In this document: in pieces, positions 1 through 35,891 of the stretch
How positions within the stretch are numbered: the stretch's first letter is position 1
Layout: each line of letters starts with the position of its first letter
Source: Pseudomonadota bacterium
GTDB taxonomy: Bacteria > Pseudomonadota > Alphaproteobacteria > JAGOMX01
Length of the DNA stretch: 35,891 nucleotides
Assembly (NCBI GenBank): GCA_039714795.1
Contig: JBDLIP010000006.1
Coordinates: forward strand, 1 to 35,891
Reading direction: 5' to 3'
Program-made: the position numbers and the translations under genes
The notes under the pieces: model-generated
The model's input: only the letters and a program-made list of their open reading frames with translations
Told to the model about the DNA's origin: nothing
Databases searched by the model: none

Positions 1-99
1 GAGGATATTGAAACCGCGAAAAATACATCCGAAAAAAATATCATCGTTGTAACTCCATCTTTCGAAGAAAGTTATGTGTGGAGAGTCTTTGATGGAGAA
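1..99. repeat. Direct terminal repeat, left copy
   Basis: These 99 bases are identical to 35793-35891. The reading frame at the right end continues in phase through this copy to the stop at 306. A repeat of exactly 99 bases lying inside a gene is what an assembler with an odd k-mer leaves when it closes a circular or circularly permuted molecule. It is therefore more likely an assembly overlap than a biological T7-like terminal repeat. Confidence 0.95.
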
Positions 100-306
100 A
101 AAAATATATGTGCTAAAGTGTCTGATGTAGATTTTCTAAAAATTGTTAACGGAGGAAAGGTGGCTTTTGTTGCTGGTGATTCATACCGCGTTCAAATTAC
201 AGAGACTCAATATACCAACTCCTCTGGAAAAATTAGTAATAAGTATGAAATAATAAAATTCATGAAAAAAGTTCACTTTCCAGTTCAAACGGAAATGAAA
301 TTCTAA
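1..306 (+). CDS. C-terminal part of the 309-residue junction-spanning unknown protein
   Basis: This is the 3' end of the gene that starts at ATG 35169. Frame 1 is open from base 1 to the TAA ending at 306, and the repeat joins the two parts in phase. Counting the repeat once, the protein has 309 residues. The portion unique to this end is a mixed, beta-rich sequence with no catalytic motif, signal peptide or membrane segment. An internal ATG at 76 has no convincing ribosome binding site, so it is not a separate gene. See the entry at 35169 for the N-terminal part and operon context. Confidence 0.85.
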   Translation, partial: EDIETAKNTSEKNIIVVTPSFEESYVWRVFDGEKNICAKVSDVDFLKIVNGGKVAFVAGDSYRVQITETQYTNSSGKISNKYEIIKFMKKVHFPVQTEMKF

Positions 307-363
307 AACCCCATCGACAAAAATCCCATTACATCCATAATATTGCCCACTTATGGAGGCATT

Positions 364-684
364 ATGGATATCGAAGTTGTAGAATTTTACCCGGAATCGG
401 AAAAAGCAAAGCACAGAGGTTATATTGGCTCAATGCATGTCTATGTGTGTGATCTAGATAACGCAGTTCAGATTGATGTCAGGGGAATCTCTGTTTTCAA
501 TAACAAAGGATTCTGGTTTTTCAAGTTTCCAGCAAGGAAGGGGATAGACCAGGATACGAAAAAGCCCGTCAATTATCCCATTTTCTCTTTCACTGACCGT
601 GAAAAGGACAAATCCTTTCGCAAATCTGTCATTGACCTGGGTCAAGAGTACATCAAAAAGAATTTTGCCGAAGTGTTAGCTTAG
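364..684 (+). CDS. Small protein resembling SpoVG
   Basis: This encodes 106 residues from ATG 364, which has GGAGG at 355-359. A TTG at 343 would add seven residues but has no binding site. The middle of the protein, a VRGISVFNNKG strand followed by WFFKFPARKGID and YPIFSFTD, resembles the beta-hairpin and the 'MPSKRG' segment of SpoVG, a small nucleic-acid-binding regulator. The likeness comes from reading the sequence and is not proven. The gene follows the long operon that crosses the contig join and meets the minus-strand gene at 676 tail to tail with a 9-base overlap. A role in phage nucleic-acid binding or regulation is only a guess. Confidence 0.7.
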   Translation: MDIEVVEFYPESEKAKHRGYIGSMHVYVCDLDNAVQIDVRGISVFNNKGFWFFKFPARKGIDQDTKKPVNYPIFSFTDREKDKSFRKSVIDLGQEYIKKNFAEVLA

Positions 685-891
685 TTCGAATTCCTTTTTC
701 TTAAACTCTATCTTATAGCCAAGCTGAATGATTTTCCTTAACGTCGGCTTGGTTAGAGTTCTTGTCCCGGCTATCTCTGCAAAAAGACCTGCTCGATCAC
801 AGGCAGGATAATAGACCTCCTTTCCATAATAAAACCTCTGTTCAATCAAAATTTTCATCGCGGCCATGGCCACCTCCTCAACAAATTTCAT
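676..891 (-). CDS. Unknown 71-residue protein, divergent from an HTH gene
   Basis: This minus-strand gene has its ATG at 891 and an AGGAG box a few bases upstream, so the start is well supported. The product is basic, with 71 residues, and has no recognised domain. The middle (GTRTLTKPTLRKIIQLGYKI) could form a helix-turn-helix-like pair of helices, but this is weak. It is transcribed away from the small regulator at 999, the arrangement of a phage genetic switch or a divergently controlled accessory pair. It ends 9 bases inside the 3' end of the SpoVG-like gene. Confidence 0.6.
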   Translation of the reverse strand: MKFVEEVAMAAMKILIEQRFYYGKEVYYPACDRAGLFAEIAGTRTLTKPTLRKIIQLGYKIEFKKKEFELS

Positions 892-998
892 AAATCTCCT
901 GCAATTATTTGTGTAAGGTCATTTAAAAATGCAACAAGGTAAATGTTATTGACTTTAACCGCAAGTTTAATCAAAAATTGAATGTTTATTAAACTAAT
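892..998. promoter_or_regulatory. Divergent intergenic control region
   Basis: This 107-base AT-rich gap separates genes pointing in opposite directions. On the plus strand TTGACT at 949-954 is a good -35 box, followed after 18 bases by a poor -10 (AAAAAT). An imperfect inverted pair, GGTAAA and TTTAACC (about 939-960), overlaps it and could be an operator. The boxes are weak, so the region is called regulatory mainly from gene arrangement. Confidence 0.35.
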
Positions 999-1229
999 GT
1001 GTATATAATGCGTAAAACTAAAATTAGTAAAGTTCGTAAATGGTGTACGGAAGATAACATTTCTATAAGTGAACTTAAAAGGCTATTACAGATTGACCGC
1101 TATTCTGCCTGGCAAATATTTGCCGGTAACCGTAAGCCAGACCAGGAAACAGCGGAAAAGATTTCACAATTCTCCCTAGGGAAGATAACTGTAGAAGAAT
1201 TACTTCTTCCGGAATTCTTTGAAGACTGA
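999..1229 (+). CDS. Small Cro-like HTH regulator (diverged member of a five-gene family)
   Basis: The 76-residue product starts at GTG 999 or ATG 1008; neither has a clear ribosome binding site. Its fold pattern is that of a short Cro/CI-type HTH: ISISELKRLLQIDRYSAWQI, then 'NRKPDQETAEKISQ', then a C-terminal VEELLLPEFFE. The ending matches the ELLFPEDFE tail of the four regulators at 31834, 32619, 32992 and 33380, so it is a distant paralogue. It probably binds DNA as a dimer. Its place upstream of the replication genes and opposite the gene at 891 suggests control of early functions. Confidence 0.7.
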   Translation: MYIMRKTKISKVRKWCTEDNISISELKRLLQIDRYSAWQIFAGNRKPDQETAEKISQFSLGKITVEELLLPEFFED

Positions 1230-1342
1230 TAAGCGAATTCCATGCCAAGAAACAGCAAATCTTTAATTTAAATACAGATATCTAGAGTGAGCGCTACTTT
1301 TCAGATTGCTTAAAAAGTGAGTTTGATAGTAGAAACTTCCCT

Positions 1343-1600
1343 ATGATGAAATATTTGACAGGTGTAAAAAAGTTGTATGAAAGTTTCAATGAGTTAATTC
1401 AATGGATCTTTTCAGTCCAAACCGCAAATTGGAGTTATGAATTGAAAAAAGTATTGGGTCTGATAATGTATGTTATGAAGTCAAAAAAGACTTTATCCAT
1501 GCGCTTATCATACATACACTCAATCCTTTACGATAAAAACATTGATATAGAGCGTTTTTATCATCCTGCCCTTACTGGGCTCAATTCAGATATTTCGTAA
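1343..1600 (+). CDS. Unknown 85-residue protein before the replication genes
   Basis: The frame is open for 85 residues from an ATGATG pair at 1343-1348, but there is no obvious Shine-Dalgarno sequence. The product is helical, rich in lysine and tyrosine, with no recognised motif, and has one moderately hydrophobic stretch (VLGLIMYVMK) too short for a sure membrane segment. It lies between the HTH gene and the structured leader of the replication operon. It could be an early protein of unknown function; a chance frame cannot be ruled out. Confidence 0.45.
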   Translation: MMKYLTGVKKLYESFNELIQWIFSVQTANWSYELKKVLGLIMYVMKSKKTLSMRLSYIHSILYDKNIDIERFYHPALTGLNSDIS

Positions 1601-1621
1601 TAAAATTTATAAAAAGGATAA

Positions 1622-1672
1622 GGCTCAGAGACTGCAATCTCTGAGCCCGTGAAACTTGTAACCCCAAAGGGG
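1622..1672 (+). promoter_or_regulatory. Strong hairpins in the leader of the replication operon
   Basis: GGCTCAGAGA (1622-1631) and TCTCTGAGCC (1638-1647) form a perfect 10-bp stem with a six-base loop. A second small stem, CCCC-AAA-GGGG, follows at 1662-1672. There is no T-run after either, so this is not a standard terminator. Position between the end of one gene and the small open frame at 1684 suggests an RNA element such as an attenuator, antitermination site or processing site in the leader of the initiator mRNA. Confidence 0.5.
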
Positions 1673-1683
1673 ACAAACAAAAC

Positions 1684-1788
1684 ATGTACGCATCATCGTA
1701 CCAGCACGCTGGTTTTTCTTCTAGTCGAAATGAAGGACAATTTCGACCACGCTACCTTTTACCCCAAAATAGGGGAGGTCAAGGATGA
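1684..1788 (+). CDS. Possible 34-residue leader peptide coupled to the initiator gene
   Basis: ATG 1684 opens a 34-codon frame rich in Ser, Gln, Arg and Gly whose TGA overlaps the initiator ATG as ATGA at 1785-1788. AGGGGA lies about 11 bases upstream, further than ideal. The exact stop-start overlap suggests translational coupling, and the upstream hairpins would place it in a leader. No homologue is recognised; conservation in related phages would be the test. Confidence 0.35.
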   Translation: MYASSYQHAGFSSSRNEGQFRPRYLLPQNRGGQG

Positions 1789-2630
1789 CCCAAAACAATG
1801 AAAATATCAAAATTGTTGATGAAGGAAATCTTCGTCAATATCGCACAGAAATCCCTAACATCGTTGAAGAGTATCTTTCTGACCCTTATGAGTTTAGAGT
1901 GTATTGTCATCTCAAAAGAAGGGCGGGAGATTCTGGTGCATGTACTGAATCCAGATCGAAAATGGCAAAAAAATGTGGAATGGGGATTGAAAAACTTCGC
2001 AAAGTTCTAATTTCGCTCTCCATGCTAAATCCAAAATTCGAAAATCTTCCCCTCATCATGATCAACAAAAGAAAAACTGAAAAGGGTGATCCTGACACGG
2101 ATTTTATAACCATAATCGACCTTTGGAATATAAACTTTAAAATTCATTTTAGTCCCCCACCAGAAAGTGGAGGGGTACCCCATGAGACGGGGGAGGGTAC
2201 CCCACGAGATGGGGGAGGGGTCCCCCACGAGGTGGGGGTGAAGAAAGAACCTTTTAAAGAAGATAAGAAAGAAAAAGAACAAAAAGAAAGAAAGAAGAAA
2301 GGCCGAAAAAATGGCGCAAAAGCGCCGTGTGTGTCTCAAAATCCTTCATCTTTTCCTCAAAAATCTTCATTTGGATCCGATGGAAAAGTCAAAATGACCG
2401 AGGTCGAATACAACAAACTTTTCACCGAATGGGGGAAGGGAAACCTCGAAGACCTTGTCGAGCAGCTCAACGACTACATCGGCTCTTCCGGCAAGCGATA
2501 CAAATCCCACTACCACACCCTGCGCCAGTGGCACAGAAAGAGGTCTCAGGAGAAACCTGACCCTCGAGACAGAAGAACGAAAAACGTAGACGGAACAGCC
2601 GTCGATAGCCCAGTGGATGGATTGTTTTGA
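1785..2630 (+). CDS. Phage replication initiator (lambda O / DnaT-like organisation)
   Basis: The 281-residue protein starts at ATG 1785 behind GGGGAGG. Residues about 30-80 form a winged-helix/HTH domain typical of phage replisome organisers (LSDPYEFRVYCHLKRR, then KMAKKCGMGIEKLRKVL). Residues 125-152 are a Gly/Pro linker encoded by palindromic DNA repeats, and 152-178 are a lysine-rich tract. Residues 204-255 form a C-terminal domain ending in KSHYHTLRQWHRK, common in phage initiators that recruit a helicase loader. The next gene, overlapping by one base, is that loader. The likely role is to bind the origin inside its own gene and bring in the host DnaB helicase. The 3' third is visibly richer in GC than the 5' part. 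Confidence 0.85.
   Translation: MTQNNENIKIVDEGNLRQYRTEIPNIVEEYLSDPYEFRVYCHLKRRAGDSGACTESRSKMAKKCGMGIEKLRKVLISLSMLNPKFENLPLIMINKRKTEKGDPDTDFITIIDLWNINFKIHFSPPPESGGVPHETGEGTPRDGGGVPHEVGVKKEPFKEDKKEKEQKERKKKGRKNGAKAPCVSQNPSSFPQKSSFGSDGKVKMTEVEYNKLFTEWGKGNLEDLVEQLNDYIGSSGKRYKSHYHTLRQWHRKRSQEKPDPRDRRTKNVDGTAVDSPVDGLF
2153..2305. other. Candidate replication origin: palindromic iterons plus purine-rich tract
   Basis: Three near-identical tandem units lie at 2174-2195, 2196-2217 and 2218-2240, each with CCCC/GGGG arms around a GAG centre; the last is CCCCCACGAGGTGGGGG. A decayed unit precedes them from 2153. Units are 22, 22 and 23 bases, not multiples of three, so the encoded peptide changes frame between units (GVPHETG, GTPRDG, GVPHEVG) while the DNA pattern holds. 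A strand-asymmetric A/G tract follows to about 2305. Iterons then an asymmetric purine-rich stretch within an initiator gene is the plan of the lambda origin in gene O. Confidence 0.6.
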
Positions 2631-3148
2631 TGGAAAAATTAGCAGACTGCCACCAGTCACAAGAAATCTTGCAAGTTCTGAGGGATTTTGCAGCGCATCC
2701 CAGAGGATTCTTGCTCATGGCCGGGAGTAACGGGACAGGGAAAACATACGCCTCGAAGGCTGTAGGGAGAGAGTGTAGGATTTCACAACCGTACAGTTCT
2801 GAATTTCCCGGGAAGATTTTCGTCAAGCAGGCAAATCTCAACACGCGCCTCAACGAGTATCGTTCGATGTGGGGAAATGTTCGATATCTTGAGAAATATT
2901 ACGCTCATCCTGAGCTTTTGATCATCGACGATCTCGGCACGCGAACACCCTCAGAAGCCTTCATGGACTTCCTGTACGTCCTCGTCGACGATCGTTACGA
3001 CAACAGGCATCGAAAGGGGACGATCATCACCACAAACTTGACAGCCTCACAAATGAGGGAAAGATTTGGCGATGCTTTCACGAGCCGAGCTGCTTCTGGA
3101 AAATTGCTTCGCATGGATGGAGATGATCGTAGGTTTGAGGAATTTTGA
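2630..3148 (+). CDS. DnaC-like AAA+ helicase loader
   Basis: The start is ATG 2630, overlapping the initiator's stop as TGATG; a TTG at 2627 is also in frame. The 172-residue product has a Walker A motif GSNGTGKT (residues 32-39), Walker B LLIIDD (96-101), a sensor-1 TTN (134-136) and an SR pair near 152 as probable arginine finger. These mark the DnaC/DnaI/IstB group of AAA+ ATPases, which load replicative helicase onto DNA. It is short for DnaC (about 245 residues) because there is almost no N-terminal helicase-binding domain, so it may contact helicase differently or rely on the initiator. Codon choice is more GC-rich than in most of the genome. Confidence 0.88.
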   Translation: MEKLADCHQSQEILQVLRDFAAHPRGFLLMAGSNGTGKTYASKAVGRECRISQPYSSEFPGKIFVKQANLNTRLNEYRSMWGNVRYLEKYYAHPELLIIDDLGTRTPSEAFMDFLYVLVDDRYDNRHRKGTIITTNLTASQMRERFGDAFTSRAASGKLLRMDGDDRRFEEF

Positions 3149-3345
3149 AGAAATTTAAAAGCGACAAAGATTACGTAAATTACTTATATTCAGAGAGAAA
3201 TCATCTCGATAAGGCTTGGAATCAAATGCTCGAGCAAGTAGAATTATCAGGAAATCTTGATCGACTGGTAGCCGGTTTCCTGATGACTCGATATCAGGTC
3301 CTCGACAAAGAAATAATCAAACGAACTTATTTTAAAGCCCACTAA
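3145..3345 (+). CDS. Unknown 66-residue protein coupled to the helicase loader
   Basis: The start is TTG 3145, overlapping the loader's TGA, with GAGG just upstream, so translational coupling is likely. The 66-residue product is helical and charged (KSDKDYVNYLYSERNHLDKA) with no recognised domain. Its place at the end of the replication pair suggests an accessory replication or regulatory role, without direct evidence. Confidence 0.6.
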   Translation: MKKFKSDKDYVNYLYSERNHLDKAWNQMLEQVELSGNLDRLVAGFLMTRYQVLDKEIIKRTYFKAH

Positions 3346-3437
3346 GCCCTCTAAAATTTTAGACTAGACTCTTACCATTAAGAAGCTATAAAGTCCTCTT
3401 AGATCGCATTTAAACGCTATTGACGAGGATATAATTA

Positions 3438-3752
3438 ATGCAATTCAAACACAAGTTCCATGCTAAGCCCACAAACATCGACGGAATACGCTTTGCCTCA
3501 AAGCTTGAGGCTCGCTACTACTCCAAGCTCAAGGCCTTTCAGGAAGCAGGAGAGCTGGTTTTCTTCCTGCGCCAAGCTCCTTTCCACCTTCCAGGCAACA
3601 CCCGCTATGTCGTGGACTTTGTGGAGTTCTGGAAAAATGGCGATATTACTTTTACAGATTGTAAAGGATTAGAAACAGAAGTTTACAAACTTAAAAAAAG
3701 ACAAGTTGAAGAGTTGTTTCCAATAAAAATTAACGTTGTAAAGAAAGCTTGA
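3438..3752 (+). CDS. DUF1064 family PD-(D/E)XK nuclease
   Basis: The 104-residue protein begins at ATG 3438, behind GAGG. It matches the DUF1064 pattern: SKLEARYYSKL with Glu24, YVVDF with Asp60, and TDCKG with Asp74 and Lys76, followed by YKLKKR. Together these form the metal-binding site of the PD-(D/E)XK nuclease fold, related to T7 endonuclease I-like resolvases. In phages such genes lie near replication genes and probably resolve branched DNA before packaging. The length and all key residues look intact. The 5' half is rich in GC and the last third AT-rich, hinting at mosaic origin. Confidence 0.8.
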   Translation: MQFKHKFHAKPTNIDGIRFASKLEARYYSKLKAFQEAGELVFFLRQAPFHLPGNTRYVVDFVEFWKNGDITFTDCKGLETEVYKLKKRQVEELFPIKINVVKKA

Positions 3753-3816
3753 AAAGTTTGTTGAACAAAGAAACTATTCAATAGTAATATATATAAAATC
3801 ACCCTTAAGTACGATC

Positions 3817-4059
3817 TTGAGAGCTATTGAATTAAAAGATTCGATTCCAAAGAATGACGATATGATTGAAGAACACGCGATCACTATTCATGGAGAGATC
3901 AATCTTGATGATCTTGAGTACCTAGCCAAGAAAGCTAATAGGATTGGCCGGAACGGCCGTAGTCTGATTGGCGTAAAGATCGAACGCAAGGATGATAAGC
4001 GCGAGGTATTCTTTGTCGTGGATGAAATGGTTTCCAAGCACAATTATTGCCCTTACTAG
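3817..4059 (+). CDS. Unknown small protein
   Basis: The frame is open from TTG 3817; ATG 3862 gives a shorter 65-residue version starting MIEEHAITIHGEINLDDLEY. Neither start has a convincing ribosome binding site. The sequence has alternating beta strands and a helix (GRSLIGVKIERKDDKREVFFVVDEM), suggesting a compact globular protein, but no family is recognised. It stands alone between the nuclease gene and the promoter of the AbrB-Doc pair. Confidence 0.5.
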   Translation: MRAIELKDSIPKNDDMIEEHAITIHGEINLDDLEYLAKKANRIGRNGRSLIGVKIERKDDKREVFFVVDEMVSKHNYCPY

Positions 4060-4120
4060 AAAATGAAGGCTCCGATAGAGCTCAGAAAAACAATCCTAAG
4101 TAACTTACCATTAACACTTA

Positions 4121-4161
4121 TTGACTTTTTCAATACTCCATGTTATTATAGCGTTATAACA
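4121..4161 (+). promoter_or_regulatory. Promoter and operator of the AbrB-Doc module
   Basis: TTGACT at 4121-4126 and TATTAT at 4144-4149 are separated by 17 bases, a good sigma-70 promoter. An inverted repeat, TGTTAT (4141-4146) and ATAACA (4156-4161), overlaps the -10 box. That is the usual layout for autoregulation by a TA complex. The start codon at 4196 lies about 40 bases downstream, with AAGGGAG before it. Confidence 0.65.
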
Positions 4162-4195
4162 TTAAGCCCATATTATGGATGAAGGGAGAAATGAA

Positions 4196-4423
4196 ATGAA
4201 AAAACTGGCTCGATTTGGTAATAGCTATGCTATTCCTATAGATAAGAGGGTTTTGAAAGAAGCCCATTTAAATGAAAATGCTAAATTTAATATTCAAGTA
4301 TTGCCTGGTGGCGGTTTGTTGATTCAGTCAGTCGAGGAAGTTGACCGAAAAAAGATGGAAGATCAGCAAAACAAAATTTACTCGAAATACAAGAATCTAT
4401 TTAAACGATTGGCGGACTCATGA
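4196..4423 (+). CDS. AbrB/MazE-like antitoxin
   Basis: The 75-residue protein starts at ATG 4196, preceded by AAGGGAG; an upstream in-frame ATG at 4175 is less likely. The N-terminal half, KKLARFGNSYAIPIDKRVL followed by FNIQVLPGGGLLIQSVEE, is the swapped-hairpin AbrB/SpoVT/MazE DNA-binding domain. The C-terminal half is a charged helix that would wrap the toxin. Its stop overlaps the Doc toxin start by four bases (ATGA). Known members bind their own promoter and neutralise the partner; the operator-like repeat at 4141-4161 fits this. Confidence 0.8.
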   Translation: MKKLARFGNSYAIPIDKRVLKEAHLNENAKFNIQVLPGGGLLIQSVEEVDRKKMEDQQNKIYSKYKNLFKRLADS

Positions 4424-4830
4424 AATATTTAAGGATCGAGGAAGTCATTTCTTATCAAGATTTCCTTATCAAAAAGGATGGAGGGTTCGGGGGCATTAGA
4501 GATTTTGGTTTGTTATCTTCCGCCCTTGCTATTCCTTCACAATCTTTCTCAGGGCAAGAAATGCACCACACCGTGATAGAGAAAGCAAGCGCTTACCTAT
4601 ACCACCTGATCAAAAATCATCCTTTTTTTGACGGAAACAAACGTACAGCAGTATTTTGTTTTCTAGTGTTTTTTGATGAAAACAACGTTGAAATATCTTT
4701 TGATGAAGATTTTTTGTACAGTATTACATTAGACGTTGCGGGAAATAAACTGCATAAAACAGAATTGATTTCTTTAATGAACCAATATTTTCAAACCAAC
4801 TGTGATAAATCCCTTTCTACTAGCAGTTGA
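4420..4830 (+). CDS. doc: Doc-type Fic-fold toxin
   Basis: The 136-residue protein carries the Fic/Doc signature HPFFDGNKRT at residues 67-76, with the catalytic His67 and the anion-binding GNKR. Length and single-domain layout match Doc, which in phage P1 phosphorylates elongation factor Tu and stabilises the plasmid prophage. Like P1 Doc it has no inhibitory helix of its own and relies on the antitoxin. Here the antitoxin is AbrB-like rather than Phd. It overlaps that gene by four bases, so the two are translated together. It probably serves maintenance or exclusion of rivals. Confidence 0.87.
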   Translation: MKYLRIEEVISYQDFLIKKDGGFGGIRDFGLLSSALAIPSQSFSGQEMHHTVIEKASAYLYHLIKNHPFFDGNKRTAVFCFLVFFDENNVEISFDEDFLYSITLDVAGNKLHKTELISLMNQYFQTNCDKSLSTSS

Positions 4831-4954
4831 AGAGTGAGCAAAGATTAACCCAAACATTCTGGGGAAATAACAGTATAAAACTGGCAAATTTCTCCCCTTG
4901 AATCAAAACATACATTTACACAAAAATATGCTTTAACAACGTCAAGGATTACAT

Positions 4955-5383
4955 ATGCCCGCATCCAAGGGAAATAAGAACACGCTAGGTAATACAGGCG
5001 GTAGACCTGAAACGTGGACTGAGAAAAGGATTAATAAAGAAGCTGATAGCTTTTTGAAGTGGGCTAATCAGGACGACTCCATTATCCTCAGAAAGTATGC
5101 TGCAATCAATGGATATGCGCCTCAATGGTTAACATATTTGGCTGATAAATCTGTTAGGTTTTCCGAAACTCTAAAGATCGCAAAAACACTCGTCGGGTGT
5201 AGGCGTGAAGAGCTAGCCCTAAAAGGCGATATAGATACTGGTATAGTCAAGGCCACCCTTGCCACCTATGACGAAGAGCATAGAGCTATGCTTAAAGAGA
5301 TGAAGCGTGCAGAGAAAGACAGCCAGCAACTGGAAGCTTTCTTGGCAGGCCAAAAATCACAAAAAGAATTATCACAGCAATAA
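4955..5383 (+). CDS. terS: Terminase small subunit (probable)
   Basis: The 142-residue protein starts at ATG 4955. The opening PASKGNKNTLGNTGGRP is typical of many phage small terminase subunits, followed by a helical region that could be a DNA-recognition HTH (residues about 45-80) and a charged helical C-terminal part suited to oligomerisation. Its place upstream of the large terminase agrees with this role: recognising the packaging site and stimulating the motor. A hairpin terminator follows. Assignment rests on the N-terminal pattern, size and context. Confidence 0.7.
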   Translation: MPASKGNKNTLGNTGGRPETWTEKRINKEADSFLKWANQDDSIILRKYAAINGYAPQWLTYLADKSVRFSETLKIAKTLVGCRREELALKGDIDTGIVKATLATYDEEHRAMLKEMKRAEKDSQQLEAFLAGQKSQKELSQQ

Positions 5384-5422
5384 TGGGGTTTTCCCAATCC
5401 ATTTCCCTATTTTTCCACTCCA

Positions 5423-5450
5423 AGCCCGTGAAAGCGGGCTCTTTTATCTT
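5423..5450 (+). terminator. Intrinsic terminator after the small terminase gene
   Basis: AGCCCG (5423-5428) and CGGGCT (5435-5440) form a six-pair GC-rich stem with a TGAAAG loop, followed by CTTTTATCTT. On the plus strand this is a good rho-independent terminator. It lies where plus-strand transcription meets the end of the opposite-strand HicAB-like pair. Read on the minus strand it lacks a T-run. Confidence 0.75.
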
Positions 5451-5896
5451 ATACCTTCTCTCAACACTTTTTTAAGTTGATTGGGGCGTTCAATTTCACT
5501 GTGAACTTGTAAAAATCCCTTCAAGACTCTCACAAGAGCTAGATTTTCATTATCCTTCAACCAAAAAGCCACATCTTCAGGAGCATATATTCTTTGTTTA
5601 GGCTCCTTTTTTGTTCCTGTTGGACGGCCAGAACCCGGCCTGTAGCCCCCTCGACCTGTTGTTTTATTCTCCATTATAGGAGAAAGATTTCTGTTCAATC
5701 TATGCTTGATGAACTCTTTGATATATTTAGGGTAATTTTCTATGACTTCTTCTTTAGAATCACCCGCATATTCAACAGGGTATTTTTCATGAGAAAACAC
5801 CCACGCCTCAACGCATTCATCATACCAAGGTTTAATGTTACCGACTTCTCGAAGGGCAACATTTAAATTTTCATCTATTTCTTTTTTGGCGGCCAT
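5444..5896 (-). CDS. HicB-like antitoxin / DNA-binding protein
   Basis: The best start is ATG 5896, with GAGG six bases upstream; an in-frame TTG at 5902 is also open. The 150-residue protein has a HicB-like N-terminal domain in which YPVEYAGDSKEEVIENYPKY occupies the place of the family's 'GDTLEEA' segment. A basic linker with GGYRPGSGRPTGTKKEPKQ follows, then a helical C-terminal region that probably binds DNA. It overlaps the upstream HicA-like gene by 22 bases, in the usual toxin-first order. Its expected role is to bind the partner and repress the shared promoter. The family call is an inference. Confidence 0.6.
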   Translation of the reverse strand: MAAKKEIDENLNVALREVGNIKPWYDECVEAWVFSHEKYPVEYAGDSKEEVIENYPKYIKEFIKHRLNRNLSPIMENKTTGRGGYRPGSGRPTGTKKEPKQRIYAPEDVAFWLKDNENLALVRVLKGFLQVHSEIERPNQLKKVLREGIR

Positions 5897-6111
5897 AACC
5901 AACCTCTCTCTTTAACTAAGTTTTCTGTTTTCTTAACACTGTGTGCAGAAACCTCATGCTTTTTTCCGTTTCCATGGACAATTTTTATACAGCATAGAAA
6001 ATTGTCGTTTTCATCGCACAAATTCCAGTCTATAGATCCCTTTTTCAGTTTCCAGTCACACTTCTTGATGTGTTTTCTAAAATCAGATTCTTTTAAAGGC
6101 TTGTGGGGCAT
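5875..6111 (-). CDS. HicA-like toxin with a changed active site
   Basis: The 78-residue protein starts at ATG 6111; AAAGGA lies upstream. It aligns by eye with HicA mRNA interferases, small double-stranded-RNA-binding-like proteins: WKLKKGSIDWNL corresponds to the strand with the catalytic 'GSHH', and KKHEVSAHSVKKTENLVKER to the last strand and helix. In place of the catalytic histidine it has Ile-Asp (residues 27-28). Two other histidines, in HGNGKKH, might compensate. It may be an inactive, retained partner or a related protein with another function. Gene order and overlap with the HicB-like gene support the pair. Confidence 0.5.
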   Translation of the reverse strand: MPHKPLKESDFRKHIKKCDWKLKKGSIDWNLCDENDNFLCCIKIVHGNGKKHEVSAHSVKKTENLVKERGWLWPPKKK

Positions 6112-6131
6112 TCATGGTTCCTTTAATCATT

Positions 6132-6160
6132 ATTATAGATTATATGGGATAAAAAATCAA
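6132..6160 (-). promoter_or_regulatory. Sigma-70 promoter of the HicAB-like pair
   Basis: Read on the minus strand, TTGATT (6160-6155) and TATAAT (6137-6132) are separated by exactly 17 bases, a near-consensus promoter. It points toward the HicA-like start at 6111, leaving a short leader that holds the AAAGGA box. Confidence 0.75.
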
Positions 6161-6265
6161 ATAGACTTATCATTCTCTAAGTTAGTGTGTTGAGTGTGGA
6201 TTTAGATATGAAAAGCTAAGAAAGAATATATGTCCGCCATATGTGTGCCTTTTCTATTGCCTTCA

Positions 6266-6285
6266 TTTATAACTACAGTTATAAA
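6266..6285. promoter_or_regulatory. Palindrome just upstream of the large terminase
   Basis: TTTATAACTACAGTTATAAA is a 20-base inverted repeat with perfect nine-base arms and a two-base centre, ending eight bases before the terminase ATG at 6294. It is placed to act as an operator on late-gene transcription. The regulator is unknown. The shared GTTATAA core with the AbrB-Doc operator (4154-4160) is suggestive only. Confidence 0.5.
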
Positions 6286-6293
6286 AATCAGCC

Positions 6294-7019
6294 ATGTCAC
6301 ACAATTTTTTGGATGTTATAGAAATCTACGCCAAAGATAACCCTAAGTTATTAGATAAGTCATGGCGCTTGTCTAAAGAATCGGGGTTCTACTGGATAAA
6401 GGGAAAAGACGGGAGGCCCGTTGTTTTTCAACCCAATTGGGCTCAAGAGATATTGCTTAACGAATCGCATCCTTTAAAGATTATTCCCAAGAGCCGACAG
6501 CTTGGAATTACGACATTTTACGCTATCAATTACTTAGATGACTGCATTTTCTCACCAACACCGATAGACACGACTTTTATAGCAGACCGACGAGAGAATG
6601 CAGAACTTATCTTTGAAAACAAAATCCGCTTTGCTTGGGAACGTGTCCCTGATTACATCCGCGCGCTTAACCCTGCCTCTAAAGAGTCAACCCGTATGCT
6701 TAGATGGGGGAATGGTAGTAGCTACGTTGTAGATACAGCCCCTCGTGGTGGCACATTCCAGCGCCTTCATGTCTCAGAGTTTGGCAAGATATGCGCCAGG
6801 TATCCACAGAAGGCACAGGAGATCATTGAGGGGGCTTTAGAGACTGTCGCTGTTGGTCAGCAGATCACTATTGAGTCAACGTCTGAAGGGCGGGGAGGAT
6901 ACTTTTTTGACATGTGCAAGCAAGCGGAAGAATTAAAGAATTCCGGTGAGAAGCTGGGACTTCTAGATTACAAACTTTTCTTTTTTCCTTGGTGGAAGGA
7001 GCCAACGTATACGCTATGA
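6294..7019 (+). CDS. terL: Terminase large subunit, ATPase half (split gene)
   Basis: The 241 residues form the N-terminal motor domain of a phage packaging terminase. KSRQLGITT (residues 66-74) is the Walker A-like loop, LHVSEFGK (158-165) the Walker B region with catalytic Glu162, and ESTSEG (194-199) the coupling motif. The frame ends after LFFFPWWKEPTYTL, exactly where intact terminases continue into the nuclease domain, which here resumes at 7551. The two parts sum to about 507 residues, the normal full length. The domain drives ATP-powered DNA translocation at the portal. The halves may work as separate chains, or the intervening DNA may be removed at RNA level. Confidence 0.85.
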   Translation: MSHNFLDVIEIYAKDNPKLLDKSWRLSKESGFYWIKGKDGRPVVFQPNWAQEILLNESHPLKIIPKSRQLGITTFYAINYLDDCIFSPTPIDTTFIADRRENAELIFENKIRFAWERVPDYIRALNPASKESTRMLRWGNGSSYVVDTAPRGGTFQRLHVSEFGKICARYPQKAQEIIEGALETVAVGQQITIESTSEGRGGYFFDMCKQAEELKNSGEKLGLLDYKLFFFPWWKEPTYTL

Positions 7020-7045
7020 AATACAAAAAATTAAGGAGGATAAGC

Positions 7046-7459
7046 GTGGAAGCTGAAAACAAGGATGCTAAGGATTTGAAAGAAACAGACAGTCAGACTG
7101 ATGAAGAACAGAAAAAACCAAGAACTGTAATCCATATTGAGTTGATCAAGCAGATGGTAAAGGATAACAAGGCTTTTCTTACGCACATGCAACAGATTTC
7201 TGATAGAAAAAGCCAACATTTAGAAAAAAATATTCTTAAGCTTGAAAAGTCTCTTAACAGGTATGAGAAGACACTCAAAGAAATCCAAGCTCGTCATGAA
7301 ATAGTTGAAGACACTCTCTGCAACGTCTTACTTGCCATACGACAAAATGAATATTTACAAGCCTGGTATCCCGAGCAAAAGGGTTATCCTGCTCAAAAGG
7401 TTGTGGGACAGCACCCCTTTGTTAAGAAAAGGGGTAAGAGTGAAAAAGCACTACAGTGA
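7046..7459 (+). CDS. Coiled-coil protein inserted between the terminase halves
   Basis: The start is GTG 7046, preceded five bases earlier by a strong AAGGAGGA; the frame is open upstream but without another good start. The 137-residue product is highly charged. Residues about 25-100 are predominantly helical with heptad-like spacing (LEKNILKLEKSLNRYEKTLK), indicating a coiled coil. The C-terminus is basic. There is no homing-endonuclease, intein or reverse-transcriptase motif, which argues against a classical invasive element. Its stop lies inside the next small membrane-protein gene. Function unknown. Confidence 0.7.
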   Translation: MEAENKDAKDLKETDSQTDEEQKKPRTVIHIELIKQMVKDNKAFLTHMQQISDRKSQHLEKNILKLEKSLNRYEKTLKEIQARHEIVEDTLCNVLLAIRQNEYLQAWYPEQKGYPAQKVVGQHPFVKKRGKSEKALQ

Positions 7460-7547
7460 GTATTTTCTTATGTCTGCTTTAGGTTTAACGCTGATTTTTG
7501 GTTTTTCCATGATCATATGGTTTTGGAAAGTGGTAATTTTTGGGTGA
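7440..7547 (+). CDS. 35-residue single-span membrane peptide
   Basis: GTG 7440, with AGGGG nearby upstream, opens a 35-codon frame encoding a short polar start (MKKHYSEYF) and one strong membrane helix, roughly residues 10-28, then VVIFG. It overlaps the coiled-coil gene by 20 bases, and its TGA (7545-7547) is just before the start of the nuclease half of the terminase. This tight packing suggests a real coupled gene. A small holin- or pinholin-like role is possible because no other lysis gene is visible, but nothing in the sequence proves it. Confidence 0.5.
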   Translation: MKKHYSEYFLMSALGLTLIFGFSMIIWFWKVVIFG

Positions 7548-7550
7548 TTG

Positions 7551-8351
7551 ATGACTGATTACGACAAATACTTTGCATCTCTTGGAAGCGACCACGGAAT
7601 CAAGCTCGATGATGGTCAAAAGGCTTGGTACATTAAAAAAGCTGACACTCTCAAGGATGGGATGAAGACACAATACCCCTCAACGCTTGACGAGTGTTGG
7701 GAGGTTGCCAATGACGGCCTATGGTATGGCAAGTCCATCTCTAGAGCACGCACAGAGAAGCGTATTTGCAATGTTATCTATGACCGCATGGCAGAGGTGC
7801 ACACAGCTTGGGATCTTGGTAGACGCGATCCTACAGCCATTTGGTTCTTTCAATTGGTACAAAAGGAAGTACGCCTCATTGACTACTACGAGAATAACTT
7901 TGAGAACATAAGCCACTATGTGAAGATCCTACAGGATAAGAGTTACATATACGGTAAACACTTTGTGCCGCATGATGCGGCGATCAAGTCATTTCAGACG
8001 GGTAAGTCTTTAGTAGACTTTGCAAGAGACCTTGGGATTACACTCATTAAACTCGATCGTGAGGTGGATATTTTACCTGCCACAAATTACGTGCGTTCGA
8101 TGCTAGACCGCTGCTGGTTTGATGAGAAAAAGTGCGCTCAAGGGATCAAGGCATTAGAGGCATACCGCAAAGAATGGTCGGATAAGAATCAGTGCTTTGT
8201 AGAGCGTGAATTACATGACTGGGCATCGCATGGATCATCAGCGTTTAGGTACTTGGCTAGAGCTGAACAGATAATTGCTGGTGGTCCGTCAAAGGATGAA
8301 GTAAAAGCCCATCTTGAAAGGATGGATAGATATAGAAGGGAGAGGATTTGA
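7551..8351 (+). CDS. terL: Terminase large subunit, nuclease half (split gene)
   Basis: ATG 7551 (or the TTG just before it) starts 266 residues carrying the C-terminal RNase H-like nuclease domain of a large terminase. TAWDLGRRDPTAIW contains Asp88 and Asp93, HFVPHDA contains Asp142 and LHDWASHGSSAFRYLA contains Asp223, a plausible metal-binding acidic set. The first 60 residues match the segment that normally follows the ATPase domain (HGIKLDDGQKAWYIKK and YPSTLDECWE). A stop in the same frame at 7545-7547 closes it off from the upstream half. It would cut concatemeric DNA during packaging. Confidence 0.83.
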   Translation: MTDYDKYFASLGSDHGIKLDDGQKAWYIKKADTLKDGMKTQYPSTLDECWEVANDGLWYGKSISRARTEKRICNVIYDRMAEVHTAWDLGRRDPTAIWFFQLVQKEVRLIDYYENNFENISHYVKILQDKSYIYGKHFVPHDAAIKSFQTGKSLVDFARDLGITLIKLDREVDILPATNYVRSMLDRCWFDEKKCAQGIKALEAYRKEWSDKNQCFVERELHDWASHGSSAFRYLARAEQIIAGGPSKDEVKAHLERMDRYRRERI

Positions 8352-8354
8352 GTA

Positions 8355-8585
8355 ATGACTGATTGGATAAAAGTAGGGGATAAATTACCCGAAATTGGAA
8401 AAAAGGTGCTTGTAAGGGTGGTTGTTGATGGTGGACCTAAATATTTCGAAGATAGACTTGTTAAATTTGTAAGAACATCACAATCAAATTGGTCACAATC
8501 AACTTGGTCACAAGCGATTGATTCAGGTGTTACACATTGGATTGAACTACCTCAGGGCTGTCCAACATGTGGGTGTTTAGAATGA
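8355..8585 (+). CDS. DUF551-like protein
   Basis: The 76-residue protein starts at ATG 8355 behind GAGAGGA, four bases after the terminase stop. The opening MTDWIKVGDKLPEIGKKVLV and the VTHWIELP near the end are the hallmarks of the DUF551 family, common in phages and of unknown function. A short repeat, QSNWSQSTWSQ, sits in the middle. It ends with CPTCGC, which could hold a metal. The stop overlaps the next start as ATGA. Confidence 0.75.
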   Translation: MTDWIKVGDKLPEIGKKVLVRVVVDGGPKYFEDRLVKFVRTSQSNWSQSTWSQAIDSGVTHWIELPQGCPTCGCLE

Positions 8586-8809
8586 AAATTAAAGATATTT
8601 CCCTCCTAATACAGTGCTGTGCTGCCATTGTGGGGCCAGATAGAAAAAAGCAGATATTGGCACACTACAAAGACATGGAAGAGCTTTTAGACACCGGAAT
8701 TTTAGCCGATTGTGACGATGAGGATTTTCCGGAGTGTTTGTGTGTTAACAACAAAAAAAATACGTGCGCGCTCATAAATATACGAGCGATAGCTCGTAAA
8801 TTAAGATAA
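8582..8809 (+). CDS. Unknown 75-residue cysteine-rich protein
   Basis: ATG 8582 overlaps the stop of the DUF551-like gene, and the frame extends to 8809. The product has an acidic middle (ILADCDDEDFPE) and several cysteines (CCAAIV, CLCV, KKNTC), then a helical basic end. No domain is recognised. The stop-start overlap supports it as a real gene translated with its neighbour. Confidence 0.55.
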   Translation: MKIKDISLLIQCCAAIVGPDRKKQILAHYKDMEELLDTGILADCDDEDFPECLCVNNKKNTCALINIRAIARKLR

Positions 8810-8858
8810 TAGCAAGAGATTGGAAAAATCTTGAAAACGATGAAAAGGAAGGAAGAAA

Positions 8859-9206
8859 ATGGATGAAGAGCATGAAATTAAACCAAATCATGATTCACAA
8901 GTTATTGGAGCCGTGATAGATAGACTTATTATAAATCATGATAAAATTATCAATGATTGGTGTGAGGCATATTTAGCTAAGGAATATCAAGACGGAAAAG
9001 ATATACATCCTGGAATGTTTACCATTATTCAACAGCCATACTCTGACCATTCGAATTTTGGTTACAAGTATTTCATTAGAGGTAATTCTACTGAAGAGAT
9101 TGAGCTTAAAAATAGACCCGAAGAGAAGGTTCCAGAGTCAACTACCCCGAATGACGTTGACATCCTCACCTCCCTAAAGGAAGAGGTCTTACGGCGAAAA
9201 AGATAA
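8859..9206 (+). CDS. Unknown protein whose C-terminus is encoded by a dispersed repeat
   Basis: The 115-residue product starts at ATG 8859, preceded by AAGGAAGGAAG. It is acidic and has no recognised domain. The last 16 codons (DILTSLKEEVLRRKR and stop) lie in a repeat that also occurs at 28250 and 28551 and looks like the right end of an IS200/IS605-type element. The natural C-terminus may therefore have been replaced by insertion of a mobile-element end. Function unknown. Confidence 0.6.
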   Translation: MDEEHEIKPNHDSQVIGAVIDRLIINHDKIINDWCEAYLAKEYQDGKDIHPGMFTIIQQPYSDHSNFGYKYFIRGNSTEEIELKNRPEEKVPESTTPNDVDILTSLKEEVLRRKR

Positions 9207-9207
9207 A
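9157..9207. repeat. Dispersed repeat, copy 1 (IS200/IS605-type right end)
   Basis: Bases 9157-9180 are identical to 28250-28273 (TTGACATCCTCACCTCCC plus TAAAGG). Bases 9175-9207 match 28565-28597 with one mismatch at 9192/28582. This copy thus combines the two halves found separately downstream. On the minus strand it ends in GGTGAGGATGTCAA, the style of right end seen in IS605-family elements carrying TnpB. No transposase remains here, and the sequence is now coding for the protein at 8859. Confidence 0.55.
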
Positions 9208-9211
9208 GTAA

Positions 9212-9229
9212 CTATGCTATATATCATAG
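9212..9229. promoter_or_regulatory. Operator-like palindrome upstream of the HigA gene
   Basis: CTATGCTATATATCATAG is an 18-base palindrome with one mismatched pair, between the unknown gene and ATG 9245. HigA-type antitoxins repress their own promoter by binding such sites, so this is the likely autoregulatory operator. A GAGG box lies between it and the start codon. Confidence 0.5.
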
Positions 9230-9244
9230 GAATAGAGGATTATC

Positions 9245-9616
9245 ATGACTAAAAACACCCTGACTTTTAAACCGGACTGGGTCTCTCCTCCGGGAAACAC
9301 GATTTCAGATTTATTAGAAGAACTTGACTGGTCCCAAACAGAATTTGCCAAACGAATGGATTATACAACTAAACATGTCTACTTATTACTGCAAGGCGAA
9401 GCATCTATCACAGAAGACACTGCTCTTCGACTCGAAAAAACACTAGGAGGCAGTGCAGAATTCTGGATGACAAGGGAGCAGCATTACAAACAGGCATTGG
9501 CAGAAAAAGAAGAACTAATGAAACTTCAGGCAGATAAGCCGTGGCTTAAAGAACTTCCTATTCCATATCTTTTAGAACACAACCTAATAAAAAAACCTCA
9601 AATAAAAACCGATTGA
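9245..9616 (+). CDS. higA: HigA-family antitoxin without a partner toxin
   Basis: The 123-residue protein starts at ATG 9245. It has the standard HigA layout: PDWVSPPGNTISDLLEELDW, an XRE-type HTH (SQTEFAKRMDYTTKHVYLLLQ) at about residues 30-52, the EDTALRLEKTLGGSAEFWM signature, and a longer helical tail. HigA normally neutralises the RelE-like HigB toxin encoded next to it. The preceding gene is not HigB-like and the next gene is the portal, so this is an orphan. It could block host HigB, act as a stand-alone repressor, or be a remnant. Confidence 0.85.
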   Translation: MTKNTLTFKPDWVSPPGNTISDLLEELDWSQTEFAKRMDYTTKHVYLLLQGEASITEDTALRLEKTLGGSAEFWMTREQHYKQALAEKEELMKLQADKPWLKELPIPYLLEHNLIKKPQIKTD

Positions 9617-9647
9617 AATATCCTTTATAAATTCATACACTACATTT

Positions 9648-9712
9648 TTTAGCATGCTTTAGCATGCGCCGTCGGGCTGATCACCCTAACATTGCCGTTC
9701 CAATGGCGGCGC
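9648..9712 (+). ncRNA. Possible structured RNA upstream of the portal gene
   Basis: A tandem pair of TTTAGCATGC (9648-9657, 9658-9667) leads into a foldable segment. GCGCCG (9666-9671) can pair with CGGCGC (9707-9712), enclosing a short GGG-CTGATCA-CCC arm (9674-9686) and a CATTG/CAATG arm (9690-9705). Together they draw a small three-way junction. It is far more GC-rich than its surroundings. It could be a leader, RNA-processing or packaging-related element. This is visual folding only. Confidence 0.4.
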
Positions 9713-9773
9713 TGTCCTTTTCTGACCGGAGAAAAGTTAACACTTACTCACGGATGAAAGGAAAGCGCCAAGG

Positions 9774-11867
9774 ATGGCAGATTTTGCTTCCATTGAAACA
9801 GATTATGAAGAGTTCTGGCAAAGGGCTGAAAGAAGCTGGGTTAACTATACATCCAACGCTTTAAAATCCCTGCAAGCCTATACCGGCCGTACATGGACCT
9901 CCAAAGAAATATCTAAATTACATGAGGAAGGAAGAGAGGCCAGCGAATATAACCTTATTCGTTCAAGCGTCAATTTCTTTTCCGGTTATGCAAGAGACAA
10001 TATTAAATCCTGTGTCATTGCTCCAATGGAAGGTTCGGATGAAAAAACAGCCGATCAACTTAACACTGTCGTAAAATACGTCTTTGATAAAGGCGATGGT
10101 GATCAATATCTACTCAGCGGCTTTGATGATGCGCTAAAAACAGGGCTATCCCTTGTCGGCATCTGGATTGATAAGTCAGAAGATCCTGTATTCGGTGATA
10201 TCAAGTTTTTTAAGCGCTCATACAATTCATTTATCTTAGATCCAAACTTTACCAGACTTGATTTATCGGATTGCTCTGAGGCTTCTTTGCGTGATTTTGT
10301 AACGCGTGATGATGCAAAGTCACTGCTTACATTCATTGATCCCAAAATCATTGATGAAACTCCCACTGCAACCTTTGATAATAAATTCCAACTCTATCGC
10401 CCGAATAAAAACCGCTTTGATTCTGACGACTTAATCACCTATGACAGCTACTACAGGCGCACGACTAGAGATATTCAAGAGATAGTAGATATGTCCACCG
10501 GTGACATTCTCTTGCGTAATGGTGATCCTTCTGAAAATGATAAACATGATGAATTAGTTCAACTTGCCAGATCAAACGGTATCAATGCTGAAATTCTAAG
10601 ACGCAATAAGCAGTTTGTTGAGCTTAACGTCTTACTAGGCGGTAAAGTCGTCTACAACGGTCCTGATCCCACAGGCTTGGACACCTATCCCTTCATCGCA
10701 GAGATTGCATGTTTTGAGCCCCAACTTGATGATTTTAGTCTCAAGATACAGGGTTTAGTGCAACCGTTGATACCGGCCCAACGCTCCTTCAACAGACGCC
10801 TGTTAAGAGCGCAAGATATCATGGATTCATCTCTCAATGTTGGCATGCTCTACAAAGTTGGCTCTGTTGTCGATGAAAAAGCCATGAACCGCTCAGGGAT
10901 TGGTAATATTCCAGCTACTGACACAGCTGATCTTGACCGTGACTTCAAGCCTATACAAGGGGGTTCTATTCCTCCGGGCTGGCTTGAGTTCTCTCAAACA
11001 ATCAGCGGTCTTTTCGCTGAAATCTCCGGTGTTAATGAAACTCTTTTAGGCTCTGATGAAGGTGGAAACACACAAGTATCAGGAAGGCTTGCAGAGGTAA
11101 GAGCTGCCAATGGACTGCGTGCTAACCGTGCTATCTTTGACAATTTCGAAAGATCACAGCGTCACCTGACTAAAAAAGCTCTCGAAGCTGTTCAATTGAA
11201 TTTCGGCCCCGGAAAAGTGGCTCGTATTATCGGTGAAGAGCCCACGCAACAGTTTAATGATGAATCTTTTGAAAGGTTTGATGCGGTCATCAAGCAGGGT
11301 GTTAAATCCCAGTCTCAGCGTGATGCTTTCTATTTTGAACTGCTCCGTGCTGTTGAAATGTTTGGCCCTGAAAAGATACCTGTAGATCTGATCATTGAAG
11401 AGATGCCGATGGTCGGTCATTCCGAGTTAAGAGAGCGCATTCAGCAGATTAATGAAGAGCAAAAACAGCAAGAACAGCAACAAAAGCAACAAGAGCTTGA
11501 GCTAATACAAACACAAAAAGCTCTCATAGATTCTCAAATTAAATTGAATGAGTCGTCAGCAGGTGAAAAAGACGGAAGACAGTTATCTAACATTGGACTT
11601 CTAAGAGAAAGAGAGTCTGAACAGGTTCAAAACATTGCTCAAGCGAATCTTGATCGTGCCAAAACACTAGCTGAAATACAGAATCTTAAAACGGCAAACA
11701 TTCAGCAACTCATGAGTTTCCTGCAGTTTTTAAAACAGCAAGAAGAGCAGGAAAGACAGGAATTAATTTCTGAAGACTTTTCGATCGCTGAATCATTAGA
11801 CAGATCGAGCGATATTAATTCCTTATCAAATTTACCCCTTAATCCAATAAATCAAGGAGGACAGTAA
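9774..11867 (+). CDS. Portal protein (P22-type)
   Basis: The 697-residue protein starts at ATG 9774. Size, domain order and motifs such as NLIRSSVNFFSGYARDN, the central IPAQRSFNRRLLRAQDIMDS segment, and SGVNETLLGSDEGGNTQVSG fit the P22-like portal family of short-tailed phages. The C-terminal part (about 560-670) is a long glutamine- and glutamate-rich coiled coil, matching the barrel helix of P22 portal. Twelve copies would form the ring at one capsid vertex through which the terminase pumps DNA. The next gene starts at its last base (TAATG). Confidence 0.88.
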   Translation: MADFASIETDYEEFWQRAERSWVNYTSNALKSLQAYTGRTWTSKEISKLHEEGREASEYNLIRSSVNFFSGYARDNIKSCVIAPMEGSDEKTADQLNTVVKYVFDKGDGDQYLLSGFDDALKTGLSLVGIWIDKSEDPVFGDIKFFKRSYNSFILDPNFTRLDLSDCSEASLRDFVTRDDAKSLLTFIDPKIIDETPTATFDNKFQLYRPNKNRFDSDDLITYDSYYRRTTRDIQEIVDMSTGDILLRNGDPSENDKHDELVQLARSNGINAEILRRNKQFVELNVLLGGKVVYNGPDPTGLDTYPFIAEIACFEPQLDDFSLKIQGLVQPLIPAQRSFNRRLLRAQDIMDSSLNVGMLYKVGSVVDEKAMNRSGIGNIPATDTADLDRDFKPIQGGSIPPGWLEFSQTISGLFAEISGVNETLLGSDEGGNTQVSGRLAEVRAANGLRANRAIFDNFERSQRHLTKKALEAVQLNFGPGKVARIIGEEPTQQFNDESFERFDAVIKQGVKSQSQRDAFYFELLRAVEMFGPEKIPVDLIIEEMPMVGHSELRERIQQINEEQKQQEQQQKQQELELIQTQKALIDSQIKLNESSAGEKDGRQLSNIGLLRERESEQVQNIAQANLDRAKTLAEIQNLKTANIQQLMSFLQFLKQQEEQERQELISEDFSIAESLDRSSDINSLSNLPLNPINQGGQ

Positions 11868-12079
11868 TGGGAGCTACAAAAGGTTACGGTTCCATGTCTC
11901 CGTCTAGCAAAGGACGCGGTGTTTTTAGCGTTCCCTCTCCTAATAGCCCGGCCCCTGTACCTAAAAAGGCGTCTGAGCTGAACAACAAATCCAAGCTTCA
12001 AGGGCAAGGTTCCATGAAAGTGCGCGATATGATGAAAGATGAGGCAAGACAGGAGAATATGCGTGGTCGCGGAATGTAA
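11867..12079 (+). CDS. Unknown 70-residue virion-region protein
   Basis: The ATG at 11867 overlaps the portal stop and has AAGGAGGA just upstream. The product is low in complexity and basic, rich in Ser, Pro, Gly and Lys, with a methionine-rich end, and is probably disordered. No family is recognised. The excellent binding site and tight packing make it a real gene. It may be a minor virion or assembly factor. Confidence 0.65.
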   Translation: MGATKGYGSMSPSSKGRGVFSVPSPNSPAPVPKKASELNNKSKLQGQGSMKVRDMMKDEARQENMRGRGM

Positions 12080-12440
12080 CGGGCTTATATTGCCCTCAAA
12101 ATTGGTAGAGAAAAGGTTTTATGACAAAGAGGAATTGACGAAACGCTTCAATCTAGAATTAGAGCGGTTCATCAATAACCATCAACATGTCAAAGAGCCT
12201 TATTTTATTCTCATCAAGGCCAATCCCGACAACTCAGATCCTAAGTTAATTCGGCAAGCAATGTCGTTTTATGAAAAGAGACCACCGTTTATTACTCGTA
12301 CGCTGGTTTTCTGGGTGGACAACTCCCGTGGCCTGTCCACATGGCTATGGAGAGTTCAAGCCGACAAGGAAATTATCTTTAACAAGTCATTTGCTACGGC
12401 TTGCAAAGATATTTTACGGGTAAAAGAGTCGCCATCTTAA
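12063..12440 (+). CDS. Unknown virion-region protein
   Basis: GTG 12063 is the preferred start because AGGAG lies seven bases before it; ATG 12039 is also in frame but has no binding site. The roughly 125-residue protein overlaps the previous gene by 17 bases. It has a compact alpha/beta look (EPYFILIKANPDNSDPKLIRQ, then RTLVFWVDNSRGLSTWLWRV) and no recognised family. It sits between portal and scaffold. The 94 bases after it hold three GGGCGT repeats and no gene. Confidence 0.6.
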   Translation: MVAECNGLILPSKLVEKRFYDKEELTKRFNLELERFINNHQHVKEPYFILIKANPDNSDPKLIRQAMSFYEKRPPFITRTLVFWVDNSRGLSTWLWRVQADKEIIFNKSFATACKDILRVKESPS

Positions 12441-12534
12441 GGGCGTAAAGGTGTCGCCGACCTCAAAAGGGCGTTTTTAATAGTGATGCCGACTAGAACG
12501 GGCAGCAAATAGGGCGTTAAACAAGGAGGTTTAC

Positions 12535-13173
12535 ATGTCAGATGAACAAGAGGCTGTCGCCGAAGCCGAAACAACACAAGAGGCTCCTCAAGCGCAGGAG
12601 ACTCAAACAGAAGAGCCTAAAGAGGAGAAAAAACAAGTTCCTCTAGATGCTCTTCAAGCGGAAAGAAAGAAAAGACAAGATGCTGAGTACCAAGCCAAGT
12701 GGTATCAGCAGCAGATGGCTGCTTTTCAACAAAAGCAAACCCAGCCTGAAGCTGATGATGAGGATGAGTATACAAAGCAAATCAAGTCAGAACTCCGTCA
12801 GGAATTAAGGCAAGACTACCAAAACAGGGTGGAAAAGCAGTATCTGGCCAACAATCCTCAAGCTGCGGAGGCTATTGAGGCTCATCTTCAGTCGATTCTT
12901 ACTTCCAAACCGCATCTTTCCTATTCGATTCAGTACGCTGAGAATAGGTATGAGGCGGCAATGGATATTATAGAGAAGTATTCTCCCAAGGCTGCGAGCG
13001 ACAGCGTGAAAAAGAAGATAGAACAGTCTCAGAAGATGCCTGGATCTCCGGCTTCCACCGGCAAATCCGGAGGCGTCGGCAAATCCGAAATGTTAGATCG
13101 GATGAAAAAAAACAAAAAAGAATTTTCACAGTATCGAGCGCAGCTGAGGGGGACATCGCCAAACATCAGATAA
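12535..13173 (+). CDS. Scaffolding protein (probable)
   Basis: The 212-residue protein has a perfect AAGGAGG before ATG 12535. It is acidic and Gln/Glu-rich at the N-terminus, contains VPLDALQAERKKRQDAE followed by a long helical region, and has a basic C-terminus (LDRMKKNKKEFSQYRAQLRG) of the kind that binds coat protein. This composition, and the position directly before the major capsid gene, are typical of phage scaffolds, which guide procapsid assembly and then leave. Confidence 0.8.
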   Translation: MSDEQEAVAEAETTQEAPQAQETQTEEPKEEKKQVPLDALQAERKKRQDAEYQAKWYQQQMAAFQQKQTQPEADDEDEYTKQIKSELRQELRQDYQNRVEKQYLANNPQAAEAIEAHLQSILTSKPHLSYSIQYAENRYEAAMDIIEKYSPKAASDSVKKKIEQSQKMPGSPASTGKSGGVGKSEMLDRMKKNKKEFSQYRAQLRGTSPNIR

Positions 13174-13187
13174 ACAAGGAGGTTTAG

Positions 13188-14126
13188 ATGGGCGTTTCAA
13201 CAACCAACAATATCGGCCCAGAAGTCGATAAATATTGGGACGGTGTTCTTCTTGATCGAGACAAGCAGTGGTTTTCCCACTTGTTATTCGGTCAGGTAAG
13301 AAAGATACCGATGAAAAATAGCTCGACCCTAGTGGCTCGAAAATATGACAATTTTGATGATACCCCGGCAACATTAACCGAAGGTGTGACACCAGCGCTT
13401 GAAGATGTCACCAAAAATGACATTGAAATTTCCCTACAACAGTTTGGTAAGGCCATTGCGTTGTCTGATAGGGTTCACATTGAAGTACAGGATGAGACCT
13501 CGGAAGAAGTCGCTGACATGCTTAGTCAAAATATGTTTGCTATGTTGGATAAAGTAACGAGAAATACTTTGTTTTCCACAGCGACACAATTTGACTCTGT
13601 TAATGGAGTTGCGACTCCAATCAACGGTGTAACAGAGATGACAGAGACGGACCTTGATGATGTTCTTGATCATCTCTTTGGAAACAATGCTCTTCGTATG
13701 ACTCCAATGCTTGATGCCTCTACAGGTATTCAAACAAGTCCTATTGATGCGTCTTACTGGGCGATTCTTCACTCAGATTTACGTAAGGATTTGGAAGCTC
13801 TTTCATCTTTTGTCAGACGCTCTCAGTATTCAGACCCAAGAGCTGCTCTTCAAAATGAGCTTGGATCCACCGACTACATTCGCTGGGTATACACCACGGA
13901 GGCTAAGAAAGAAACCTCTAACATTTACTCTAACTTTATCTTTGGCCAAAACGCTTATGCAATGGCAGATATTGACGATGTAGCTACCGAAATGATCATC
14001 AAGCCACTCGGATTTGGAGAAGATTATCTTAACCAAAGACAAACAATGGGGTGGAAGTCCATGTATGGCGCCGGGATTATCGACGATGGAAAAATGGCAA
14101 ACCTACGCGCAATTGCGTCAACTTAA
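13188..14126 (+). CDS. Major capsid protein, N4-gp56 family
   Basis: The 312-residue protein starts at ATG 13188 with AAGGAGG upstream. The stretch from PMKNSSTLVARKYDNF through LTEGVTPALEDV, ISLQQFGKAIALSDRV and LDKVTRNTLF matches the N4-gp56 major capsid family, an HK97-fold shell protein with about 300-400 residues. Hundreds of copies form the icosahedral head. The gene lies between scaffold and a probable decoration protein, the usual head cluster order. It appears intact. Confidence 0.88.
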   Translation: MGVSTTNNIGPEVDKYWDGVLLDRDKQWFSHLLFGQVRKIPMKNSSTLVARKYDNFDDTPATLTEGVTPALEDVTKNDIEISLQQFGKAIALSDRVHIEVQDETSEEVADMLSQNMFAMLDKVTRNTLFSTATQFDSVNGVATPINGVTEMTETDLDDVLDHLFGNNALRMTPMLDASTGIQTSPIDASYWAILHSDLRKDLEALSSFVRRSQYSDPRAALQNELGSTDYIRWVYTTEAKKETSNIYSNFIFGQNAYAMADIDDVATEMIIKPLGFGEDYLNQRQTMGWKSMYGAGIIDDGKMANLRAIAST

Positions 14127-14138
14127 AGGAGGTAAAAG

Positions 14139-14840
14139 ATGACTTTTAATTTCAATGAAAACCAAACGCTATCTTATGCCGGTCACTTTGAGTCAGATGG
14201 CGCTGCTTATGATTTGACCCTTCCATTTGATCCGGACTGCATCAAACTTTACAACTATACGAAGTATGGTACAGCTGCTGAAAATGCAGAGACTATCTGG
14301 TTTAAGGACTTTCCTGCCGGGGATGCAATTGTAAAGAAGGTGATCGCTGATAATGGCGCAACTGGTGACACAAACCTCAATCTTGAGTTAACCAACGGTA
14401 TCACGGAAAATGATACCGTTGCCGGAGTCACTGATACTCATGCAACCATCTCAGGTGCAACAGCTGCAAGTCCAGTGGTAATCACCACATCAGCGGCTCA
14501 CGGATTTGCTAACGGTGATCGCGTGCGTATCACTAAAGTTCTTGGTATGACAGAGCTTAATGATGTCTCCCGTAACCCGTACAAGATTACTGTTCTGACG
14601 ACTACAACATTCAGTTTGCAGGATTTAGATGGTAATAACATTGATGGATCAGCGTTTACGGCTTACTCATCAGGCGGTCAGGTGAACAACCTGAACAAAA
14701 CCGGCGATGATGCAATTTTGTATGACCCACCAGTGTACAAACTTACCCTTGGTTCTATACCAATGGCCAACGATGGAGATGAGATATTTTTTGAAGTCTT
14801 CAAGTATGGTCAATATGTTGATTTAGGTGATATCGCCTAA
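14139..14840 (+). CDS. Virion protein with an E1-FCCH-like beta domain, possible head decoration
   Basis: The 233-residue protein has AAAGGAGG before ATG 14139. Residues about 105-185 (ISGATAASPVVITTSAAHGF, GDRVRITKVLGMTELNDV, then TFSLQDLDGNNIDGSAF and AYSSGG) form a small beta domain that recurs in phage tail and capsid proteins and resembles the 'first catalytic cysteine half' domain of ubiquitin E1 enzymes. It appears inserted into a second domain made of the N- and C-terminal parts. A weaker copy occurs in the protein at 16838. Position after the capsid gene suggests surface decoration. Confidence 0.6.
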   Translation: MTFNFNENQTLSYAGHFESDGAAYDLTLPFDPDCIKLYNYTKYGTAAENAETIWFKDFPAGDAIVKKVIADNGATGDTNLNLELTNGITENDTVAGVTDTHATISGATAASPVVITTSAAHGFANGDRVRITKVLGMTELNDVSRNPYKITVLTTTTFSLQDLDGNNIDGSAFTAYSSGGQVNNLNKTGDDAILYDPPVYKLTLGSIPMANDGDEIFFEVFKYGQYVDLGDIA

Positions 14841-14849
14841 AAATTGTTT

Positions 14850-14880
14850 GGGGGGAAGCAAGGACGCAACCCCCCCTTTA
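14850..14880 (+). terminator. Possible terminator after the head genes
   Basis: Six G (14850-14855) can pair with the run of C at 14870-14876 around a 14-base loop, followed by TTTATTAAG. The stem is strong but the T-run is poor. It could reduce read-through so that capsid genes are expressed above the tail genes. Confidence 0.5.
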
Positions 14881-14908
14881 TTAAGAATAATTAGCAAGGA
14901 GGCTAACT

Positions 14909-15397
14909 ATGCCACGCGGCAGACCCAAGAAAGATCAAACCCAGGTCTTGGAAGATCCAATCCAGGTCCACGGGGAGCCAATACCGGACAAACAGATCGT
15001 CAGTGTGGAAGTAAAAGAGGCGATAGACCTAAGAACTCTTCCGCTTGAAACAATTGACGATTATAAAAAATATGCCAACGAGGCAAGGAATCAGAAACGG
15101 CCCATCAGGTTTATTCCTTCTGAAATGTATCCTTCTCAAAAGATTAAATTCCGAAGGGTAGATAATCAGAAGGGTTCTGATGCAAAAATACGTTTTCGTT
15201 CCGGTAAATATCTTATCGACTTCAAAAGAGAGATTAAAGATAGCGAGGTTCTAGAGCTTCCTATCCCGGTCATTGATTATATCAATAGCCGGCAGGTTGA
15301 TAAATATAAGCAGGTGAAATATCCGGATGGCTCATCCGAGACTGTTTATAGTCACTCAGAGCCTAGGTTTTCCTGCCAACCAGTGTATGAGGGATAA
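14909..15397 (+). CDS. Unknown head-tail region protein
   Basis: The 162-residue protein starts at ATG 14909 behind AAGGAGG. It opens with PRGRPKKD, an AT-hook-like basic sequence. The rest is a beta-rich charged domain (RPIRFIPSEMYPSQKIKFRR, KIRFRSGKYLIDFKREI) with no recognised family. It ends in TAATG shared with the next gene. A virion or assembly role is likely from position only. Confidence 0.6.
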   Translation: MPRGRPKKDQTQVLEDPIQVHGEPIPDKQIVSVEVKEAIDLRTLPLETIDDYKKYANEARNQKRPIRFIPSEMYPSQKIKFRRVDNQKGSDAKIRFRSGKYLIDFKREIKDSEVLELPIPVIDYINSRQVDKYKQVKYPDGSSETVYSHSEPRFSCQPVYEG

Positions 15398-16035
15398 TGG
15401 CTAAGACCTATGGTGACGCTGAAGTTATAATGAGACGTGTCGTTGGTCAAAATGATGGCGATGACCCGGATGCGACAACTGATCTATTCATCAGATATCT
15501 AAGTGATTTTGTCACATTGATCATGGGCCAAGATATCAAGAGCCAGGATCTCTATTCCTGGTTTGCCTTTGATACTGTCTCTGATCAGGACACCTATGAC
15601 TTCAAAGACCAAGGTTTTACCAACATATTCCCTCTTGTAAGAGCTGATGGAAACGATATGCGGTACTGGGAAGACCCGGACCGCTTTTTCGACATATGGC
15701 CTGATACTGTTGATTCCACAACAAACACAGGCAGGCCGACAGACATGCTTTTTTATAACAATCAGCTCTTGCTAAGACCTGTCCCTGACCAGGCTTATGA
15801 GATCAAGCTTAGGGGGTACAAGGAATTGCCCAGCGTTACTGACGGAAGCACAAAGTTAGAGCAAGACTATTTTTTAAGGTACATAGCTTATGGGGCGTCA
15901 CTGGATTATCTCACTGATTTTGGAGATCACGAAACCTATACAAAAATTTTCCCAATTTATCAGCGGTACCGGTCCTTGGTTTTAACTCGTACAGCTGCGC
16001 AGCAGTTAACACAAAGGCCATTACCGGCATTATAA
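15397..16035 (+). CDS. Head-tail adaptor-type protein (P22 gp4 / tubular-A-like)
   Basis: The 212-residue protein overlaps the previous gene by one base. It has the make-up of podovirus adaptors: a helical start (AEVIMRRVVGQ), a central beta region (TDMLFYNNQLLLRPVPDQAYEIKLRGYKELP), then helices (FLRYIAYGASLDYLTDFGD). Such proteins form a ring under the portal and connect it to the nozzle. The call rests on this layout, length and position and could be refined by structure prediction. Confidence 0.6.
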   Translation: MAKTYGDAEVIMRRVVGQNDGDDPDATTDLFIRYLSDFVTLIMGQDIKSQDLYSWFAFDTVSDQDTYDFKDQGFTNIFPLVRADGNDMRYWEDPDRFFDIWPDTVDSTTNTGRPTDMLFYNNQLLLRPVPDQAYEIKLRGYKELPSVTDGSTKLEQDYFLRYIAYGASLDYLTDFGDHETYTKIFPIYQRYRSLVLTRTAAQQLTQRPLPAL

Positions 16036-16057
16036 TTCGGACAAAAAGGAGAGAAAC

Positions 16058-16186
16058 ATGACAAAACCGCATAAATCAGGAAAAGCAAAGAAAGGAAGGA
16101 CTCTTAGTGACATCCTGAAAAGGGCTAGTGTAAGTCCTCAAACAGCTGCAGGTAAAAAGCCCAGAAAGATCAAGAGGACTAAATAA
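16058..16186 (+). CDS. 42-residue very basic protein
   Basis: ATG 16058 follows AAAGGAGAGAAAC and opens a 42-codon frame, MTKPHKSGKAKKGRTLSDIL onward, ending in TAA whose last base is the first of the next ATG (16186). About a third of the residues are Lys or Arg. The strong binding site and one-base overlap show that it is translated. It may bind DNA or neutralise charge in the virion; no family is recognised. Confidence 0.65.
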   Translation: MTKPHKSGKAKKGRTLSDILKRASVSPQTAAGKKPRKIKRTK

Positions 16187-16836
16187 TGACATGGACTGGA
16201 GGTGCAACACCAGACGGCACTAAATCTGTAAAAGATAACAAAAGCATAATCCAAGACAACTTTGCTTACACAGAAAGCACAATGCAGAAAGATCACTTCT
16301 TTGACGATGCAAACTCCAATCTAGACGGTCGTCATCAATTTGCTCAGATGCCTAAGAACGAGTCTGGGGGAAATCCTGATGACCCTACTATCGCAACTGA
16401 TATGGATCTTGTCTATTATTCAAAAGAAAAGACATCGACAGAAGCGCCTGATTTACAGATGGTTGAGCCTTTTGCCATTTCTAACGATGGTACAAGCAAC
16501 CAAGTGATGCAGATGGGCTTTAGAGCGCTGATACATTTTGAGGTTGGTCCTTCTCCGACATTTACCATAACACCAAAATACTCTCATAATTGTACCGTTG
16601 CTAGAACAGGTCCTGGTCTATTCACTTTAACTTTTACAACACCAATGCCTACCTCAAATTACATTTTTTTTGGAACGGCCCTGCGTTCTAGCGGTAATGG
16701 ATTAGTAATTGTTCCACAATCAGGAACAAAAGCTATAAAAATAACTGCTTCAAGCCTTTCATTTGCTACAGTCTCAACAAAAGACTCTGATGCAAGAGAC
16801 CCTTTAGTAGTAACATTAGCTGTGTGCGGAGGATAG
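16186..16836 (+). CDS. Fibre-like or minor tail protein
   Basis: The 216-residue protein starts at ATG 16186, overlapping the small basic gene's stop. The N-terminal half is polar (TPDGTKSVKDNKSIIQDNFA; an asparagine-rich stretch). The C-terminal half is beta-rich, with CTVARTGPGLFTLTFTTPMP and YIFFGTALRSSGNGLVIVP, the pattern of small phage fibre tip or knob domains. GGAGGA at its 3' end serves the next gene. Tail position is inferred from neighbours. Confidence 0.55.
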   Translation: MTWTGGATPDGTKSVKDNKSIIQDNFAYTESTMQKDHFFDDANSNLDGRHQFAQMPKNESGGNPDDPTIATDMDLVYYSKEKTSTEAPDLQMVEPFAISNDGTSNQVMQMGFRALIHFEVGPSPTFTITPKYSHNCTVARTGPGLFTLTFTTPMPTSNYIFFGTALRSSGNGLVIVPQSGTKAIKITASSLSFATVSTKDSDARDPLVVTLAVCGG

Positions 16837-16837
16837 A

Positions 16838-19045
16838 TTGACTCAGCCCTTTACAATCTCTAACTTCCGAACCGGTTTAGACGATGAGCTACAGCCCTGG
16901 ATTCTTCCTAATGATGCCTTTGTTGAGCTCTTCGACGCTTTTGTATACAGGGGAGTACTTAGACCTAGAAGGGGATTCAGACGCTTTGCAACAGGCGGTA
17001 TAAGGGTTAATACACGATATGATGATTCCAAGACTCACAGATCACGATCTGAAAGCTTCAATATTTCCACGAGTACCACTTTCAATGAGACGATGGCTAA
17101 CATACCTTTGTCTCGCAGAACGATAACGATTACAGATAGTTCAGTCACTCCTAAAGTCATCACAATCGACCATAATGGAAACTTCTCAGGCGATTATAAT
17201 GCCGGGGGAACTAATTCAGTAAACTATGCCACAGGTCAAATACAAGCGGAGTTTGATGCTGCCACTACAGATCCTGTCGTTGTAGTCTACCAGACTGAAA
17301 GTGCCCAACCTATCATGGGCATCTTTAACTTCATCAAAGAAGATGGAGAAAGAGAGTTGGTCGTATGCGATCAGGATGTGGTGAATAAATATAATGCATC
17401 TCGCAACTACTTTGACGGATTACCTTTTTCCTCTGCATCAAGTCTGACAACATTTACAGGTGACAATACAAACTTCTTCTCAGGAACAATGTATTTTGGA
17501 AGAAACGCTTCTAATAAGCCTGTTAAACCCCGTTTAATACTCACAAACAACAAAGATGTGCCCGTATTCTTCGATGACACCGGCGAGATTAAAGGCTACA
17601 ACAATACAACGGACAATCCCGACTATCAGGACCCTGCTGATGGTATTATTAATCTTGCTTTACATGTCTTTTATGTAAATGAGCGCCTTGTCTGGCTCTC
17701 TCCTACACTTGGAAATTCAAAATTCCCTCGTCGTATACTATGGTCCGGAATACTTGATAACAGTGGAAACGGTGACAAGTATAATGTTGCCGGAGCCGGT
17801 CATCTTGACATCTCAGATCAGGGTGTAATTACAGCAGCTAAGCAAGAGCACAACGAAATCACAATATGGACGACAGAAAATATCTGGATGCTTTCGATCA
17901 CAGCAGATATTGACGAGCCCTTTCGTATTCGTAAAATTGGAGCTTCTCAATTCAGAGGCTCTAATGCCCCTTATTCAGGCGTGAATTGGTTCGGTGAGTC
18001 TCTTGCAATAGGTAGAACAGGGATCATTACATCAGATGGAAGGCAAGCTTCACGCATTGATGACAAGTTACCTAACTTCACTCAGAAGAGAGTAGTTCAA
18101 AACAATTTCAACCTGATTACCGGTGGACTTGCTTTTGAAGACGCGCAATTCTGGTGGCCATACCCTGATCCTTTAGATGATTCATCGACATCTTCAAGAA
18201 TTCTAGTGAGAAACTTTGAAGAATCATCATGGTCAACTTACAGATTCCCGACAAACGTAGTAGGCTACTTCAAGAAAACCGAAGAGATAGCCTGGGACGA
18301 TGTGCATTGCGATCCTACCGATCCTGATAATTGTAATGACCCCACATGGGCTCAATGGGATACCACAGAAGATATATGGGATGAGCTGTCATGGCAAGAT
18401 GATGCCTTCATCACCCTGACAGGTGATGCCAACGGAATCGTCTATTACATGGTAGAGGACGGTAATGACCAGCTGACACAAATCACCGGTGTGACACAAG
18501 CTAACGGAGCTGTTGTTACAATAGAGGACAATGTTTTTGAAGTAGGGGACACAATAAAAATAGATGGTGTGGCCGGTCTTGAGGAAAACAGTGTAAGCGT
18601 AATCAATGACAAAGAATTTCAGGTGACTGCAAGCTCAGGAAGCACCATCACAATAAACCTTGATAGCTCAGATGCTAGCGCTTATTCTTCCGGTGGGTAT
18701 GTACTTAAAGGTTTCCAATTTAGCGCCAAGACAAAGCCTTTAAACCCATTTGTAGAAGAAGGAAAGAAGGCTCGTCTTAGAAAAGTTGATTTCTTCATGG
18801 ATGCGGACTCCGGAAACTTCACTGTTGATTTCTTCATAGATAAGAATCCTGACCCTTGGAAAGAAAATGTAACACTGAATTCAACAGCAGATATACCGGG
18901 ACAGTCCAAGGTTTGGAAAACGCTTACTGTAAATCAAATAGCAAACTTCCACTCCATGAGAATTAAGCAAAAAGATACTGCGGTTGAAGGGAAGTTTCAT
19001 GCCTTTAAATTCTGGTTTGAACCTGTTGGGAGGCTTGTAAGATGA
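16838..19045 (+). CDS. Tail nozzle-type structural protein (tubular-B-like)
   Basis: The 735-residue protein starts at TTG 16838 with GGAGGA seven bases upstream; no nearby ATG offers an alternative. Repeated short strand pairs typical of a beta-propeller are visible: ITIWTTENIWMLSITADIDE, LAIGRTGIITSDGRQASRID and RILVRNFEESSWSTYRF. This matches the large nozzle proteins of podovirus tails. Residues about 550-625 hold an insertion resembling the FCCH-like domain of the protein at 14139. The C-terminal beta domain may contact fibres. Its stop overlaps the next start. Confidence 0.65.
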   Translation: MTQPFTISNFRTGLDDELQPWILPNDAFVELFDAFVYRGVLRPRRGFRRFATGGIRVNTRYDDSKTHRSRSESFNISTSTTFNETMANIPLSRRTITITDSSVTPKVITIDHNGNFSGDYNAGGTNSVNYATGQIQAEFDAATTDPVVVVYQTESAQPIMGIFNFIKEDGERELVVCDQDVVNKYNASRNYFDGLPFSSASSLTTFTGDNTNFFSGTMYFGRNASNKPVKPRLILTNNKDVPVFFDDTGEIKGYNNTTDNPDYQDPADGIINLALHVFYVNERLVWLSPTLGNSKFPRRILWSGILDNSGNGDKYNVAGAGHLDISDQGVITAAKQEHNEITIWTTENIWMLSITADIDEPFRIRKIGASQFRGSNAPYSGVNWFGESLAIGRTGIITSDGRQASRIDDKLPNFTQKRVVQNNFNLITGGLAFEDAQFWWPYPDPLDDSSTSSRILVRNFEESSWSTYRFPTNVVGYFKKTEEIAWDDVHCDPTDPDNCNDPTWAQWDTTEDIWDELSWQDDAFITLTGDANGIVYYMVEDGNDQLTQITGVTQANGAVVTIEDNVFEVGDTIKIDGVAGLEENSVSVINDKEFQVTASSGSTITINLDSSDASAYSSGGYVLKGFQFSAKTKPLNPFVEEGKKARLRKVDFFMDADSGNFTVDFFIDKNPDPWKENVTLNSTADIPGQSKVWKTLTVNQIANFHSMRIKQKDTAVEGKFHAFKFWFEPVGRLVR

Positions 19046-19311
19046 GTTTTTTAGCAGAGGAATTCAACTTCGGCCGAGAGATGGAGCAAGACAACAAGCA
19101 GGTTACCGACACCCTCGATGAAATGTACCGCGATGTTGCCACTACAGTGAATAGAAAGCCTAATATTGTAATTCGGGAAAATGCAGTTCCGACAGCTTCG
19201 GATTATAGATATTCCGTCGGAACTTTTTGGCTTAATCAGAATACAGCAAAGTTATATATTTTAGATTCTAAAAGCAGTCCGACAACAGTGTCTTGGACTA
19301 TATTGAATTAA
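19042..19311 (+). CDS. Small tail-associated protein
   Basis: The 89-residue product starts at ATG 19042 within ATGA shared with the nozzle gene. The first half is a charged helix (EFNFGREMEQDNKQVTDTLD) and the second a small beta unit (YRYSVGTFWLNQNTAKLYIL and SPTTVSWTIL). This helix-then-hairpin form is common in phage proteins that attach fibres. No named family is certain. Confidence 0.6.
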   Translation: MSFLAEEFNFGREMEQDNKQVTDTLDEMYRDVATTVNRKPNIVIRENAVPTASDYRYSVGTFWLNQNTAKLYILDSKSSPTTVSWTILN

Positions 19312-19321
19312 GGAGACAAGG

Positions 19322-19921
19322 ATGTCATTCTCAGATTTCTTTTTCGGGTCAGGACCGAGTACGCAGCAGGTAGGAACGCTAACAGGTGGGCAGGATGATC
19401 TATTAAATCAGATTATCGGCGGGTTGTCAGGAAGTGGTCCCCTAGCCGGACTTTTCGGAGTTAATCAAGACTTCTTCCAATCATCTTTTGTTGATCCGGC
19501 ACTGAATACTTTTCAAAATCGTATAGCTCCGGCTATTCAACAAAAGTTCATTGCGTCGGGGGGTGCTAGAGGCTCAGGCCTTGATGATACTTTGACTAGA
19601 GCCGGTGCGGATGTACAAGGACAGCTTAATCAGCAACTAGCCGGGTTAATAAATAACGCGCAAAATAGAGCCCTTCAAGGCGCTCAGTTAGGTCTAGGGA
19701 CACAAGCCTTCCAAAATGTACAGGATCCTGGATCACAAGGGTTATTCCCAGAACTTCTCTCTGGTATCGGAGCAGGATTTGCGGGCCCTTTTGGAGGGGC
19801 TTTAGGACAAGGCGCAGGTTCATTTGCAAGTAATCTTTTCAAACAGAAAGGCGGTGGTGGAGGTGGATTTTCAGCACAAAACCCGGGCCCTGGTCTTAGC
19901 CGAAGAGGACAACTGCAATGA
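19322..19921 (+). CDS. DNA ejection / internal virion protein (small, gp7-like)
   Basis: The 199-residue protein follows AAGGAGACAAGG. It is rich in Gly, Ala and Gln, with a predicted amphipathic middle (FVDPALNTFQNRIAPAIQQK) and a glycine/alanine-rich, membrane-active-looking region (GIGAGFAGPFGGALGQGAG). Ejection proteins of P22-like phages have this composition and enter the cell envelope to form a channel for DNA. Three consecutive genes (19322, 19918, 21171) with four-base overlaps form the set. Assignment is by composition and order. Confidence 0.6.
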   Translation: MSFSDFFFGSGPSTQQVGTLTGGQDDLLNQIIGGLSGSGPLAGLFGVNQDFFQSSFVDPALNTFQNRIAPAIQQKFIASGGARGSGLDDTLTRAGADVQGQLNQQLAGLINNAQNRALQGAQLGLGTQAFQNVQDPGSQGLFPELLSGIGAGFAGPFGGALGQGAGSFASNLFKQKGGGGGGFSAQNPGPGLSRRGQLQ

Positions 19922-21174
19922 CCGTACAATTTAGACCGGAACCTAGAAGACCGTTTCAAAACATAGGCCAAGCGCTGTCGCAAGGTATATCGCAGGGGTT
20001 TGAAAGACAAAGGTCTACTGATATTCTTGATAATATCATTAATCAGGCATTACAAAAAGATGGGGATTTGATCAGTAACCTGTTAACTGGATTACAAGGC
20101 AGTGGTGCAACTCTTCCGGAAGCTCTTGAAACAGTTCAAAGGTTTGCGCCAATTATTCAGGGAGAACAGACAAGACAAACACAGTTGGATAAATTAAACT
20201 TAGAAAGTGCAAGAAATCAGGCTCAATCTCAGGAGCTAAATAGGATTTCAAATCTAGATACAGCACAAGAAGTGCCTGAAAACATTCCTGTAGTCTCAGC
20301 CGACGCCTCATTGGCAGATCCATTGCTAAACGCCTTACAAGGCACAAAACAAGGCCCACAACTTGTTTCTCCTGAAAGGCAAGAGGTACTAGACAGAAAC
20401 CAAATAAATCAAGAAGCCCTATCAAAACCTAGAGTCAGTGCCGCTATCCAAAAGAGAAATTCACTTGAAAATGAGATTTCAACTATTGATCAACAAGTAC
20501 GAGAAATAGAGGGTTCACAATTCATTAATGAAAAGCTAAAGGACTCCAGAATCAAAAGACTCCAAGCAAATCAAGAAAGGAAACGGAAAGAATTAGAAAA
20601 GTTTACCGGAACATCAAAAGAAGAGAGAAAGTTTTTAGACCAGATTAGACAAGACGCAGATAAAGCCAGAAATGCTCTTCCAAAGATAAGCAGAATTAGA
20701 GAGTTGATACCAAGTGTATCGAAAGAACAACCCTTTACTGTTGGTGGAAATATAATAAATCCGTTTAAAGCTAGTGATCGCGCAAGAGTAGAAAGAGAGC
20801 TATTAACTCCTGAAGAGCAAGAGTTTTCAGGTTTAATGTTTGATATCATCCGCGATCAATTTCCAACACTTCCAAGAATCAAAACTGAGTTTGAAACAAT
20901 ACTAAATCGTAATCTGTCGATACTCCAAACCGAGGAAGGAAATAACAGGCTAACAGATAATCTTGAATTGGCCATGAACCTTGCCATTAGAAAAGATGAG
21001 CTTAGACAGCAATTCCTCGATGCAGGAATACCCGAGAACCAAGTTGATAATTTGGTACAAAACAGAATCTCTAAGGAAGAACAGGGCTTAATTGAAAGGA
21101 TAAACAGTGATTTAGGAGGAGGTTCAACAGGAAAGCTTACACAAAAACAAATTGACAAAAGGCTTTTTGGATGA
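19918..21174 (+). CDS. DNA ejection / internal virion protein (middle)
   Basis: The 418-residue protein begins at ATG 19918, overlapping the previous gene as ATGA. It is glutamine-rich and mostly helical, with a coiled-coil stretch at about residues 175-245 (NSLENEISTIDQQVREIEG and ERKRKELEKF). No membrane segment or enzyme motif is visible. Its position in the three-gene overlapping block and its composition fit the second ejection protein of P22-like phages. Confidence 0.55.
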   Translation: MTVQFRPEPRRPFQNIGQALSQGISQGFERQRSTDILDNIINQALQKDGDLISNLLTGLQGSGATLPEALETVQRFAPIIQGEQTRQTQLDKLNLESARNQAQSQELNRISNLDTAQEVPENIPVVSADASLADPLLNALQGTKQGPQLVSPERQEVLDRNQINQEALSKPRVSAAIQKRNSLENEISTIDQQVREIEGSQFINEKLKDSRIKRLQANQERKRKELEKFTGTSKEERKFLDQIRQDADKARNALPKISRIRELIPSVSKEQPFTVGGNIINPFKASDRARVERELLTPEEQEFSGLMFDIIRDQFPTLPRIKTEFETILNRNLSILQTEEGNNRLTDNLELAMNLAIRKDELRQQFLDAGIPENQVDNLVQNRISKEEQGLIERINSDLGGGSTGKLTQKQIDKRLFG

Positions 21175-23669
21175 CACTTCCATCATATAACAAGTTGGTA
21201 TCCGCAGAAAAAGAGTTATCACAAACTCAAATTGTAGATTCGATTATGCGTAATGCCCCCGATTTGTCTGAAAAAATACAATCGCTAAGGGATGAAGGCA
21301 TAAATGATAGAAATATCCTTGAGAGTATAAAGGAAAGACAGAAACGCTCTCCTGAAGCTGATCTTGCTGTCTCTATACCCGGCGCTGCTATTACCGGCTT
21401 AGCTGCTGCCCCAAGAAACTTAGTGGAAACGGCAAGAGGCCTAGGAGAGTTCGTTCAAGATCCAGTAACAGGCTTTGGTAATGTATTAAGAAATATATTT
21501 GGACAAGAGCCCGCGCCACCTAGAGAGACCTTCGCCGAACTGGTTTATGGAAAAGAAAGAGCCCAAGAACTGAAAGAGCAATTTGGATTTCAAAAAGCCG
21601 AGGATCTAATCAAAGAAGTGATAGGGATTGCCGTTCCCATAGCTGGACCTTTAGGGGATATCATACTTGAAAACGCCCCAACACGTGAAAGCGCTCAAGA
21701 ATTTTTACAGGAAAAATTAGGTCTGGATGTTACAGCGCAAACACCACTTGGAAGAGTTGCGGAGTCATTTGTTGGAGGCACTGCTGAAAATATATTTTTT
21801 GGTCCTGGAGCTGCTGCCCTCGGGGGTGGAGAAGCCGGCGGTCAAATAGTTAGAGAACTTGGAGGGCCGGAACCTTTAGCAAAAGGTGTTGAACTTGTAG
21901 CACCACTTCTCTCATTTAAGAAACCGTCAAAGTCACGAGTTAAGCAAATTTCACAACAAGAGATTACTAACTCAAAAATTGCAAATTTAGAAAAAAAGCT
22001 TACTCCATTGAAAGCTGTAGGAGAAGAAATACAAGTAAAACCTCTAAGAGAAAGAGGTGTTGAGCCTGTAAAACCTATAAATGCCACAGAAATAGTTGAA
22101 GAGACTCGCAATGCTCAGGTAAATGAAAGCCTAAAAGCTCTTGACCCTGTTGAAAGAACCAGGGGAGAGGCTTTAACAGTCATCAACGAGGGTATTTCCG
22201 AACAGTTCACCAGAGCAAGAGGGGCGACATCGAACTTTTATGACAGAGTAAAGCAAAGAGTAGCAAATCAAACGATACCAATGACTAAAACAATGCGTGG
22301 AATGCATGATTTTATTGAAGAGTTACCTAAAACTGGAATACCCCAAAGTGCAAGAAATTCAATTACTAGATTTTTAGAAGAGCAGATTGCTCTATTTGAT
22401 GAAACGGGAAGAATTCCTGTTCAAGATGCGATATCCATGAAACAGCGATTTAATAATTTCGCTGACTTCGAGTTTCCTGATTTAGGAGCAAAGTCTAAAT
22501 TCAAAAACAGCGTAAATCCTGTTAGAAAGCAAGCTGTCGGTGAACTAAATAACGGAATTCGTCAACTTGATAAAGAAGCTTTCTTAGATTTCAGAAAAGC
22601 AGAGAGATCGCATCAAAATGACGCAAATAGGTTTGGTAAAGATGTTGTCGTAAAAATACAACGCGCTGAAGATCCTATAAAAGTAATTGGAGAAGTGACA
22701 AGTCCAGCAGAGTTTAAAGCGCTGAAAGATGCACTTCAAGTTAAAGGCTCAGATGCTTTTTCCCCATCAATGCTTACACTTGAAAAACTTGCCTTAGAAG
22801 AGGTGGGACTAGGTAAAATAACACCGGAATCTTCAAGAAAATTAGCTGACATCAAAAGAAATTTATCTCCTAGAGGTAACGATGTGGCTAATTTCATTGA
22901 GGAGTCAAGAAAACCATTATCTCCCCAATCAAGAACAGCTCTTCTACAAGAAGGCATTGTAAAAGATATTGCTAGAGCGTCTGAAATTGGTGGAGATTTA
23001 ACAAAGACTGTTTCAATTGGTAAAACCCCGGAAGGTCTACGTCTTATCAGAGAAACTTTGAAGGGAACTGATGCTTTAAAGGTTGTAGAGCAAGCTATCG
23101 TTGATGACATTTTAACGCCTGTATTTTTCACTAAAGGGGAGTTTAGCTCTAAGGCTGTAAGAGATTTATTTAAGAATAAGCAAGCTATTCAAGTTATCGA
23201 AATGATTGAGGGAAAACCCTACTTAAATCGACTTCGATCACTAGAGAATGAGGCAAATGCCGTAAAAAAGGCATTCAACAGGTTTGAAAATGAAACAAAA
23301 CAACTAGAGCAGCGAGCAAAAACTAAAGCTGAAAGAAAATCTGAATCTTTAAAGGCCCAAGATGCAGAGAAAAACCAAACAGCAAGATTATTCAGAGATC
23401 CTGTCCGATTTTTAAAAGAAAACCCAGCGTTTCTTCATGGGGCTTCTTTATTAAACTGGCTTGGTGTTCCTGTTGCTCCAGTAGCTGGATCCTTCGCAGC
23501 GGTACAGATAGCCAAAAGATTAATGCCAAAGCTGCTTGCCAAGAAGGAGTTCTTTAACAATTTAAAAGTCATAAAAAAGAACCCGAATGCTTTCAGAAAT
23601 GGAATGTTGGAACTCAGCCAAGAAATTAGGGATGCAATTAGCGAAAACACTGAAGAACAAGTAAATTAA
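21171..23669 (+). CDS. DNA ejection / internal virion protein (large)
   Basis: The 832-residue protein overlaps the previous gene by four bases. It has hydrophobic alanine/glycine-rich segments at about residues 63-80 (VSIPGAAITGLAAAP), 145-162 (VIGIAVPIAGPLGDIIL) and near the C-terminus (GVPVAPVAGSFAAVQIA), separated by long charged helical regions. Large internal proteins with membrane-inserting patches build the periplasmic DNA channel in podoviruses. No lysozyme or transglycosylase motif was found in it, which is notable because such proteins sometimes carry one. Confidence 0.6.
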   Translation: MTLPSYNKLVSAEKELSQTQIVDSIMRNAPDLSEKIQSLRDEGINDRNILESIKERQKRSPEADLAVSIPGAAITGLAAAPRNLVETARGLGEFVQDPVTGFGNVLRNIFGQEPAPPRETFAELVYGKERAQELKEQFGFQKAEDLIKEVIGIAVPIAGPLGDIILENAPTRESAQEFLQEKLGLDVTAQTPLGRVAESFVGGTAENIFFGPGAAALGGGEAGGQIVRELGGPEPLAKGVELVAPLLSFKKPSKSRVKQISQQEITNSKIANLEKKLTPLKAVGEEIQVKPLRERGVEPVKPINATEIVEETRNAQVNESLKALDPVERTRGEALTVINEGISEQFTRARGATSNFYDRVKQRVANQTIPMTKTMRGMHDFIEELPKTGIPQSARNSITRFLEEQIALFDETGRIPVQDAISMKQRFNNFADFEFPDLGAKSKFKNSVNPVRKQAVGELNNGIRQLDKEAFLDFRKAERSHQNDANRFGKDVVVKIQRAEDPIKVIGEVTSPAEFKALKDALQVKGSDAFSPSMLTLEKLALEEVGLGKITPESSRKLADIKRNLSPRGNDVANFIEESRKPLSPQSRTALLQEGIVKDIARASEIGGDLTKTVSIGKTPEGLRLIRETLKGTDALKVVEQAIVDDILTPVFFTKGEFSSKAVRDLFKNKQAIQVIEMIEGKPYLNRLRSLENEANAVKKAFNRFENETKQLEQRAKTKAERKSESLKAQDAEKNQTARLFRDPVRFLKENPAFLHGASLLNWLGVPVAPVAGSFAAVQIAKRLMPKLLAKKEFFNNLKVIKKNPNAFRNGMLELSQEIRDAISENTEEQVN

Positions 23670-23691
23670 TTCTTACTTCAAGGAGGAAGTA

Positions 23692-24024
23692 ATGGCAAAA
23701 TTAATAGATCATGAAGCTGCAAGGACTTTTGCTGCCACAAGTCTTACAGGCTCTTATCAAGATGTCGGAGCTATTTTGACTAAGCCGGCTCTAGGATTTG
23801 TCATCTATAACACCTCTGATGTGGATGTGCAAATTTCCTTTGATGACGGAGCAAAAAACGGGCCAATCATACCGTCTGGAGGTACCTTTGATTCAAACCG
23901 CATAAGTCAAAGAGACAGCCAAGAAGAGGGTATGTTTGCCCTTCCTGAATCGGCACAGGTGCAAGTAAAACAGGTCACAGGTGCAGGTGCTTCCGGAAAC
24001 ATTATATTAAATGTGGTATCGTAA
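23692..24024 (+). CDS. Small beta-sandwich virion protein
   Basis: The 110-residue product has a perfect AAGGAGGAAGT before ATG 23692. It reads as a compact beta-sandwich: FVIYNTSDVDVQISFDDG, a SGGTFDSN turn, and VQVKQVTGAGASGNIILNVV. Such domains are common in small phage tail or decoration proteins. It shares one base with the next gene and starts the fibre block. Confidence 0.6.
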   Translation: MAKLIDHEAARTFAATSLTGSYQDVGAILTKPALGFVIYNTSDVDVQISFDDGAKNGPIIPSGGTFDSNRISQRDSQEEGMFALPESAQVQVKQVTGAGASGNIILNVVS

Positions 24025-24590
24025 TGCCAGGCGGTTCAATAGGCCCCTCATCGAGTAGTGCGGCATCATTCGAGAAAACTGCCTTTGGTGAATTATCTGT
24101 TCAGCATTTACATCCTCAAACAGTCATTCATTTTCCGTATAATCTCAATACAGATATTGTAAACACCACAGTTGTAGACAGTAGGACTGTCACTTATTCA
24201 GATCAGTTCGCTGTTATTGCATCAGGTGCTGCAACAACTAGCAGTGGAATGTTGCAATCACGTATTCAGCCTGATTTCATATCAATAGCTAGCGATGGAA
24301 CAAAGACTGCGGATATTCATGTCTATAAAAACGCTACAGTAGGAGGAACACCTGCATTCACAGACGTATCAACCAATACGAGCGTAGTAGATTATGATAT
24401 AGCAGGTACAACAATATCATCAGGGGCATTGCTCACGGTGGTTCCCGTACAAAAAGTCGGAAATGCATCAATCCCATTTCATGAATTTGATGTCATATTG
24501 TCACCGGGAGATACATTAACAGCATCAGCAACGTCATCTGGAGCAAGCGATGTTCTTATTGGGATATCATGGAAAGAGAGGTTTAACTAA
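24024..24590 (+). CDS. Probable fibre-region beta protein
   Basis: The 188-residue protein starts at ATG 24024 in TAATG. It is rich in Ser and Thr, with repeated short strands (TVTYSDQFAVIASGAATTSS, ADIHVYKNATVGG, HEFDVILSPGDTLTASATSS) and ends GISWKERFN. This looks like a receptor-facing beta domain, as in fibre tips. No enzyme motif is visible. It overlaps the first lectin-like gene by one base. Confidence 0.55.
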   Translation: MPGGSIGPSSSSAASFEKTAFGELSVQHLHPQTVIHFPYNLNTDIVNTTVVDSRTVTYSDQFAVIASGAATTSSGMLQSRIQPDFISIASDGTKTADIHVYKNATVGGTPAFTDVSTNTSVVDYDIAGTTISSGALLTVVPVQKVGNASIPFHEFDVILSPGDTLTASATSSGASDVLIGISWKERFN

Positions 24591-25315
24591 TGGTTAGGGG
24601 ATATATATCTGGCGGAAATGGTGCTGGTGGATTATCAGGATTAACTCAGCTTACTATGAATCAGGGTCTTGAATATAGTTCACATTGTATTGAAAATGCT
24701 ACACAAAATTTCGAGGTAAACTTAGCCAGTGCATCTATCAATAATACTGACGGAAGGAGTGGACAAGGGGGATTACATCCTGGTCAATGGCGGTTCCGTC
24801 TTGATAATAGTACTGGACGGGCTGTTGTTCAACATTCAAGTGCTGCTGCTACACGCATGATTTATCTAGGATCAGGCTCGTGGACATTTGAAGTATTAGT
24901 TAATTTCGAGACGCTTTCGACTGCTCTTGATGAATATATAACGATGTGGGGACTTGCGGATGCTAGATCGGATGATGTTATTTCTGATGGCGTATATTTC
25001 GAATATGACAGAACAAATTCTGTTAATTTCATAGGAGTGACAGAATCGGGAGGCACTAGAACAGAGGTAGACTCATTAATAGCTGTATCCACAACCGCCA
25101 CGACTTGGAGAAAACTCAGATTCGAAATTAATGCTGCTGCGACATCGGTAGAATTCTTCGTAGACGGTGTGTCTATCGGCACATCCTCAACAAATATCAC
25201 AAGCAACGACTTACAATTTTTCATCCGTGCTGATGCTTCGACAGCTACAGGAGCAAAGAATGTTTTTTATTTGGATTACGTTTATCTGAGAAATGAGTTA
25301 ACAACAGAGGTTTAG
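24590..25315 (+). CDS. Lectin-like receptor-binding protein, paralogue 1
   Basis: The 241-residue protein starts at ATG 24590. The C-terminal 150 residues form a concanavalin-like jelly roll: WTFEVLVNFETLSTALDEYI, then SDGVYFEYDR, TWRKLRFEINAAATSVEFFV and VFYLDYVYLRNELTTEV. The same order of motifs occurs in the proteins at 25316 and 27357, so the three are paralogues. Lectin-like modules at this place usually bind cell-surface sugars. The N-terminal 60 residues, starting MVRGYISGG, resemble the start of the next protein (MVRGHI) and may be the virion-attachment part. Confidence 0.65.
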   Translation: MVRGYISGGNGAGGLSGLTQLTMNQGLEYSSHCIENATQNFEVNLASASINNTDGRSGQGGLHPGQWRFRLDNSTGRAVVQHSSAAATRMIYLGSGSWTFEVLVNFETLSTALDEYITMWGLADARSDDVISDGVYFEYDRTNSVNFIGVTESGGTRTEVDSLIAVSTTATTWRKLRFEINAAATSVEFFVDGVSIGTSSTNITSNDLQFFIRADASTATGAKNVFYLDYVYLRNELTTEV

Positions 25316-26206
25316 ATGGTTAGAGGACATATAAATACTGATACAACTCTATCGACTCCTGTTTCAGAGACGGATGGCGGTACAGCACAATCTTCCTATG
25401 TGTCAGGAGATATTCTGTATGCAAGCTCAACTGATACATTGTCGAAGTTGCCTAAAGGTGTGGATGATGAAGTTCTAACCTTAGTAACAGGCCTTCCATC
25501 TTGGGAGGCAGCCGGAGGCGGTGGGAGTTCAGATGCATCTAATTTGAAAATCTGGGATGATTTTACGGAAATAACTGGCAATGGTTCAAATGGTCAACAG
25601 GTTTCAACGCATTTTATAATTAATGAAAGCGGTGTTAGTACAAATACAAGTTCAGGAATTGGATCAAATCAACATCCTGGAATAATAGAAATTCAGAATG
25701 GAACCGGGACACCGCCAGATGGTGTAAAAATAAAAAATCCTGGTGAAATTAGGGTTGGTGGTGGATCAATAGATGTTGAATTCTTGTTTAAAATTGAGAC
25801 TTTATCAACTTCGTCTGTTCGATATTTCCTAGACATTGGACTTTTTGGTGTAGGTTTTGATGCAGAGCCAACAGATGGAGTTTATTTTTACTATTCTGAC
25901 AATGTGAATAGCGGGCAATGGGTCGGAAAATCTAGAAATGCATCTACTGAAACAACCGCAAATTCAACAGTTGCAGCAAACACGAACTGGACAAAACTAA
26001 GGGTATCTATAAACGCCGCTGGAACATCAGCATCATATTTTATTGATGACGTGGAAATGTCAAATAGCCCAATAACAACTAATTTACCTCCAAATAGTAT
26101 AGATTTATTTATGACATTTGGGGCAGTTAAAGTTATTTCAACAACAGAAAGAAACTTTGAAATTGATTATGCAAGCATGGATATAGCGCTGACAACTGAA
26201 AGGTGA
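25316..26206 (+). CDS. Lectin-like receptor-binding protein, paralogue 2
   Basis: The 296-residue protein starts at ATG 25316 directly after the stop of paralogue 1. The N-terminal 75 residues carry a fibre-type segment (SGDILYASSTDTLSKLPKG and a glycine linker). The lectin-like domain follows with DGVYFYYSDNVNSGQWVG, TNWTKLRVSINAAGTSASYF and SNSPITTNLP. It shares the last motif exactly with paralogue 3 and ends IALTTER as paralogue 1 ends ELTTEV. Divergence in loops with conserved core strands suggests selection on binding surfaces. Confidence 0.65.
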   Translation: MVRGHINTDTTLSTPVSETDGGTAQSSYVSGDILYASSTDTLSKLPKGVDDEVLTLVTGLPSWEAAGGGGSSDASNLKIWDDFTEITGNGSNGQQVSTHFIINESGVSTNTSSGIGSNQHPGIIEIQNGTGTPPDGVKIKNPGEIRVGGGSIDVEFLFKIETLSTSSVRYFLDIGLFGVGFDAEPTDGVYFYYSDNVNSGQWVGKSRNASTETTANSTVAANTNWTKLRVSINAAGTSASYFIDDVEMSNSPITTNLPPNSIDLFMTFGAVKVISTTERNFEIDYASMDIALTTER

Positions 26207-26236
26207 TTTTTTAAAAACAAAAAAGGATAGGCAAGG

Positions 26237-27349
26237 ATGCCAAAACCCAATAACTTTAACCGCACAATAAATCAGCGACTCAACAAATTCATTGTTCCCT
26301 TTGTAATGATACGCAGGGCGCCCCTCTCAACGGACATTAAAGACCCGAGGACGGGGAAATACTATGAGCCACCCCACCTATGGGTTGTAGACCGCAATCC
26401 AACAGACAGCTCAACAGAAGGCGATCTATGGTATCTTGCGGACATCAATTCTAATGTAGCCGACTGGAAACTTATTTCCACCTCCTCAACACCTGGTGGT
26501 ACAGTTACCAGTCTTGAAGGGGATTCAGGCGGGGAGGTTGGTCCAACAAGTGGCGTCATTGATATCAATGGAAAAACGGTTGCCAATGCAACGAATTCCA
26601 AAGCCCTGCATTTCAAAGGCACACCTGCTTCAAGTCTATTGGATGCAGAAATACAGCTTGCTTCTTCAAATGTAGGAGCCCCGGCAGATAGTAATAAAGC
26701 AGGAGTATGCCTGTTTGATTCTACGAATTTCTCAGTGGATGCAAATGGGTATGTTACGCTGGTTGGTGTGAGTGGATCTAATGAGTTTATCGATAATGTA
26801 TTTAGAATACTCGATGATTTAGACAATACAAAAAAGATTGCCTTCCAAGCGGATCAGATAACGACAGGTACCGTTAGGACAATCACAATGCGAGACTCTG
26901 ATCTTGACCTTGCCAATGTCGTAGAAGGTCCGGCAACAGCAGTAGATGAAAATTTAGCCATCTATGACGGAACAACAGGGAAACTGATAAAAGATTCTGG
27001 GATATCAATATCTGATATCTCAACCTTTTCTTGGAGAGAGGAAACCGGTACATCTGCAACTTTTGTCGCCAATGAAGGTATATTTGCCAATAATGCCTCC
27101 ACGGTCACACTAACACTGCCGGCATCTTGCTCCATAGGGGATACATTTATAGCCTATCAAGAGGGCGCTGGCAAAGTGAGGGTCGCGCAAAATGCATCAG
27201 ATGTCATTCGTTTTAATGGAAACCTGACAACAACAGGAGTTGGGGGTTACATTGAGTCATTAAATCAAGGTGACAGCGTGACTTTTGTTTGCGCAGGTAC
27301 AAATAAATATCGAGTAATTAGCTCAGAAACATCATGGACAGTAGTGTAG
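26237..27349 (+). CDS. Tail fibre protein
   Basis: The 370-residue protein starts at ATG 26237. It contains fibre-type motifs widespread in phage adhesins: GDLWYLADINSNVADWKLIS, a LHFKGTPASSLLDAEIQLAS repeat-like unit, NFSVDANGYVTLVG, and DDLDNTKKIAFQADQ leading to TGTVRTITMRDSDLDL. The C-terminal 100 residues are a beta domain (TVTLTLPASCSIGDTFIAYQ and GDSVTFVCAGTNKYRVI). It lies between two lectin-like paralogues, so the fibre may be the shaft carrying them. Confidence 0.65.
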   Translation: MPKPNNFNRTINQRLNKFIVPFVMIRRAPLSTDIKDPRTGKYYEPPHLWVVDRNPTDSSTEGDLWYLADINSNVADWKLISTSSTPGGTVTSLEGDSGGEVGPTSGVIDINGKTVANATNSKALHFKGTPASSLLDAEIQLASSNVGAPADSNKAGVCLFDSTNFSVDANGYVTLVGVSGSNEFIDNVFRILDDLDNTKKIAFQADQITTGTVRTITMRDSDLDLANVVEGPATAVDENLAIYDGTTGKLIKDSGISISDISTFSWREETGTSATFVANEGIFANNASTVTLTLPASCSIGDTFIAYQEGAGKVRVAQNASDVIRFNGNLTTTGVGGYIESLNQGDSVTFVCAGTNKYRVISSETSWTVV

Positions 27350-27356
27350 GTATTTT

Positions 27357-28253
27357 ATGTCAGTAACAACAAATGCAGCGGGTATACAAGATGAGGGCCT
27401 TCAGGTTTTTGATCCAAGTACAGGGCAATTCACAGCGATTGATCTGACAACAAAAGGTGACCTTCTCGCGTATAATGGATCATCTTATGTTCGAGTTTCT
27501 GTAGGCGCTGATGGCAAAGTGTTGGAAGCTGATTCAGCAGAAACAGAAGGTTTAAAATGGGCGACAAAAAGTGGAGCTGCGGATATTTCAGATTTGGCAA
27601 ACATCAGTTCTTTGTATGACACATTTTCCGGTGATGTTACTGATCAAACTACTCAAGCGGCATTAGGAAATCTTGGATGGTCTTATCAAGGAGATCTTAG
27701 TATTGTTTCATTTGCTGAAGCAGGACATGAGAATGTTTTCAAATTAGAAAGTCTATCATTTACAGCTCAAAATGTTTTATTTTTAAAACCAGAAACCCAA
27801 TTTTTGGGATCAGCAAAAATATCACAGTCATGGCTCATTAAAATCCCAACACTAAGTGATGGAACTAATTCTTTCGAAGTTGATTTTGGATTTTCAGATA
27901 TTAAAACTAGAACAGGTGCAGCGCCAACAGATGGCGTTTATTGGAGATATACACATTCAGAAAATAGTGGAGATTGGACAGTAAGAGCAACTAAAAGCAG
28001 CACCACAACAACAGCAAACACTAGTAATACAGTAGATACTGGGTGGCATGTATTTAAGATTGAGATAAATTCAGCAGTTTCATCAGCCTCATTCTTTTAT
28101 GATGGAACAGAGGTGGCGAATTCTCCGATAACAACAAATCTACCTTTAAGTACGACTGGAATACACCCGTATATTAGATTTGAAAAAACAGCTGGAGCAA
28201 CCACAGCTGAATTGCTTATCGACACATTCTATCAAGTATATGACAGAACTTGA
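27357..28253 (+). CDS. Lectin-like receptor-binding protein, paralogue 3
   Basis: The 298-residue protein starts at ATG 27357. The N-terminal 75 residues include a fibre motif also seen in other phages (IDLTTKGDLLAYNGSSYVRV, GADGKVLEADSAETEGLKWA). The lectin-like domain follows, with DGVYWRYTHSENSGDWTV, TGWHVFKIEINSAVSSASFF and NSPITTNLP. It ends DTFYQVYDRT, a few residues short of its paralogues, and the TGA stop lies inside the IS605-type end that begins at 28250. The element may have trimmed the natural C-terminus. Confidence 0.65.
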   Translation: MSVTTNAAGIQDEGLQVFDPSTGQFTAIDLTTKGDLLAYNGSSYVRVSVGADGKVLEADSAETEGLKWATKSGAADISDLANISSLYDTFSGDVTDQTTQAALGNLGWSYQGDLSIVSFAEAGHENVFKLESLSFTAQNVLFLKPETQFLGSAKISQSWLIKIPTLSDGTNSFEVDFGFSDIKTRTGAAPTDGVYWRYTHSENSGDWTVRATKSSTTTTANTSNTVDTGWHVFKIEINSAVSSASFFYDGTEVANSPITTNLPLSTTGIHPYIRFEKTAGATTAELLIDTFYQVYDRT

Positions 28254-28510
28254 CATCCTCACCTCCCTAAAGGAAAGCGATTCCTTATGATTACTCACAA
28301 GGGCTGTACTCGCTTACGCTTTCTAGCAGGTTCCTGCTTCTACAAGACCGCCCAGAGGAAATGGCTTGGTTTTTGCCGTAATCATCCCACTGTGGGGACT
28401 TTTACGGTTTTGAACCAACTCATGCCCCCCAGGTCTAACATTCTCTCCACAGACTTTAGTTATCGTCTGTCCAACGATACATCTCAAAAGATAGGGGTAT
28501 TGTAACATAT
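28250..28510 (-). mobile_element. Remnant right end of an IS200/IS605 (TnpB-type) element
   Basis: On the minus strand a frame from 28508 to 28323 encodes a short tail with IVGQTITKVCGENVRPGG and MITAKTKPFPLGGLVEAGTC. The spacing and the VGxT...CGExVRP pattern resemble the extreme C-terminus of TnpB proteins. It is followed by a structured segment and the terminal GGGAGGTGAGGATGTCAA. In live elements this region is the right end and the scaffold of the TnpB guide RNA. The body of tnpB is missing. This fills the only gap over 300 bases without an intact gene (28254-28580). Confidence 0.45.
28323..28508 (-). pseudogene. C-terminal fragment of a TnpB-like protein
   Basis: This is the coding part of the remnant: about 61 codons closed by TAG at 28323. 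The catalytic RuvC residues and zinc ribbon that precede this tail in complete TnpB are absent. Upstream minus-strand sequence instead runs into another element-end-like repeat at 28551. No ribosome binding site is evident, so it is probably not expressed. The family call relies on short motif similarity and on the adjoining terminal sequence. Confidence 0.4.
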
Positions 28511-28550
28511 GCTAGACAAAACAGGAATACGAGAAGAAAATTTAAACGCC

Positions 28551-28597
28551 TTACATCCTCCACCTAAAGGAAGAGGTCTTATGGCGAAAAAGATAAA
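28551..28597. repeat. Dispersed repeat, copy 3
   Basis: Bases 28565-28597 match 9175-9207 with one mismatch, and the preceding TACATCCTCCACC resembles the ends at 9157 and 28250 with a small deletion. The single difference changes ACG to ATG at 28581 and so creates or preserves the lipoprotein start codon. The repeat also supplies that gene's AAAGGAAGAGG ribosome binding site. Confidence 0.55.
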
Positions 28598-28784
28598 CAA
28601 GGACGTTTTGATGAAGATTTTAATAGCGATTACCTTAACTGCCACATTATTTGGTGGATGCGCCTATGTGAACAAGAGGCTCGGTCTTAAAAACGATCAC
28701 ATTGGAGAACAAGCCTTAGAACAGGTTATCAAGCACTACACGGGAATTGATCAGGATTTGACACCAGGTGATCCTGACGATTAA
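28581..28784 (+). CDS. Small lipoprotein
   Basis: ATG 28581 has AAAGGAAGAGG upstream. The 67-residue precursor opens MAKKINKDVLMKILIAITLT and has the lipobox LFGGC, giving a lipidated Cys27 and a mature chain of about 41 residues. It would be anchored in the cell envelope of a Gram-negative host. Location after the fibre genes fits either an outer-membrane spanin-type lysis protein or a superinfection-exclusion lipoprotein; the mature part is not proline-rich, which weakens the spanin idea. Its start region lies in a dispersed repeat. Confidence 0.7.
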   Translation: MAKKINKDVLMKILIAITLTATLFGGCAYVNKRLGLKNDHIGEQALEQVIKHYTGIDQDLTPGDPDD

Positions 28785-28853
28785 CTTGAACAAAACACAG
28801 TCGAAAATTAGTATGGATACATATTCCATTTCTCATTTAAGCTCCATATATCA

Positions 28854-28881
28854 AGGGGACCCAGTGCCCCTCTCTTTCTTT
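28854..28881 (+). terminator. Possible terminator before the last late gene
   Basis: AGGGG (28854-28858) pairs with CCCCT (28867-28871) around an eight-base loop, followed by CTCTTTCTTT. The stem is short, and the next gene's TAGGAGG binding site follows at once. It may attenuate rather than stop transcription into the gene at 28892. Confidence 0.45.
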
Positions 28882-28891
28882 AGGAGGAAAC

Positions 28892-29287
28892 GTGAATATT
28901 AATCCAACACTAGAAGTGCACCCGGAGCTACATCAAGAGTTTCATTTTGCACCCGACACACAAGCGAGCGGTTGTTGCTGTTTTTGGAAAGCTAAACCTG
29001 TAAAGGGGAGTGAATACACTGTAAACGCACAGAACGAGCTTGTAAGCAAAGTCAATCTAACATTCACTGAAAGAGTTATTGCAGAACAAAAGCTCGCAGA
29101 ACTCATTAAAATGAAATTCGACGATGACCCCATTCAGAACGATAAGGCTTTTGAGCGTCTTAGGCTTAAGATCAATGACGATCTAGCAAGTGGTGATCCG
29201 ATCACGGATGAAAGGCTTGCTAAGTTTGTGGAGGCTATTCATGAGCTTAAGTCTGAAATCTCAGATCATTTGGACGGGGATAGTTGA
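28892..29287 (+). CDS. Unknown 131-residue protein with a CCC cluster
   Basis: GTG 28892 follows a good TAGGAGG. The N-terminal third contains SGCCCFWKAK, three adjacent cysteines next to an aromatic residue, which may be a metal site or a lipid-attachment point. The rest is helical and acidic (LTFTERVIAEQKLAELIK, DERLAKFVEAIHELKSEI). No family is recognised and no signal peptide is present. It is the last plus-strand gene before the convergent hairpin at 29337. Confidence 0.6.
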   Translation: MNINPTLEVHPELHQEFHFAPDTQASGCCCFWKAKPVKGSEYTVNAQNELVSKVNLTFTERVIAEQKLAELIKMKFDDDPIQNDKAFERLRLKINDDLASGDPITDERLAKFVEAIHELKSEISDHLDGDS

Positions 29288-29336
29288 ACGCTTGTTCTCG
29301 ATGTCCATTTTCATCCGTTTACCCTTATTAAATATA

Positions 29337-29374
29337 ACCCCTTACATTATGACCGAAGATAATATGTAAGGGGT
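29337..29374. terminator. Long hairpin between convergent operons
   Basis: ACCCCTTACAT (29337-29347) and ATGTAAGGGGT (29364-29374) form a perfect 11-pair stem, extended by TAT/ATA inside. It lies exactly between the end of the plus-strand late genes and the end of the minus-strand recombination operon, the place for a two-way terminator. There is no T-run on either strand. A further outer inverted pair, GTTGAAC (29283-29289) and GTTCAAC (29382-29388), encloses it. Confidence 0.6.
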
Positions 29375-29400
29375 CCATTGTGTTCAACGTTAAGGAATTT

Positions 29401-30249
29401 CTATACAAATGTTAACCTTGATTTCCCGGTCACAGCTTTACGGTAAGAGTCCAGGTTAAGCCCTTGAAGTTCAGGAATGGCATTGTAATCAACCCTACCC
29501 TTCTCAAAGTAATGGGAGAGTCTCACGCCAAAGCCTTGTATTGATCGTCCATCAGAAATCTCTAAAAGCTTTTGACGCGCTTTTTTCTCAAGCTCAGTGG
29601 CTTTTTTTTTAAGAGTGTTAGCTTCCATATAATCGCTGGCAGCTTTTTTCATTTCATCGGTTTCAATGACAAGGTGACTTTGTGCCGGTGGATCGAACTC
29701 CTTTAACATCCGGTAAAACTCAGATTCTTTTTCAAGCATCTCAGTGATGAAGGCATCATCTCTTTCGACCTCTACCAAGGCTCCCTCTTTACCATCATAG
29801 CTAAAGTAGTAGCTCCAGTCATTGCCGGTAACGGCTAACTGGTGCTGTATCTGTGCAAAGTAATACTTTGGCAGCTGCTTATTTTTAGCCATCTCATGGG
29901 TTTTAGGATTGGGACACTTGATTTCCAACTGATGCTTTTTAGTCGTATCAATGCCGTCTAATGATGCCATCATCCAAGGATTATCATCGGACTCAATAAC
30001 TGCCGGCTCCATTTGAATGTCAGTGTATTGCTCAAAAGATTTACGTGCCTCATCCTCAAGCCTCATACCGCGCTTCATAGCCTCTGTTACATATTGAGGG
30101 GACTCTAACCCGAGCTTTCTTTTCCATAGCTTGTAGGGGCTGCAAAAGGGGCTTATTCCCATGATAACAGCTGCATCTGTTGCCGTGATCTTTTCCTGAC
30201 GCATATTTAACCACTGGGTGGAACCTTGCTCTAAATTAATAAGCTTCAT
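29401..30249 (-). CDS. YqaJ / lambda Exo-type recombination exonuclease
   Basis: The 282-residue protein starts at ATG 30249, with GGAG ten bases upstream. It has the YqaJ-like viral recombinase layout: WLNMRQEKITATDAAVIMG near the N-terminus, GMRLEDEA with Glu65, ASLDG with Asp98, LEIKCPNP with Glu109 and Lys111, and FAQIQHQLAVTG with the conserved glutamines. These are the PD-(D/E)XK catalytic residues of a 5'-3' double-strand exonuclease. It would produce 3' tails for recombination or concatemer formation. The partner upstream is a single-strand-DNA-binding protein rather than a recognisable Red-beta annealase. The gene ends the operon. Confidence 0.85.
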   Translation of the reverse strand: MKLINLEQGSTQWLNMRQEKITATDAAVIMGISPFCSPYKLWKRKLGLESPQYVTEAMKRGMRLEDEARKSFEQYTDIQMEPAVIESDDNPWMMASLDGIDTTKKHQLEIKCPNPKTHEMAKNKQLPKYYFAQIQHQLAVTGNDWSYYFSYDGKEGALVEVERDDAFITEMLEKESEFYRMLKEFDPPAQSHLVIETDEMKKAASDYMEANTLKKKATELEKKARQKLLEISDGRSIQGFGVRLSHYFEKGRVDYNAIPELQGLNLDSYRKAVTGKSRLTFV

Positions 30250-30316
30250 TTGTTTTTTCTCCGTTAATTATTAAAAGAAGAGGAGGCAAAACCTCCCCAT
30301 TGAGGTCTATGAAAAA

Positions 30317-31084
30317 CTAAAAGGGGATTACCTTATCGCTCACCTCTTTTTCAGCACGCTCTTTAGCGTGTAGCTTGACTGATTTTAGAACAGACTCATA
30401 CTTATCTGACGGAATCTGAGCCAATTTATCAATGCCGAACATTTTTTGAGCGCCGGATAATACTTTTTTAAGGTATTCCTTATCATCTCCGATGTATTCG
30501 TTGATTTCGTTGAGCTGTTCTACTGTAATTGTTTCAGGCGCTGTTCTTTCCGGAAGATCATCTTTAGAAAACACACCGGGTGTGTAATGATCCCAATGAC
30601 CGAAAGGATCTTCACCCATGATTAAAGCTTCCAAGTTGCAGGGATGATCTTCAAAAGCCTGTTGCACATGATCAGCCAATACCTTATGAGGCAGGGGATT
30701 GACGCTATACTTTGTCTTTAAATCTTTTCCGCTTCTGTTGATTTTAACGTCATAGAAGAACGGGTCACCCCAGTCATCATCCCTTACCAGAGACTCCAAT
30801 TCCTTACGTATAGACGCTTGTGTCACATGGAATATCTGTATTCTTTCTTCCTTGTAATTCCAGACAATAAATGCCCAGAAGTGTCTACCCGGTCTTTCAG
30901 AGTCAAACCACTTATCTGGTTTTTGATCGTAGTTGTAGCGCACCGGCTTGTTATCGATCCATTCCTCCCAGCCCAGAACAGGGGAGCTGAGGATGCGGAT
31001 TTTATTCTCGCCATCTTGCAGTTTCATATAACTGCTATTAGATCTTGGCGGTTCATAATCGTGTGGTAAAAAAGCTGTACTCAT
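30317..31084 (-). CDS. Single-stranded-DNA-binding protein
   Basis: The 255-residue protein starts at ATG 31084 with AAGGAG upstream. The start (KLQDGENKIRILSSPVLGWE) and the segment HFWAFIVWNYKEERIQIFHV, followed by KELESLVRDDDWGDPFFYDV, are the pattern of phage OB-fold SSB proteins that coat DNA during replication and recombination. The C-terminus EVSDKVIPF resembles the protein-interaction tip that ends many SSBs. It is encoded directly before the exonuclease, so the two probably work together. Confidence 0.75.
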   Translation of the reverse strand: MSTAFLPHDYEPPRSNSSYMKLQDGENKIRILSSPVLGWEEWIDNKPVRYNYDQKPDKWFDSERPGRHFWAFIVWNYKEERIQIFHVTQASIRKELESLVRDDDWGDPFFYDVKINRSGKDLKTKYSVNPLPHKVLADHVQQAFEDHPCNLEALIMGEDPFGHWDHYTPGVFSKDDLPERTAPETITVEQLNEINEYIGDDKEYLKKVLSGAQKMFGIDKLAQIPSDKYESVLKSVKLHAKERAEKEVSDKVIPF

Positions 31085-31095
31085 GTTATTTCTCC

Positions 31096-31266
31096 TTAAT
31101 TAATCTCAATTGTAAAGTATGTGTTTTTGTCTGCTGTTTGTAAGAATTCCATATGTGAATGGACAAATTGCTCTACGTTGAACGTGTAAGCTTTATTCTC
31201 AGAATTAATGTTTACGGTTGCTTCTATGGTTTTATTTTCCATTTTGTCGTCGATTTTGATTTTCAT
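31096..31266 (-). CDS. 56-residue protein upstream of the SSB gene
   Basis: On the minus strand ATG 31266 opens a 56-codon frame (MKIKIDDKMENKTIEATVNI onward) whose stop at 31096 lies 11 bases before the SSB start, with that gene's AAGGAG between. The product is a small beta-strand-rich protein with no recognised family. A weak AGAGA precedes its start. Its position in a tightly packed operon supports it as a gene. Confidence 0.55.
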   Translation of the reverse strand: MKIKIDDKMENKTIEATVNINSENKAYTFNVEQFVHSHMEFLQTADKNTYFTIEIN

Positions 31267-31286
31267 GATTTTTCTCTGTGTCTTTT

Positions 31287-31463
31287 TTAGTTGTAATTTG
31301 TAGGGCTAATTTGTACCCCATTTTTTTGCATTCCTATAAAACAGATATGCTTTTTTAGCAGTTCAAGGCATGATTTGCTAAAACTATTTTTATCGGCTTT
31401 GTCTATGCACTTATCTGCCTTATCTGCAAGGAAATACAGGTATTGTAGATCAAGGTTATCCAT
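31287..31463 (-). CDS. Unknown 58-residue protein
   Basis: ATG 31463, with GAGGAGG upstream, is preferred over an in-frame start 20 codons earlier. The product is helical with a repeat-like ADKADKCIDKADK segment, suggesting a small helical bundle or coiled coil. Its start overlaps the 3' end of the upstream gene by eight bases. Function unknown; it belongs to the recombination operon. Confidence 0.6.
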   Translation of the reverse strand: MDNLDLQYLYFLADKADKCIDKADKNSFSKSCLELLKKHICFIGMQKNGVQISPTNYN

Positions 31464-31695
31464 AAAGGGCCTCCTCTGCTTTTGATTCCTCGTATCTATG
31501 GAAATTACGAGTGTCCATTTCATCTTTCACTTGCTCGTAAAGATTCCAAGGGAGTGTCTCCATATCAAAGTCCTCACCCTCGACAAGATCAGCACAAGCT
31601 TTAACGTAGCATTCGTCAATATTATGCTCGCGCTTAGTATCTTCTAAATGTTCGAACAGTGTCCAAGTAATCTCTAGTAATTCTGCGTAATCCAT
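31456..31695 (-). CDS. Unknown acidic 79-residue protein, first gene of the recombination operon
   Basis: ATG 31695 has AGGAGG six bases upstream. The product is strongly acidic and helical (ELLEITWTLFEHLEDTKREH, LVEGEDFDMETLPWNLYEQ), and could be a DNA-mimic-like or protein-binding factor, though this is only from charge. It is the first gene transcribed leftward from the divergent region holding the palindrome at 31739, so it is probably controlled by the HTH protein encoded at 31834. Confidence 0.6.
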   Translation of the reverse strand: MDYAELLEITWTLFEHLEDTKREHNIDECYVKACADLVEGEDFDMETLPWNLYEQVKDEMDTRNFHRYEESKAEEALYG

Positions 31696-31738
31696 GTTGA
31701 CCTCCTGTCGGGTTTCTCTCTCTTATTGTTACTACTAA

Positions 31739-31754
31739 TGTAACATACGTTACA
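31739..31754. promoter_or_regulatory. Operator 1: palindrome between divergent genes
   Basis: TGTAACATACGTTACA has perfect six-base half-sites around a four-base centre. Its core TAACATACGTTA starts 93 bases before the HTH start at 31834. Similar cores occur 92 and 96 bases before the HTH starts at 32619 and 32992. It sits in the control region shared with the leftward recombination operon. Further on, AACAATTGATA (31797-31807) is also repeated before each of these HTH genes. Confidence 0.65.
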
Positions 31755-31833
31755 GATTAAGCACAACACAAAAGTTATCACTTGATCTAAAAAAGAAACA
31801 ATTGATACATTGATACGTTGCAGGAGACATAAA

Positions 31834-32034
31834 ATGAATCTAAGAGAATGGTTATTCCATAACCGTATCACAGTTACACAACTAGCAAAAGACCTCGGAA
31901 TTTCAAGAACCCATCTAAATCTTATTTCAAGTGGACAAAGACGTCCAAGTCCAGATCTGGCTAAAAGGATTGAAGAAATAACTAAAAATGGGGTAACCAA
32001 AGCAGAACTGCTTTTCCCTGAAGATTTTGAGTGA
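31834..32034 (+). CDS. Cro-like HTH regulator, array member 1
   Basis: The start is ATG 31834 with CAGGAGA upstream. The 66-residue protein has the XRE/Cro HTH (VTQLAKDLGISRTHLNLISS) at residues about 14-33, then RRPSPDLAKRIEEIT and the ending ELLFPEDFE. It consists of the DNA-binding domain alone. It has the same length and fold as the proteins at 32619, 32992 and 33380. Divergent to the recombination operon, it most likely represses one or both transcripts through the palindrome at 31739. Confidence 0.8.
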   Translation: MNLREWLFHNRITVTQLAKDLGISRTHLNLISSGQRRPSPDLAKRIEEITKNGVTKAELLFPEDFE

Positions 32035-32037
32035 TCC

Positions 32038-32283
32038 TTACTCATAGTCTCCTCCTGATTCATAATAAGCTTCAAACTTAGATTCCATTTCTAAAGCGCA
32101 TTCGGTGCATATCAGATTATCAACATATTTGTTGTAAGCAACATCTTCCTTATCCAGGTGACACTCCTGACATGCATATCTTTCCACATAACACTCAAAG
32201 CAAAGCCCTTCAGTAGGACTATCCTTAGATGGGTGGTATTCGCTTTTGTCGTGATAGTTTTCACAGTGTGAGCATCTAAACAT
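32038..32283 (-). CDS. Four-CxxC zinc-ribbon protein
   Basis: ATG 32283 has GGGAGG upstream and is preferred over 32310, which would run into the neighbouring gene. The 81-residue protein has CxxC pairs at residues 4/7, 28/31, 38/41 and 59/62, enough for two zinc sites. No catalytic motif is seen; a nucleic-acid or protein adaptor role is typical of such small ribbons. Its end lies three bases from the end of the HTH gene at 31834. A broken copy of its C-terminus exists at 32823. Confidence 0.65.
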   Translation of the reverse strand: MFRCSHCENYHDKSEYHPSKDSPTEGLCFECYVERYACQECHLDKEDVAYNKYVDNLICTECALEMESKFEAYYESGGDYE

Positions 32284-32296
32284 GTTTTTTCCTCCC

Positions 32297-32491
32297 TTAC
32301 TCTGATTCATTTTCTAGGTACCAGTCATCAATAGCTTGTTTAGCTTCTTCAAGGCTTTCAGCTGTACCATATCTATAATCTTCGGCATCTGGAGCCCCGT
32401 CATAGCCGTCAATTGCATATTCCCAGTCAATACATCTCATTGCAATTGGCTTGTGGTCGCAGCTAATGTGAAAGTCTCTGTAAGTTATCAT
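32297..32491 (-). CDS. Unknown 64-residue protein
   Basis: ATG 32491 follows AAGGAG. The sequence begins MITYRDFHISCDHKPIAMRC and then has an acidic segment with YGTAESLEEAKQAIDDWYLE. The beta-hairpin plus 'TAxSLEEAKxxID' helix is a frequent layout in small phage proteins of unknown function. It is transcribed leftward into the zinc-ribbon gene, from the gap that also contains operator 2. Confidence 0.6.
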   Translation of the reverse strand: MITYRDFHISCDHKPIAMRCIDWEYAIDGYDGAPDAEDYRYGTAESLEEAKQAIDDWYLENESE

Positions 32492-32526
32492 GGTGAACTC
32501 CTTTTCTTAATTTGTTTGACCCAATC

Positions 32527-32538
32527 TAACACATGTTT
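32527..32538. promoter_or_regulatory. Operator 2
   Basis: TAACACATGTTT matches the TAACAYAYGTTW core of the other two sites with weaker symmetry and starts 92 bases before the HTH gene at 32619. It overlaps the first arm of a second inverted pair, TGTTTGA (32534-32540) and TCAAACA (from 32548). It lies between divergent genes. Confidence 0.5.
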
Positions 32539-32566
32539 GATTAAAATGTCAAACAAGATCTAATAC

Positions 32567-32596
32567 TTGACGAAAAAAATAAACAATTGATAGAAT
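32567..32596 (+). promoter_or_regulatory. Promoter of HTH array member 2
   Basis: TTGACG (32567-32572) and TAGAAT (32591-32596), 18 bases apart, form a plausible sigma-70 promoter. The repeated AACAATTGATA (32582-32592) covers the spacer and start of the -10 box. The equivalent positions before members 1 and 3 are TTGATC/TACATT and TTGATA/TAACAT with the same 18-base spacing. Confidence 0.45.
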
Positions 32597-32618
32597 ATTT
32601 CCAAAAAAAGAGATCTTT

Positions 32619-32819
32619 ATGGAATTAAGAGAATGGTTATTTAGAAACAGAAAAACAGTCACGGACTTCGCAAAGGAAATAGGCGTTTCCAGATCTCATT
32701 TGAACATGATTTCAAATGGTAAAAATTTACCAAGTGTTCAATTAGCAAAAAAAATAGAAGAAGGGACAGAGGGCAAAGTGACCATCATGGAACTGCTTTT
32801 CCCTGAAAGGTTTGAGTAA
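32619..32819 (+). CDS. Cro-like HTH regulator, array member 2
   Basis: The 66-residue protein starts at ATG 32619. It is closely related to the one at 31834: ELREWLFRNRKTVTDFAKEI, then GVSRSHLNMISNGK and MELLFPERFE. Differences in the recognition helix (SRSHLNMIS against SRTHLNLIS) are conservative, but the following loop changes from RRPSPD to NLPSVQ. Its end is three bases from a remnant of the zinc-ribbon gene, the same spacing as in member 1, showing that the whole block was duplicated. Confidence 0.8.
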   Translation: MELREWLFRNRKTVTDFAKEIGVSRSHLNMISNGKNLPSVQLAKKIEEGTEGKVTIMELLFPERFE

Positions 32820-32822
32820 TCC

Positions 32823-32879
32823 TTACACATTGTCGTCTCCTGACTTATAATAGGCTTCAAACTTAGATTCCATTTCTAA
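32823..32879 (-). pseudogene. C-terminal remnant of a duplicated zinc-ribbon gene
   Basis: The minus strand encodes LEMESKFEAYYKSGDDNV and a stop, matching the end of the zinc-ribbon protein at 32038 (LEMESKFEAYYESGGDYE). The rest of the gene is absent. Its distance of three bases from the HTH stop repeats the arrangement at 32034-32038. It is a scar of segmental duplication followed by deletion. Confidence 0.75.
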
Positions 32880-32895
32880 TTTGATATTCATCAGT

Positions 32896-32907
32896 TAACA
32901 TATGTTA
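32896..32907. promoter_or_regulatory. Operator 3
   Basis: TAACATATGTTA is a perfect 12-base palindrome starting 96 bases before ATG 32992. It is the most symmetrical of the three related sites and controls the long overlapping operon that starts with HTH member 3. Repeated AACAATTGATA lies at 32932-32942. Confidence 0.65.
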
Positions 32908-32991
32908 TCAAATATATGAAACCAGAAAAATAACAATTGATAAAAAAAAGAAACATTTGATAACATACAATTAACAAAATAAGGGGTTGTC

Positions 32992-33192
32992 ATGAATCTC
33001 AGAGAGTGGTTATTTAGAGAGAGAAAAACAGTCACAGAATTGGCCAAGAAAATAGTTGTGTCAAGAACCCACTTAAACCTTGTTTCTACTGGTAAAAAAC
33101 GACCCAGCCCAGACTTGGCTAAAAAGATTGAAGAAGCAACAAATGGTAAAGTAACTAGAGATGAACTACTTTTCCCGGAGGACTACGAATAA
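32992..33192 (+). CDS. Cro-like HTH regulator, array member 3, first gene of the long operon
   Basis: The 66-residue protein starts at ATG 32992 behind AAGGGG. It is again of the same family: NLREWLFRERKTVTELAKKI, VVSRTHLNLVSTGKKRPSPD and DELLFPEDYE. The usual glycine at the turn before the recognition helix (LGISRT) is valine here (IVVSRT), an odd change at a normally conserved turn. The stop shares a base with the next start (TAATG). It is the likely autoregulator of the operon that runs through the contig join. Confidence 0.8.
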   Translation: MNLREWLFRERKTVTELAKKIVVSRTHLNLVSTGKKRPSPDLAKKIEEATNGKVTRDELLFPEDYE

Positions 33193-33383
33193 TGGATACA
33201 GTATCTTTAATCACAATTATAGCTACAAATTTAGCAATTTTTGCTCTACTTAGCGGTCTAATGATATATCTTTTCACACGATTAGATAATGACCTTAACA
33301 AGATTTCATCAAGGCTCGACGGCCATGCATCGAGAATTGACCAAGCTTATGAGATAATCATTGATATGTTGAAGAAAAAATGA
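33192..33383 (+). CDS. Small membrane-anchored coiled-coil protein
   Basis: The 63-residue protein starts at ATG 33192, overlapping the HTH stop. Residues about 5-29 form one membrane helix (LITIIATNLAIFALLSGLMI and on), followed by an amphipathic charged helix (LDNDLNKISSRLDGHASRID). The shape is of a single-span anchor with a short cytoplasmic or periplasmic coiled coil. Function unknown. It overlaps the next HTH gene by four bases, so both are translated together. Confidence 0.7.
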   Translation: MDTVSLITIIATNLAIFALLSGLMIYLFTRLDNDLNKISSRLDGHASRIDQAYEIIIDMLKKK

Positions 33384-33580
33384 AACTAGATGAGTATCTT
33401 TTCAGAAATAAAATGTCGAAAACTCAGTTCGCTAAAAATCTTGGGGTCACAAGGACGTATATCCACGATATAATTGCAAAAAGGAGAACCCCTAGACCTA
33501 AGTTGGCTAGAAAAATAGAAGAGGTAGCAGAGGGGCAAGTGAAAAAAGAGCAGCTTATGTTTCCAGAGGATTACGAATGA
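33380..33580 (+). CDS. Cro-like HTH regulator, array member 4 (diverged)
   Basis: The 66-residue protein begins at ATG 33380 inside ATGA. It keeps the family frame (KLDEYLFRNKMSKTQFAKNL, GVTRTYIHDI, then ARKIEEVAEG and MFPEDYE) but its recognition helix (TRTYIHDIIAKRR) differs clearly from the other three. It thus probably reads another operator. Unlike the others it has no separate promoter or palindrome and lies within the overlapping operon. Confidence 0.75.
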   Translation: MKLDEYLFRNKMSKTQFAKNLGVTRTYIHDIIAKRRTPRPKLARKIEEVAEGQVKKEQLMFPEDYE

Positions 33581-34077
33581 AAAAAAAGAAACTTTCAGCA
33601 AAGCAAAAACAGATGTCTATATCTCCGAATAGAAAAGATGATTATGAAATGGACTTTTACGGATGGACAAGAAAACAAGCTGCTTTATTGCAAAAACAGG
33701 AGTTTGAAAAATTGGATATCACCCATTTAATCGAGGAGATGGATTCATTGGGACGCTCAGAAAAAAGATCCTTGGAAAGTCATATCTCCATACTTTTTAT
33801 GCATCTATTAAAAATCAAGTACCAGCCTGAAAAACACACTAGGTCGTGGGATAATAGCGTGAAAAACTCTATTTTTCAGTCTCAAAAGATTTTAAAAGAA
33901 AATCCAAGCCTCAAGCCTAAATTAGATTCGATATCAAAAGATGCATATTATTCAGCAAGACTTAACGCTTCATCCGAAACAGGGCTTAGAGAATCTACAT
34001 TCCCAAAGAAATGCCAATGGGATATTAAGAAGTTACTCTACCCTGAAAATGGCAAAAAAGAGTCAGAGAAAAAATGA
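33577..34077 (+). CDS. DUF29 family protein
   Basis: The 166-residue protein starts at ATG 33577, overlapping the HTH gene by four bases. It shows the DUF29 signature in order: MDFYGWTRKQAALLQKQEF, ITHLIEEMDSLGRSEKRSLE, ILFMHLLKIKYQPEKHTRSW and ETGLRESTFPKKCQWDIKKL. DUF29 proteins are common in cyanobacteria and some proteobacteria and have no established function. Finding one between an HTH repressor and a TA pair in a phage operon is unusual. It overlaps the Panacea gene by four bases. Confidence 0.85.
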   Translation: MKKKKLSAKQKQMSISPNRKDDYEMDFYGWTRKQAALLQKQEFEKLDITHLIEEMDSLGRSEKRSLESHISILFMHLLKIKYQPEKHTRSWDNSVKNSIFQSQKILKENPSLKPKLDSISKDAYYSARLNASSETGLRESTFPKKCQWDIKKLLYPENGKKESEKK

Positions 34078-34586
34078 ACAACAATAAATTTCAGGAATTA
34101 ATTATATACATCCTTAATAGGGTGGGAGGACGGCCAAATGTAGGTGAGACCGTTCTGTATAAATTGTTGTATTTTTGCGATTTTAATTTTTACGAAATTC
34201 AAGAGGAATTCCTCACAGGTGCAAAATATTATAAGCGCAAATATGGACCTGTTCCAAAAGACTTTAAAAAATGTATCGAGAAAATGAAGAAAAACAAGGA
34301 TCTCGAAGAGGTGGATAGTGAACATTTCAAATATCCTCAAAAGAAATACCTTGCTCACCGAGAAGCCAATCTTGATATTTTCTCAGCAAATGAAATTAAA
34401 GTTATTGATTCTGTACTGAACAGTCATGGAAAAAGAAACGCAAAGTTTCTTAGTGACTATTCACATAGAGATGTTCCATGGGTTGTCACCAAGGACAATC
34501 AGATAATAGATTATGAAACAGTATTTTACAGAACTCCAGAGCACAGCGTGAAGGAATATAATTTTGACAAAAGAGCTGACAATTGA
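34074..34586 (+). CDS. Panacea (SocA/GepA-like, DUF4065) antitoxin
   Basis: The 170-residue protein begins at ATG 34074 in ATGA with the DUF29 stop. It has the Panacea-domain marks: TVLYKLLYFCDF (residues about 27-38), YYKRKYGPVPKDF (52-64), and a helical C-terminal half. Panacea domains are known to neutralise many unrelated toxins and are often found in prophages. The downstream gene, overlapping by 23 bases, is a RelE-like toxin candidate, giving a canonical antitoxin-first pair. Confidence 0.82.
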   Translation: MNNNKFQELIIYILNRVGGRPNVGETVLYKLLYFCDFNFYEIQEEFLTGAKYYKRKYGPVPKDFKKCIEKMKKNKDLEEVDSEHFKYPQKKYLAHREANLDIFSANEIKVIDSVLNSHGKRNAKFLSDYSHRDVPWVVTKDNQIIDYETVFYRTPEHSVKEYNFDKRADN

Positions 34587-34932
34587 ACGGTCTGACTTAT
34601 TCAAAAAAGAATTTAAAAAGCTAATAAAAAAATACAAAAATCTTGAAAAAGACCTTGGCACGTTTGTCAATGCACAGCTTTCGATGTTTCACATTCACGA
34701 AATGGATAATGGCGGTATAGTACAAATACCACTTACAAAAATTCATAATCCCTTATTTTTTAAAGCACGTAAATTTCGATCTAGAGACTTCCCAAAATCT
34801 GGTGTGCAATCTGGGTTTAGGATTATTTACGCATTCCATCCGAAGGAGATAAGAGTTGAACTGATAGAGATTTACCATAAATCCAATAAGCCAAATCATG
34901 ATGAGAAAAGAATCAAGTCTCATGGGACATAA
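34564..34932 (+). CDS. RelE/ParE-superfamily toxin (YafQ/HigB-like)
   Basis: The frame starts at TTG 34564, within the Panacea gene; no good ATG exists early in the frame. The 122-residue protein shows the RelE-type pattern: a helical start (SDLFKKEFKKLIKKYKNLEK), IHNPLFFKARKFRSRDFPKS, and the terminal strands GFRIIYAFHPKEIRVELIEI followed by YHKS. Ribosome-dependent mRNA cleavage is the usual activity. Basic residues in the central strands and the terminal YHKS are consistent with catalytic or RNA-binding positions, but cannot be assigned firmly. Confidence 0.7.
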   Translation: MTKELTIERSDLFKKEFKKLIKKYKNLEKDLGTFVNAQLSMFHIHEMDNGGIVQIPLTKIHNPLFFKARKFRSRDFPKSGVQSGFRIIYAFHPKEIRVELIEIYHKSNKPNHDEKRIKSHGT

Positions 34933-35143
34933 ACAAGAAAATATTTGGAGTTGGGTAATTGGTATTCTTTTGATCATTTCAACTGTTGCAATATGGATTG
35001 TCATTATCCTTGTTGGATGTGATATTCTCAACTTTCAGAAATATCCCTGGTTTCTTCACACTGTTATTGGCACATTTTTCGCGCAGGTAGTAGGCCTAGC
35101 TCTTGTTGTTGCCAAATATCTTTTTTCATCTAACAAGCAATAG
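34898..35143 (+). CDS. Two-span small membrane protein
   Basis: The frame is open from ATG 34898 (81 residues); ATG 34922 would give 73 residues. It overlaps the toxin gene. Two membrane helices are clear: WVIGILLIISTVAIWIVIIL and, after a short loop with NFQKYPW, FLHTVIGTFFAQVVGLALVV. It lies between the TA pair and the junction-spanning protein, only 25 bases from the latter. Such two-span proteins can be effectors of abortive infection or holins; neither is shown here. Confidence 0.65.
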   Translation: MMRKESSLMGHKQENIWSWVIGILLIISTVAIWIVIILVGCDILNFQKYPWFLHTVIGTFFAQVVGLALVVAKYLFSSNKQ

Positions 35144-35168
35144 ACACACAACATCAGTAAGAGGTAAA

Positions 35169-35891
35169 ATGAATTCAAATCAGCAACAACACACCCAAGA
35201 CATGTCAAAATATTCACTAGAAATTTCATTTGAAGGCAGTGCTGTTGATGGAGAAATTGACGCTGAAGATCTAGTTCATTCCCTTATGGGAATAAATAGA
35301 GCTCTTTTTGAGGCAAATAAAATTTTAAATAAAGGTTACCACCCACTAAACATCAAAGTAAAATCGGGATTTAGACAGGGATCTTTCCAGTTAGATTTAG
35401 AAATTCTTCAGAGCTTCACTCAATGGGCAACAACGTTTTTATCAGACGAAAAAACTTACTCTGCTCAAGATATTGCAAAATTTATAGGCTTATCTTTAGA
35501 AAAGGCAGTTACCTTAATCAAGGTTTTATCGTGGCTCAAAGGTAAGATTTTCACCTGCAAAAAATCAAATTCTGGATCTTTTATACTTTCGTCTGATGAC
35601 AGAACCTTAGAGGTGTCTTATGAAGTTTTTGAACTTATGAATAGCAAGGATGTTAGGAAATCTATTGAAGCAATGGTCAGTCCATTAAAGAAAAAAGGTA
35701 TAGATAGTATCAAATATACAGATAAAAAAACTGGTAAATCAACTTCAATAACAAAAAACGATATTGCAGGATTAGAGTTGAAATTCTGTGAAGAGGATAT
35801 TGAAACCGCGAAAAATACATCCGAAAAAAATATCATCGTTGTAACTCCATCTTTCGAAGAAAGTTATGTGTGGAGAGTCTTTGATGGAGAA
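35169..35891 (+). CDS. N-terminal part of the 309-residue junction-spanning unknown protein
   Basis: ATG 35169, with AAGAGG upstream, starts a protein that continues in phase through the terminal repeat to 306. The first 70 residues (YSLEISFEGSAVDGEIDAED, LVHSLMGINRALFEANKIL, then KVKSGFRQGSFQLDLEI) form an alpha/beta domain similar to an uncharacterised domain found in phage and defence-island proteins, possibly the DUF7946 type. Residues about 95-125 could be a helical adaptor (YSAQDIAKFIGLSLEKAV). No nuclease or membrane motif is seen. It follows the two-span membrane protein by 25 bases and may act with it. Confidence 0.8.
   Translation, partial: MNSNQQQHTQDMSKYSLEISFEGSAVDGEIDAEDLVHSLMGINRALFEANKILNKGYHPLNIKVKSGFRQGSFQLDLEILQSFTQWATTFLSDEKTYSAQDIAKFIGLSLEKAVTLIKVLSWLKGKIFTCKKSNSGSFILSSDDRTLEVSYEVFELMNSKDVRKSIEAMVSPLKKKGIDSIKYTDKKTGKSTSITKNDIAGLELKFCEEDIETAKNTSEKNIIVVTPSFEESYVWRVFDGE
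35793..35891. repeat. Direct terminal repeat, right copy
   Basis: These 99 bases equal bases 1-99 exactly. Removing one copy gives a circle of 35,792 bases in which the junction gene is intact. Confidence 0.95.

Follow-up and report, generated by a model that had tools for sequence, protein, structure and literature searches.

A large terminase gene divided between two open reading frames, with accessory genes in the junction, in a P22-like phage

The packaging locus of a P22-like phage found in an assembly of the alphaproteobacterial lineage JAGOMX01 (GCA_039714795.1) raises the question of whether a large terminase (TerL) whose gene is divided between two separate open reading frames (ORFs) forms a motor of two chains, is an ordinary single chain produced by splicing, or is a gene in decay. 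The phage is represented by the 35,891-nt contig JBDLIP010000006.1, the whole of which was analyzed and is referred to here as the window. The split of TerL into two separate ORFs is confirmed, and these ORFs, with a coiled-coil gene and a 35-aa membrane peptide between them, occupy the positions given by the first-pass annotation of this DNA (Table 1). The best explanation, to which we assign a high probability, is that the TerL ORF underwent fission, that an accessory block presumably lodged in the junction afterwards, and that the motor would assemble from two chains in trans and be active in packaging.

Table 1. Coordinates of the packaging-region features and of the terminal repeat in the window.
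Feature	Position	Strand	Evidence
Terminal repeat	1..99 = 35793-35891	.	Exact 99-nt identity of the window ends
Probable small terminase (TerS), opens the packaging module	4955..5383	+	Weak GP3_package match; syntenic and 60% identical in the sister phage
TerL chain 1, ASCE ATPase core, 241 aa	6294..7019	+	PHROG terminase matches; alignment with unsplit TerLs; 80% identity to the sister phage
Coiled-coil gene	7046..7459	+	GTG 7046 with AAGGAGG ribosome-binding site; homologues in at least 17 viral contigs; AF2 model
Single-pass membrane peptide, 35 aa (GTG 7440 to TGA 7547)	7440..7547	+	Sister-phage homologue, L040:8744-8845
TerL chain 2, predicted helical lid subdomain (residues ~1-68) and RNase H nuclease, 266 aa	7551..8351	+	PHROG 2472; AF2 model; Foldseek
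DUF551 accessory gene, after the nuclease half	8355..8585	+	PF04448, E=2e-8; homologue within the sister-phage TerL gap, L040:8501-8743
P22-like portal, yardstick for selection and synteny	9774..11867	+	PF16510, E=5e-60; 78% identical in the sister phage

Since its first and last 99 bases are identical, the window represents a closed circular phage genome of ~35.8 kb, which carries full-length portal, capsid, tail, internal-virion, and replication genes. This complete genome was binned with its presumed alphaproteobacterium-like host and is not an integrated prophage in GCA_039714795.1, a draft assembly of 183 contigs. Examination of the host genome turned up a single further terminase, a GTA-type one on a separate contig (L039, 10747-12069), where it is apparently an orphan beside housekeeping genes. 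The whole stretch from TerS to the portal looks like a collector of accessory genes. Two antisense genes (5444-6111, minus strand) lie between TerS and TerL, where the sister phage described below has different antisense genes, and the packaging module is flanked by genes for a Doc-like toxin with a small partner and for a HigA-like antitoxin (4175-4830 and 9245-9616).

The first TerL ORF (ATG 6294 to TGA 7017-7019) retains the conserved KSRQLGITT P-loop, the LHVSEF motif with Walker B and the catalytic glutamate, and the ESTSEG coupling motif, and terminates after the FFFPWW strand; the second starts at ATG 7551 or, alternatively, at TTG 7548. Alignment of the two halves with nine unsplit TerLs of phage or metagenomic-contig origin revealed that they are complementary. 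Chain 1 ends after WWKEPTYTL and chain 2 resumes ~4-7 residues further on, with no other loss; a comparison with unsplit relatives had been proposed by the first-pass annotation to locate the insertion point. Its statement that the two lengths add up to a normal terminase holds as well (241 + 266 aa vs ~490-530 aa). The insert of 531 nt includes ~30 nt of non-coding DNA, and all four frames, i.e., those of the two halves, the coiled-coil gene, and the membrane peptide, abut or overlap. The better start of the coiled-coil gene is the GTG codon, preceded by an exact AAGGAGG match at 7033-7039, in agreement with the earlier description of this gene as well initiated; the alternative is an in-frame ATG at 7016, which overlaps the chain 1 stop as ATGA. 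The end of the gene (TGA 7459) is overlapped by the membrane-peptide ORF, and the stop codon of the latter is directly followed by TTG ATG (7548/7551). Joining of the halves by recoding of TGA as tryptophan is ruled out by an in-frame TAA at 7032-7034.

The position of the break among the TerL domains differs from the earlier proposal of a break in the inter-domain linker. The AF2 model of chain 2 (pLDDT 89.8) predicts helices at residues 2-15, 21-41, 46-56, and 58-68, and the first RNase H strand at residue 83. The closest solved structures found with this model by Foldseek were the D6E terminase and the nuclease domains of SPP1, G20c, and P22, and both model and search point to a C-terminal RNase H nuclease fold in chain 2. 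In D6E, the ATPase core is succeeded by the lid subdomain, a 12-residue linker (residues 230-241), and the nuclease, in that order (PMC5727402). The D6E lid residues 210-229 align with chain 2 residues ~47-66 in a statistically weak profile alignment that has the motifs in register. Because ~68 helical residues precede the RNase H fold, the break most likely follows the ATPase core and lies upstream of the lid. The split would thus part the ATPase core from the lid and nuclease, as suggested by structure prediction and the weak alignment, and closure of the ATP site by the lid would then need to happen in trans. A different break point in TerL is seen at residue 194-205, near which phrog_26724 and phrog_2472 meet (compared with window positions 6294-8351); this boundary suggests that further interrupted TerLs exist in databases.

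A TerL profile search of viral contigs detected one close relative of the window phage, the sister phage IMG/VR 3300017987_005481 (L040; the whole contig is L139 and L140), with ~80% amino acid identity and a gene order collinear with the window over almost the whole length. The break in its TerL coincides exactly with that in the window, and the gap between the ATPase half (5369-6118, 80% identical) and the nuclease half (9589-10389, 77% identical), which are in different frames, is ~3.47 kb long and holds ~10 genes. The coil homologue follows the ATPase half directly, the DUF551 gene and the membrane-peptide homologue come later, and the last position is taken by a small gene (9407-9592), the stop of which overlaps the nuclease start as ATGA. 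In L031, L013, and L102, homologues of this small gene lie upstream of the terminase genes. The window phage and L040 are the two phages in which insert-bearing split TerLs were found. Elsewhere in the window (31810-33580, plus strand), three ORFs of ~66 aa, at 31810, 32992, and 33380, constitute a small repeated gene family, and each of them matches one and the same sister-phage gene (34687-34887).

A third split phage, contig 3300017963_000507 (L031, L046, and L210), is identical over 10 kb to L211, a contig of another metagenome, and has the same break with no insert. The last residues of the ATPase ORF are STYSMESI, and its stop overlaps the start of the nuclease ORF in an ATGA; the coil gene of this phage lies ~5 kb upstream of TerL. 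Thus, the break occurs without an insert (L210), with an insert of 0.5 kb (window), and with one of 3.5 kb (L040). In these three phages the two TerL domains are encoded by separate ORFs and not as one polypeptide, and in 165 other fetched loci, some of them from shared contigs, both halves are in one open frame. No split was evident among the 60 matches listed when phage records were queried with an intact TerL. The TerL of the third phage, also split before the lid, contains in addition an intein-like insertion exactly at the P-loop (KARQIGS/CLDP...FVSHN/TTFW; L031 8753-10252, L210 4466-5974).

The window phage and L040 are grouped with full support on the phylogenetic trees, and their nearest relatives on the ATPase tree (L142, L143, and L145) are unsplit. 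When the window, L040, and L210 were held together, the AU test did not reject the topology (p 0.83 for the nuclease, 0.154 for the ATPase), and a single fission shared by L210 and the other two phages is neither rejected nor demonstrated by these tests. The window-related L142 was ruled out as a split TerL, as it is merely TGA-recoded. Its TerL and portal genes (105-1601 and 1845-3920) contain seven and three in-frame TGA codons, respectively, and form open frames only with TGA as Trp; L142 is probably a phage of a recoded host.

The coil protein represents an undescribed, terminase-adjacent family that is not covered by Pfam or PHROG; its members, found in 17 or more further viral contigs, share a C-terminal block, LLAIRQNEYLQAWYP, that hardly varies. 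Its AF2 model is one long helix (residues 6-107, ~100 residues), and a fold search with this model gave no meaningful match. In other phages the coil gene adjoins the terminase; it mostly precedes the TerS-TerL pair, and it comes immediately after TerL in L055 and L056. A short transmembrane ORF trails the coil gene in L030 and L031 as well, and thus the coil gene and the membrane peptide form a recurring pair. Pfam and PHROG scans of the insert genes in the window and L040 detected no homing endonuclease, intein, or reverse transcriptase, as the first-pass annotation had maintained for the window, and the repeats around the insert are short ones that are probably due to chance. Since its genes adjoin terminases in other phages, the content of the gap is of the accessory kind that commonly flanks the terminase, rather than a mobile element.

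The suggestion that the coil protein bridges the halves would be a stronger form of the two-chain explanation, in which this protein is a third motor subunit and the reason why the split is tolerated. Its gene comes right after the ATPase half in the window and L040 and is preceded by a strong ribosome-binding site, and both the single long helix of the model and the terminase-adjacent location of the family are consistent with such a role. However, the TerLs beside coil-family genes in other phages are intact and belong to at least three types, the gene is distant from TerL in the insert-free split phage, and its evolution is faster than that of the terminase halves (pN/pS 0.42 between the window and L040, a comparison in which synonymous sites are saturated or nearly so). 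As the family is normally found beside intact terminases, the coil protein does not seem to be a dedicated bridge; the bridging role is possible but not favored, and we regard it as unlikely.

Decay of TerL into a pseudogene, in a cryptic phage that has lost DNA packaging, could account for an insertion in an essential gene and for the replacement of the third nuclease carboxylate by serine. However, in the same comparison of the window with L040 (Nei-Gojobori method, with the same saturation), the ATPase half has a pN/pS of 0.195 and the nuclease half one of 0.220, compared with the portal (0.193) and the capsid (0.129). Both TerL halves are thus kept by purifying selection as strong as that on the portal, which is not expected for a disrupted gene that is being lost. 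In addition, the start/stop architecture is conserved, a second phage at ~78% identity is in the same state, and the genome is closed and circular with full-length structural genes. The first two nuclease aspartates are nearly invariant among the loci and intact in chain 2. The third carboxylate position is filled by Ser in both the window (SHGSSAF) and L040 (SHGASAF); over 185 loci, it is occupied by Asp (158), Lys (19), Ser (4), or Phe (1, in an intein-interrupted gene). About 20 other unsplit loci lack this carboxylate, including the nearest unsplit relatives, which have Lys. The change is therefore not a consequence of the split, and its interpretation as decay caused by the split is ruled out. 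Taken with these observations, the pseudogene explanation is improbable. At the same catalytic position, the nuclease end of TerL in L061 (SHG/CFTED) likely contains an intein.

Even less probable is a self-splicing intron of unusual content, from which an ordinary single-chain TerL would be produced, an alternative that the first-pass annotation had raised. TerL introns are known, for example, in Bastillevirinae (PMC11878797), and the length of the gap is divisible by three. Nevertheless, the proposed covariance search gave no match to group I or II intron models of Rfam even at E<=5; the ~30 nt of non-coding DNA are to be compared with 350 +/- 108 nt in known phage introns (PMC11878797); and the insert content differs between relatives, as the site holds ~10 genes in L040, where the frame changes too, and no insert in L210. 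Similarly, an intein is not indicated, as chain 1 terminates at 7019 and Pfam detects no Hint domain in the coil ORF. Finally, an assembly or binning artefact, conceivable for a host draft of 183 contigs, can be dismissed with near certainty, given that the contig closes into a circle, the same break is present in other contigs, and both junctions are tight start/stop overlaps.

The split TerL shows the features of genes in pieces: two complementary ORFs, conservation of both, and no detected splicing element. Another essential phage enzyme that exists as two chains, split by an inserted gene, is reportedly the ribonucleotide reductase NrdA-a/NrdA-b of Aeromonas phage Aeh1, in which a homing endonuclease makes up the insert. 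The insert in TerL is instead an accessory pair or block without an endonuclease; moreover, the enzyme here is a packaging motor, and one relative (L210) is split with no insert. For an enzyme divided in this manner, PMC8351571 refers to Friedrich et al. 2007 as evidence that the two chains are still functional.

An artificial split of T4 gp17 likewise places ATPase and nuclease on two chains. Cutting of gp17 at the linker leaves both activities intact and abolishes translocation (PMC3012670, PMC9958956), and a two-chain motor is therefore not expected a priori. In contrast to the T4 construct, the break described here probably falls one subdomain earlier, so that the lid stays with the nuclease, and it is natural and under selection. 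The TerL coding sequence is also interrupted in Bastillevirinae (PMC11878797) and in Campylobacter phage IBB_35 (PMC3322345), but these interruptions are introns or inteins, removed at the RNA or protein level, and none was found here. In HCMV, the ATPase and nuclease functions of the terminase were reported on separate subunits, pUL56 and pUL89 (PMC6897398); pUL89 itself, however, is a two-domain TerL homologue and not a fission product. No case of an unspliced two-chain TerL was found in a search of the open-access literature, and the TerL of the window is a new, testable variant of this protein.

That the motor works as two chains, one of the options left by the first-pass annotation, is very probable in view of the purifying selection on both halves and of the same break, with a larger insert, in L040. 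The probable origin of this arrangement would be ORF fission at the boundary between the ATPase core and the lid, a state seen without an insert in L210, after which terminase-neighboring accessory genes (the coil gene, the membrane peptide, and others) may have come into the gap. The two TerL chains would be translated separately from one polycistronic message, aided by the overlapping or abutting ORFs and their ribosome-binding sites, and would assemble non-covalently at the portal, where chain 2 would supply in trans the lid that closes the ATP pocket of chain 1. In the simplest view, the lid-nuclease chain docks on the ATPase core via the surface that is packed in intact TerLs, and hence the peptide bond would be dispensable at the break.

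The coupling of ATP hydrolysis to DNA movement in the terminase is debated, and the models center on the lid and the inter-domain hinge (PMC5727402, PMC9958956). We consider it likely that the split TerL is a working motor in which the lid, the "transmission" element, closes the ATP site in trans, and that continuity of the chain between core and lid is dispensable for translocation. If a natural motor stays split under selection, the peptide connection between core and lid would not be needed. The analysis reveals an undescribed protein family next to the terminase, and it suggests that ordinary accessory genes can come to occupy the interior of an essential phage gene with no homing element involved. 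The split TerL would thus provide a natural test of a packaging motor working in pieces and, if the two-chain explanation is true, separable chains that can be mixed, mutated, and timed independently.
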